Shown here: piece by piece, positions 1 to 64,000 of the stretch
How positions within the stretch are numbered: position 1 is the stretch's first letter
Layout of the letters: every line of letters begins with the position of its first letter
NCBI GenBank assembly: GCA_963924555.1
Contig: OZ004584.1
Location: 8,687,753-8,751,752, forward strand
DNA from: Crambe crambe
Lineage: Eukaryota; Porifera; Demospongiae; Poecilosclerida; Crambeidae
DNA length: 64,000 nucleotides
Direction: 5' to 3'
The notes under the pieces: model-generated
The model's database searches: none
Told to the model about the DNA's origin: nothing
What the model saw: only the letters and a program-made list of their open reading frames with translations
Translations under genes and position numbers: made by a program

Positions 1-3000
1 CATCTTCTCATTAGCTGCTTTCAAGCTGGTCTCCTTCTCTTTCAGAACTTGATTCAACCGGTTTGTTTCTTCAGAAGCTTCTTTAAACGTTTCCACTTTA
101 TCAAGAGCCTCTTTCAAACTTGCATCTTTCTCCTTCAGAGTTTCTCTAAGATCCTGTGCCACCTTGGAGACTGTTTCAAACTCCTGCTTTGTGGAGGAGA
201 GGTTTGTTTGCAGCGTTTTGATCTGTGCCTTGAATTGGCTGACGACTTCCCCGTGCTTGACCGAGAAGGACTTCAGTTTCGCCTTCCATTTCTCTTCCGT
301 CATGGCACCAGAGCCAGAGGGGGTGGGGCTAGGGAGGGGATCAGAGGAAAGGGATGGGGAAGGTGGAGGAATAATGGGTGTGGTAGCACCCCCTCCATCG
401 GTGTCATCTTTCTTTGGTGTCTGTTCCAATGCTGATTCAGCACTTTGAGCCTATAAAAGAAATTTTTTTATACTCAATTTTTTATCATCAACCACTGAAT
501 GTGGGGGAAGTCCCTATATTATTCATACTTGTGTTCCAACTGTTGGGTACTGCCCTCAGGCTTTTTAAACCTATAGCCATGTAGGCATACAACATGCACA
601 GTACAGCTCTGTGTGTGGATGTAGGCATACAACATGCACAGTACAGCTCTGTGTGTGGATGTGGGCATACAACATGCACAGTACAGCTCTGTGTGTGGAT
701 GTGGGCATACAACATGCACAGTACAGCTCTGTGTGTGGATGTGGGCATACTTCACATTGAGAATAGCACCAAAGTGTCCCGGAATTGATTGTAGCAAGCA
801 TTATGGAGGGATACCTCATCACACACACACACACCAAAATCAAACACATTAACTATTGGACATCAAAAGAATCAGTTAGAATTAGATTTTTCTTTGGCTG
901 AGAGAGTCACTAGTGGCATGGCATGCTTATAAACACATGTCTTATGGCTTCAGGACACCACTCCAGGACACTTCAAAATAATTCCTTTATGACACTTGGT
1001 ACAGGTATGAAATGTATAAGGTGAGGATGTAGAGATACATGTCAGCAAAGTGCTAATGGTGCCCCACTGACCCAATATTTAATTCACACCTATAACACAA
1101 GGTGTACTCCAGCCAGCTCCAATGTTCCCCACACAAATAATGATACTCCTATGATATTATCTTGCCTGGTTGGTACAGGGTTGACAAGGTAAAGGTCACT
1201 ATGACACATGGCATGGCAATGCATGTGCATGCATGTGATGTGGCTGCAATACACATGTGCATGTGACCAAAGGTACTGTATACATGCTTAATTAAGTTAT
1301 AGTGGTTGCTGGGTGCTATAGTGACGTCACATTGCTTCAACTATCCAACTACAAGCATAATGTAGTGGTTGCCAAGTACCCACCACTGTGATGTCATACT
1401 AAGTCATCACACTTAATAAGTGTGGTGGTTGCTAGGTGCTCTAATGATGTCACAAATCTCATTAAAAAAATGCTTCAGCTGATTGTTTTTCAGTTTCACA
1501 GTTTTGGCTTCCAGATAAGGCACCAATTAGTGGGAAAAGGTTAGCAATTAGTGAAGAGGGTTAGCAATTAGTGAAGTGGGTTTCAAAATGGCACGCTGGG
1601 TGGTTAACAAGAGGAAACTAGACATGATTGGCAAGAATTAACAGCATTGTTATCTTGGGATAAGCTTAAATATCACCTGGAGAATTGAATAAGAAAATGT
1701 TTTTGGTTTTACTAGTCTTAAACTCAATTGTCATGGGGTGTGACTCAATGTCAGCATAAATGAGTTTTCCACAACTCAAAACAAGATTGTTGGAATAGGT
1801 CGGACATAGAATTGGACATACTCTCCTGATCAGAGCAAGTATTTCACAGAAAAACATACACTGAGATGCAATGATGTTAGTAAACACTCCTAGTCCAGTC
1901 TTAAATATATATATTTTAATTTTTAATAAGTGCATTCTTCTCTTCTTGCTGACATGGAAATACTAGACTAACACAAGTTGTTCAACATCACTATCCGGGT
2001 CTCCAACAAAATAGCTGGCCCTGTCAACAATGACACCTCCTTCAAGGAATCCTATGTCCAGCATGCAAGGTTCAAATTACTTACGCGTGCAACATAGCCT
2101 CTATGACCAATGACAGCTGGCCTAGAAACAAATAATGACCTTCAGGAATCTTATATCCAGCAAGGTTTATATAATCCATGTCTCACTGAATTCGTATAAC
2201 CAGTATCTGTTTATTTGCTGTGCTGTTATATTGACAAGAGAATTGTACAGACTATGTCTACAAGAGACATTGTGTACAAATTCGACAAGTAAGTACATAG
2301 GAATATGGCTGTTTAAAGCACTATCGGTTCCTTAAAAAGTACATTGGGAGAATGAGGTGCCTTTGAACAGACTCTTGCTTGTTGAGCTACCTTTGAAAAT
2401 AATAGGAAGCATAGCAGGTTGTGTATTGCAAGTACATGGATTACTTGATCTAATAAGGCAAAAAGATGAGGATATTCTCTACAGCAAAACATCAAATTTA
2501 TAGGGTTGCTACATCAAGTATACAACACACTTGTCCAGCATATTACCTTCCAAAGGAGTTGAGAATCACGCTCTCCCCATCTATATGGCACCCACTCTTT
2601 ATCCAGATCAGAATCTTGGCTGGATTTCTGATCTGGATAAGTGGCACTATGTAGCTAAGGATATTCTACCACATCACTCAATCTCACAGTAATGAACTCA
2701 AGGTTTAAAGCTGTCCACAGTAATTATTTCTTCCATCTTGCTAAAAAGTTTTGTTGAGAGCTGGTGCACACATGCTCAGTAGCATGACGTGTGTGTGCAA
2801 TCATTGGTGCATTAATATACAGGCTCATATACAGGCTAATATACAGGCTAATATACAGGCTAATATGCAGGCTAATATACAGGCTTATATACAGGCTAAT
2901 ATGCAGGCTAATATACAGGCTAATATACAGGAGGCTAATATACAGGCTAATATGCAGGCTAATATGCAGGCTAATATGCAGGCTAATATACAGGCTAATA

Positions 3001-6000
3001 TGCAGGCTAATATGCAGGCTAATATACAGGAGGCTAATATACAGGCTAATATGCAGGCTAATATGCAGGCTAATATACAGGCTATAATATGCAGGCTAAT
3101 ATACAGGCTAATATACAGGCTAATATACAGGCTAATATACAGGCTAATATGCAGGCTAATATGCAGGCTAATATACAGGCTAATATGCAGGCTAATATAC
3201 ATACACATACAGAAGCTTCACTGCATTATCTCAACACTCCAATCTGATTGCTCATAAGCATGTAATACTGGAAACATAGCATTCCACCTGAACATGAGCA
3301 GGAGTTATTCTTGGATCTGAAGAATTTGCAAGGTAAGAAGAATAAGTACGGAATAAGGAACCATAGTAAATACTATCGGAGGACTTAGAAGTAAACAGAC
3401 ATATTACCACGGATACACCTTCCTCTATAGAGTAAATAAAACAGCTCTGGACAATTACTGGAAACACCCACCAGTGACAACTCTCCCTCTCTCTGCACTG
3501 AGCAGCGAGTACACAAGGAAAACTGTAACTCTATTATGCAGCTGGCCCTTGTTCTCCCTGAGGTGTAAACACACCTGTACCTCATCCTGACCCTGCAGAG
3601 CACAAAGCCTGGCAAGCATGCCCTCAATTTAAATGCCAGCCATAGGTGTTAGTCCAGTCTAGTTGCTTGAATGGGAAGATGGTTGTCTATAAGGAATGAG
3701 AAATATGTAGTGGCTTACAAGACCTAGAAACCTGATCCTATACAATCCAAGCACCAAATTGTAGTGAGTACTACTCAAGGTCACATGACTTAATGCTGAC
3801 CAATCAAGTGAGTGGAGCCATGGGGCATTCAAACAGGCCCAAGTCTAGACAGAGTGCTGCTGGAACAACAGAGATAGCCTCATACTTCTCCCACAACCAA
3901 CCACCCCATTCCACTAGAAGAGCAGAAGAAGGTCTTGGTGGAGATAACTTGGGTAAGCCAGGGGACCTTACAAGTGTGGACTAGTGGTCCAGTGGTGGCG
4001 GTGGCCTCACACGGTCTCCATGTGCTGCATGTGTTGCCCTCATTCCCATCTGATAGGTTGTGCATGAGATGTAGACCCCATATGGCATGGAAAGGCATGG
4101 ATGGTGTGCATGGCGTGGCAAGGCATGGCAAGGAATGGCATAAAACACCAGAGAAATGGTCAGTCTTGTCAATGTACATATGCACACTCTACATAAGCAA
4201 CTCTCCAATATACAGGAGGACCTTGACGACCATTACCAGTTATTCAATATTCATCAACCACAATGCACATCCTGTTAGTGTTGGCAGAGGAAAAAGGAAA
4301 CCTCAAAAGATACTCAGTATACACTTCAAACAAAACCTGCTTCACTATGACCAGTTTGTTAGCGTCAAAAAAAAAAGTTCACCTGTATCCTGCCAAATCC
4401 ACCTGAATAAGCAACTCCTTAACCAGCTTACTGCTACTTTGTCACTGTGAGAGGAAGCTTGCATACAAAGCTGTCTGATTCAGCTCAAATCAGTTCCATC
4501 CTTCTTTCAAGATGGTACCTCTTCATGACGTGATATGAATTTCATCACAACCCACAATTTACCAACAACCCTACTGCCAATCTTCCTATGCTTCCATAAG
4601 AATCACTTCACTAATGTGAATCTGAATACAGTGAAATCTAAGAAACCATCTCTTTTAGAAATCCGTCTCTCTTTAAAGACCACTTGTGCGATTTTGACCT
4701 CAATAAAGAGATAACTTAGACCACCTTTTTGGCCTAGAGATGGTTGCTATATACTGTAGATTTCAGGATGGTTGTCAGTAAGGAATGAGAAATAGGTAGT
4801 GGCTTACAAGGACCTAAGAAACCCCGATCCTTTCATGTCCTTATACAATCCACCTGACAACCAACCTGCAATGGACAGTAGACAGGTTTCACTATAATGG
4901 TCCAAGAATGGGTCATCCTTTGGGTTAGAATGGGTCACCTTTGTTGGGACAGAACAAAGCCAGGCTGCAGAGGTGGGTGGCCTCTAACAATATCAAGTTG
5001 ACTTTTCATCTTTGTAGGTGACCTGCTGACTAAGTTAAGCCAGGGCTCCATTGTAGGTAAAAGATGAAAGAACAAATTGTCATTGGTCTCCTGTGGTAAG
5101 AATCATGTTTCAGAGCAAAAAAGACCTTACCCAGAGTCAGAGACAATAGCCATCTGCCAAGCCCAGCAGCCACACTGAGATATCAATTAATATAAAAATT
5201 ATATTTTTCTTATCAGCCACACATAAACAGAGACTGTAACATGAGGCTGACATGGGGTGGACAAGGGTGTATCATTTGGGTGTATAATTTTGAGGTGTCT
5301 ATGAGCTGACCAGATGAAAGCTCTTGAGTGCTTGAGTCAGCTGAGGAAAACAAACCAATCCCAAGGCTTCTATAAAATAAAGCATTTTTTGGAGGGAAAA
5401 ATATCAGCTGAGAAAGCAGAGACTCCCAGAATTCCAAAGGACAACCAAAATAACAAACTCACAGGCCACTCAGGTTGCAGCACCATAAAAGGGAAAGAAA
5501 GACCCATAGAAACTATGGCAACAGTGGGTGAAGTGATAAGCTTTAGGCAAATGCACCTCCTTGTCAATGTATCTCTGTAAACAGATAACAAGGTTGGGGT
5601 TAGACTCAGAAGTCACCAGAGGCTAGTCAAGGTGGCTCACCACTGCTATTTCTTTTTGGATTTGGCTAAAAGTCAAATAACTTTGAAGGGATGGTTAAGA
5701 GTTCAATGATGGTATTAATTCCAGCCTCAAAGCAGAATTAGTTCAGATTAGAAAAAACTGGATCTGTTTTGAAGAGCCACATTACAGCCATTTGTGAGGT
5801 TAACCAATTTCCCATTAGCTGCTGATAGAATATGCCCAGTCCATTTCATTGAAGAAAGATGCAGTGGTAATTAGGTGAGTTAGAAAACCTGTCTTCATTT
5901 TATTAGGGAGGGGACCATTAAAAATCACACCATATGAGAGAGAGAGAGAGAGTCTATAGAACTGGCATTCTGGAATAGACAGGAGCTACTAAATCTGATG

Positions 6001-9000
6001 CAAGAAAGACCAGGCTCTAAGGAGCTGAAAAGAAGAGCTTCCCCAGAACCCAGTGTTCTAGAAGAGGAAGAGGGTGACCTGCTCCCTTCTCTCAGCTGAT
6101 CCAAGAAGACCAGGCTCCAGAGAGATGACTTCCCCAGAACCTAGTGTTCTAGAAGAGGAAGAGGGTAGGTTACCTGCTCCCTCTCTAACTGAAGCTGATG
6201 CAAGAGAACAAGGAACACAGAGTCAGGTGACCTAACTTTACCCTCACTCATGAATATGAAGTAATCCCTTGATACTATATTAGGTAACTAAAAGCCCTAC
6301 AATCACAAGTGCACTATACTACCAATGCATGCTGTATCATGTGATCCATCCACATCAAAGCTTCTACAACTGGCAATGGACATGTGATAAGGTCCATGGA
6401 GTAACACATGTTCAGCAGTTACCTTTCTGGGATTAGGAACACATTGAGGTAGGTCACATGCTACATCAGCATTTATAACTGCACTTCCATGTGGTAACCC
6501 AGAGCAACAATCACTTTAAGTAAAATTTAAGGGGTTTTCCCCTTAATTATGTAGGGCAAGGTTCAAACAACTGATTTAGAGTAAGACCCTCAACATCTAG
6601 GCCAAGATTCAGTGATTGTGACTGATACAATTATTATTAATATGGGACCAAGATCCACTGATACATAATCATCATGGGAAAATGGGATTGGATGGTCTAA
6701 TGGAGCTGATAAGCAATTTAGAGCGCTAAGTGTACATTGGTGTGACTTGGAAGATCTTTTTTCCCTGAGAAATTTAGATGCGTGCAAGCGATATCTCTGG
6801 GAATACTACAGGCAAGCCACTAAGTACACACAAGGAGATTACTACTGCCCCACAACAAGTTCTGAGATAAGTTTGAATACTTCCTCAAACCTCAGTCAAT
6901 TAAATTCACTGTCCACACAATGGTAGCCTAAGTAACCTCAAATCCACTAGATCCCAGACATAAGAATTTTGGTGGGGAAATGCAGGCAAGCACACACTGC
7001 ATAAAGATGTGGTGGGTATTTGCCGGGTAAGAATTGGAAGAGAAGTATATTAGGGTCTTTTTATTATAAGCGACCTTACCATCAGGCAGAAGAGTGATTG
7101 ATTACCGATTAAGCAGTGAGAGATGAGTGGCTTGATGGTACAATGCTATGCTATGTCCAGGACTCTTACATAGTAATGTTTGAGTCCTACTGTTTTAGTT
7201 ATGGCATGAGCAGGTGTTTGGCTTAGCCCCCCAACTACTTGCATAAATATTTCTATTTTAGACCTTGTATCAACTGGTAAATATCACTTTTAAAGCAAAG
7301 TATGCACATATGGAACGGGGGTGTCACCACTTCACTGTCGACTGATATTGTCTCATCTGACCTTTTCTGACGTGAGTTGAATCACCCTCTCTTTCGCTCG
7401 CTTCAGCCCTTCTTTGTACTTGCTCAAGTTAGTTTCCAGAGTGGTGATCTGCAAGTGGGAGACAAAGTAAACAAGAACAGTAACAACAGTCAACTTCAGC
7501 GTCTCCCTTGAGTTTCAAATGAAGCACTCCATGCATGGATTGCCTTTGTTATTTTATTAGATACAGCAAATTGCATGATTTATTGGACATGATTTCGAGG
7601 TTGAAAGTCGGTTCAGATTCTGACCACATGGAAGTTCCCAGAGTGAACCCAATAGGGGTCAAGTTGACTACATTCCTAACTAACCCATAAATAAAACCAC
7701 TTTCACTTGCTACCCCAGCCAGCGCCTCTAACCCTGCACTTTCATCTGGAGGCACATCCATCAGCTTGAGGTCAGGGAAACCCAACTGCAACTTCTATTT
7801 CAATATTGACATGGAAGGCAGTACTCCAACACTTAGTATCCAGGGACAACCAGAAGCCCTTCAAGAAGACCAAGCACAAGTAAGGCTGCAGTCATCTGTA
7901 ACACACTCTAACATCATTCATTCAAACTCTCAATTACTTTACTTGAACACTTAGAAAGAAGCTCAGATCAACCTCCTGTTCTCAAGAGATACAGTCACTC
8001 ACTCGCACTTGATAGGTGGTATAAAATCACTTTTAAGACCACTGAAGGAGATGCCAGCTATGAGGAGAACCCTTTAATCAATTGCAGCTAGACGTACTTT
8101 GAGACTGCTGAATGAGGTATGAAGAGAACCAATTGCAGCTAGACGTACTTTAAGACCACTGAATGAGGTATGAGGAGAACCCTTTAATCAATTGCAGCTA
8201 AAAGTGCTTCCAAGGTGTTCATTGATCCAACCACGAGGATGACCCAAACACTTAGTATCCCGGAATTGTTACAAGTTACATTCATGTTACATTCAATTAG
8301 GCTCATAAGAGTCTCATTAAGAGTCCAATAATTAACTCCCATCATCTACACCACATTGAAGGTGTTAACATCTCATTGCACTCAAACGAACAAGTCTTTT
8401 ATTAAGGATTCTCTCATTAAGTTGACAATGATTTAAAAAACAACTCCAAGAGTCAGAAACAATAACAACAACAACAAAAATCCCATTGATCGATAGCACT
8501 AATAAAATTAATGGTCCAAGGAGATCTCTCAGATAATTCTGCAGTTTTGTGTTATTATTTTTGAAGCCACCATTAGATGATTCTATTATAACTTAAGTGC
8601 CTGTCTCCAAGGGAAACCAAAGGATATTGTGATTAAATCACACTCCAGTTCCCACGTCCATCAGAATGAAGTCCATTAGAATATTATATAACCAATGCTA
8701 GTGAGAGCCCCACAAAGAGACAGGAAGGAGGCCACCATAATACAGGTCATCCTTAACCACAAGCTAATTGGAGACAGGACTGGAAAACCACAGTCTGGAG
8801 AGAAAGGATTGGTGAGATAATGGCTTCCCTCCTTGCCTCCTAAATCCATACTTCTACAAGAGTGATATCACACAGTTCTACCTGTTTCCTGGTAGGCAGT
8901 TGTACAATTGTAGGCTAAATGCTCCTCACTGCACAGGTTTCACATCCTGTGCACCAGGATGGACCTAAATCAATCATCAACCACTTCTCTATCCACACAC

Positions 9001-9560
9001 AATCACATCAGCCTAAACACTGAAGCCAATACTCCCTCACTCTCTCCACACTCCAGCAGCACCTCTCCACTTTCCCTCCCACAAAACACTGAAGCCAATC
9101 TCGTCACCCTACTCACTGCCTCCACACACTCCAGCAGCACTTTCTATAATCCTCCTGTAATCCACTCCCTGGAAACACTTTGTCACATCACTGTCTGTCT
9201 CCACACACTCCAGCAGCAACTTCTCCAATCTCCCCTCTCCTCCAACCAATTGCATAGTGGGAAATTAATCTGTCAAAATCCATGAAAAATTTTTTTTACC
9301 CTTTTCCCTCTTCGACAATTCTTTACGGTATTCTCTTTTCCTTTCCTCTTTCTCTCCTCCTATGGAGAGCCCCCAGGGCATGCAGTAATTAATAACCCAA
9401 CAATAATTATTTACCCACAATGTAATGAATGGCATGAAAGGACCAGGATATTGCGCCTAATTAACCATTCTTCTGGTTATCCTGCCATAATTAATCAAAA
9501 AATGCTCCATCATCCTGCCCGGGTATGCTCTTACCATCATCCATTTGCAGAAAGGAAGCA

Positions 9561-9624
<64 letters not shown>

Positions 9625-12600
9625 CTTCCTTCATTTCCTTCCAGTGCCACTGTGAAGACAAGACAGTGTCGACCTACAAAGCACTTGGGCTCATTAAGGG
9701 AGGAACACTCAGCAGTGTGAGATCATACACAGTAGGCAATACTGAATAGGCGCAACATTATTTTAAAAACAATGACTCTTCAAGTACGAAAACATCTCTC
9801 TTCCATATTAGCATCACTGTCATGTCAAACTCTCTCTCTTTCCCAGAACCACTGTCTCTCCTGCAGAGACAGACAAACACACCAGGCAGGCACCACATGA
9901 GTGTCAATGGGGACTGGCATGGACTGTGTAGGTGCAGTGAACATGTCCAGTTAGACCACAACTGCATGCTGTTTGTGTCTGTAAGAGACACCATGAAAGC
10001 TCCTTTCAGGGACTAGGAACCTTGCAGTACCTACAATAAGCAAATGCCTGTACTATGCATGTACATAGAGCATAATATACATGCATACACATGCATGTAC
10101 ATACATGAACATGCATGTACACACATGAATATATACGTACACATGCATGTACACACATTATTACATGTACATACATGCACATGATTGTATGACCTTTTTT
10201 GAATTTGACCTCATTGCACATGCATGTGAATGCCACTCTTGCTTGTGATTCTTTGGAGTGATATTGTACACAACAGCATAGCGCTTGATAAGGTCAACTT
10301 AAAAACACGCTAAAAGCTAGAAGTCACTCTGTCTGTGATGATGAAATGAAACGTAACATGTTTATGGGAACATTTGCAAAACTCTCATCCATAAATTTCT
10401 TCCCAAATATTCAATAACACAGAGGCTGATTATAAACTGACCATTCACTCTATTATTAAAATACCTTTGATTTCAGCTGAGTCAGCTCAGGACTTTCCGC
10501 TGATGTTGCAGTGGAGAGTTCAGGATTAGACAGAGTAGTCCGTTCCTTCAATAGTTTAATCTACAGAGGGGAAGTTCCACATAATTACCACAAACAAGCA
10601 GCTTTTAATAAATAGAAATTGGTCGGTTTCAGTACTTGTTAGCTTAACCTATGGTATATGCAACACAACATTGTACCTATAAACTACTTAATTACTGAAC
10701 TTGAAAGTGGAAGGGATGGAGTCATTAGTTTGGAGTTATGGTACAAGTAGAGATGAAAAACACACACAAACTTTACTACAGAGATAACAGTACAGCCATG
10801 CGGGTTATTCTTTCCTGGCAGTTAAAGACATTATTTTAGTGCATAATTTGTGCTGCGGACAGAAACAAATGCATAAGTCAAAAGGGAAGGAAGTGGGTGG
10901 AAGGGGGGAGTTTGTAATCATCAGAGCCAATTGGTCATTTGCCAGCACTCCTTCTAGACATAAATAAACATTCAAGAAATTAAAGCTCCTTGATTCAACA
11001 TCCAGACACACACACACACAACACTAACAGGCAAAAAGGGGTTTTACGGGACTGGACCATTTTTTTTTTTTCGGGACTCTGATTGTTTACGGGACTGGAT
11101 CTACAACAGAAAGGAGTACAGCAGGTCAAATCAGTTACAGCAGGTCAAATCAGTTACAGTAGGTCAAATCAGTTACAGTAGGTCAAATCAGTTACAGTAG
11201 GTCAAATCAGTTACAGCCGGTCAAATCAGTTACAGCAGGTCAAATCAGTTACAGCAGGTCAAATCAGTACAAATTCAGTGCAAATGTCAAGTCAATTATG
11301 ATGAAGAGTGTGGACAAGGGATTTTTTTTTTTTTTAAGTAAGAGTGACTAACTTGATCTGTAGTTACTGGACCCATGACAGAGACAGACATATGGACACA
11401 ATAAAAAACTAATTCCATTTGCTAATTAGACTCCTTTCTCTGGCAAGAGGATGTTGGTAATCACCAATTATATTGCTTAATTGGTTTGGAAGTATTATGG
11501 TCATTGGCAGTGGACCACTAACAGACTTGATCTGTAATTAGTGGTGTGCCTTTCAGGCCCGAAAATGTCATGGAGATATGGACTACCTTCCCACAATATC
11601 TCGAATTCACTATAACGATATTTTGGTTTCTAATTTTGAATTATTATTACAATATTATTGTCTTAACGATATTACCTCCCACTGCTCCAATACTGTTCCA
11701 CTATACATTAACTTGAATCTTGAATACTAAATATTGTTGTGTGTTAAAGGTATTCCAATTGTTTGTTGCACAATAATCCTATTTTTTGTTGCATGATGAT
11801 AAAGATATTAAGGTAAGGTTTCTATGATGTCATTGATCGAGGAGGGAAAAAAAAAGAAGCTTATTATTGTATTTCTAATCAATACAAAGTGCACATAGAG
11901 TTTGATTTGTCATGAGAAACTCCATATCCCTCTAAACGATGGGACAGCCCTAAATTGATGCCTGATACATTATCCCCTTAAAGCATTGAAAATTGATATT
12001 CCAATATCCCTTGAAATATTGAAAATCAATCCCTATATCCCTTATGCATTATCCCTTGAAATTTGAAGGGACAGCATCCCAATATCCCTACAAACATTGA
12101 AATTTGGTTGGCCCATTCTCATAAGATGCAGGTGAACCTGTGGCAATATGCATGAAGTATTGGACAAGTGTTAGTCTTTACAATGTAATGAGTCGTTATG
12201 ATCATCTTTAATTGCCATCAATCTTTGGGAGAGCACTATCATCCGAGCGATTGTGTGCCTAGCAACCAGGCATACGTGACTCGGGGCCTTCAGTGATGAT
12301 CAACACATGGTGTTTGTTTTTGCAACAGTGAGTCGCTCAATCAGTTTAAAGAAAAGACAAACAACTTTCAATATGAAAGAGGAAATATACGCACACTAAG
12401 GTCAGAGACGATCCTGAGATCAGAAGATAGAGAGACGCCAGAGAGAATCAAAAGGTGAAGGTTTGAAAAAAGAGAAACGACCTTCAAACTTATTTTAAAC
12501 TTAAACTTAAATTGAAAACACTAAGGTCATTAGCCCTAAATTTCCCACGGTAACCTCTATACAGAGGACACCATTATTACAAATTATATGCAATGGTTGA

Positions 12601-15186
12601 CTATCTCAGCATTGAGGACACCTCTACTAAGCCATATGTACATCTAGAAGACCAGTCTCTCTAGAATACTTCTTTGAAAGACCCAGTTATGTTACAGTTG
12701 AAAGTCCCAAATTGTCCACAAAATAGGACCGATCCATTGTGACGACACTATAGTCTAAACTCTACAGTTTCAATTACCATGCTCCCATAAGGATTGCTAA
12801 AAGTGACCTGGAACCAGGTGGTGCTGAGTTTGTAGAACCAAGTGGTGGTGATTACAAGGCTGCACCTTAGCCACACACACAGTCTTAATGTCCACAAAAG
12901 AGGTGACAATTGCTTCCAAAGACTTGTTTTGGACATAAAAATATGTTGGGTCATGGCGCAGCTGCCTGGTTCACAGGCACCCCCCTCTGCCAGGTACTAA
13001 CGAAACTCCTGCAAACGAATCTGATATTGGATAAAGGCTTGCAGGCAAACATAGAGATCAGTTAATGAACATTAAGAGGCTTGTAGCCACCAGGTGAGAT
13101 CAGCCAAACTCCAACCAAGGTCACCAGGATATTAGAGCTTTGATCACCAGTACAGTTTAGGGATATGCACAATATGGATAGGAAGGCAGGAGCACTGTTG
13201 GACCTGAGCAGGACAGATATAACATCCACGGTAAAAGGATATGTACAGGACCGTGATGTAGACTAGTGTTGAAGCTGGTAGGGATAACCTCATGTAGAGA
13301 ACATAGAAGGTGAAAGGGACACCTTTGAGGGTGGAGGGAAGAGACCACAATACAACCATTCACTTTCTACAATGAAATCATATCAGCAGTCTCCTATGGA
13401 AGCCTACCAAGTCCAGAGTGAGTCCACTTCCCCTCGATTCCCTATGAGTACTGGTGAGTCCACTACATCAAAGCTTGTACCAGTGAAGGGAAATGTTATG
13501 GACATCCATCAGAGCACGAAAATACAACCACTTGCCATTTGAAATTGCAAAAAAAGGGCAGAAATGAGCAGAGATGGGGGTATTTCTAACTCGCTCCAGA
13601 AGAAAGGTCACTCCTGATAAAGGAAACTAATGGAATACCAAAAGATGCATTTAAAAACCCCACAGAACATATGATTGTTCTAGTCACGCACGACTGGGGA
13701 TACATGCTGACCTTGCCATGCGCCATGGGGATATGTTCATAAACAGAGAGGAGCAAAGGTCATTGCAGACGTAGACCTTGCCATGTTATGTTCATGGGAC
13801 CAAAGGTCATTGCAGACAATATAGACCTTACCATGCACCATGGGGATATCTAAAGGACGTTCATAAACAGAGGGGAGCAAAGGTCATTGCTGACCTTGTT
13901 ATGCACCATGGCATATTTAAAGCATGCTGAGGAGAGTACACACTGACTAAGCCATGTGTATGAACGATTGATCTTGCTTCCCCCAGATGCAACATCAAAG
14001 CATCCCAAATCCTTTGATGTGGACACTGTAAAAAGAGTTTAAATTTCCCCCTCAGCATTTATCTCCCTTTGAGACCACACCCACCAATACACAATAGTCA
14101 TAACAAGTTCAAAGGTACACCTGTGAGGTGGTCGCTAAGCAACATGAATACAAACATCAAATAATATATGCAGCACCTTTAACTCCATGTAAACTCTCTC
14201 TCTCTCTCCTTCACTATTATGGTGTAACATCTGCTAGAAAGAAACCACTCAATTCACTTAGAAATAAAAATAATCCACATAAAAGCATCGCCATTAAAAG
14301 TCAATCTACTTTCCTGCCGCCAATAATAGGACAACCAAGGCTCATCTACTCTATTGCCCATCGAGTGTAGACCTGAGAGTCAGCTCGCTCGCTGTAAGAG
14401 CACTTTTTTCTATGGGAGTAAATGTATTAGGTGGGATTACTTCTCATATTATGTCCCTTCATATTTTACACTCCGATAATATCTGCTGACTATCCAAACC
14501 TCAGACTCCCAAACAAGTACCATGGCAACAAGGCTATGATAACACACTAACTAAAAATAAGACATACACAAAATGATTTCCATTTCCACGTGTTTTCACA
14601 GCTCCACTGACCACAATAGAACCCAACTGGACATGAATATCGCTAAGGATCGGTAGGTGTGGTCAAATGACATCATCTGTTTTTTTAAGCACATGAGAGT
14701 CTCTAAGCTACCAGCTCTACACACCCATACTGAATACCATTTAAGATGATATTGTAAACACACAAAACACCAGCAATATGAATATTGCTACTATGAATAA
14801 TATAAAATATGAATATTATTAACTATAACCACTATGATAAATTTTTGCTTAGTTTGGACTTGATGAATCTACTTAGCAGATTGTCACTGTTCTTATCATG
14901 CTGAGATAAGAGAAGGGTTTGGTCAGACTTGGTTTTGCTTCACCTGCTAGTCAGATAGTCAAGGTCTACTCTCCAAGGAACACACCTGGTGACCTTATCC
15001 TTCTGGGGGTCACCCCCTCCCTCCCTCCCTCCCTCCTGTTCTGGGAACACTATCTCTAACACTACCAGGAAGTTGACAGGTGTTAATTCTCACAAGACTC
15101 AGATATGCTGGACAAGAGTTCCCACACCCATAAAAAAAGTCCAAAAAAGTCAATCTCTGCAAGTAACATCTCACTCAAGGACTACG

Positions 15187-15222
<36 letters not shown>

Positions 15223-15361
15223 CTATGACCTCTTTTTCTCCCTCTCAAGAACTCTATCTCCCGTTAAGGACTATGATCTCTCTCTCTCTCTATGACTATG
15301 ACCTCTTTTTCTCCCTCTCAAGAATTTTTTATCTCTCTTAATTGTTAACCCCGTTAAGGAC

Positions 15362-15397
<36 letters not shown>

Positions 15398-18300
15398 CTG
15401 CATCTGCATGACATTGATTTTCTCGTCCTTCTCTTCAGCCATGAGTCTGAATGTCTCTTCCATGTGTGTCTTTGCTTGCAGGTCCAACTCCCTCACTTCC
15501 TGGAGTTCTGACAACTTCTTCTGAAGTTTCTTCTCTTCTGTGGCTGAGGATGTCTTGAGCGATTCCTGCTCCTTCTGCAGGGCCTGGTGAGCCTTCAGAA
15601 TCTACCATCAGGAAGAGGGGGAAGGGAAAGGAGGGAGGGGAAGGGGAAGGAGGGAGAAGGAGGGAGGGGAAGGGGAGAAGAGGGGGAGGGGAAGGAGAGG
15701 GAGGGAGAAGGAGGGAGGGGAAGGAGAGGGAGGGAGAAGGAGGGAGGGGAAGGGAAGAAGAGGGGGAGGGGAAGGAGAGGGAGGGGAAGGGGAGAAGAGG
15801 GGAAGGGGAAGGAGGGGAGGGAGGGAGGGATGGGGAGAGGAGGGGGAGGGGAAGGGAGAGAGGGATAGGGGAAGGAGGGAGGGAAAGGTGAGGTCAAACC
15901 TTCTTATTTACCCACCAAGTCAGGGAAAAAGGGTATACAAAAGTGGTTGTGAAGGTACTCAAAGTGGCTGCACACAAGTGGAGATGGTATGCTGGTGTTA
16001 TTGCAGGTGCTACTAGCAGTCTCTGCTTCACACCACAATACGGCTGCTGGCCTCCCCACACCACTGAATCCACTGCCACCAGATCCCAACAAACTAACCC
16101 AATACTCCATTGTTATTCAGCCCCAAAGTCATAACTCCCTGACCTATATACACTTTCCCTGAACAGCTGTGCACACTAGGACAGATGCCCAAGACCCACA
16201 AAGTCTTGTATCCAGGAAGCTAGACCTTGTTCCAAAAGGTGGGCATAGAGTATACAGAAAACCAAAAAAACAACAAAAAACAAAACAAAAACAACAAAAA
16301 CAAAATAAAAACAACAAAAACAATAAAAATATCTCGTCTAGTACAATTGTTTGCTTGGAGTGAGTGACGTGGGTATGTAATGTGGACAGGAACTGACCTC
16401 TCCAAAGCGTGCCTTGTAGCGGAGATAACCTTGTCGGAGTTTTTTGATTGACGTGATGAGCTCTTCCTTGGAGGCACCCTCCAGGGTTGAGTAGTCTGTG
16501 TCGTCCTTGACAACCAGAGAGGAGGAGGAGGAGGAGGAGGAGGGAGGGGTTCCAGCCAAGGGGGTAGTGGGGCTCAAGGTGGGATCCTGTGTCAATTTTA
16601 AAATTTAAGGCAGATAAATTCATTGTTTTATTGAAGTTACATAGAAAGAAACCAGCAGAGTGAGATTTGTGAAGAATACTTCATGTGAAATGTTATCGCG
16701 TACAGGAACTTCAATAACTGACAAGGATTTAATACAGACCAACAGGTAGTTTAGGAACACTACAAAGAAGAACTAACAAGTTCACAGCAAGACTTGATCA
16801 CAATCACAACAGGACATACACACAGCTAGATAAAATTTTTGTGAGTTTGGGTATAGATGTGATTCTTGTCCACACAATCCATATTGCACAAATTGAGTTT
16901 TTGGTGTGCTGCCCAGGTAACTCAGATCACTATCTATTGGAGAGTAGCTTTCCCCATTTTTGATGAATGCATCAAAGTGAAAGAGTTTATAGAGGAGTTC
17001 TATGGCAAGGTTCACACCTCTACAGCACACATCGCTTTGATGCATTGAAAATTTAAAAAATCTTTGGTGGGAAGCTACCTCTTTTGCTGGGCATGATGAA
17101 ATGCTAGGGTAGTCAACCAAAGCTCTATTGCTATAATGACCTTGCTGACCCCTTGGGTTACAACATCCATAGACAAGGTCAGAGTCCCCACGGAGTGGTC
17201 AATGGGCTAGAGTTGTGCCTCAAGAGAGATGAACCATGCATTGAAAAATTATCTGTGCATCATCACATGTCACTTATAGGATGGAACCACTATGGGTTGT
17301 TCACTACAGGAAAGGCATTAGTGTAACTTGCACTCCATTAATGTGTTCAGTCATGCACTCCAAACACTCATCTCTTCTTTCAATGCTTTCTTCATTTCTT
17401 CATATGAAAACTGTTTACTTTACCAAATTTGAATGTGTTGACGATCATGTTGGTCACACTACAAGTGAAGCAGCATCCAGAATCCAGAGAGGAAAACGTC
17501 GTCATTAAAGTTTAGACTCCTTCTGGAGTGCGTAATCACAGACAAGAACTAGCATCACTGACACATTTTAGGAAGGATTCAGAATACGAATGCTCTTCAG
17601 GACAGGGTATATATGAGAAGATGGCGGACAGGACATTGGGAAGATAAAGTTTACTTATCCTAATGAAGATGCACCGGGGTGGGTGGAGGAAGTGGTCTGA
17701 ACATCACCTATAAGGCTTACTCACTCACGCATCATTAACAAATTCAAGTGGCGACGATTTCATATTCATTACTAAGAAGGCAGATAATGATATTATATAA
17801 CAGGGTTCTCCCCAGGATTTATCTATTGAAGGCATAGGCATAGGGGCAAGACTATGATCATCATGAAGGAGAGGGGTACAAGTGTTCTGAGATGGCTCCT
17901 GGTCCTGGTATAGAAGCCAGGGGCATAGAAGGTATAGTGGCCTGAGATGCCTGGGGAGAACCCTGTCAATATAACACAAGTTTTTCCCCTTCTACTATAA
18001 CCACTTACTCCCTCACTCTCCTGCTTTAACCCTCACTACTACTACCCATCATTTTACTCTCATCCTTAATCCTCATTACTACCACCGCAAAAACCCATAG
18101 CTCAAGATCCTGATAACCATAATGGATTACTTTTCCATAAAGTTCTTCCCATTAGAGTACTCTCTGAATGGGATGTACCAGCAGCTGCTTTCAGCACAAA
18201 CAGAATTAATACCACCCATCATTAGATCCATGCACCTGTTGCATACCAAATGAGGAAGCGTGTAGAATATTAAATTCCATTTTTTTTTCTTGTCGTTCAT

Positions 18301-19776
18301 TAACTCTTAAAAGTACTGTACATGTTCCTACCAAAATGACCCCTTCCTAGAATTCACTAAGACCAGCTGTGAAATAGGATATGGGAGATGGGTGAATCAT
18401 TGGTTTCTAAGCTGACATACAACCCAACAACACACCAGATAGATCAAAGTACATCACACCACCCACTGTCTTACCACTTCAAGAAAAGAATAATTCCAAC
18501 ACTGACGCACAGAGAATCACCAATTGCTGTTAGGAATTCCTCTGTTGTCACCACATACTTTCTTCCTGGTAAGCCACTATGGTTGACCCTGGACTACCAC
18601 CTCACACATATTATAGCTAACTACATGTCACATGTACATGTGACTGCCACACATGTGACCATCTCACATATACGACTGCAAAATGCACATTATGACTAAA
18701 TTTCCTACCAGAGGTGTCCAAAAATCATATTTGAGTCCCTCAAATTTATACTAGACTCTGAAATTACCTCTGTAGTCGGCCAGGCTGTTTCAGTCACTCT
18801 TTTTCTGATGCGACTAAGAATCCCTCCCTGCTGGCTCGGGATGCCAGCAGGGGAACTGGGTGGGACTAACTTCTCATGTTCTCCAGCCTTCTTCCCAGGA
18901 CCTCCTGATGCTGCCGTCGGAGTGCTAATAACAGCATAGCTAGTAGCAGTGGCCACGGCCTTATTCTCAGTAGCACTGGGAGAGGTTGGAGTGGTCAGGA
19001 TCTGTTCTGAAGTTCCAATAGTAGAAATGCTCTCCTTAACGATATGAGTCTGCATGGGGATACTACCATTGGAACCTGACTCTGCCCCTTTTGGGGGTGT
19101 GGTTAGAGAAGAACTAGAACTAGCTTGAAGCTGTTGCTCATGCCCACTTGATGACGGATCTCCAATCGGTGATATTTCCCCTCTATCCCCTTTATTGTCC
19201 AATGGGGTCACTTCAGAAGAAATGGGTAGAGCTTGTTTCAGAGCTTGTGGTGGTGACTCCACAGGAGGTGTGGCTTGCTTGGGAGGGTTAAGTGCTGAGT
19301 CATCACTCAGCATACTGTCACCATCCTGTATTATTAAGAGGAAATCCCTATTAATACCCCTCATATCATGCACTGGAAACTAGCTGTGTGTTAGCATAAT
19401 TATCATATTGGCACTTTCACTGTCCTCGGACATGGTGTTACTGTTGTTATAGGACAACCAAAAGGTTTTATCGATTATGTCCTGAACAACTTGTCAGCAT
19501 AAATGCCCTCCATTTGTGACAGAATTACATGGAAAAAATCTGTGAAGAGTTTCAGAAACAAATTGTTTTCCTACTAATATGCACTGTAATGTGCAATACA
19601 ATGACCACTCTGCTTAAAATAATGTCGACACTAAAAAGTTCCTATTAGTGCCCACCATTTACATTTCTGTCGGTTTTCTGGCATACCTTCACTTTCTTTT
19701 CTTCCTTCTGAAGATTTCTCTGTCCTTGAGGCTTTGGTTTGTCCTCAAGTGTTTTCTGTTTTAGCTTTGCAAACAT
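1..19776 (-). CDS. GOLGA4: Golgin-245 (GOLGA4-like), 5' half; continues past left edge
   Basis: Large coiled-coil tether of the trans-Golgi network; vertebrate golgin-245 is anchored by a C-terminal GRIP domain that binds ARL1. That end lies off the window. Exons in transcript order: 19776-19687, 19325-18768, 16586-16398, 15601-15398, 10560-10465, 7448-7362, 450-1. All junctions are phase 0 with GT-AG borders, giving 558 codons here. The start MFAKLKQK resembles the amphipathic N-terminus of golgin-245 and golgin-97, and A at -3 suits initiation. A Ser/Pro/Thr-rich linker (exon 2) follows. Exons 3-5 align with golgin-245: SKEELITSIKKLRQGYLRYK, then LKAHQALQKEQESLK and DLQAKTHMEETF, then IKLLKERT. 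Exon 3 carries a polyserine run from a GAG repeat. The exon at 1-450 adds a proline-rich insert and heptad-rich coiled coil. The first 150 residues match golgin-245 poorly, so orthology rests mainly on exons 3-5. Small exons in the 6.9 kb intron 451-7361 could have been missed. Confidence 0.82.
581..750. repeat. 40-base tandem repeat, about 4.25 copies
   Basis: The unit starts GTAGGCATACAACATGCACA and ends CTCTGTGTGTGGAT. Copies start at 581, 621, 661 and 701, with a partial copy from 741. They are nearly identical; only the GTAGGC/GTGGGC start varies. Several frames stay open through it, giving spurious short ORFs on both strands. Confidence 0.95.
2818..3206. repeat. 12-base satellite AGGCTAATAT(A/G)C, about 31 copies
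   Basis: A 12-base unit repeats for almost 390 bases and alternates between ATAC and ATGC versions. Two copies have an extra GAG (near 2931 and 3029) and one has an inserted TA. The unit is divisible by three, so frames on both strands stay open and encode low-complexity peptides. These are not genes. Confidence 0.95.
3674..3750 (+). repeat. Dispersed repeat, copy 1 of a pair
   Basis: This segment recurs in the same orientation about 1.1 kb downstream at 4764-4854 with small indels. Shared blocks include AAGGAATGAGAAATA and GTAGTGGCTTACAA. I did not find clear terminal repeats. Confidence 0.7.
4764..4854 (+). repeat. Dispersed repeat, copy 2 of a pair
   Basis: Diverged copy of 3674-3750. 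It contains extra bases around the CCCCGATCC block and near its end. Confidence 0.7.
5995..6195 (+). repeat. About 100-base tandem duplication
   Basis: Two imperfect copies share AAGACCAGGCTC, CTTCCCCAGAACC and AGTGTTCTAGAAGAGGAAGA. A short piece of a third copy follows. It lies inside the golgin-245 intron and shows no coding. Confidence 0.75.
7449..10464. other. Golgin-245 intron, (CT)n tract; no exon recognised
   Basis: This is a 3 kb intron. It holds imperfect repeats near 8030-8210 (blocks around CAATTGCAGCTAGACGTACTT) and a CT microsatellite at about 9565-9618. It also contains a run of CATGCATGTACA-like words near 10050-10220. No coding was recognised. Confidence 0.55.
9565..9618. repeat. 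(CT)n microsatellite
   Basis: A pure CT dinucleotide run of about 27 repeats. Confidence 0.95.
10561..15397. other. Golgin-245 intron; 19-base satellite and old repeats
   Basis: This 4.8 kb intron holds the 19-base satellite at 11117-11268. At 12540-12740 there is a stretch with pairs such as CTCTATACAGAGGACACC that looks like an old MITE, but I could not define its ends. At about 13690-13910 three imperfect copies of a 60-90 base segment contain AGGTCATTGCAGAC. CT tracts lie near its 3' end. No exon was recognised. Confidence 0.5.
11117..11268. repeat. 19-base tandem repeat, 8 copies
   Basis: The unit is TACAGCAGGTCAAATCAGT. The only variation is at the sixth and seventh positions (GCA, GTA, GCC). 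Eight exact-length copies fill the interval. Confidence 0.95.
15605..15890. repeat. Pure purine tract (GGGAGG/GGGAAGG) at a 3' splice site
   Basis: About 285 bases are almost only G and A on the plus strand. In the minus-strand golgin-245 pre-mRNA this is a C/U-only tract that directly precedes the acceptor of the exon starting at 15601. It acts as a very long polypyrimidine tract. Its mirror symmetry and G runs could also favour triplex or G-quadruplex DNA. Confidence 0.9.
16587..18767. other. Golgin-245 intron with one small MITE
   Basis: The intron contains the short inverted-repeat element at 17801-17965 and otherwise no recognised coding. ORFs here show no codon coherence or splice context. 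Confidence 0.5.
17801..17965. mobile_element. 165-base MITE with perfect 16-base terminal inverted repeats
   Basis: The left end reads CAGGGTTCTCCCCAGG and the right end is its exact reverse complement at 17950-17965. The element is too short for a transposase, so it would be non-autonomous. CAG ends are typical of hAT and related cut-and-paste families. The flanking 8-mers (TTATATAA and TCAATATA) do not form a convincing target duplication, so the superfamily is unassigned. Confidence 0.75.
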
Positions 19777-20352
19777 TTTCACCGCTGTGCCTTCAAATTT
19801 CTAAGGCTATCTGAACCAGAAGGTCGAACATGAATACCATGTGTGTGCGCGCAAAAGTTTTCGCAGTTTAGCGGGAAATTTGAATGTTAGTACGTTGTAC
19901 ATGTGTATGCTATAGCCTAGTGTATGCTAGTACACACTTTCAATTTCCAATAGCATTGTTTAGATAAACAACGCCAGCATGTTGATCTTTTGGAAAGCAG
20001 TCATGCAAGATAAACCAGTCAGTTTAAGATAACAATTTTTCATGTATTCAAAGATGAAAATCAGAATGTATGATCAACAAGAGTAGAGAGTAATGGAAAA
20101 AAGAGGTTCAAGACAAGGACATAAATATGATGTGAAGTCAGTGATCAAAATTTAAAAATTGCTGCCGAACATGATCAAGAACATAAATCAAATACACACA
20201 ACAAAAAAGGCACAAAACAAAATACCAGTGATAAACCAAAATGGACAACTGCCCAACATAAGGGTAGTTGCTAACAAGTGGGTAAAATCAGTTTTCATCT
20301 ATGATGAAACTGCCATGGTGTCTGGAGAGGGATTTCTAGTTCCTATTCACTC
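19777..20352. other. Intergenic: golgin-245 promoter region and CDK5-activator 3' side
   Basis: The 576 bases between the golgin-245 ATG and the CDK5-activator stop, both minus strand, must hold the 3' UTR of one gene and the promoter of the other. I see a GTGTGTGCGCGC word near 19842-19854 but no TATA box. I see no AATAAA for the upstream gene. Confidence 0.5.
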
Positions 20353-21213
20353 TTAGCAGAAAGTGTGGATGCATTTGAGCGATGTAAGTGTGTCAGCATA
20401 ATACTTGTGGTCCTTGTTGAGTCGAAGCATCATCCCTGATGCTCCAAGGCTAATGTCCAAACATTTGTCCCAGAAAGCAGCTCGATCTTGTCTCACTAGG
20501 AAAGGCCTCAGAGGGTAGCTGATTTCATTTGCATTGTATGTATAGGAGACGTAGAGGCACAGGAGTACAAGTTCTTTAACATCAGCGAGGGTTTTGACTT
20601 CATACTTCTCCAGGGCACACGCTATCAACATGTAGGAGAAGACAATGTGAGATTCGAGGAGGAAGGAGTTGATGGTCCAGCCGTTCAACTGCAAAGCTCG
20701 ATCTGCACATCTAACCCACATTGCTACTTCGGAAGCTGAGGGAGCATTGGAAATACGTGAACACTTCTTCTGGACGAAAAGTCCGAAGTTGTGAAGGAGA
20801 TCAGTCAGTGTCCATTTCTTCTGTGCCCGTGTAGAGCAGGCCACGATGCGATGGGGGATTCCTTTTGATCCCTTGCTGGGCAAGGGAGGCGGTCTTGATG
20901 AGATACTACTTCTCGAGGATTGCGTTGTTACTTGCTCAGTGGATGAAGCAGCGGTTCTTGTTTCGTCTACTGCTGGAACGGTTGTTTTTGGATGATCTTC
21001 CACCCTCTCAGAAGCAGGTGGTGTTTTGAACGATTCTTTTGCTGTTTTCTCTGCATCTTTGTTTCCAGACTGTCCAACCTTGTCTTTTCTCTTATGGATT
21101 CGCAACTTGGAAGCTGCAAATGTAAGTTTGCGCACGTCTTGAGCCAGCTTGTTCTTTACCTCCATACGATTTCTCGCGTTCAATTCAGCAGTGCTACTCA
21201 TGTGTGAGCCCAT
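20353..21213 (-). CDS. CDK5R1: CDK5 activator, p35/p39 family, intronless
   Basis: Regulatory subunit that binds and activates the cyclin-dependent kinase CDK5, usually at the plasma membrane. With the chosen start the protein has 286 residues (human p35 has 307). The cyclin-fold activation domain is about residues 133-285. Diagnostic strings are NEISYPLRPFLV, AFWDKCLD, LLCLYVSYTYNANE and LNGW; p35 has closely similar strings in the same order. The reading frame opens farther upstream, but a TGA lies two codons before a GTG at 21387. The first in-frame ATG (21228) has a poor context (T at -3), while the ATG at 21213 has A at -3 and G at +4. That start reads MGSHMS, which fits the N-myristoylation rule (Gly2, Ser6) that anchors p35. 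The N-terminal half is basic, Ser-rich and low in conservation. Lack of introns matches vertebrate CDK5R1 and CDK5R2. Family is certain; one-to-one orthology to p35 rather than p39 is not implied. Confidence 0.9.
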   Translation of the reverse strand: MGSHMSSTAELNARNRMEVKNKLAQDVRKLTFAASKLRIHKRKDKVGQSGNKDAEKTAKESFKTPPASERVEDHPKTTVPAVDETRTAASSTEQVTTQSSRSSISSRPPPLPSKGSKGIPHRIVACSTRAQKKWTLTDLLHNFGLFVQKKCSRISNAPSASEVAMWVRCADRALQLNGWTINSFLLESHIVFSYMLIACALEKYEVKTLADVKELVLLCLYVSYTYNANEISYPLRPFLVRQDRAAFWDKCLDISLGASGMMLRLNKDHKYYADTLTSLKCIHTFC

Positions 21214-21466
21214 TGTATTTTTGGTCATGAAACTTTTTGACACCTTGAGAGGAAAGGAAGAAGATGAATGGCTTTGGTGTGAAATTCTCTTCGGGAGATT
21301 TAGTACTTCTTTGCTGCAGGCGTTAACTGGTGTTAGCCCGTTGGAATGATCTTGCAATTTACACTTGACAGTGGAGCTTGGGAGCACTCTTCACTTAGCA
21401 ATCCGCTAGCTGTCTTACTTTGTTCAGATCAGTTTTACTACTGGAATGGCAATTGGACCAGGATGA

Positions 21467-21474
21467 CTTTTATA
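21467..21474 (-). promoter_or_regulatory. TATA box for the CDK5 activator gene
   Basis: TATAAAAG reads on the minus strand about 255 bases before the chosen ATG. A start site 25-30 bases downstream would give a roughly 220-base 5' UTR containing no other ATG before 21228. The match is exact, but the function is inferred. Confidence 0.5.
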
Positions 21475-22176
21475 GAGTTGCCGGGAAGCGCGCGTAAACC
21501 ATAATTGGCTCATGAATATCATCAATCTGATCGTATACGACGACGGGAACCGGAAATGAAGACGTTGCTAGGTTCAATGATGTCAACATGGTTCCTTTGA
21601 TCTTTTAAGTTTTGCAATCAAGGCAGGCTAATTTAGGATGTAGATGCGCGCAATTGGTTTTGCATCACATGCACATGCACAAAAAAAGAAAAACAAAAAA
21701 AAATTTCATCATGAACAACCTTGTGCTCCCTCAATTAATAGGTGAGGTCATTTAAAGATATCCTCAGATCCATTACAATGAACAGCTCATAACAGCTTTT
21801 AATGAATAATTAATACTTCCTTCAGGAATGGTCATTTGCCATAACACTTTTAATGATTGTATTTCATACAAGTCAGAAAATAATTTAATAATAAAGTAGC
21901 ATGGACTAATGCCTCAAGGCAATGGATGATAATAACAAAAATAATAAGTTTGATTTTATACAAGTAAGAGTAAGAGAATGAGAATACAAACAAACATAGA
22001 ACAAATTAAATTATTGATACAAAAAAGAGAGAGAGAAGTGCATAGACATAGTCAACAACAACAAAAACAATAAAATTAACCTCACACACTCAAAATTATT
22101 ACTATAAGTCATTCCATTTCTGCTGAGAGAGAATGATGCTAGAGGTCCATCACATGACTGAGAAAATAGTTCTATT
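21475..22176. other. Intergenic between CDK5 activator and MYO1D 3' end
   Basis: About 700 A+T-rich bases. The right half should be the MYO1D 3' UTR (transcribed leftward). Only the weak polyadenylation variant ATTAAA is seen on the minus strand (about 21790, 21848 and 21883), with no canonical AATAAA. No gene was recognised. Confidence 0.5.
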
Positions 22177-25100
22177 TTAGAATCCTGCAGAGGGCCAGAA
22201 GAGGATCATATTGTGGGCGTTGTTCTTACGGATGAGAGGTCTGGCCACCCGATCCTCTTGAAAGTGAAGTTCCTTGGCCTTGGTACCGACATAAAAGATG
22301 CATGGGTTAGCCACATTGACGACCAAGTCTTTCCCATATTTCCTGCAATTGGACAAGACAAAGTAAATCAGATTGATAAAGATGTGGGCCAGATACAAAG
22401 GAGAGCAGTTATTGTTAAAGTTCCACACCCAACACCTCCAACACAATGAGGGTTATCCCACTCACTCATACAGCAAGGTTGTTTTTGAGCTGTACAGTAC
22501 TAAGGAGGGGCAAGTTGTTAACAATGGGTGGTAGGCACTGAATGAGGCAGTCACTAAAGGGTGGGGCGTGTGAGATAGAAAATGCTTCAATGCACTCCTT
22601 ATATGGAGAGAGAGAGAGAGAGAAAGAGAGAAAGAGATAATATTCTCTACAATGGATCTTCTATATACAGAGAAGCATTATAGTGAATAAAGGAAATCAG
22701 GAAACCAGTCCTTGGTCAGAGAGTACCAGATACAATAGGGTTCTTTATATAGTGAGCATGGGGGAATATTGGACACATTAAGATATGGACATCATACAAA
22801 CCATCTCCCACAGTAATGGAGGCTCCTTCAATAGCACCAGGTATTTACAGCCACAATAATAACATGTGAATCTCTCCACTCATCTGTACTCTTCAGGTAA
22901 CTGATCTTAAAAAGAAGTCACTTTTTTTGTCATTTGATACTGATCTTGTGTGTCTTAAGGACATTTTATAGTTCCTTCTCATGAAATTGCAGTAATAATA
23001 GTTCCTTCTCTATCAATCCATGAAATTGCAGTGATAGCCAGGGGTGGAATCCATCCAATATAATAATTGAATTATAGAGAAGAGGAAGCTCACAGACACT
23101 CCTACTTACAGTATAATGATGAAAATGGAACTAGTTATTTCCTCCTCCTCCTTCAGTGAGAGACGAGAAAGTCAAGCACCACATTATTATTATCATGAAT
23201 ACTGATCAAATAATTGTGTTATTGCTACTTTAGGGACAAACCTGGTGTTACTAAAACACAATTGAACTTTTGGCAATAAGCCTTTCTTGTGGTTAACACT
23301 TTAGTAACCAAATCTATAGTGGGAGGAGTTTGAATTATGCATATCAGGTTAACATGTAGTTCGAACTGTGCCAATATATTGCTTGCCTCTATGTACGTGA
23401 AGGAACAAACCAGCCTTTGAAAAACTGTGCAAGTAGGAGTGGCCTTGAATGTTGGTGTTGGTGATTTCAGAGGGTATCAGGCTACAAAATAATCAAAAGA
23501 TCAAAGCCTTCCCATAATTGGAATGTCCTCCTTCAAGCCAAACAATCCTCCATAAGGTCAACCGTTAAAGGCAAGAGAGCGTCACATACCTCGAGTGGAA
23601 CTTCATTTCCATGTCCCACACATTCCTTGGTTATTTGCACGAGCTTTGTTATCGGGCCAGGATGTAAATAGCAACCATTCACAGAGGTATCTAGTAAAGT
23701 TACTCCATTTTGGCAGGATCAGTGATAACAATGCTAATAGAGTTTGTGGTGATATTGGCTGCCCTAAGGTTCCAGGTATTGATTAAAATGAGGGCTTATA
23801 CATCATACTTCCTGACTAAATCAACATGGCCCAGCAAGAGAGAGAGGGAGAGAGAGGGAGAAAGAAGAGAGAGAGAGAGAGTACTAGGTCAAAGGTCAGA
23901 CGTGCACTCTATAATGAAAGATTTGTTTTTGAAATGACCTGGCTTAGGAGTGGGAGGGGCTTCTAGCTAAGCTGAATTCCCAGAGCAGCAGCAACCTTTC
24001 CCCACCAGACTAATTGTGTCTGAGGAGAATGCAGTAAGCACTAGTTGGTAATCAATGAGTTGTGTCATTTCTTCTTCGAGGAATGAAATTGCACACTTCC
24101 GATTCCAGAGGGGTAGGTAACTCCACACTCCTTTCCCATGAAAATAACCAGCATGCACACTCCTGCTAATTCAGCCATTCAACAAAAAAATTGAGGAGAA
24201 AATTAAAGATTTCTTTAAGGATTGGCCTACACTTTCGACTGATAACTTCCACTCCAATGAGGTCACAGATTACAAAGTGTAGTAACCATGGTGACGCAAA
24301 CATAAATGAGGTGTGGTAAGCACACTTCAAAGGAGAATTAAAAGAGTTAGAGAAAATAATTAGACAATAAAGATTCAGTGCCAACTACACCACAAGCATG
24401 AAAATAATTCCAAGAAATCTGTGACATCATAAAAACGAGTTGTTTTTTTCAGGAGAGAGCGTTGTTCTAGCTCAGCTCTAGCACACATCACATGGTAGGA
24501 AGCTGATTGGGCAGAATATGCAGTGATGCCATGCCAGCGCCACAGGTCACATGATAGTGACCCAAGGGCAGCAACATCATGAAAGTAAATCAAAAGGTCA
24601 AATCTTTGTGTTTTTGTAAACAGTAACAAGGATCCGGTATGAGCAGTCAATATGGCGAGAAAGCCATGAGAAAGTTCAAAAGTTTGAGATAAAGTTTGAC
24701 GGTGACCTCAGACAGTTTCTGTTGTCATTTTCCATAAAGAAGATCAAAAGGGAAGGAAATAAACATCCATCAAGTCGAAAACTCTACATGAGAATTTAGA
24801 AAAAAACACTCTCAATGTTATCATAAAACCTGAAGCAATGTATCACTTTGCTGTAACAGCAGGCCACAGATAAACATCATCCCATCACCAATCACGAGGT
24901 TTTCAGCTCCAAATACCATAGATATCACAAGTTGACAGAAGAACCTGCATTCTGTCAGATGCAAAAATGACGGAAAGAAGCAGCAAGTATTTCAAAATAA
25001 GCATTCTGTCAGATGCGGAAAGAAGCAATAAGCAGAAGGTTCTAACAGTATATCTTTGAATATATCACAGTTTGGGGATATTCAGAGTGGCTTGTTGGCT

Positions 25101-28100
25101 TGTTACCTCAATACTGAAGGTTGATTTTGAAACACTTGCATACTTGCATCTCATTATTGTTTTTGAAAACGGAATCCCTCCAGGCCCTTGGCAACACAGA
25201 TGTCACTCGTTGAATGGCTGCATGAGCGTGACTAAGGGGGAGGGGTAGTAATAAAGGATGCTAGTATAGGATACAAGGAGCTAGCATAGGATACAAGGAG
25301 CTAGCATAGGATATAAGGAGTGAGCATGACAGCTCAGAGGAAGTTGTAGGAGTTGGTAATGATAAACAATGTTGAATCGATCAGATACACTCGCTCGATG
25401 GCTGCAAGGAGCATGACATTTTAGAGGAAATTGTAGGAGGTGTAGCCAATAAAGGGGGTATTATCAATGTTGAACCAATCAAATGCACTTGCTCAGTGGC
25501 TGCAAGGAGCAAACTTGAACGTGACATTATAGGAAATTGTAGGAGGTGTAGTGATAAAGGGACATTTTAAACAAGATACTTCAAACATCTTGACTATTAT
25601 AGCATGTACATGGTAGGGATCCACGCAGCCACAACACAGACAACAACCTTCCATTCATCATGCTGCAAGTTGACATGAACACAGGAGCAGAGACTAAGAA
25701 TCTATGGAAATGCTTGTAGAAGAAGCAGGAAGAAAGCAAAGGCTGCTTAGTTTCCGGATCAAAAAGAATGCAAGGAACGTACCCTTTTCCACCTGTTAAC
25801 TGTTGCTTAACATTGTTTAGCTTAAAGGGATATTACGCATCATAGCATGTTTTGTTATGCATCAAATGGACACACCCACTAGATGATAGTAGAATGAACA
25901 GGATGGACAGTTAGTTACTCAGAGGGAGGGACACGCTTCATAAAGATCTTCTTGCATCATCCCCACTAAACAGGATTACACGCCTCCCACCTCAATGCCT
26001 CCTAGCAACCTATTGCACACGAGGGAACTAGGAGTCCCCTGGATGGTGACAATTCGTTGATGGCAACACTTTGTGAATGCTCTCCAGCTATGAATCTTTA
26101 ACAGAAAGAAGAGAAAAGATCAATCAAAGTCATTATTGCCAATCTGATAGGGGTTTCCTGACCAGCGTCACATACTTCGAGTGAGCACGTTGCAGCCACT
26201 CCATCACCAGGACGTGAGGCATTGACTCGAGCATGATTGGTTGAAGAAGCACTACAAGGACATGTCTAAGAGCAGCTCACAGTTGCAATGGACAGGAAAA
26301 GAAAAGGCAGTTAGTCCTGAAAGGCTTCATGACGTTTCATTCCTCATCGTGTTGTTTAGAGTTTTGGATACATCAAAAAAAAAAAAATCAGTTTTCAATC
26401 AACAAGGTATTTACATGAAGATGCAAGGATCACGCTGATATTTACACGAGGGTCGTAACTGATGCAAGGATCACACTGATGTTTACACGAGGGTCGTAAC
26501 TGATGCAAGGATCACGCTGATGTTTACACGAGGGTCGTAACTGATCACTGACCTGTTCCAGCCATAAAATATACATATGCCATACCAACTCAGTCACAGA
26601 GATGGGCTGTTCGATAAAGAATCGTTGTTCAAGGGCTGACTTCATATTATTATTATTATCATTGTTAACTCATACACTGCCTGGCAATTGTGTACCAGCA
26701 TACACCACATGCATTCACACCAAGTGGTTTGATGGATTATGAGTAACTGCCAAAACAAAAATTATTATGCTGATAAATTGGCATTTTACACTGTGATACT
26801 GGCCTCTACTCTACCCTTCATTTTCTTGAAACAATTTTTTTTCTCAGGATCTCATTGATGACGTGGATTACTAGAATGTCCAAACCACATCACAGGCTGA
26901 AATATGTGAGGCAATTGACCCTCCCATCCTAAGCTAGCTCCTTCACATGATTGACCAATCAGATAAAGTCGTGGATTTCAGGGAATCTATTACCTCATAT
27001 AATGAGAAATAGAATGCTCGTCAACAAGTGCCAAAAAAAAGATATCACCATCCACCATCCCAGCCAATATGCATTTTCACTGCATATTAGGTTATGCCTG
27101 TTTGAGATTCAGGTATGAGATTTCCAGTAACTATAATACATGCAGCTATATGCTTCTATTACGTAAGCTGAAGTACAAAACAGTAATACAAAATATAAAA
27201 AATTTAAAAAATTCATGAAAACTGATGTCAATACTCAGTCAATATACACTAATGAAATATAGGCCAAAGGTCAGAGAGAAGGAGCAAGATTAGGAGGGAA
27301 GGTCAGGATGTCATATCCTGTTCCCCCTCCGGCACGATCCTGTACGTCCCCCCATGCCCAGGAAATGGGTCCTCACTCAATGAAAGGATGGACTTCCTGT
27401 AAGAGAAGCTATCTTCCCGTGGACTACAAAGAAGGCTGACACTAATGATACATAATAATTGTTACACACTATGGCAGAATACACCATCAGTTGTAGAGAT
27501 AGGATACTCTTCAATGGACATTAGTATCCAAGCAATGTGCTACTCGGAAAGAGATATTCCCTGCGTACTATCCGAAAATACTCACGCATCATATCCTCCA
27601 CACTCACCTCCACTCAATTACTTGGTACTCCAATTAAAGCACACCATCAATCATCGTACCTCACATTAAGCTCTACCACCAAGCAGGAGATATGGCTAAG
27701 GTACTTCACTCATCTCAGGCTCTGAAATATCTTCTTATATCTCACACTGCACGACTCCACGACTGATTAATTTCTGTCTAGTCAATATTTCTGCCTTTAC
27801 CTGGACAAATTCCAGCCATGGGATTGTTAGTTTGATGCCATTATCTAAGTATGTCGGGACCAGACAATATAATAGTTATAAATTGACACATTCCAGGGAC
27901 ATTCCACACAGTGGGATAGTCAAGGAAAGCCATCCTATCTCGGTGGAATTCGATGCATGACAGTTTTGAAGATGTTTGAATACACGGACCAACACTTAAA
28001 GGAGATAAAATGACTCATTCACTTCAGACAATTAACTCTCTGCATGACTAATGCAATCAACTCTGAATTCATAATTCCATTGTGGGAGGATTCATCTCAA

Positions 28101-31100
28101 TGTTTGTTAATGTTTGTACAATAGATGAGTACTCAGTGCATTAATGGAGAGACTAGTAGCCTTGAAGTGTCCGAGCTTCCCTGAGCAGGGCTGGCATGCC
28201 AGGAGATTCAAGTTACTCACTCGTCAGGTGCAAAGGAGCTAATTTCACACATGCAGATAAAATATCCACAAAGAAAGAAGTTACTATAGAAACAAGAGAA
28301 GTTGTTAGAAGCAGGATTGGTTTTTACAATCATATTATGATGGATTGCGATGGAGGAACGTATATAAAGGATGAGCTAATACAACTGTCTACCCATGCTA
28401 ACTCTGCTGTGATTGTTGAGATATGTGCAGGTGGTATGTCTAGCTATTCAGGTGGTACAGCAAGTTTCCTCACCTTTAACTTGCAGTTAAAGTGTATGCA
28501 GCTGCACTGTATAAACATGCAGTGTACCAATTCCTTCCCAGAATATAGCCCATGGGGAAATCATATCATGCCATCATTAGCTCTGGAAGAATAAACCCAG
28601 CAACACTGCATGTGAGGATGGATGGATTAAGGAATCATGCACAACTTCACGAGCTAAAAGAATTGCAGAAAGGATACAAAAGCTGGCTAGCAGCTGTAAA
28701 CCCCCATCAAGGGTATACTGCATAATAATAATATGCATTACTTGTAAAGAATAACAATTGCACATTGTGGCCGGTTATTAGCTTGCAGCATGTAATAATG
28801 TGCACTGCAGCTTTCTTATAGAGCAGCTGCTAGTGTAACAACAGGAGTCTAGTACAAACATCCTGGCCAGGCTGGGGCAGTAAGTTATAGATACATTACT
28901 GCATGGTAAAATCACCCAATTCAGAGACAGCCTCACTTTAAAGACCATTTGTTGGTTAAGTCCCAATATAGTCAGGCGGATATGTGAAAAATCGTTCCCC
29001 TTTGAGTTACAAGTGTCAAACTTGATTATGGTATCAGAAACAGTTTTGGAAGTGGAGCCACCTGCAAAAATGTTTGATCTGGATTTTCCAGCACTTCATA
29101 ATAACGGTTTTCGCAAAAATTAAAATTTTCGCTCACCATATATTTTCAATGCACGAAATTTAAAACGCGAAAAATATTTTGGTCAATTTGTAACTAAAGG
29201 TTTAAACTCATTCAAAGTATTAGAGCTGCAAAGTAGGCAGAACCATGCGTGTGTAGAGTCAATTCAATCTTGCATGGTTCAGGCTCCACCACACTGGCAC
29301 AGAGCTATGTATTTCAATGCTGCCTTTGCATCGTCCTGTAGTGCTACTTTTCTTGCAGCAATTCTCTGGATGAGACACAGGTAGTGTGTGGTCCAACAGT
29401 AGTTTCCAGTTCCTTGGATCAACCCATCCCCAGTTCCAGGAGTTGGCATGTCCAGGCAAACTTGTAACGTCTTGCCCCAGCAATGCAAACTGCTCTTTTA
29501 ATGTACTGCATAAGAATAGCTCTTGTTGGAGGAAGAGCATCCATTGCAGGGCTGGATATCCAGGATTTTTAGATAGGTGGGGTTGCAGGACTAACAGCTC
29601 AAACACTGGACCATGAGGGAACGAGCATAGTTATTTGGAGGACCCATGTGGGCCGTTCACTGGTACTCAAACTCAATCTAGTGACACATGTAAGGTCACA
29701 CCTCAAATCACAGCACTGAGTTATCTAATGTGTGTGACCTTGAAAATGTAAGCCAAAGATATCTTCGAAGTGACACGTGCAAGGTCACAGGTGTGATTGT
29801 TCAACAGTTGGTATGCACTGAATTATCCAATGTGTAAATACAATCCAATGCACTCCGAAAGATATCTTTGAAGTGACACGTGCATGGTCACAGGTGTGAT
29901 CGTAAAAGGAAATCATAGTTAGTATGCACCAAGTTATCCAATGTGTGACCTTAAAAGTGAAAGCCAAAATGGATGTGTCATGTATACATAGATTGTTTCT
30001 TTCGCCTTAGATGATATAGTAACTGCATAAACATGTCCTCTCTTCTAATTACACTACTTTAGAGGAGAAATACAAATTATCAAAGAAAAATAGACATGGC
30101 TAGATAGGCATGGTCAAATTGCATTTTCATTTTATAATAGCTTGGGAACAAAAAGGGGCCCCTCAACCCCACCCCTGGATCCAGCCCTGCATTGTCCATC
30201 CATGGGTGAACAATTCTCGGCGAGCTTCATCAATTTTGACAATAGATCATAAAGCAGGATAGTGAATCGCTCCAGCATACCTACATCCTCATCTGGATCT
30301 TCTTGTAGCCCCTATTAACAGGTGCTAATCCGTGTATCAGCCTCCTCATAGTCACAAGGGGGCCCGGGGCAAACCATTGGTGTCCTGTGTAGGGATGCAC
30401 AAACTTCAGAACCACTTGTAGTAACTATCTGCTTGGTAATCACCATCTATGACATATGCTTCACCAAGAAAGCAAATTGTTAGCATCTATCCACAGAAAC
30501 TGACTGGTAGACTAGAAGATTTTATAATTCAACTAGTGGGATAAATGACAAGTGAAACCTGCATGTGTGGGTGAGGTATTTTAATTATGAGCAATGAGCT
30601 TTTTTTATTTTTGAAGTTACCCTGCTTCTGGTTTATCACTCAGCTCTATGCAGTTCTCCAGACAGTGCAAAAGGTCAGCTTTGTTTCCAACCTTAACTTT
30701 CCATGCTGGGACAGTGAAGGAGGACATGCTTGGTTCTCATGGCCGTCCAGATTAGCTACCATCGCGTGACTGCAAGATACTTGCAAACTTGCACTGGATT
30801 TTTTGGGTCGACTAAAATTAATAGCATAGGCTCTGAAATCGGTCTATAGTGCCTAGTGCAGGGAATAGAGCCTAATGCTGAAAATGTGTTACCTATTGTG
30901 CATGAGAAAATACTGTGTGAGTTTGACAAAATATTTTCGCGTTTTTAATTTCGTGCATTGAAAGTATATGGTGAGCAAAAATTTTAATTTTCGCGAAAAC
31001 CGTTATTATGAGAAGTGCTGGAAAATTCTCAAATCAAAACATTTTTGCAGGTGGCTCCACTTCCAAAACTGTTTCTGATACCATAATCTTTACTTATTCC

Positions 31101-34100
31101 AAGTTTGACACTTGTAACCCAAAATGGAACGATTCTTGTATTTCAGTGCACATATCCGCCTGACTAATAGTGCTTGTAATACCATTGACCTGCCTGCAGT
31201 ATACATATGCCAAGGCAGCTGCTCTATGGTACTATCTCTGGCCCCTAATACACACATCACATCACATTACCTACCTGCTTGCATGGCATTATTAACAGGG
31301 GGAAAGTCTAGGGAAAACCCCCTTTATCACCTAAGATGAAATGCACGGGTGTGTTTACCATGCATAACCATAGCAATACTCTCATAAACCACCATCTGTC
31401 TAGTCTGGCATTTCTATGTCAGACTCATGACTTATAAGTCAAGTCTTTGTACACACTAGCTCGCTTCCTACACTCCACCCACTCAGTAAGAATATATTAA
31501 TAACAAACCTAAACCCTTTTATGGGTCACCACAAAGTCATGCTCTGCTGAGATTACACTACACCATCACTGCAGGACACTATCATGATACTGTAGGACAG
31601 CCTTTAATACTGCAGGACACTATCATGATACTGCAGGACAGCCTTTAATACTGCAGGACACTATCATAGTATTGCAGGACAGCCTTTTGTTCTCACCTGT
31701 GACATATCTGGCACAAGACAGCAACTAATTCCGCTACCCGATTCTCGTTGTGAGGGTTAACCATGTAACAGAGCAAGTCCTTCCCATTTTGGAAGTGGAT
31801 AGCAAAGCCCTGATCCAGCGACGGACTCACGCTCATCCCTGTCACATGATTGAGGTCCAGGGGCGTCTTCTTACGCTGGTAGTGTTTGCGAGGGTCCAAT
31901 TTGAAGATGACAGAGTCGGTCACCAAGAGAGCTCTCTCCTGCACCTTGCAACGTTTGTTAATCTGCAGAGAGGGAGAGTCATGGATTACCCAAACTAATT
32001 AAGAAGATCTCCTGCACAATATATAGCTTATGATTAATGATCTTGAAACACAATTGTTTGATATTACTGCCTGTCTCCTCCCCTCCCACCCTCCCACCCT
32101 CCCTTCCCACCCTCCCCCCTTCCCACCAGTACACTCAGCTTGATGGTGTTACTGGTATGTGGAGAGATGTTTAATGTGTCTTCCCACCGACCCTGGATGG
32201 CAGTGAGTTCTGAGATCATAGGACTCCACTCCATCTGTTCAACAGGCACTCGGCAAAGGATGTTGTAAATGGATACCTTTCACTGGCATGGCATGGATGT
32301 TGTAATAAATGCACTGGCATGGCATGGATGTCGCATAGCATGCTATCAAATGACAGAGTTATGACAAAATCCTTGCCCAAATGTAGAAGCATGCTTGATG
32401 GAGTGTGAAGTTTGGATGGAGGAATCAGAACTTCCATCGTGTTGATGCACGAATGGAGGAAGAATGCATGAGTGACCTTGTCCTTCTGTGCACTTTGAAA
32501 TGCATTGTTCTGGACTCGTGATCAACTAACACACTTCTGCATCTATGAGGGAAGGCAATCCTCCATGGGGTACCATAACTTTTGTGGACTTGTGGCGATC
32601 TTTGAATAAATGGCTCACACTACAATTTTAGCAAAGCTGTAACCCCACCCACTGACTCTACTCGAACTCATACCACACCCACCACTTCTGCCACATCCCT
32701 TATTCACTCCCAACACCCCCTTACCTTCATGACGTTGCAGGAAAAGAGGATCTTATCGAAGCTGTGGGACCGTTTGAGGTGTGTAAGGGAGGCCTCGAAG
32801 GCCTGAGAGTTGGTATTCTCGTTCTGGAGTAGGAGGTAGTTCCCCGCCCATTTCCTGCTGTACCCCCAGTTCTCACGTCTCTTCTTGAGGGCACCGTAGG
32901 CGATAGTCTTCAGCTGCATCTCAGGACGTTCACGCACGGGGATACGAAGCAAAATGACCTTTGCTCTCCACCTGAAGCAAAACATGATCAGCCACCATGT
33001 AACTTCATCATTAGAGAGTTATAGTACATTTAATTAAGAAATTAACTGAATTGAAAAGAAAGAGCAGTATAATCTTATCTGTAGAATTTGCCCCATAATA
33101 ATGACACATGATATGTCTCAACTATTGTATGTCATGAAGGTCACACACATAACATGTAAGACAATAGTCATTTGACAATGAAGGACTGCCCACTCAATCA
33201 CTTGGGAAAGAAGTAACTCTACAAAGGCTACAATGAAAGAGAAGAAGGTTACTTCTCCAAGTCAGTCAGCCAGCAAGAAGGTACGTGCTCAGGAAGAGAT
33301 GAGACAGCTTCATGGTACACTATCCCACCTCTGAAGTTTACAAACAGTGGAGGTTATAATCCATTATAGACTTGATTAAGTGCCCGGTATGCCATAAGTG
33401 AATACAGCTCTTTTCTCCAGTCAGCTACTATTTCACCATTGGAATGTACAACTGTCTTTTAATTAAAGTCACGTTAACTTCTCCTGAGGAATGTCTTGTG
33501 CTGGCTGAGGAATGTTCTCAGTTCTCTGAGGAATGATCTATTTTAGCAGCCCATGGTCAGGTGATCTGCCTCTGCCCTCCAGCTATTTTCTGTAGTCAAG
33601 TAGCGACCTCTAGTGTTCTGTTTCCATGGAATGGCAACTAACAAGACACACCTCGTGCTCCCATGAAAGAGCAAGAAGGGATCACTTTCCAACATACGTC
33701 ACCTTGACTCATAGATACCTTGAGAAGCCAACACCACCAACAATGCATGCCTTGTGCATCGTGTGCTTAATAATAATTGCATTCCAAATCCGAAATGGGG
33801 CCTTGGAATGGTGGCTTCCATTCGTCTCTTTTGTGCTGGTGCTTTCAGGGATGCATTGCAACTGATGGATTAAACGAGCGGCCCGTTTATGGAACTGTCA
33901 AATTAAGAGTGGCCATTTACAGAAGACTCTTTCAGCATGTGCCGTGCCGAAGAAGACCTAGAGAAGCTAGCAACACCCGTGAGTGCATGGCCTCCAACGC
34001 TTGCTAAAAGTGAACACGCTGCAATGAACAGCTGAGAGAGAAGGAGGGCTTCACTTTAGCTCTCAACATTCCAGCTGATGTTTTGAACTAATGTCACTTC

Positions 34101-35632
34101 ACAGTCACTTCTAATTCCATCAAAGTTGTCATGTAACGTGATGTTTACCTGCTAAACTTCCTTCATCTCAAATTCTCTAGCTGCCATTAGGAGGAGCCCC
34201 CCTTTCATGCTGCCATTGTGGTGAGGGCCTGGGTTCCTCTCAATCAAGGATCAGAATCAGACCCTTCAACATTATCAATTACATTTAGGTGAAGTAATTC
34301 ATAGCAACAGTGCCCAGTACAGGCTTGTACTGACAGATGTCCAGGACCTGTCCATAGCAACCAGGAAACAAAATAGATGTGACTGAAAGAGGATTCAGTG
34401 TGTGTGGAGATGCCGAGGAACCAGGTGGGGGGGGGAGTAATGACATTAAAGGATGTCACTACCAACTTAATCTAATCTGGAATCAGATTAAAAATGAATT
34501 TTTTAATAGGCAAAGATACAATCCAATCTCTCCATTCAGCAAGGCATTGTTGATAATCATGTTAGTTAGAGGTTTGGTTCTTGATACTTAGACTAAATTT
34601 ATCCAGTACCAGATGTGTCTTGGAGCTAATTAACCAAAGCCATTGAAAACTTACCATGCATATTTTTCTAATTCCTCACTTCGTATTAGTACTAACATCT
34701 GGAAGATTAAACTTTGTGAGCAACCAACACATACTTTTCTAATTTCACATCTCAGATTAGTACTAAAATAAGGAAATATATACATTGTTTACATTTTGGA
34801 ACAGCTGCATCTAGTGAATAGTTAACGAGCCAAATAGCAGCATCCATTATCATTAGAGCCTATACAATCCAATTCTTCTGAACACTCAACATAATTAGCT
34901 CTTTGGAGAGATAAACTGCAAGATAAGGCAAGTTCATTGAGCAACGATTAAGATGGTCCAGGAGTAGTGTATTATGGGGGGGGAGAGAACACGGTTTTTC
35001 CACTGTGCCAACCTTTTACGAACAGATGTAAGTGGCTGAAATGATTAACACTCACTTTTGAGGCTCCTTATTGGTCAGCGAGAACATGGTACATTGCTGG
35101 CTTCAGAAAACCTGATACAGCAAATTACCTAATCTACACCTTTACAAATTAGATGAAGTGATGTAATTCTATCATCTACATAAATACACCTGCACCTTGA
35201 CAACACAGTTTTAAAAGATTTATATTGGCTGTTTAGAGAAAGCAAATTATTACTTACAATAATGTCTGACCGCATAAAGTTATAACATTGAATCTTACTT
35301 AAAAGGCTGTTTTCAAAGATCTATATGATTACAAAGAACATTACTCCTTCTTAATAAATATTGACTGCACAAAGCTCTCATTGAAAGCTGTTTTCAAAAG
35401 ACCTACTGGCCGATCAGAGAAGATCACAGTAAACATGATTATATCAGTTAACACCCATTTCTGTAATATTGAAAGTTGTAACTTTCAAGTGTTAGTTTAT
35501 TCCAAAGACATGATTTATTTAGAAGCCTTCTGGCTATTAAGACTAGACATGAGACTGGAAGACTTTTAGACTGTGTCCACTGAGCAGATAATGGTCCAGG
35601 GGCATATAAACATCTCATATCTCAAACAAATA

Positions 35633-35670
<38 letters not shown>

Positions 35671-36867
35671 TCTTTATATCCACTCCACCCAGAAATAGCC
35701 CTCACAAACACTCACTCTGTTTCCATGACTACTTGCTCAGAGACGAGCCTGAGTGAGGTCCGCCACCAACCAAGCCCAGTCTTGCTCAGTTGATCACAAA
35801 CTAGTAGCTAAAAATACTCCATGTGTGTGTGAGCTCTAATGGAAGCTGCAGTGTCCAGCATGCACAGGTGTCCCTACCGACTGTAAGCAGTGCGGTCCAT
35901 TGAGGAAGGATTAGGGGAAGATTGAACAACCTTTTTATAAGCCAGTCAAGCAACCACTCACCACCACCCACCATGAAGGGACTCTATAGCAGAAGGACCA
36001 AGGTATGCCCACTACCCACCATGAAGGGACTCCATAGCAGAAGGACCAAGGTATGCCCACTACCCACCATGAAGGGACGATAATAGAGCAACCTTTTATC
36101 AAAAAGGAAGTTGGTTGAAGATAGAGGCAATCCAGGGACTCCACAGAGAGGATCCAGGGACTCCATTACCAAGAAGGAAGTTGGTGAAAGTGAATGAAAC
36201 ACCTGCAACTTTAAGATAAACAGCTGGAGAACCAATCAATGCCACCACAGTCCATAGTCCAGAAGTTAAGAGGATTTAGGAGACACTTACCAAGGGATCC
36301 ATACTATCATGATTTAATTTCAGGTTGGAACCACAGGGAAGTGGTACATATTATGCCCGATCAAATCAAATTTCCGGCTGCAATATTGAACAGCATGGTA
36401 GCCTAGGGTACTGCTAATTGTAGAGGGTTCAAAGTTCAAACTGACAGTGTTTAATACTCTGAATAGTGAGCTGCTGCTACATTGAAAGCACAAAAGCAAG
36501 CCAGTAAAATTATCAATTTCACAGAACAGCACCTATTATGTTATCATAGCAACGGTTTGCTTCACCATCTCTATCTTAACATCAAATGGAGCAGTTGTAC
36601 CTATTACATAGGCCATTAACACAAGACAACTCTTAAGGGTTACTAGTCAATCAAGCAAGACTCAGATAACAAGTTAGATCCGTTTGAAATCAGCCTTAGC
36701 AGGACTGAATGGATGAGTGGACGGAACATTTGAGTGACTAATTGAAGGAAGAGACCGACCAAAAAGGAACGTCCGATGATCAATGAGGCATGCATGGATT
36801 CAGTGAGTGAATATCATCACCACCAGAAAGAGAGAGATCTACAGAAATTGTTGCACATGATCATCAC

Positions 36868-36966
<99 letters not shown>

Positions 36967-39900
36967 TCCACATGCTTATAGTGGTCACCATCACATTAAT
37001 CAGCTACAAAGAATCACTTGCTCACCAACTCTTAACTGCAGTGATGGACTGTTAAAGTACAAGTGAAAATTTGTCTCAAGGGAGTAAATAGTGTTAATCA
37101 CACTAGTGAATAAGGACACTATCCCTTATGTTGAAGAACAGCTGGTTATTATGTAGTACATGATGCAATGGGACAACTTGTTCCCACGGCCTGAGACCAC
37201 ACCTGTCCTCATGGTCACTACAAGTCATCAAGACAATGAAAATGAGTGAGAATGAACAGCTCACTACCTCTGACAGTGAAGCATGATAAACAAGATCCCA
37301 CCTGACCCATGCAACCACAGCTGTTTCAAATGGATCAAGGTTCAGTGCATGCTATTGCAAGCTGTCATTGTCTCAGGCTACCAGGTGGCCTTTGTTTACC
37401 AGTTCCCACTTCCTCATCTTATACCCTCTCTCCTTCTTGCACCTATGGACCCATTCTAGGAACTTCCCAAGTTACCATTGTGACTCAACCAAAGCCCTAT
37501 AGCTCTGGGAGAGCAGAGGAAAGGATACAGGTGCAAGCTCCAAGTTATTAATTAATGGGGTATACCCCAGTCACTACCCATAAGTGTTGTTTCCATGGAT
37601 ATGTTAAATTAAAGGTGTTTTTTCCCCACGGATTTTTTTAGAAGCCAAATACCAATCTTATTAACACCAATATCTCAAAATAAACAGAACCTGTGAAATT
37701 AAATACTTTGTTAATAATGAGATGATATTCTAAATGGAAGCTAAAGTATATCGTACCTTCTAATGTGCACACTCACAATCAGAACCTCTAATAGACATTG
37801 AACCCTTGACCCAGGGCTCACAGTAACACTCTGTTATTGTCCGGACATGAATAGTAGTTTTAAATGTATAGAAAAATTAGTCAGACAAAGGCAGAAAATA
37901 ACCGCACAAAATTAATGAAGAAATTGACCAGAAAATGTCCTGTGACTGACTGCTATTGTGAGCCCTGTTGACCTCTGATAGGACACACAAGAATTCTTGC
38001 CCCACAAAGCATATAATGACTACAATAGAGTAGAATTTCTGCAGCCCTTGCTTGCACAAAGGGAACAGACCAACCACAGCTGTGTCATACTATACCTGCA
38101 CCGATAAAAACCCCTCTGAGTCACCTGTTGTTGCCATGCAACATCAAAGGCACCGAGGTGAGTAATATTGTTGCTGGCTTGCTCTAATAACCACCTAGCA
38201 GGGACAGTCACATGTTGATACTGGCATATGATTAAGTTGACTTGACAAAAGTGAGACCACAGAAATCACTTCTTCAAAAACACCTGCACATTCCTTTAAC
38301 TTACTACATTGCTAAATATCTCCACCCCCCATCTCTAAAACACCTGCTCCATTCATCCACTGTCACATGAGCAGATAAATAAACAATTTTACCAAGCAAT
38401 GGCATAGCATTACCGTGGGAACTTAAATATATCTGCTATTATCAGTGACCTTAACAGTTGGTTCTTGCATGGCTAATGACATAATGATATAATTCAAAAT
38501 CACTGGAAATTTCTATATAAATTGTGATGCAATTATCAGTGACCTTTAACAAATAATGGTTGGTTCTTGCATGGTGACTACTGTGCACAAGGAAGTTGTG
38601 TGGTCATGTGATATCAACTCCTAGCTAGTTTAGGAACAGCTTCTTTCTTCATCCTTTTTGGTACATAGCACAAATAATAATGACGTAATGCCATTTTTAG
38701 AACATCCAAAGGCTTCCATGCTTCCAACGTTTTCAACATTCAGGCATTGAAAGGATTTGGGCATTGAAAGCATCAAAGAAACCTCTTTCAATCTATCTGT
38801 TTATCATTCAGCAGATCACCACAAAAGCTTCATTTGCTGTAACGATTCTCAAACAATTATGTAATGGCATATTCAGTGTTTCATAATCCACTGATTTCAC
38901 TTGTCATGACAACCTTGCTACTGTATAGATGATTGAGCAAGTGAGGAAGTACTAAGTGTTGCTATTCAGTTCCTTCTTGCCACAATATCTCACCTGACCT
39001 GACTTGGCGATTCCTTACTACTGACAGGACAGGAACATACTCCTACAGGTACAAGAAGTGTGCTGTATTGCCTGGGGGTAAGTTACTAGATGATGTAATG
39101 GTATATTCAGAGCCCAGGCCAGCTGCCTTTCTACTGAGAAAAAACTTTCAATAAAAATGAATGAATAACACCCGATACTGCACATACAGAAAAACAACAA
39201 AAAACAGACATACTATTTTCAATACGGGGGGGGGGGGGGGGGGGGGGATTGTTATTACATGGGCTCTGACAATACGAGGGGACTATTAAACACAGCTCTA
39301 GTCGAGTGATGAGGTCCACTATAAGTTACCCAAAGAAATTTCAAGGACTTGTAGCACTTTTGCAGCTACCTTACCCTGTAGCTCGAGTATACCTAAGAAA
39401 TTAATTATCATTGTCCCATAAAGGTCACTGACAAGGCACTTGAAAGGTTTACTACGATATCTGGTCACCGTGGTGATAGAGTACACCTGAAAACATCCCA
39501 TAGAGGTCACCTCCGGGTGAGATATTTTCAAAAAAAAAAGTTTCAATTGTGATTGCCATGGCGTAAAAGATTGAAATGTGTCCAAATAACTGAAAAGGTA
39601 TCCAATCAGAGTAAAGGGTGACCTTGATCCCTATGAATACATGACTATAGGCTTCACTGAGCACCTGATGCCTGGAACCTTATCTCATCTCATCACTTTG
39701 AAGTTATCTTCCAATAGAGTAGGTGTTACCCCTCAGGTCACCTGATCCGTGCACCAGGTGCCTGGTCATGTGACCTTCCCCCTAACATTCTAGGATTTCT
39801 GGTTGCCATGTGACTAAGGGTCACCCTGTCCCAACTGGGCAGACTCAGTCACTAACTTTTGGAGCAGAAAGGATTTTAAAAACGTAAGCAACTTTTTAAT

Positions 39901-40243
39901 AACATATGGCAAAGATCTTGAAAATATTTGTTGTTTTTGTAAAATGAAATCACAAAATTATTGCCAACACTATGAGGAAATACATAGCACTTAATTCCAT
40001 TATAATGCATCAAGTTCTAATGCACATGGTAGGAAAAATATGGTTGATATCTATTACGAGTGGGACTGACCTTGCATGGATCTGCTTTGCGTAGGAGAGG
40101 AACATGGCCAGAACAGGAGGCGCTTCAGGCCAAACTACACTCTTGCCTAAGTCAGACATCGACCTAACATCCCTGAGGAGGAGAGAGGGAGGGAAAGTGA
40201 GTGAGTGAGTGAGTGAGTGTGAGAGAGAAGAAGAAGAAGAAGG

Positions 40244-40321
<78 letters not shown>

Positions 40322-42889
40322 TAGATGAATTATTGATCTCTCAACTGAAACAGAAGTCTGCAGGACAAGATATGACCTACAGGACAAGACATGCTGTCCA
40401 TGCCCTGCAGGACACCAATAAAAGATATTCCCTACAGGACAAGATATGTCTTACGGAACAAGATATACTACAGGACACCTATAAAAGACATGCCCTACAG
40501 GACAAGACATGCCTTACGGGACAAGATATGCCATCCATGTTCTACAGGAAAGGTTTGGAAATCAGGAACCAGAACCTTCTAATGTGTTTGGAAAGTGTTT
40601 GTGTGTCATACTCAGAAGTACATCACATGGAGTGAACAGTTATTTTTAGAAAGTGCTAATGGAGCCAGGAAGCTGATTCAGAAAGACCTGACAAATATCA
40701 CGACTTCCTCTCAATTAACAACATCCAGACCTAGTGTCAGTACTGTAGCAGCTGCAATACTAAGTCATCATCACAGCATCCACCAATCACATGTCTGCAC
40801 ACACACTTAGTCTGCGAAAAGTGCGATAAACACGCTCCTAATTAGAACATCACATGAAAAAAGAAAACAATCTAAAGTCCAAAAACACACCAAATGAACC
40901 CAAAAATGAACATGCTGTGACCACCTTAAAGGGAACCAGAGACATGATGTCATCTGTTGTGTTATGTCATGCATTAACCTTAACAATATTCATACACCAA
41001 GAAAAACACTGCAAATAAGGAGAATTGCTAGGAACAGACATCCCCACTACTCGATAACACTCCATGCAAGATTGGCCGCAGCTGCCAGCAGTTGTAATTC
41101 TCAGACATTCTATTATCGATCTTATTATCATTACTATTTATTGTTGTTGTTGTTGTTTACATCATCAGTTTCCAACGGTTACATAAAAGTAATAGTTAGT
41201 AATAACTATGGCATGAACCATTCAAATCAGGCGAAAGACATTGTACAACCATAAATCATCTCTCAGAGTCTCAATGCACTGTTACTATATATACCTTATA
41301 TGAAAGTAAGGTTTTAATGAACTATGTACATGCAGCTACATGTAAAGATAATGATTAACAACACATAAGACATGAGGAATACATGTAAAGACATGGGGAA
41401 TACATGTTAAGGCATAATTATCCCATTAACATGTGAGACTTTCTGAGAAGATATATGGGATGGATAGGGTTACAAGGTCATACATCTCCACATGGTACCA
41501 CCTGACACAAGAAGCTCCACCACTATATATAGACCTCTTCCACTAATATAGCTGGCAGTGGATGGGGGAGGACTTAAGAGGCATGTGAAAACACTCATAT
41601 ACGAATTAGCAATAGAGACCTTATAAAGGAAGCAAGGAGAACATTATGAGGATCAGGTTTCTCCCTCCATCATGGGAATATTCTTAATTGCCGTGAGGAA
41701 AAAAAAAAGAGGAAAACAGGATATATGCAAACTCTGCTCATTTCTCTGAATAATAGCTTTATGAAACAAAGCTAATTTATATGAGAACTAATTCTATTGA
41801 AGGATATAGCTCTCTCTCTCTCTCTCTCTCTCTCCCTCTCTCCCTCCCATTCTTTCATGCTACAAAAGATCAAAGGCTTTCAAAACCACATCAATGGGAA
41901 TAGATCTCAAGGATCAAAGGTCAAATTTTAGGATCACGTATTTAAAGTGAGTCGAGGGAAGTGATAGACCACCCATGATGACTACCATGTTAGGGTGAGA
42001 CCTTATCACCACCCCAGTGACCATGGCACCATTAACGAGCACACACCGCAGGGCACGAACCCACTGGAGGCACTTAAGGGTGGTCCTTCTAATGTCGTAA
42101 CCGGCCCATCCCTACAAAAACAACTCAACTTCCAGATGTGCTAACAAGATCAAATTTCTCTATTGGGAAAATATCCGGGAGATCAGGTTACAGCAAACAG
42201 AGCAAGAAAGGCATGAAGTAAAGAGCTTCCATCCATGAGAAAAGATTCCTTATGAGATGAAAATAACAGGAAGTGCATGAGATCCTCCCATTCTATTTTG
42301 AGTAATTAGTCATTAAGAGTCATTCTTTTTTGTATGGACTGGACATCATGGTCTGCCTCGTTACATGATAGAGAGGCTGCACTCAAGAGCATCTGTTGAC
42401 CAACAAAATAAGCCTTCTTTCTCACCACTCAAGCATTTATTCCCACACAAATATAAACAGAAATAAGACAGATTCCCTGCACTCCATGCATGATAAATCC
42501 TTCGTCAACTCACACCATATCCAACTCCACTCTCCCCATGGAGAGATGACCCCAATCACCCTGACATCCACACACCCAATCAGGACATGGACAACCTTTA
42601 CCACTTCATAAATGGATAAATAGTATACCTTGTCCAGATACCAACGTCAACCCTCAAATACTTCGTCCAGATACCAACATCAACCCCCTTTTGTTGTTCT
42701 GTGAAAGATGATAGAACTCTCAACATCATAACTACATTAATTACTCTTTGTCATATTTAAGAGGTATGCAGTGACCTCAATCGCCCAGTGGAGTGAGAAG
42801 TCTGTTTATCTTGGCAATGGTTGAGCTACTCAATTGATCACGCAACATTCCAACACCTCACCCTGTGGTGTCTGACGTCACAGTTCCCT

Positions 42890-42932
<43 letters not shown>

Positions 42933-45900
42933 ACCAACATTCCACACTTCAACTGCTGCATCAACACTTAAAAGGTTCAATTGAGTCCCAGCCAGACATT
43001 AATTAGCATACTTAACAACACTTAGCAACAAAAACTTAACAACAAAACAAAACAATGAGTGGAGGTGCCAGAACAGTTTGCACCACTTGGAATGGCCTGC
43101 AGTTCCACGTAACTGGAATAACTACCGGACCAATTAGAATTCCTCAAAAGTAGGAAAAAACAAACGAAGTGAAAAAAATCCAAGTCAAGCCTCTCAGAAT
43201 TTCCTCAAAAGGTCGTCCTTTCTCAAGCTGTCCAATTGGTGGAAGTTAAGAGTGCACTACTCGACTCACTCACTGCACCTGACAGACTCACTTGAATAGA
43301 TTTATGATGCGATGGAGAAAGCTCTTTGTCTTGTAACGTCTGAAGTAAGCCAAGATAGTGGCCTTGGCCTTCTCACGCTTCAGCCTCAGTCTTACCATCA
43401 TCCCTCTTGTGTACTGCAGAGAGAGAGAGAGAGAGAGAGATAATTAGTTGATTACTCAGTAGGGGGTGTCCCCTTAATGAGGGAACCGAGCAGAGGAGAG
43501 ACATAACATGAAATACCTTATCTAAGTTCCCGAGGGGAAGGGAGAGGGGGAGGGTGGGAGGGAGGAAAGTGGGAAGAGACCTGATTAGTCAATTAGTCAG
43601 GGGCGTCCCCCTAACGAGGTAAGACATGGGAACTGAGCAGAGGAGAGACATAACATTAAGCAGCTGTTTAACGTGTCCATATAAAGAGACCAAATCAACA
43701 AAAAAACAAACCCGTTATGTTGAGATAAGGTTAGAAGCTAAAAAACAAACGGCTGTTCCCTAGAGAATAATAAACGAACTGAGTTCATTGTCACCAACAC
43801 GCACTGAAATGGAGAGGTAGACCAAACATGCATGCTAAGAGTGCAAAGGTGACACACACCAACGGGCATTTTATTGCGAAGTGCCTGAGGGAGTGAGTTA
43901 GTGGCAAACAGATCGAGTGAGGAGTAAAGAGAGATATCAAGTTTCAGTCCACAGAGAATGAGATGAAATGCCTCGTTAGAAGGTTAATTGAATCTTTTCT
44001 CTTTATGGCATCCACAAACCCAAAGTCCACACAATAACACCTCATCACTCATCACACCTCATCACCCCTAAACAATAAAGTCACCACATCAAACCACACA
44101 CTAAATGATTGTTGCCATGGTCCTATGACTGACACTTTTTTTTTTCTTTTCAGGTAACCATGCAATTAATTCCAAGGACACCAAATCGACGTGCTCCAAG
44201 GAGCTCAAATTCCACTCTATGACCGCCGAGGAGGTCCTATCCATATTAATGCAATCACATGACCAATAAAGTCAAACCATTACTGCACGTATAGCAAGAA
44301 ACAATGTTTTTGAGCTCAAATGTTCATAATCTTGTAACTTTGCAAAACCATGACAATAGAGGGAGTGTATACGGTGGGGGAGCACCACTCTTCCACTCTT
44401 TGGCTAGTATACTGCCCCAATTTGACTGATCATGTGACTATCATATGACTGATGACTTAACTGTGTTTATGAGGTCACATGATCCAACAATCGTGTCATA
44501 CCTTCTGTAAGATGATGGCCACTTGGGGTAATCGCTTAGCTCTCTGTTGCTCTAGCAACGTGAGGGTTTGAGGAGAACGGATAAAGACCTTGGTCTTCCC
44601 ATGGGCAACATCCTTGGTCACCTGGTGGCACTGACAGATGAGGCGTGTTGCCTCCTGCCATGAGCAACGGGGCATCGGCCACGTGGACTCACACGTCACC
44701 TTGTACCTGGGGGGGGGGGGGGGAGGGGGAGAGGGAGGGGGAGGGAAGGGTACAGAGGGGATCGTGATGCTACAATGCACACTGTATGCATATATACATA
44801 CAGTACATACATACAAACGACATACCTCTTGACGAATCTCTCGTATGGTTGCCTGTTTGCAAACCCAGCCCTTCTCACTCTCACATTCTCCAAAAGCCCC
44901 AAATAGTTCACCTGGACACAGTTTACATCACACCACACAATAAGGAAAGGCACGTGGATAAGATGACTAAAAATTGGCAAGGCTTCCAAACTGAACATGA
45001 CACTAAACTCAAAGGTGAGCTTTGTTGACTATTGGTTGGAAATAACAAGCTATTTTCAGCTCTACCGAACACTTTAGAATGAGAAAACTCCGATACCTGG
45101 TATAAACAAACCATGCATGCTCACCTGATGGAGACAGCGCTTGTCATCAAATCTAAGAGCTGATTTTGTCTCATTGGGTTTGATGCAGCGGATATAGAAT
45201 GGATCTTTGTTCTTCAGATTCTCCACAAGGGAGATCATGGACTCCTTAAAGGTCGTCCCTGCAGATTTCGGCCTCTTAGTGACCTCTGTCACTGCCTTTG
45301 CGCCTTCAGGCCATTGTTCTTGGAGTAATGAATGTTTGCTGTGACAAATTACGATTTTTGTGATCGTTGACCTTTGTCTGAACGTCATGTGACCTACCTG
45401 TTGTATAGTAGTCGCATAAAGTCTTGGTAAATGGGGTCTTTGTTCTTATCTATAAATCCAGTCACACAATACCTGCAGTCATAGTATGTGGTAAAGGGTC
45501 GCCATAAGGACGAGCTGTTCTTTTGGGTAAGGGGTTGACAAAATAATAAACTACAAACGACATAGCAAGCTATAGAGAGGTAAAGGGTGGCCTCACGTGA
45601 CATTTCCAGCATAGTGTTTTATGCAGAATTCCAGGTCTCTCTCGAGGGTCTTGTCTTGGGGATCTTTCTGTCGACTTGTGTAGTGCTTGTGAGTGCTGTA
45701 CTTCTCGTCCATGGCATGCAGAAAGTGCTACAGAGAAAATTAACCAGTCCCTTAATTATTAGGAGCATGCACTAGCAATAGCTGCCAGGCAAGTAATTAC
45801 TTCATGTATTGTGTGGTCACCTCTTAAACTCACCCTATCAGTAACCGTGCCAACGAGGAAGCAAGCCTCATCCAAAAGGGCTATGATTCCACTCTGCTTC

Positions 45901-48900
45901 ACTTCCATCAAATCACATATAATCTTATTATTGAAGTAGTCAATCTACAGAAGTGTCACATGATAGTCTTGTGACTGGGTATGTCCAGATCATGCGAGAG
46001 TCATGTGATTACCTGGACCCACTCGATTCCTTCTCTCATGTACTCCTCCTGTTCCTGTTTGAGGACCAGCTCAATGAACAGCTGCTGCAGCTTCTCATTG
46101 CAATAATTGATACACAACTGCTCAAAACTGCAAAGTAAATAAGAATACAAAATTGGTAAAGGGTTCACTAAACAAATACCTGCTTAGAAGCCATAAACAT
46201 CAAATAAAGGGTTCATTTTTATTCTGTCTGTTTTATATTAAACAAAATAATTGCTTGCCTGTTATTTTGGAAGATCTCGAAGCCATAAATGTCAAGGACT
46301 CCGATGACACTACTGTCTCTGTTCCTGTTCACCTTCACCTCCAACTGGTCGTTAATGTATTTCACAATCCACGTAAAGAGTCTTTCATAGATAGCCTGCA
46401 GGCACATATAAAAAATGAGCAAGACCTCTTACCCTTAAAGCAAAATTTCGTGATTTTAATTTAATAGATACAGAGAAAGGCCAATACCACAATATTATTG
46501 TTGAACTTTGAACTATAAATAGAGTACCCGCTAACCTTAAGTTGACCACACCCACCTTGGCAAAGGCATTTCTTCCATAGAGTGCCTGATCTACAGTGTG
46601 CATTTTGTCGATGGTGCCATGTTTGTTGCCCACCACCCTGTAGCAGAGAGCCTTCTCCAACGCATCAGGGGAGGTGGCCAACAGCTCTGCTATGGTGGGC
46701 ATCAGTTCTGTGTTCTTGATTTGTAAAGAGTCGCTGTCTTCCTCAGACTCTGAGAATTGGATGTTACCCTACAGTGTGAAGGGGAGGGGGGTGGGAAGAC
46801 AGAGATGAGGGGAGAGGAAGGAGAGGAGAGGGGGGAGGGGAGGGGAGAGGAAGGAGAGGAGAGGGGGGAGGGGAGGGGAGAGGAAGGAGAGGAGAGGGGG
46901 GAGGGGAGGGGAGAGGAAGGAGAGGAGAGGGGGTGAGAGGGGGGAGGTGGGAAGAGGAAGGAGAGAAGGGAAATGGGAAGACGGACGGGAGTATGGCAGT
47001 CAGAAATGAATCTTTTTCAATTTTGAAATGAAATATGCAGATCATTGCCAAGTGAAAGTTCAAAGTTCAATGTTTAGTCCTGTACATACTAATACTGCGC
47101 CTTTTTCTTGCCAAGTTCCCACCATTTGTACTGATTCAGTTACTTAGGGCAACAGTACATGCACACCTTATCTTAATCCAATTTGACTCACCAGGTGAAG
47201 GATGGCTGCCAGCAGTTTCCAAATAGTGCTCACCACCTCTGGAGTGAACCCTATGATTCTCATGGAGTGACGCACCTGATCAAACTCCTTTTTGTCGTTC
47301 AGTGAGTCCACCTATCACATGAAAATCACATGACATCAAAAAACATACCACATCATATTGCACATGCTCAGTACATGCATGAGGATTACATGATCAGTAC
47401 ATGCATGAGGATCACATGATCAATCACATGATCACACTCACCTTATCACTCCCTCCCTGACTGACATAATAATAACTTTTAGAGTTTCGAGTTAGTTTCA
47501 GCTGAGAGAGTAGCCCCTCCCCACCCCCTTTAATCAACTGATAAAATACATGGAAGTTCCTCTCGCCACTCTGTTGCTTGACGACGCGGGATTTCTCCAG
47601 GAGGTAGTTCTGGATGTGTCCCCCTGTTGGATCACCTTTAAAGTCAAAGTTGATGTCCATGTACTTTCCAAAACGACTCGAGTTGTCATTCCTATTGGTC
47701 TTGGCATTCCCGAAGGCTTCCATCAACTGGTTGGACCGGATCAACAGGTTTGTAACTCTGGATAGAAGGCAACAAATTGTGAATTAAAAGTATCGTCATG
47801 CCACATTCCATAGGATATAAAGAATGAGCTGCTCGACAAAACAATGGACCTAAAATTTTATTATGGGGTGAAGTGTATGCCTAATATGGTTATATTACAT
47901 ATTTCTAGCACGTTAAATGTCCTCCATGAGAGGATTCAACACACTAGGCATTTTGTTGCTCAAAGATAAAATCTGTTGACACAACATGAACCAAAACTAT
48001 CATAAGTTGTAGCTTTCAGAAAAACAAATGGTGGATGAAGGCCAAAGAGTGAAAAATGGGTGCAACTTGCACAGAGCTTCAGATTGCTAAGTGGTTGAGA
48101 GTGATCTCCAGGCCTAGTTGAAAGTGGTTAATGGACACTGTAAAGACGTGTGAATGAGTTGTTGACAGTAAGTAATTATGCTACCTCTAAGTGGCTCTAG
48201 CAATTTTAATTGGACTTAAAGGGATAGTTTCAAAAACTCAATTTTCCCATCAATTGAAGTCTTTTCAGTGTTCATCCATTGTGCTCTGGTATATATACCA
48301 CTGCCCCCCCCCCCCCCCCACCCCCCCCCCCCCCCCCCCGTCATAGCCGCTCACCCTTCCCCCTCACCCCCTCCCCCCTTGTCACAACCACTCACCCTTC
48401 CTCCTCCCCCTTGTCTCAACTGCTTCCCCTCCCCCCTCACCTGTCTATCTCAGTTCTCTGTGACAGGTTGGTGATGTCTGCAATGTACTTCATGACTTTC
48501 TTAGAGGCCTCGGTCTTCCCTGCTCCACTCTCACCTAACAAACACACACACACACACACACACATAAATTAAGCCATAAATTAAGCAACACACCTTCATG
48601 CAATCACTTCCCGCCCTGCCCTCTCCCATCCTGTCCCGCCCTCCTCTGCCCTGCCCTCCCCATCCTGTCCTGCCCCGCCCCTCACTCAAAAGAGCCCCTA
48701 AAAATGCACTATAGCACTGATGTGTCAGATCAACAGGGAAATGGCCAGTTTTGCCTGGACTCTTAATTTGTACACACATTCATAAGATTTTGCTTCTGTT
48801 GTATGACCTATTTAGGACATGTTCACAATGGAACTCCACACATGCAGCCTCTCCTGGAGGTGGTACCATGCATAACACACATTCAGTGAAATGCTTTGAC

Positions 48901-49567
48901 TGTCGAGCTATTAAATCCATTCTACAGTAGACAGCAATCACCATACAATATAATGCCATAGCAACCAGCACACTGGAATGTCAGGTGCACTATTCTGTCA
49001 TGTCAGAGGACAAGGAAAGATTAGTAAGTAATTCATCGACAACTAGAAAAATAAATATTGTTCTTCTTTCATGTTACAATGAAAAAAGGCCACTGAGAAG
49101 CTGTTTCATGCAATGGCTACATTAGAGAGTAGGTTTGCATATGTGCAGTGAGATCATTATTATAGTGCAACTCTCTCTAATACGGTTGAATCGGCTAAAA
49201 CTAAAGAGCTGCAATGGAAAAGAAAGGTTACCACTCCATATAGAGACGTGGAATGAAAACAATGACACAATGAAGTGCTTCAGGAGTAGAATAGGCAACC
49301 TTAATTGATGCTTCATATGATGAGGAATTCATAGACTGCAATGAACAATGTTTTTGTTGTTGTTTTTTCCCCCACTAAAATAGCTCTGGATTTAATTTCT
49401 TGCACTGAAAAGCACCACCAAAATCAAATTTGGTAAGTGAAAGAAATTGTTTGATTGGACGTTGCGTGTTGAATTCTAAACATTGTTAAAAGGGCAATAC
49501 CTAAACTGGGGGGTGTTTCCCTGGTAACTGTGTCAACCCATTTAAGCTCTTATCAAACACAGATTAG

Positions 49568-49624
<57 letters not shown>

Positions 49625-50008
49625 TTAAGGACATAATACTAACTTGATTGATCACACAATGATAGAAAATGAGGCCTTGTCAAAGCCACGAGGACAACCA
49701 ACAATTCCAACACCTGTCCTCAAGAGGAAGAGCTTGATTCAAGTTTGCTGTGTTTGTTTTGCCTCTTTGAATAAATGCTTGCAAAAATGCTCTCAGCTGA
49801 TTTGATCTCATAACCGACCAACTGGCATGAGAATAGACCAGACCAGATCAAAGACCAAACAACTTAAATTACTGGCCACTGACAAGAATACTGACCTGAG
49901 ATGACTATGCAGCAGTCACGTCCTGTTCTTTTCATGGAACGATATGCTGAGTCAGCAAGTGCAAAGATATGAGGCTCACGCTCGTACATCTCTCTACCTT
50001 TGTAGTCC

Positions 50009-50075
<67 letters not shown>

Positions 50076-50924
50076 CTATTAATAATATATGTACATACGT
50101 AATAATTATTTATAAACAGAGGCAAAAAATAAAAAAGGCAAAGGTGAACAGAAGGAGAGAACATGGAAGATGTTCAATTATCACTAGACCGAATGGAAAG
50201 TGCATGAAGTGTTCATGTTTGCAGGCAGTTAAGTCTGTACACACATGATCACTACACAGCTAATTCCTGCCACCCAACTAGCCAGCAGGCCTGAGGAAGT
50301 AATTTACACTTTGTTGCTTGCAGGCATTCAAAAGTGCAAGGAGAGTTCCCAGTGTGGTACAGGTACCAAGATCAACTGAGTAAACAAGTGAAGAACTGTA
50401 TATAGCAAACTGCAACGAAGGAAGAAAGATTTCATACCTAATTCTTTATTCATAAAAAACTTTAGAAACATGTTAGTTCACTTGCTAAAGGCTTTCTCAC
50501 GGAAAGCAGTGAAGATCTTGAAAGAGGAAATAATAATTCATAGTAATAGTGTAGTGGATGATGGAATTAACCAGGTAGGCAAGCCAGTACACACGATACC
50601 ACACGATACCTTTTATAGTCCTTCACCACAACTTCAATACAAAGGGTAGTGGCCCATGCAATACAACGCCCATTCTATGGAAGATCACCTACTCCAGTGC
50701 AGTATGCATGGATCTAAGAGAGCTAAACTTACCTCTACATACTCCTTGTCATAAATGACTAGATTCCGGTACGGGTTAACGGACACTACCACTTCGCCTA
50801 TATAGCTGTAAACTTTCCCCTTCATGTAGCGAAGCTTCAGGTTCTCCATAAAAGACTCGATGTTCACCTCCTCCAAAAGCACAAAGTCAGCTTTCCCGTA
50901 CTCTGTGGAAATAAAGTCGGCCAT
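22177..50924 (-). CDS. MYO1D: Unconventional myosin ID (class I), 19 exons, complete
   Basis: Single-headed actin motor that links membranes to actin. Exons: 50924-50733, 50007-49896, 48534-48441, 47757-47442, 47311-47192, 46768-46556, 46395-46259, 46127-46013, 45944-45834, 45727-45597, 45472-45398, 45338-45125, 44911-44826, 44706-44502, 43413-43292, 40172-40071, 32971-32725, 31962-31697, 22342-22177. Total 3024 bases, 1007 residues; human MYO1D has 1006. P-loop GESGAGKT at 102-109 (split by intron 2), switch [16 protein letters not shown] at 150-164, switch II DIYGFE at 384-389. IQ-type neck about 695-745 ([13 protein letters not shown], then [11 protein letters not shown]), TH1 lipid-binding tail about 783-1007. 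Start [16 protein letters not shown] mirrors the MYO1D N-terminus. Intron 7 is GC-AG (donor GCAAGC at 46258). Exon 2's acceptor follows a pure CT run, exon 14's a poly-C run. The C-terminus (FWPSAGF) differs from vertebrates. Shares a divergent promoter with the LYR gene. Confidence 0.94.
26421..26543. repeat. 41-base tandem repeat, 3 copies
   Basis: Copies start at 26421, 26462 and 26503. The unit begins ATGCAAGGATCAC and contains TTTACACGAGGGTCGTAACT. Two or three substitutions separate the copies. Confidence 0.9.
27303..27396 (-). other. Candidate alternative last exon of MYO1D
   Basis: On the minus strand, inside intron 18, a good acceptor (TTCTCTTACAG) is followed by a 94-base open segment ending in TGA. 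Exon 18 ends with a split codon (AG). Joining to this G gives Arg followed by 30 residues beginning [16 protein letters not shown]. The normal last exon also starts with G after the same split codon, so the frame fits exactly. The result would be a MYO1D whose last roughly 55 TH1 residues are replaced. The segment is richer in C+G than its surroundings. No polyadenylation signal is obvious just downstream, and a chance match is possible. Confidence 0.38.
28971..31164. mobile_element. 2.2 kb transposon with about 215-240 base inverted ends and TA target site
   Basis: The left arm (28971-29186) and right arm (30924-31164) are inverted copies with indels. Both start GTCAGGCGGATATGTG at the outer edge and share blocks such as AGAAACAGTTTTGGAAGTGG and CGAAATT(T/A)AAAACGCGAAAA. 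TA dinucleotides flank both ends (28969-28970 and 31165-31166). This fits Tc1/mariner-type insertion, though long arms also occur in fold-back elements. I recognise no transposase in the 1.7 kb core. The core includes a minus-strand stretch (about 29280-29490) with protein-like composition that I cannot identify; it may be captured host sequence. Confidence 0.8.
31570..31688. repeat. 41-base tandem repeat beside the MYO1D exon 18 donor
   Basis: Copies start at 31570, 31611 and 31652 and begin TGCAGGACACTATCAT. The array ends eight bases from the GT donor of exon 18 on the minus strand, so intron 18 starts almost directly with repeat DNA. Confidence 0.9.
35971..36078. repeat. 48-base tandem repeat, about 2.25 copies
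   Basis: Copies start at 35971, 36019 and 36067 (partial). The unit begins CCATGAAGGGACTC and includes AGCAGAAGGACCAAGGTATG. Confidence 0.9.
36871..36962. repeat. (GA)n microsatellite, about 46 repeats
   Basis: An uninterrupted GA dinucleotide run of about 92 bases. Confidence 0.95.
39224..39247. repeat. Poly-G run, about 24 bases
   Basis: A homopolymer of G on the plus strand inside MYO1D intron 16. Its true length is uncertain because homopolymers are error-prone in sequencing. Confidence 0.85.
40173..43291. other. MYO1D intron 15 (3.1 kb)
   Basis: Next to exon 16 lies a GAGT/GAGA tract (about 40198-40321). After it comes an imperfect short repeat at 40366-40530 built on CCTACAGGACAAGAYATG. 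CT runs lie near 41809-41835 and 42896-42927. No coding was recognised. Confidence 0.5.
40366..40530. repeat. Imperfect short tandem repeat (CTACAGGACAAGA-type)
   Basis: At least six variants of TACAGGACAAGA(C/T)ATG and related GGACACC(A/T)ATAAAAGA words recur at irregular 16-60 base spacing. It is an old, degenerate array. Confidence 0.7.
43414..44501. other. MYO1D intron 14 (1.1 kb)
   Basis: A short GA run directly adjoins the exon 15 acceptor. A purine-rich patch and a duplicated TTAGTCA/GGGAACTGAGCAGAGGAG block lie near 43440-43660. Otherwise nothing was recognised. Confidence 0.5.
46795..46955. repeat. 33-base purine minisatellite, about 4 copies
   Basis: Units begin GGAGAGGAAGGAGAGGAGAG at about 46811, 46844, 46877 and 46910. 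They lie just upstream (in transcript terms) of the acceptor for MYO1D exon 6 at 46768. The pre-mRNA therefore has a long C/U-rich stretch before that exon. Confidence 0.9.
47758..48440. other. MYO1D intron 3 with a poly-C block
   Basis: A 683-base intron. Its main feature is a nearly pure C block on the plus strand at 48303-48340, interrupted by one A. That block is G-rich in the pre-mRNA, about 100 bases after the donor of exon 3, and a possible G-quadruplex. Nothing else was recognised. Confidence 0.6.
48535..49895. other. MYO1D intron 2 (1.4 kb)
   Basis: This intron interrupts the P-loop codon for the first Gly of GESGAGKT. It contains a CA run near the acceptor (48540-48563), a GGGC/CCCGCC-rich patch near 48605-48680, and a GA run at about 49570-49622. 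No coding was seen. Confidence 0.55.
50011..50071. repeat. (GA)n microsatellite serving as the MYO1D exon 2 polypyrimidine tract
   Basis: On the minus strand this is (CT)n of about 30 repeats, running directly into CCAG at the acceptor of exon 2. Microsatellite length changes here would alter the splice acceptor tract. Confidence 0.9.
50072..50732. other. MYO1D intron 1, remainder
   Basis: About 660 bases with no repeat or coding signal that I recognise, apart from a duplicated CACACGATACC word near 50592-50610. Confidence 0.5.
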
Positions 50925-51152
50925 GGTTCACTCAGGCTATCGATCAGGGCCGATCCTTTAAGCTTTATGGGGTGTAGATTCTCCCTTAACGATCCTGGTT
51001 AGCTTTGCTTGAGACTAAAGAAAACGTTGCACCTTCTCCTTTGCAAGCATGCACGCCGCATCCCTGAGATAACCACGCCTATCGATAAGCCACACCCACG
51101 TTATTGAGTGGTGTGCTTTATTTGAAATACGTTAGCCCCACCCTTTTTCATA
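50925..51152. promoter_or_regulatory. Divergent promoter of MYO1D and the LYR gene
   Basis: Only 228 bases separate the two ATGs, which face away from each other. Two TATCGAT words occur (50938-50944 and the palindrome TATCGATA at 51080-51087). TATCGATA is the core of the DRE element known from insect housekeeping promoters; whether it works here is unknown. No TATA box is evident. The bidirectional role is inferred from layout. Confidence 0.6.
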
Positions 51153-51415
51153 ATGAGCTACAGAGCAGAGATATTGTCACTATACAAGACTATATTGCGG
51201 TTGGGTCGTAGCCAGTTGAAACTAACAGACCAACAGTACTTTAAGAAAGTAGTTGGAGCTGAATTTAGGCGCCATGGAAGGGAAAGTGATCCAGAGGAAC
51301 TGACTTTTCAACTACAAGTGAGATGCAATGATGTAATTTCCTATAATCACGTGGTTTTTATTTATAATAGAAAGCAAGGAAGTTTTTAAAGAGTGGCCTT
51401 GGTGGCCTAAGATGA
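51153..51415 (+). CDS. LYR-motif microprotein (AltMiD51/MIEF1-MP-like), 69 residues
   Basis: LYR proteins act in mitochondria with the acyl carrier protein. The human counterpart I compare, a 70-residue protein encoded upstream of MIEF1, helps mitoribosome assembly. Exons are 51153-51317 and 51371-51415. The 53-base intron starts GTGAG and ends ATAATAG, and joining is in phase 0. The LYK triad is at residues 10-12 (EILSLYKTILRLGRS), followed by QLKLTDQQYF, then EFRR and a C-terminal KARKFLKSGLGGLR. Human equivalents run in the same order: VLSLYRALLRQGR, YTDRDFYF, EFRKNQ, EKGLVFLNGKLG. Without splicing the frame would read through the intron into unrelated residues, and the splice restores the family C-terminus. 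There is no MIEF1-like ORF downstream; the next gene is a sugar-acid dehydratase. Another LYRM subfamily member cannot be excluded. Confidence 0.8.
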
Positions 51416-51486
51416 CTCCATCATCATAATCATCATTCAATTCGAGCAAATTAGATATAATTATGGTCGTCTTTAAAGAAAAGCTT

Positions 51487-51498
51487 ACGCATGCGCAC
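51487..51498. promoter_or_regulatory. NRF1-like GCATGCGCA motif before the dehydratase gene
   Basis: ACGCATGCGCAC lies 46 bases before the dehydratase ATG and 70 bases after the LYR stop. It resembles the palindromic TGCGCATGCGCA bound by NRF1-type factors, with a mismatch at one end. Similar words precede the granulin genes. Confidence 0.4.
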
Positions 51499-51543
51499 CA
51501 TGTCTTAAGTAGTCGACCCTTTACCTACTGATCTAGCTCGGCC

Positions 51544-54500
51544 ATGGAAGGTACGTCTTCATCAGGTGAATGTGTGGCTCTTCCTAGGATCAAGGAGGTG
51601 CGTGCATATGTGAAAAAGGCAGCATCAGACCAAGGTAAAACATAGCCTCAATCTTGACTCCACAGCTCTAGGGCTAACGTTTTTAGGTCACCAAGGGGGC
51701 GGGTCTGCACTGACCCAATGTTTGTGTATGTATGTATGTATGATTATAAGGTGCTGACTGTCACGATGTGGTGGATGAGCATTGGATTAATGGGTACCCC
51801 ACTCCTGTTGCCAACCCCATGTCTGGCTATCCCCGTTACCACGACTACCGCAAGTCCTGGGGCATCAACGCTATGGGGGGTGTGGTGGTTGAAGTAGAAG
51901 CAGAGGGGGGTGTGACTGGTGTAGGTAAGACTTGTGCCAGTAGAAGGAGACAGTGATTGCATGGTGTGATGATCTTAGGAGTGTCCATTGGAGGTGAACC
52001 GGCATGCTTCATCATAGAACACCACTTGAGTCGCTTCCTGGAGGGCCAGGACCCAGCAAATATTGAACTTATGTGGGACCAAATGTTTCGTAGTACTCTC
52101 AACTATGGACGCAAGGGCCTCCCCATGTAAGTAGGATTGGGTAAAGGGTTGAAGCTTCGAGTAAGGGCTTCTTGATCAGGTAAACCCTTTACAGCTTGAT
52201 TTATTGGTAAAGGGATATCTATCCATAGGTCTAGTAAATACTTTCCCTCCTTGTAGTCAAGCCATCAGTGCTGTGGACTTGGCCCTCTGGGACTTACTTG
52301 GCAAGCTAAGACAGCAACCTGTCTATGCTCTTCTCGGAGGAAAGACCAAGGTACAATGTTCCACATTGGGTACGATGTCCACATTGTAATCAAAGAGGAA
52401 CTGTTTATACCAGGAGCGACTGCCAGTCTACTGCACCACTGCACGCCCGGACATTGCAAAGGTATCAATCATCCATTGCATCCTCACTGTTCTTCCATGT
52501 AGTGTCACAAAATAAAGGGGTTGGGTAGTGACAGTGTTGTCCACTTGCTGTCGTCTCACAGGGTGGTCATAGTGATAGTGTCTGCAATTTCAAACGGAAT
52601 TTGTATGACTTTGGCAATGGCTTCCCTAACCTATTCTTCTCTCATGTAGTGAGATGACCCAGGCGGATCCAGGGATTTCGAAGGGAGGGGGCATTTTAGA
52701 TCCGTGCTTAAGCGCGGAGAAAATTTTCAAAGACCACGCCCACTTTTAATTAGAAACGCCCACTTTAATAGGAAAAAAGAACCTGGCTGCAGCGAAGGTT
52801 AGCTAGTCAAGCTACTGCAACTTACACCGTGCCTGGCTGCAGGAGTGAAGGTTAGCTAGTTAGCTACCGTGCCTGGCTGCAGGAGCGAAGGTTAGCTAGT
52901 CAAGCTACAACTTGCTATAAAAGGGGGGACAGCTGCCCCCAATGCCACTCCCTTGGATCCGCCCCTGTGACCGTATTCCTATGGCTGGAATCCAAAAAGA
53001 AAGATCCACATACAGTTTTAACTGGGAGAGTTGATTTTCTCTGAGCATGCACTAGACATTGCAAGATTTCTGGTCAAAGGGTACTGAAGTTTTCAGGTTG
53101 GTTGACCAGTAGAATTTGCGCATGTGCAAGATGAATTCAAACGAGCAAAAATACTGTCATACAAATGCAATGCTCTTAAATTTTGCGAGCACGAATTTAA
53201 TTCTGCACTGTTGGCAAATTTTGTGTCAACCAACCTGAAAACCTCAGTAGTCACGCACATGATTTACTGGGAGTGGGTGCAATATTGTGAACAGGCTGGG
53301 CTGATGTATTGTGAACAGGCTGGGCTGATGTATTGTAAACAGGCTGGGCTGATGTATTGTGAACAGGCTGGGCTGATGTATTGTGAACAGGCTGGGCTGA
53401 TGTATTGGATCACATAATATTGTTTATCTAGTGCCTAAATCTCCTAGGAATTGGGATTCGTTGGTGCTAAGATCCCCTGTGCATACGGTCCAGCGGATGG
53501 AGACCAAGGCTTGCAGAAAAATATCCAACTCTTCAAACAAGCAAGAGAAGCTGTTGGACCTGATTTCCCCTTAATGTGAGACCTTCCTGAATAATCCCCC
53601 TTAATGTGAGACCTTCCTGAATAATCCCCCTTAATGTGAGACCTTCCTGAATAATCCCCCTTAATGTGAGACCTGAATAATCCCAATGTGAGACCTTCCT
53701 GAATAATCCCCCTTAATGTGAGACCTTCCTGAATAATCCCCCTTACTATGAGACCTTCCTGAATAATCCCCCTTAATGTGAGAGACCTCTCCCTTAATAA
53801 GGGGGCCAGAATAATCCCCCCTAATAATATTTCCACTGGTAGAGGTATGTATGTGTGATAGGCTGTTTCCACTGCAGGCTGGATTGCTACATGGCTCTCT
53901 CTCTCCCTTATGCTGTTAAGGTATGTGAAACTCTGTCAGGATGAGAATCATTTTCTCCTCCGTTTGTTAGCTAGCTAAGGCTCTGGAGCCATTGAAGCTC
54001 AAGTGGATAGAGGAATGTCTCCATCCCGACGATTACCACGGCTACACTGAGTTGAGGCATGCTCTGACAGGGACCACCCTTGTCACCACTGGCGAACACG
54101 AATACTCACGGTAAGTGCACTCTATTTGATTGGGAGGGAGGGGGTATTAAAGGTGGTAAAGTATATTATTTCAAGTCTAGCCTTAATCGTGACCATGTTG
54201 ATTCTTTTTCTAAAAGAAAACACTGAAAGTGTATCCAATAGCATTATAGTCAACATCAGAGCTATTAAGGATTGTTTGGATAACTACAACACAAACCATA
54301 TACCAAACAGTTAGTATGGGAAAGATCAGAATCTGTTCCTAGCATATACAATAGTGACTGTATTTTTGTGTGTCTGTGGTCATATGTAGTTATGGTTACC
54401 GCCTCCTGATAGAGGGAAACTGTGCAGACATTATCCAACCGGACATCACTTGGATGGGCGGCATCACTGAGGCAAGTGTTATGAAACATTGCTCCAAGCA

Positions 54501-55916
54501 ATTGGGGCTCTTCTAAAATGAAAATATAACTAATTTCCCATTGTTATCATTTTTTGTATGAGTAGTTTCACCACTTCAGTGCTATTCTCTCGTAGGTAAT
54601 CATGTTATTCACTGGGTAGTCACCTGACCCGTGCCTTCTCTCAGATCTCGGTCACGCATGGGTAGTGACAGTGTTGTCACACTTGCTGTCGTCTCACAGG
54701 GTGGCCATAGTGATAGTGTCTGCAATCTCAAAAGGAATTTGTATGACTTTGGCAGTGGCTTCCCTAACCTCAGTCATTGAGGGAATTCTCTCATGTAGTG
54801 AGACACTGTATTCCTATGGCTGGAATCCAAAAAAAATTATATTAAAAGATGCACCACTACTTTCAGTACATAGCTCTGCTGGGAGCTAGATTTCTAGTCC
54901 ATAATTAGCTATATTAGCAGCATTTATGCTTCCTCAGAAAGGTATTCCTGAACAGAGTGAGAAAGGTGTATCAAATTTCACACTGCTAAGAGTGTCACCA
55001 TAACTATTAATTTACTTAATAGCAAAGGTCATCTTAAGTGTCCTTACCACTTCAGGCTAGGAGGGTGGTTGCTATGGCAGCAGCTCATGACCTGCATGTG
55101 ATCCCCCATGGGTCCAGTGTGTACTCCTACCACCTCCAGTACGCCTTCAGAAACTGCCCTTTGGCCGAATACATCAACCTCAGTCCAAAGGTCAGTCCAC
55201 GGTTTTACAGTAAACAGCCATCTCTCAATAGAATAACAGCTTCTATTTGCAATCCTCAAGTGTAATGTACTGCAAAACCACTCGTTTTATTGCTTTTGTT
55301 CTGGTAGGCTGATACAGTTGTCCCCTATTTTGGAGATCTCTTTACAGACGAACCTCTACCAGCCAATGGCTACATCGACTTGCCCAATAAGTATGTGGAG
55401 TTGTGGAGTTTTAGATGATGCCCAGTTTCATACTGAAATGCTTTTCTTGTTGTGTGTTCACTTGCAGGCCAGGATTTGGGGTGACGTTGAATAAGGAAGG
55501 GTTAGTGCGTCCTTACTCACGTCCTATAATACAGGTCAGTTTTAGAGTCCTACAACACAGGTGGTGGGTGGTGTGACAGGTCGGTTTGAGCACCCATTCA
55601 TGTGTTATGTACAGCCGTCAATGGTTTTAACTCTCAACCACAATATGCCACCTTCAATTACCAACATCATCCCCACCTAACCACCAGGTCTCCAATAACC
55701 CCCCACTTAACCACCAGGCCCACCAGCCTCCAATATCCCCACTTAACCACCAGACAATAGTGGCCACGACTCTATTCAATAGCAGCCAAGGGCTAAATCA
55801 GGTGGTTTGAGTCAGGGTCATTTTATTTTTGGTATGCATGCATGCTGCAGGTGGAAAAGCAAAGTGAAGCCAATAAAAAGACTTACCAGTCCTCCAAAGC
55901 TACCATGCCTTTCTAG
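51544..55916 (+). CDS. rhmD: L-rhamnonate dehydratase (enolase superfamily), 13 exons
   Basis: Mg-dependent enzyme that dehydrates L-rhamnonate to 2-keto-3-deoxy-L-rhamnonate in non-phosphorylated rhamnose catabolism. Exons: 51544-51634, 51751-51924, 51979-52126, 52257-52350, 52414-52461, 53448-53575, 53878-53920, 53971-54110, 54390-54471, 55056-55190, 55308-55390, 55468-55534, 55851-55916. Total 1299 bases, 432 residues; E. coli RhmD is about 400. It tracks RhmD along its length: [36 protein letters not shown]-like [32 protein letters not shown], then the barrel. Expected metal ligands are Asp230 (LDCY), Glu256 (WIEECL) and Glu284 (TGEH). Catalytic partners His285, Asp307 (QPDITW) and His334 (IPHGSSVYS) are present at nearly the bacterial spacing. 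Intron 9 is GC-AG (GCAAGT). The last exon is inferred; reading through instead would stop at 55574. No targeting signal seen. Such genes are usual in bacteria and fungi, not animals. Confidence 0.88.
52523..53000 (+). repeat. Dispersed repeat copy A, split by a MITE
   Basis: Positions 52523-52654 plus 52973-53000 match copy B (54659-54830) in the same orientation. Both copies lie inside introns of the dehydratase gene (introns 5 and 9). Shared words include GTGACAGTGTTGTC, TGATAGTGTCTGCAAT and TTCCTATGGCTGGAATCCAA. Confidence 0.85.
52660..52967. mobile_element. 308-base MITE with CAGG(GG)CGGATCC ends and 5-base target duplication
   Basis: The left end reads CAGGCGGATCCAGGG. The right end, reversed, reads CAGGGGCGGATCCAAGGG. 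TGACC flanks both sides (52655-52659 and 52968-52972). The uninterrupted sister repeat at 54659-54830 shows the empty site, which proves insertion. The interior has three tandem 40-50 base units containing CTGGCTGCAG and GAAGGTTAGCTAG. There is no coding, so it is non-autonomous. A 5-base duplication and these ends do not let me name the superfamily. Confidence 0.85.
53282..53401. repeat. 24-base tandem repeat, 5 copies
   Basis: The unit is TATTGTGAACAGGCTGGGCTGATG-like, with copies at 53282, 53306, 53330, 53354 and 53378. One copy has TAAAC. It lies in dehydratase intron 5, about 45 bases before the exon 6 acceptor. The unit length is a multiple of three, so a repeated peptide ORF appears that I regard as spurious. 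Confidence 0.95.
53566..53832. repeat. 30-base minisatellite that multiplies a splice donor
   Basis: The end of dehydratase exon 6 and its donor (CCCCTTAAT|GTGAG) form part of a 30-base unit, CCCTTAATGTGAGACCTTCC plus TGAATAATCC. The unit is repeated about eight times into intron 6. Three copies are exact, later ones carry deletions or substitutions, and one has a 16-base insertion. Most copies keep CTTAAT|GTGAG, so the intron begins with a ladder of copies of its own 5' splice site. Confidence 0.9.
54659..54830 (+). repeat. Dispersed repeat copy B
   Basis: Uninterrupted counterpart of 52523-53000, lying in dehydratase intron 9. It differs by scattered substitutions and a short insertion (CAGTCATTGAGGGAA). 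Confidence 0.85.
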
Positions 55917-55954
55917 AATAGAAAAGTCCCATTGATTATGAATTTTAAGTATAT

Positions 55955-55960
55955 TTTATT
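55955..55960 (-). terminator. Polyadenylation signal AATAAA for the first granulin gene
   Basis: AATAAA on the minus strand, 124 bases after the granulin stop at 56084. It lies in the 167-base gap between two convergent genes, so the two 3' ends must nearly abut or overlap. Confidence 0.5.
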
Positions 55961-56083
55961 GATCACCAATACTGTGTTATGTTTGAACATGAACAATAAT
56001 AATATGATCACTACAATGTGTGCAGGAGTTATGTATTTCTGGAATGTTATTAAGTTTACTGATCAATAATCATCATATTGAGT

Positions 56084-57872
56084 TTAGAGTATATCCTTCT
56101 GGGGCCTGGACACTATCTCCAGCAAGGGGTGACTCGATCCATCCTTCTTGCACCCATTGGTCAAACAGCGGTATCCTTCAGGACAACAATTCTTCTTATC
56201 ACAGCACACAGCATTGGGTTCAGGACAACATCCGAAATTACCACCCCCAACGCTACAGCACGTATCGCCATCAGGACATGTTCCACCAGGACAGGAGACC
56301 TTGTGTACCTCCTGTTCTTTGGGGCGTCCGATGAGCTCTAGCAAGGGGTGACTCGATCCATCCTTGATGCACTCGTTAGTTGAACAGCTGTATCCTTCAG
56401 GACAACAATGCTTCATATCAGCACAGCACACAGCACTAGGTTTAGGACAACATCCATATATGTCATCCCCAACATTACAACATGTGTCGCCATCAGGACA
56501 TTGCTGATTTCCACCAGGACAGAAGACATTGCGTACCTTCTGTTTTTTGGGGCGTCCGATGAGCTCCAGCAAGGGATGACTTGATGTATCTTTGATGCAC
56601 TTGTTAGTCGTACAGCTGAAACCTCCAGGACAACAATGCTTCATATCAGGACAGCACACAGCACTGGGTTTAGGACAACATCCGAAATTACCACCCCCAA
56701 CGCTACAGCAGGTGTCGCCATCAGGACATTGATGAGCTCCATCAGGACAGGTGATATCTTTTACTTTCTGTTCTTTGGGACGTCCAACTACCTCCAGCAA
56801 GGGGTGACTGGATGTATCTTTGATGCACTCGTTAGTTGAACAGCTGTATCCTTCAGGACAACAATGCTTCATATCAGCACAGCACACAGCACTAGGTTTA
56901 GGACAACATCCATATATGTCATCCCCAACATTACAACATGTGTCGCCATCAGGACATTGCTGATTTCCACCAGGACAGAAGACATTGCGTACCTTCTGTT
57001 TTTTGGGGCGTCCGATGAGCTCCAGCAAGGGATGACTTGATGTATCTTTGATGCACTTGTTAGTCGTACAGCTGAAACCTCCAGGACAACAATGCTTCAT
57101 ATCAGGACAGCACACAGCACTGGGTTTAGGACAACATCCGAAATTACCACCCCCAACGCTACAGCAGGTGTCGCCATCAGGACATTGATGAGCTCCATCA
57201 GGACAGGTGATATCTTTTACTTTCTGTTCTTTGGGACGTCCAACTACCTCCAGCAAGGGGTGACTGGATGTATCTTTGATGCACTCGTTAGTCGCACAGC
57301 TGTATCCTTCAGGACAACAATGCTTCATATCAGCACAGCATTCAGCATTGGGTTTAGGACAACATCCGAAATTATAATTATCACCCCCAATACTACAGCA
57401 TGTGTCACCATCAGGACATTGATGAGCTCCATCAGGACAGATGACGTTTCGTACAGTAACCTTTTCTTTGTTCAAGTCATACCCCAATAGCTTAAGCAAG
57501 GGATGAGACTGCAAGTAAAAGGGAAAGAGGTTGTAATTCCTTCAGGTTCAGCATATTAAATGAGCTAACCTCATAGGATGTGCAAGTCCCATATCCCGTG
57601 CAGTATTTTCCCCAGGGACAACAGTGCTTCAAGTCACTACAGCAATTAGCGAGGGGGTCAGGACAACAGCCGTAGTAGTAGGATCCGATAGCGCAACAAG
57701 TGCCTCCCAAACAGGTGCCCCCATCAGGACAAGTGATCCCGACGGACCCAGACGCTTTCACCTTCATGGCCTTGGTGATCATACGAGCCTGCGACAGTTG
57801 CTCCTTCAGAGGGTGGCAAACAGCCACACCAAATAGCAAAGAACAGCACACAACCAAAGAAAACACAGCCAT
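56084..57872 (-). CDS. GRN: Secreted multi-granulin protein, 7 modules, 575 residues
   Basis: Progranulin-type secreted, cysteine-rich protein. Exons are 57872-57570 and 57508-56084, with a 61-base GT-AG intron in phase 0. The chosen ATG (57872) starts a clear signal peptide, MAVFSLVVCCSLLFGVAVCH. An in-frame ATG at 57920 would add a charged leader and overlaps an NRF1-like motif, so I reject it. One granulin module lies in exon 1 (about residues 48-97). Six more lie in exon 2, each with the pattern C..C.DGDTCC....FGCCP.P.AVCC.D.KHCCP.GY.C. They are joined by SSHPLLE(L/V)(I/V)GRPK linkers. Modules 3-4 and 5-6 are almost identical in DNA (456-base tandem duplication). The last module is shortened (CCDKKNCCPEGY). 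The protein ends QKDIL. It lies 125 bases downstream of the second granulin gene on the same strand. Confidence 0.9.
56341..57252 (-). repeat. 456-base tandem duplication of two granulin modules
   Basis: The two halves (about 56341-56796 and 56797-57252) appear identical except for the first roughly 25 bases. Each encodes 152 residues, two granulin modules with linkers. The phase-preserving duplication kept the frame open. Silent sites are identical as well, so it is recent or has been homogenised by gene conversion. Confidence 0.9.
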
Positions 57873-57907
57873 CACGCTTTCCTGGCCTTCTACTCGGATT
57901 TCCTTTT

Positions 57908-57919
57908 TGCGCATGCGCA
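57908..57919. promoter_or_regulatory. Palindromic NRF1-type site TGCGCATGCGCA
   Basis: A perfect 12-base palindrome, 36 bases before the first granulin ATG. It fits the NRF1 consensus YGCGCAYGCGCR. Related words precede the second granulin gene (59260-59268), the relic region (60888-60899) and the candidate exon (62241-62250). Confidence 0.5.
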
Positions 57920-57984
57920 TAGAACTGTGGCGTAATGAAGTAACAAAATTAGCACATAATATCTACTAAAAGGGGAAAGTCACT

Positions 57985-57990
57985 TTTAAT
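57985..57990 (-). terminator. Possible polyadenylation signal ATTAAA of the second granulin gene
   Basis: ATTAAA lies eight bases after the stop on the minus strand and about 65 bases before the NRF1-like site of the next gene. Little room exists for a 3' UTR, so cleavage must be close by, or the two genes share a transcript. Confidence 0.35.
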
Positions 57991-57997
57991 ATTACAG

Positions 57998-59228
57998 TTA
58001 AAGAATGTCTTTTTGCGGCTTCAACACCAATTTGAGCAGAGGGTGTTCAGCTCTAGGTGGCTTGACGCAAGCACTAGCTGCACAACTGTAGCCTTCAGGA
58101 CAACAATGTGTCATGTCGCTACAACAATTAGCATTGGCTATAGGACAGCATCCATAGCTTCCTCCCCCCACACTGCAACACGTTTGACCATCTTTGCATG
58201 TTCCATTATCAGGACAGACGATTGTGGGAGACTTTTCTTTTTCAGGACGTCCTATTAATTGGAGTAATGGGAAATTTGACCCGGTCCTCAGGCAGTGCGT
58301 TATACCACAATGGTGGCCTGAAGGACAGCAATGTTTCCTGTCGCTACAGCAAACACCATTGAACTCAGGACAACATGCATATTCTCCTAGCCCGGCATAG
58401 CAACACGTTTCATAATCTTTGCACTCATCACCATCAGGACAGTACACGTTCAGTACTTTCGGCTTGACTGATTCCTGAAGAGGTTGATCACCTCCAGATG
58501 AAGTACAATTTCCATTAAGATCACAAACATAGCCTGCAGGGCAACAACGTTTCGAGTTGGCAGTGTTGCAACAAACGGGAAAGGCTGCAGTGCAGCAGTA
58601 ATCATCACAACACACTGGATGGTCCGAAGTGCAACAACCACTATTGCCTCCACAACAAACTGGAAAGTTTATAGAGCAGCACCCTTCACCGTAACAACAA
58701 ACATTGCCCGACTGGCAGCACCTGTCACCACTGCAACAAACGGCATTCGGATCAGGACAGCAATCATAAGTTCCAGTCCCTGAATTGCAGCAAGTTTGAC
58801 CATCAGCACACGTCGAACCGCCAGGACAGGTCACGTTCCCTACTCCTTTCATCTTGAGTAAAAACTGAGACTGCAAGTACAGGGAGAGAAAAGGGTTTTA
58901 AGTTATCATACTTCAAGTTTAATAGTGCCCTTTAATTTTCAAAAACTGTAGACTAGCTGAAATTGTTTAGCTCGAAAGTCACAGCAATTATTTTTTTTTC
59001 GATTACAGTTTACGTTACTTGGCATCAGCTACCTACGGCTACCTACCTACCTACTTACCTAGCTAGCTAACAAGAAAAAAGTTTTTACCAAAATTTACTA
59101 GATTGTACCTTTAGGTTAGTCTTGGAGTCATGAGCTCGCATCTTCATCTTCACAGGCTCTGCGAGAGGATTAGAAGTAGCGAGGCCCAACAAAAGTACGG
59201 ACACTGCAAGCTGAAGAACCACAGCCAT
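57998..59228 (-). CDS. Secreted granulin protein with expanded Cys-Cys ladder, 330 residues
   Basis: Exons are 59228-59109 (signal peptide MAVVLQLAVSVLLLGLATS plus a short basic propeptide) and 58870-57998. The intron is phase 0 and exon 2 starts TCTCA, as in the neighbouring granulin gene. The first module, about residues 55-156, has 12 Cys-Cys pairs instead of the usual four. It runs CCSGDRCC, VCCYGEGCC, VCCGGNSGCC, VCCDDYCC and VCCN before the normal CCPAGYVC close. Modules 2 (about 184-228) and 3 (about 259-303) are ordinary. Linkers (PLLQLIGRPE) match the first gene. The C-terminus QKDIL is shared with it, showing common descent. Secretion is expected from the signal peptide; the role is unknown. 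Confidence 0.88.
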
Positions 59229-59316
59229 CTTGTCGTCGTTCTAAATCCCGGATCCCTTTTGCGCATGCTCAGTTGTACAGGGAATCTTGCTGAGTGTGCA
59301 TTCTCACGCTCCTACT

Positions 59317-60473
59317 GATTCAGCGATTTTACAATTTGGGCCCAGTTGATGGGGTCAAAGGTCACACTGGGGTTAAAGGTCATGATATTTAACTCTGCTC
59401 TGATCTCGATTTTCTAGAATATGCAGGTCTCTAAGTCTTAGTGTCTACTACATCCTAATCCTGAGTCTTCTTTGAGGAGCGAGGAGTAAGTTGCAAGTAT
59501 TTTCTAGCATGGTGAAGATCAGTTTCTCTTTGAAGTGATGGAGATAGCTACTCTTCTGGATAGTAGAAGTCTTCTTGCAACAAAGTAGCCATGGTTGAAA
59601 AGAGAGAAGAGGATTTCCTGTGTAACCACCCAGGCCTTCACTAGTAGTCTCATAAGTGTACATCCCTCGGATGTCTGATCTTGTGACAAATGAAGGGTGT
59701 AACTTTGTGATGAACATGATAGCTAGCTCACTATGTGCATATCTAACTACATGTTTTGGTGCAAAGGCTGTGAGGATGAGAAATGTATATTTTATTCATT
59801 GCATCTCTGAAGTGAGGGTTGTACAACAGGCGCTGAACAAGGGTGTAAAGCAGTTGGAAGAATTTGTCAATCCTGTGTAATAATTTAGTTATGTATGTCA
59901 TATTAAGTATGTCATTAGGAGCGCGGGCCCCAACCATTGGGCCGGCCACTAGTATATTAACAGTGTGTACTTGTCAGTCTGTGAGTTCAGTTGTTTTGTG
60001 CAATCATCACTTGTCAGTCAGTCATAAGTCCATTATAATTACTGCAAAGAGAAGCAGAGCATTTAGCAGGCCAGTCCGGAGCGTTACACCTGGTGGATAA
60101 TTTGCAATGCCCAAATCAACCTCCTCTGATCCCTTCTGGTGTTTTGTGGGAGGGATAGACAGGCCTGTAGCCAGCAGGCGACTCAATGGGCTCCCCCCTT
60201 TGATGGAAATATATATAGCTTAGTCACTTGCACTAGTTTGCTGAATTGATATAGTTCGTATTAGCATTGAAAATACCTTAATAGCTGAGTAACATTATAA
60301 TTAATCTTTGAGGTCCTCCTGAACCATAAAATCCTGGCTACAGCATGGGCCTCTTGGTTCTCAATAACATAGCTGAAATTCCCGCCAAAGTCGTGGGAAA
60401 GCCATCTGGTTGAAAGGGTTAAATGCTGACCTTTGACCCCACCAACTGGGCCCAAATTGTAAAATCGCACTGA
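59317..60473. repeat. Inverted repeat pair enclosing 1.1 kb
   Basis: The left arm contains GCGATTTTACAATTTGGGCC and CAGTTGATGGGGTCAAAGGT. The reversed right arm contains the same words with GGTGGGG for GATGGGG. Arms are about 50 bases. The spacer is non-coding as far as I can see. It may be a non-autonomous transposon, but I could not define a target duplication. Confidence 0.65.
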
Positions 60474-60654
60474 TTCATCAGCTGAAATTTGACCTCAAGA
60501 ATTTTCAAAAATACTGAAACTTACTATACACATTTTATATTACATTACTTATAAAATGGCTGAAATTCATGAAAATGGGAGCATTTTATACTGAAATCAA
60601 ATTTCATAGGTTGGAGGCACCAACTTTTGAGCATCGAAAATCGTCAAGTGTCGT

Positions 60655-60735
60655 CATTCTAATTCCCGGATCCCTTTTGCACATGCTCTGTTGTACAGGG
60701 AATGCTGAGTGTGCATTCTCACGCATGCTCAACTT
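60655..60735 (-). repeat. Degenerate duplicate of a granulin promoter/5' UTR
   Basis: It matches 59233-59312, just upstream of the second granulin ATG. Shared words are CCCGGATCCCTTTTGC, GTTGTACAGGGAAT and GCTGAGTGTGCATTCTCACG. The coding part that should follow is gone, so this is a promoter relic of a duplicated gene. Confidence 0.75.
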
Positions 60736-61012
60736 TTGAGCCTCGAAAATCTCACCGGAGAAGGTAAATGGCAAAAGGAAAGAATAGAACTATACTAGAA
60801 CTATACTAGAACACTAGAACAGTCACTAGCTAGCTCTTCAAAGCTAACTTCTCTAAAGTCCTTTCCAAATTCCATAAATTCAAGCAGTGCGCATGCGTAG
60901 TAGTCGGACGCCTGACGACCAATTTTTGCAAGATTCCCGTGGTCGTTCCTCACACTTTCATGTGCACAGTAATAGTCTAATTTATAATTATACTACAAAT
61001 AACAACACAACA

Positions 61013-61600
61013 TCATTTAAGGGGGAAGTCAGTATTACATAATGTATTCAGATATACACTTGCAGAACAAAGATACCCTGCAGGGCAACAATGTTCATTG
61101 TCGCTACAGCAATTGGGAAAGTCCGAATACCCTGCAACAGGAAAGTCCGAATACCCTGTAGGGCAACACTGTTCATTGTCGCTACAGCAAAGCCGAGACT
61201 GCATGCAAAGGGGAGAAAAAGGAGCAGTGATAGCTTCTCAAAAGTTGCTGAAAATTTGGCATGTTTAGCACTAAGCTACCTCTAGCTATACCTTCAGGCT
61301 AGTCTTAAACTCTAGGAATGTGTGTACTGCACACTGAATTATCCCTAAAAACAAAATAGTGTGTGCATTGGGACAAAATGTGATAATAGTAACCGAAGGT
61401 TTTGGCATGTTTAGCACTAGCTACCTCTAGATATACCTTCAGGCTAGTCTTAAACTTGTAGGCCTGGACTTTTGGCTTGGGTAGGTGATCAGCTCTTGAC
61501 AGAACACATGTATTGCAGACCATTAGGATCACAATCATAGCCTGCTGGGCAACAATGCTTGTGGTCGCTACAGCAAACAGGATGATCCGGATTAATGTCA
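61013..61600 (-). pseudogene. Granulin remnant or miniature granulin gene
   Basis: On the minus strand, 61198-61013 encodes 61 residues with granulin halves (CCSDNEQCCPTGYSDF, then NCCSDNEHCCPAGYLCSA). It follows a TGCATGCAG|TCTC acceptor like those of the two intact genes. Just upstream, 61600-61505 encodes another module end (PVCCSDHKHCCPAGYDCDPN) that stops at TGA. An ATG at 61538, in a different frame within that module end, could open an exon to 61437. Its frame joins 61198 in phase 0, giving a 95-residue product starting MIVILMVCNTCVLS. The roughly 60-base exon-end segment at 61402-61461 is duplicated at 61257-61316. I read this as a decayed paralogue; a functional short secreted protein is possible. 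Confidence 0.6.
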
Positions 61601-61642
61601 GCTATCTCATAGTCAAGGCCCTAGCTATAACTAGTATACTCA

Positions 61643-61670
61643 TAGGGCTAGGGCTAGGGCTAGGGCTAGG
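61643..61670. repeat. (TAGGGC)n hexamer run, about 4 copies
   Basis: TAGGGCTAGGGCTAGGGC-type repeat, 28 bases. It is one base off animal telomere repeat TTAGGG and too short and internal to be a telomere. Confidence 0.85.
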
Positions 61671-61912
61671 TGATGGTCAAGTTTGATGATGGTGCATCAT
61701 AGCTATAAACGTGTGTAGGTGATGGTCAAGTTTGATGATGGTAGCTAAGCACTGCATCATTGCTGAACACCTGCAAGCTATTAGCTGTGATGGTCAAGTT
61801 TGATGATGGTAGCCATCATTGCTAACACTAAACACCTGCAGGCTATTAGCTGTGATGGTCAAGTTTGATGATGGTAGCCATCATTGCTAACACTAAACAC
61901 CTGCAGGCTATT
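61671..61912. repeat. About 60-75 base tandem repeat, 4 copies
   Basis: Copies contain GTGATGGTCAAGTTTGATGA followed by TGGTAGCCATCATTGCTAAC and ACCTGCAGGCTATTAGCT. The last two are almost identical; the first two are diverged. It lies upstream of the granulin remnant. Confidence 0.85.
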
Positions 61913-62105
61913 ACACAGTTGCAGTGCTATTATTGCTATTATTAAGTTATCAGATCACCAAATGGCTGCAGACCTGTGGCAAGCTCCATAGTTAGACCAT
62001 AGGCAAGGCCTAAAAGATTCAGGCATTTCCACTAAAACTTGAGCCCCGCAGTAATAATAATGCTAGCTAGAGCTATTTTATCATGATTCATCTTCAGCTA
62101 GTTAC

Positions 62106-62188
62106 CTGCTCTTCAGGAACTTGCTGGATACTCTGTTCCTTGGAAGGTTTTCAATGCAAAGCCCCAAAACCACCAACCATGACCTCAT
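62106..62188 (-). other. Candidate signal-peptide first exon of a third granulin gene
   Basis: An ATG at 62188 opens MRSWLVVLGLCIENLP, a short hydrophobic leader. A donor (AGCAG|GTAACT) follows after 27 codons plus two bases. A GCATGCGCA word lies 53 bases upstream (62241-62250), as before the two intact granulin genes. I could not join it in frame to a granulin exon, so this may be the broken 5' end of the remnant at 61013-61600. Confidence 0.3.
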
Positions 62189-62385
62189 CTAAACTTTGGA
62201 CCTTGCGCGCGTGGGTGTTATTGAGCTAGTAGTAGTCTGAGCATGCGCAGAACTTTCAGCAGTGAAAATTGTGATTACAAATTTTTGAGGTGATATTGGT
62301 CTACTACTTTGAATGCAGTGTTCAGTCTTTCAGCTTGTCAGGTGACCTTGAATTGAGCTGCATGAATAAGTCAATACATACAGAG

Positions 62386-64000
62386 CTACTCTGAGTCATG
62401 ATTTCTCTCACCTGTGGGATGATCTCTGGCAATCTCTTCAAGTCCTGGATCCATCCTCTGCACACTCTTACCTATAATCCTCCAGCTTGGCCTTCCATAC
62501 TTTTGATAATCATAATTCAGCTTCAGCCACTGCCCCAACATTATATTGAGGCAGACATCAACATCCCCTGGATTATTCTTCTTGATGGCCTCAATAGTGT
62601 GTTGCTGAATGCGTAGTTTAGTGGCAAGCACTTCCCACTTGGCAGATATAGTTTCCACTGCATCAAACATATCACCCAAATCATTAATCCCTGAAATGAA
62701 TAATAATCACACAGTTCAGCAGACAATCAAACACCCTCGCCTAATGTTGTGTCATCAATCGTTGATAAAATTGAAGATGGTAAAGTTTTAGGGTTAACTT
62801 CAGTAAATTCCTATAATAAGAGGTGTTCATGCTCTTCACTAGGCCCAATTGAGTGCAATTAGTAGCCCTTGAATGAGTTCAGTCTTATATGGAACAAGGG
62901 AATCTACTCACATTTTTTGGTTCGGTAGTTGAAGGGGAGGTCCCTGACTGATCATCTACAGATTGAGATGGAGACTCTGCAGTGTTAATTGACATGAACC
63001 ATGAAGGGGTGACAGCATGCATCATGGATGGTGTGTCTTACTGGGAGTGGGAGTGGGGAGTTCAAAGTAGAATTCCCCAATATCCAATCCACTAACTTGC
63101 AGTTCTGGTGGAATAAAAGCAGTGCCTGTTGCTGCTTTGATGTGAGCTATGAACTTTGGAGGGTAGTCAAGAAGGTCTGAAACTCTAATTCTCAATAGTT
63201 CAGGAAGATGAATCTCTCTTTTTAGAATCTATGCAGTAAAATCATGAGTCATGGTTCCCGATAACTCAGCTCATGTAGCTACCTTTGTAGGATTTTTATC
63301 GAATCTGATATTCCATTCAGTTTTATCAGTGGCATCAATTACCACTTCTTCTGATACCATCTGGGCTATGATCTTGCTTCGTCCTTCCCATTTTTCCAGC
63401 ATACCTGTGTGTCCCTCCATGATTCTCCTATCACAATGCTGAAAGACAGAGTTAGAGTATCAGGAAAATCACTGTGTTAGTATAACATACTTGAATGTAC
63501 ATAGGATGATATAAGCACATGCAAAACACAGCAGACGCCTCATGGACATGGGAAGGATTCAAGTCACGATATAAATAATATGATCTATATCCTGTACACA
63601 AGAGGGTGAGTTTTTAGAAGACTCTATATAAGCATTAACTCCATGACTAACCTTTGGAAAGTTTTGGTGAGCTTTCTGAGTCATCCACTTCTTCATCTTC
63701 ATCTTCTTCTCTTTTCCTCTTGCCAATCTTTAAAAAGCAAAAGTGTCTCAGTGATATTTCTCCCACCTGGTCTCCAGGTTTGAATATTCCCTTGGTCCCC
63801 TGGATGTTTCTGAAGACAGACAGGTGGATTGGACTCCATGTACACAGGGATGGAGCTAGCTGAGAGGAACACCATGTCCTCACAATCCTCTTCACTCTTC
63901 AAGCAAGCATGGTGATGCATCCTGACTGTGACATCCTTTGAAAATGTCATTCTCTTGCTGTGTGTGATCAAGTAAGTGGGACTTGCTGACTCGTAGCCGT
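62386..64000 (-). CDS. ZU5/UPA-death-domain protein, C-terminal part; frameshift near 63833
   Basis: Adaptor-type architecture of UNC5, PIDD and ankyrins. Visible exons: 63957-63652, 63591-63491, 63438-63283, 63228-63042, 62976-62912, 62810-62735, 62690-62386. From 63652 leftward all seven junction phases fit. The first exon carries the ZU5/UPA boundary (VTVRMHHHACLKSEEDCEDM, then FKPGDQVGEISLRHFCFLKI). These halves lie in different frames, so a one-base indel near 63833 disrupts it. UPA-like residues follow in IHLPELLRIRVSDLL. The last exons hold a linker and a death domain of about 85 residues with its core Trp (AKWEVLATKLRI), CLNIMLGQWLK and PSWRIIG. The stop used is at 62386; an alternative donor at 62412 could extend the gene. 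The N-terminus lies off the right edge. Either a gene with a sequence error or a young pseudogene. Confidence 0.72.

What the first reader, a model, noticed from the sequence alone, without database searches (positions are those of the whole stretch)
51153..51415. Stand-alone gene for an AltMiD51-like LYR microprotein
In humans this 70-residue mitoribosome-assembly LYR protein is translated from an upstream ORF of the MIEF1 mRNA. Here a 69-residue, two-exon gene has the same motif order, including the C-terminal block restored only by removing a 53-base intron. It sits alone in a divergent pair with MYO1D, with no MIEF1 next to it. This suggests the protein began as, or can be, an independent gene, and that fusion to the MIEF1 transcript is a later or lineage-specific state.
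Basis: partly seen in the sequence, partly recalled or inferred. Interest (0 to 1): 0.72.

Follow-up and report, generated by a model that had tools for sequence, protein, structure and literature searches.

The report
Sponge AltMIEF1-type LYR protein gene
A sponge appears to carry, as its own small two-exon gene, the mitochondrial ribosome-assembly protein that humans make from an upstream reading frame of the MIEF1 mRNA; this fits what is already published about the family and is an ordinary, though tidy, example.

Summary
The window very likely lies in the demosponge Crambe crambe (assembly size, mtDNA length and six scaffold lengths match). Positions 51153-51317 and 51371-51415, joined across a 53-base GT-AG intron, encode 69 residues whose best relatives among solved structures are mammalian AltMIEF1/MIEF1-MP chains (E about 2e-7), then kinetoplastid L0R8F8, then LYRM4 (E 0.05). 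Human AltMIEF1 finds this locus first in the sponge genome. The intron ranks first of 369 possible introns. Separate LYRM2-, LYRM4-, ETFRF1-, SDHAF1-, SDHAF3- and NDUFB9-type loci exist, as do exons of the partners MALSU1/RsfS and mitochondrial ACP. No MIEF1-like match was found, without a positive control. The tree is unresolved. Likely job: bridging MALSU1 and acyl-ACP on the assembling large mitoribosomal subunit. [quoted passage not shown] New member of a known kind; no transcript evidence.

The parts
51153..51317 (+). Exon 1 of the AltMIEF1-type gene: codons 1-55 (LYK motif, TD, EF)
   Evidence: the whole-genome protein search lists this place only
51318..51370 (+). Inferred 53-base GT-AG intron
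   Evidence: Rank 1 of 369 candidate introns and of 844 acceptors by the family profile; introns of 54 and 63 bases (and one of 116) inferred in the next gene. No transcript seen
51371..51415 (+). Exon 2: codons 56-69 and stop, carrying the C-terminal LG(G) block shared with the AltMIEF1/L0R8F8 chains
50733..50924 (-). First coding exon of a class-I myosin (MYO1D by recall), divergent neighbour
   Evidence: Pfam Myosin_head; exon boundaries read by eye and checked; a further exon best matches myosin-Ic and -Ib chains in the PDB (best 60 of 145 shown). MYO1D rather than another class-I myosin is recall, not tested
51544..52350 (+). First exons of the downstream same-strand gene, MR/MLE enolase superfamily, probably rhamnonate-dehydratase-like (that last name is recall)
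   Evidence: PF02746 in 1 of the 4 pieces scanned, 52165-52386; inferred introns 51635-51750, 51925-51978, 52351-52413; the frame stays open across the first two
51486..51497 (.). NRF1-like palindrome (consensus recalled) between the LYR stop and the downstream ATG, a possible separate promoter for the downstream gene
   Evidence: one mismatch; function not shown

Best explanation
This is the nuclear gene, very likely of Crambe crambe, for the orthologue of AltMIEF1 (MIEF1-MP, AltMiD51, L0R8F8), a short LYR-type protein. Shown here: the reading frame, the intron's fit, best-hit relations in both directions, separate loci that look like six other LYRM types, and exons of the partner genes MALSU1/RsfS and mitochondrial ACP. 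Inferred: the mRNA is spliced and separate from its neighbour's; the protein is imported into mitochondria; its three helices take up the acyl chain of acyl-ACP and bridge ACP to MALSU1 on the maturing large mitoribosomal subunit, which may keep the subunits apart until assembly is complete, as proposed for man and kinetoplastids. In the vertebrate line this gene and MIEF1 came to be expressed from one mRNA.
For: PDB search: four mammalian AltMIEF1 sequences rank first (2.3e-7 to 6.8e-7), chains 7aoi and 6yxy next (about 2e-3), LYRM4 from 0.052. Human AltMIEF1 (63 of its 70 residues) against the whole genome: window locus 0.0044, the only other match 1.17. A profile of four AltMIEF1/L0R8F8 chains gives the window protein 37.2 bits and at most 17.5 to 16 other LYRM sequences (10 human from memory, 6 sponge). 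Ten columns are invariant in the five sequences, including TD and the C-terminal LG. Intron rank 1 of 369. Partners: an RsfS exon over the cut-off and a mitochondrial-type ACP exon ('mitochondrial-type' by eye). Seven LYR-type loci: six places by PF05347 and one more by PF13233.
Against: No RNA or protein evidence. With all 18 rows the five AltMIEF1/L0R8F8 rows were not one group (34% of bootstrap trees); after leaving out three long rows they were, with support 63/76, and none of four rival placements was rejected (p 0.117 to 0.316). Identity to human AltMIEF1 is 40% over a short protein. By shuffled-alignment z-score LYRM9 (11.0), LYRM4 (10.4) and ETFRF1 (10.1) lie beside the Leishmania-labelled chain (10.3), and ETFRF1's raw score (77) exceeds that chain's (70), though human AltMIEF1 is well ahead (107, z 16.2). 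The kinetoplastid chain 7am2 scores no better than LYRM4 (0.1 against 0.052). LYRM1, LYRM7, LYRM9, NDUFA6 and FMC1 were not identified in the sponge genome (no search aimed at them was made). No AATAAA or ATTAAA lies between the LYR stop and the next gene, so a separate 3' end is not evident.
Confidence: 0.87

Rival explanations
1. The gene belongs to another LYRM subfamily (LYRM9, LYRM4, SDHAF1 or ETFRF1) and its likeness to AltMIEF1 is shared LYR-fold background.
For: z-scores to (recalled) LYRM9 11.0, LYRM4 10.4, ETFRF1 10.1 are sizeable; R-to-K in the motif is stated for the Lyrm5/ETFRF1 subfamily (PMC11293456); AU tests did not reject grouping with ETFRF1 (p 0.191), LYRM1 (0.129), SDHAF1 (0.316) or LYRM4 (0.117).
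Against: AltMIEF1 of man is the best match, and the locus is the best match for it; separate sponge loci that look like LYRM4, SDHAF1, SDHAF3, ETFRF1, LYRM2 and NDUFB9 exist; TD and the C-terminal LG are shared with all four AltMIEF1/L0R8F8 chains.
Confidence: 0.08
2. The AltMIEF1 frame is not an independent transcript here either: it lies in the 5' leader of the MR/MLE-family gene 128 bases downstream, as a second, unrelated bicistronic arrangement.
For: Same strand, 128-base gap, no AATAAA or ATTAAA between stop and next ATG.
Against: Four further ATGs lie between, the first overlapping the LYR stop, which would hinder reinitiation; an NRF1-like palindrome sits about 50 bases before the downstream ATG. 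Short gaps between genes may be usual in this genome (not measured).
Confidence: 0.07
3. The exon-1 match is a decayed fragment and the intron is imagined.
For: No transcript or second species was available.
Against: Pfam and PDB scores, an uninterrupted frame, intron rank 1 of 369, and a single matching place in the genome.
Confidence: 0.02

Closest known systems
AltMIEF1 / MIEF1-MP / AltMiD51 / L0R8F8 of mammals (PDB 5ool, 7qh7; 9e9c and 9hcg, taken as mouse by recall)
   Same: Length about 70 residues; L-Y, TD, EF and C-terminal LG in the same order; 40% and 39% identity
   Different: LYK instead of LYR; coded by its own two-exon gene with no MIEF1 coding sequence beside it, not by an upstream ORF of MIEF1
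Kinetoplastid L0R8F8 (PDB 6yxy, 7aoi, 7am2; species recalled)
   Same: Same core and C-terminal block; a kinetoplastid module with L0R8F8 is described in PMC8998825
   Different: Chains of 91-126 residues in which the match begins at residue 30 or later; 25-26% identity
LYRM4/ISD11
   Same: LYR family; next best family in the PDB
   Different: E 0.052 against 2.3e-7; its match stops before the C-terminal block; the sponge has its own LYRM4-type exon

Membership tests
LYRM (Complex1_LYR) superfamily | Match to PF05347 over the curated cut-off | tested here: met
   43.1 bits, cut-off 24.8
LYRM (Complex1_LYR) superfamily | L-Y-R motif with downstream F | tested here: inconclusive
   LYK at residues 10-12, F at residue 38; R to K is described for the Lyrm5 subfamily, so a known kind of variation
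AltMIEF1/MIEF1-MP subfamily | Best match among LYRMs, in both directions | tested here: met
   the human set is from memory and lacks NDUFB9, which is among the PDB chains
AltMIEF1/MIEF1-MP subfamily | Shared TD and C-terminal LG block (a feature I derived, not a published definition) | tested here: met
   T25, D26, L65, G66 invariant in 5 of 5 sequences; the last two depend on the inferred intron
AltMIEF1/MIEF1-MP subfamily | Groups with the subfamily in a tree | tested here: inconclusive
   Not one group with 18 rows; one group with 15 rows, support 63/76
AltMIEF1/MIEF1-MP subfamily | Binds MALSU1 and acyl-ACP on the large mitoribosomal subunit | not testable with these tools
   Only presence of exons of the partner genes shown
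MIEF1 bicistronic arrangement | Encoded upstream of a MIEF1 coding sequence | tested here: not met
   The next gene is of the MR/MLE family. Mab-21, Mab-21_C and MID51-like_C models give no match in the genome at E 1, but no eukaryote control was available, so absence of MIEF1 from the genome is not shown
ETFRF1/LYRM5 | Being the genome's ETFRF1 gene | tested here: inconclusive
   A separate ETFRF1-type exon lies at C3:8754752 and pairs with (recalled) human ETFRF1 at 98/97, which argues against; but grouping the window protein with that pair was not rejected (p 0.191)

The most novel reading that the evidence does not exclude
The sponge gene is co-transcribed with the unrelated MR/MLE-family gene 128 bases downstream, so that AltMIEF1 has come to lie in a shared leader twice, with two different partners, pointing to something about this gene that favours bicistronic use.
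Probability: 0.05. Interest if true: 0.5.

Novelty: new member of a known kind. Interest (0 to 1): 0.22.

Why it matters
It gives an early-branching animal example of the AltMIEF1 protein as its own gene, which helps date the joining with MIEF1 within animals. It does not change the picture in print, where the subfamily is ancestral to eukaryotes and MIEF1 is a vertebrate protein. It is a useful annotation, since a 69-residue gene with a 53-base intron is easily missed.

Tried and rejected
Tried without result: a scan of bacterial and archaeal contigs with the protein (294 pattern matches, none a relative) and of viral contigs with alignment A1 (13 pattern matches, none a relative), as expected for a family reported absent from prokaryotes (PMC11293456). 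Mab-21, Mab-21_C and MID51-like_C searches gave nothing in the genome; for the first and third nothing rang in the controls either, and the second rang only in one archaeon under its cut-off, so absence of MIEF1 is not proved. A profile search of the PDB with alignment A1 put the seven AltMIEF1/L0R8F8 sequences first, but it is circular because the profile was built from such chains. A tree was built twice and stays unresolved; sponge NDUFB9 and human NDUFA6 and FMC1 were in neither tree. Structure prediction was not run: the spliced protein is not a letter-for-letter translation of the window, and exon 1 alone would add little. A first paper search for the species by numbers failed; a second found it. 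A search for the history of MiD51 was used only for PMC3578726.

Considered and set aside: ETFRF1, SDHAF1, SDHAF3, LYRM2, LYRM4 or NDUFB9 as the identity of the gene, because the genome holds separate loci that look like those types (labels by comparison with recalled human sequences). PMC6283296 was looked at for an evolutionary statement and only two reference-list passages came up. PMC8547962 reports that Plasmodium lacks L0R8F8 (passages), which bears on loss, not on this gene.

Full report
WHERE. The window is C6:8687753-8751752 of a 143,139,886-base assembly in 119 contigs. The contig that carries cox1, C119, has 19,532 bases, and the cox1 frame has seven in-frame TGA codons, which table 4 reads as tryptophan. 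A paper search found the genome note of Crambe crambe, 143.20 Mb with a 19.53-kb mitochondrial genome (abstract). The passages seen list, among others, chromosome lengths of 9.68, 9.08, 7.66, 7.63, 7.57 and 6.34 Mb. These equal C3, C6, C11, C12, C13 and C20 here, to two decimals.

OBSERVATION. The frame begins with ATG at 51153. Exon 1 runs to 51317 (55 codons), a 53-base GT-AG intron follows, and exon 2 (51371-51415) adds 14 residues and a stop. Pfam Complex1_LYR scores 43.1 bits for the spliced protein and 35.8 for exon 1. To test whether the intron is arbitrary, I scored every GT-AG intron of 36 to 700 bases with a donor from 51240 to 51389 (369 candidates) with a profile of human, mouse and two kinetoplastid chains that does not include the sponge. 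The proposed intron is first at 37.2 bits, the next 30.3, the unspliced frame 27.0. Holding the donor fixed, it is first of 844 acceptors up to 63,499, the next at 30.9. Introns of 54, 63 and 116 bases are inferred in the next gene (one search had printed the last of these one base short), so 53 bases is not odd here. No transcript was available.

IDENTITY. [quoted passage not shown] mouse by recall), then two L0R8F8-type chains (0.0018, 0.0024), LYRM4 from 0.052, a third L0R8F8 (7am2) at 0.1, and NDUFB9 from 0.36. The kinetoplastid origin of the L0R8F8 chains is recalled for the entries and stated in general by PMC8998825. In the other direction, the human sequence finds two places in the sponge genome at E up to 10: this one (0.0044, exon 1 only) and an SDHAF3-type exon (1.17). 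One kinetoplastid chain finds seven sequences up to E 10, all of them kinetoplastid or mammalian L0R8F8/AltMIEF1, which supports one family. Ten columns are invariant in the five-sequence alignment. The motif is LYK; PMC11293456 reports lysine there for the Lyrm5 subfamily. Trees are weak, as that paper warns for these short proteins: with 18 rows the AltMIEF1 group was not one clade; with three long rows left out it was, at 63/76, and grouping the window protein with ETFRF1, LYRM1, SDHAF1 or LYRM4 was not rejected. The case rests on similarity searches and on the presence of the paralogues, not on the tree.

GENOME CONTEXT. PF05347 gave six places and PF13233 three, one of them new, so seven distinct LYR-type loci (the tool scores only its best candidates, so more may exist). 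By comparison with recalled human sequences the other six look like LYRM2, LYRM4, SDHAF1, SDHAF3, NDUFB9 and ETFRF1. The spliced protein matches one place in the genome (residues 1-56), and no intronless copy was listed. An RsfS/MALSU1 exon (31.2 bits, cut-off 21.6) and one mitochondrial-type ACP exon of two PP-binding places are present. Mab-21, Mab-21_C and MID51-like_C models gave no match at E 1, without a eukaryote control. [quoted passage not shown] Locally the gene is divergent from a class-I myosin, 228 bases between start codons, and is followed after 128 bases by an MR/MLE-family gene on the same strand. Between them lie four ATGs, the first overlapping the LYR stop, and an NRF1-like palindrome (consensus recalled), which favour a separate promoter. 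Against that, there is no canonical poly(A) signal in the gap. Neither is proof.

HOW IT LIKELY WORKS. In man, L0R8F8 bridges MALSU1 and mitochondrial ACP on late large-subunit intermediates; [quoted passage not shown] A kinetoplastid counterpart module is described, and the block is said possibly to be conserved across eukaryotes (PMC8998825, passage). The sponge protein most likely does the same. That is inference from orthology and from the partner genes.

WHAT IS KNOWN. [quoted passage not shown] its text does not contain the words sponge or Porifera, and its species figure and supplements were not seen. PMC5703645 (passages) describes AltMiD51 as conserved in vertebrates, and with MiD51 from humans to zebrafish. 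PMC10032668 (passage) says MIEF1-MP evolved during vertebrate evolution, which this gene and the kinetoplastid chains would contradict. PMC13303939 (section 13 and passages) lists MIURF-MIEF1 among 14 bicistronic human transcripts and says that in most cases homologues of both proteins predate the bicistronic state; the per-pair data are in a figure that I could not see. None of the papers listed (40 of 42 listed), 22 and 51 is, by title or abstract start, about a sponge AltMIEF1 gene; these searches cover open-licence full texts only and none had 'sponge' as a term.

VERDICT. New member of a known kind, interest about 0.2. On checking, confidence in the best explanation was lowered from 0.88 to 0.87 because the missing poly(A) signal and the weaker kinetoplastid scores are now counted, and the ETFRF1 membership row was changed to inconclusive.

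Noticed in passing
window 56084-58897, minus strand: Granulin gene or genes: the frame 56087-57541 holds six granulin stretches (PF00396, 6e-55); the neighbouring frames to 58897 look alike by eye but were not scanned
   Followed up: partly
window 51486-51497, 53117-53128, 57908-57919, 59260-59271, 60888-60899, 62238-62249: NRF1-like palindromes (YGCGCATGCGC, up to one mismatch): 12 strand matches at six places, 0.06 expected in shuffles. One lies before the MR/MLE gene and one in the upstream part of a cysteine-rich, granulin-like frame, so they may mark promoters in this sponge
   Followed up: partly
window 20356-21390, minus strand: Long exon of a CDK5 activator (p35-like), PF03261 6.8e-44
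   Followed up: no
window 53283-53407 and 53567-53783: Two tandem arrays within the MR/MLE-family gene: a 24-base unit, 5.2 copies, and a 30-base unit, 7.5 copies
   Followed up: no
Literature: PMC10032668 (passage): It states that MIEF1-MP evolved during vertebrate evolution; the kinetoplastid chains and this sponge gene suggest that the protein is far older
   Followed up: partly
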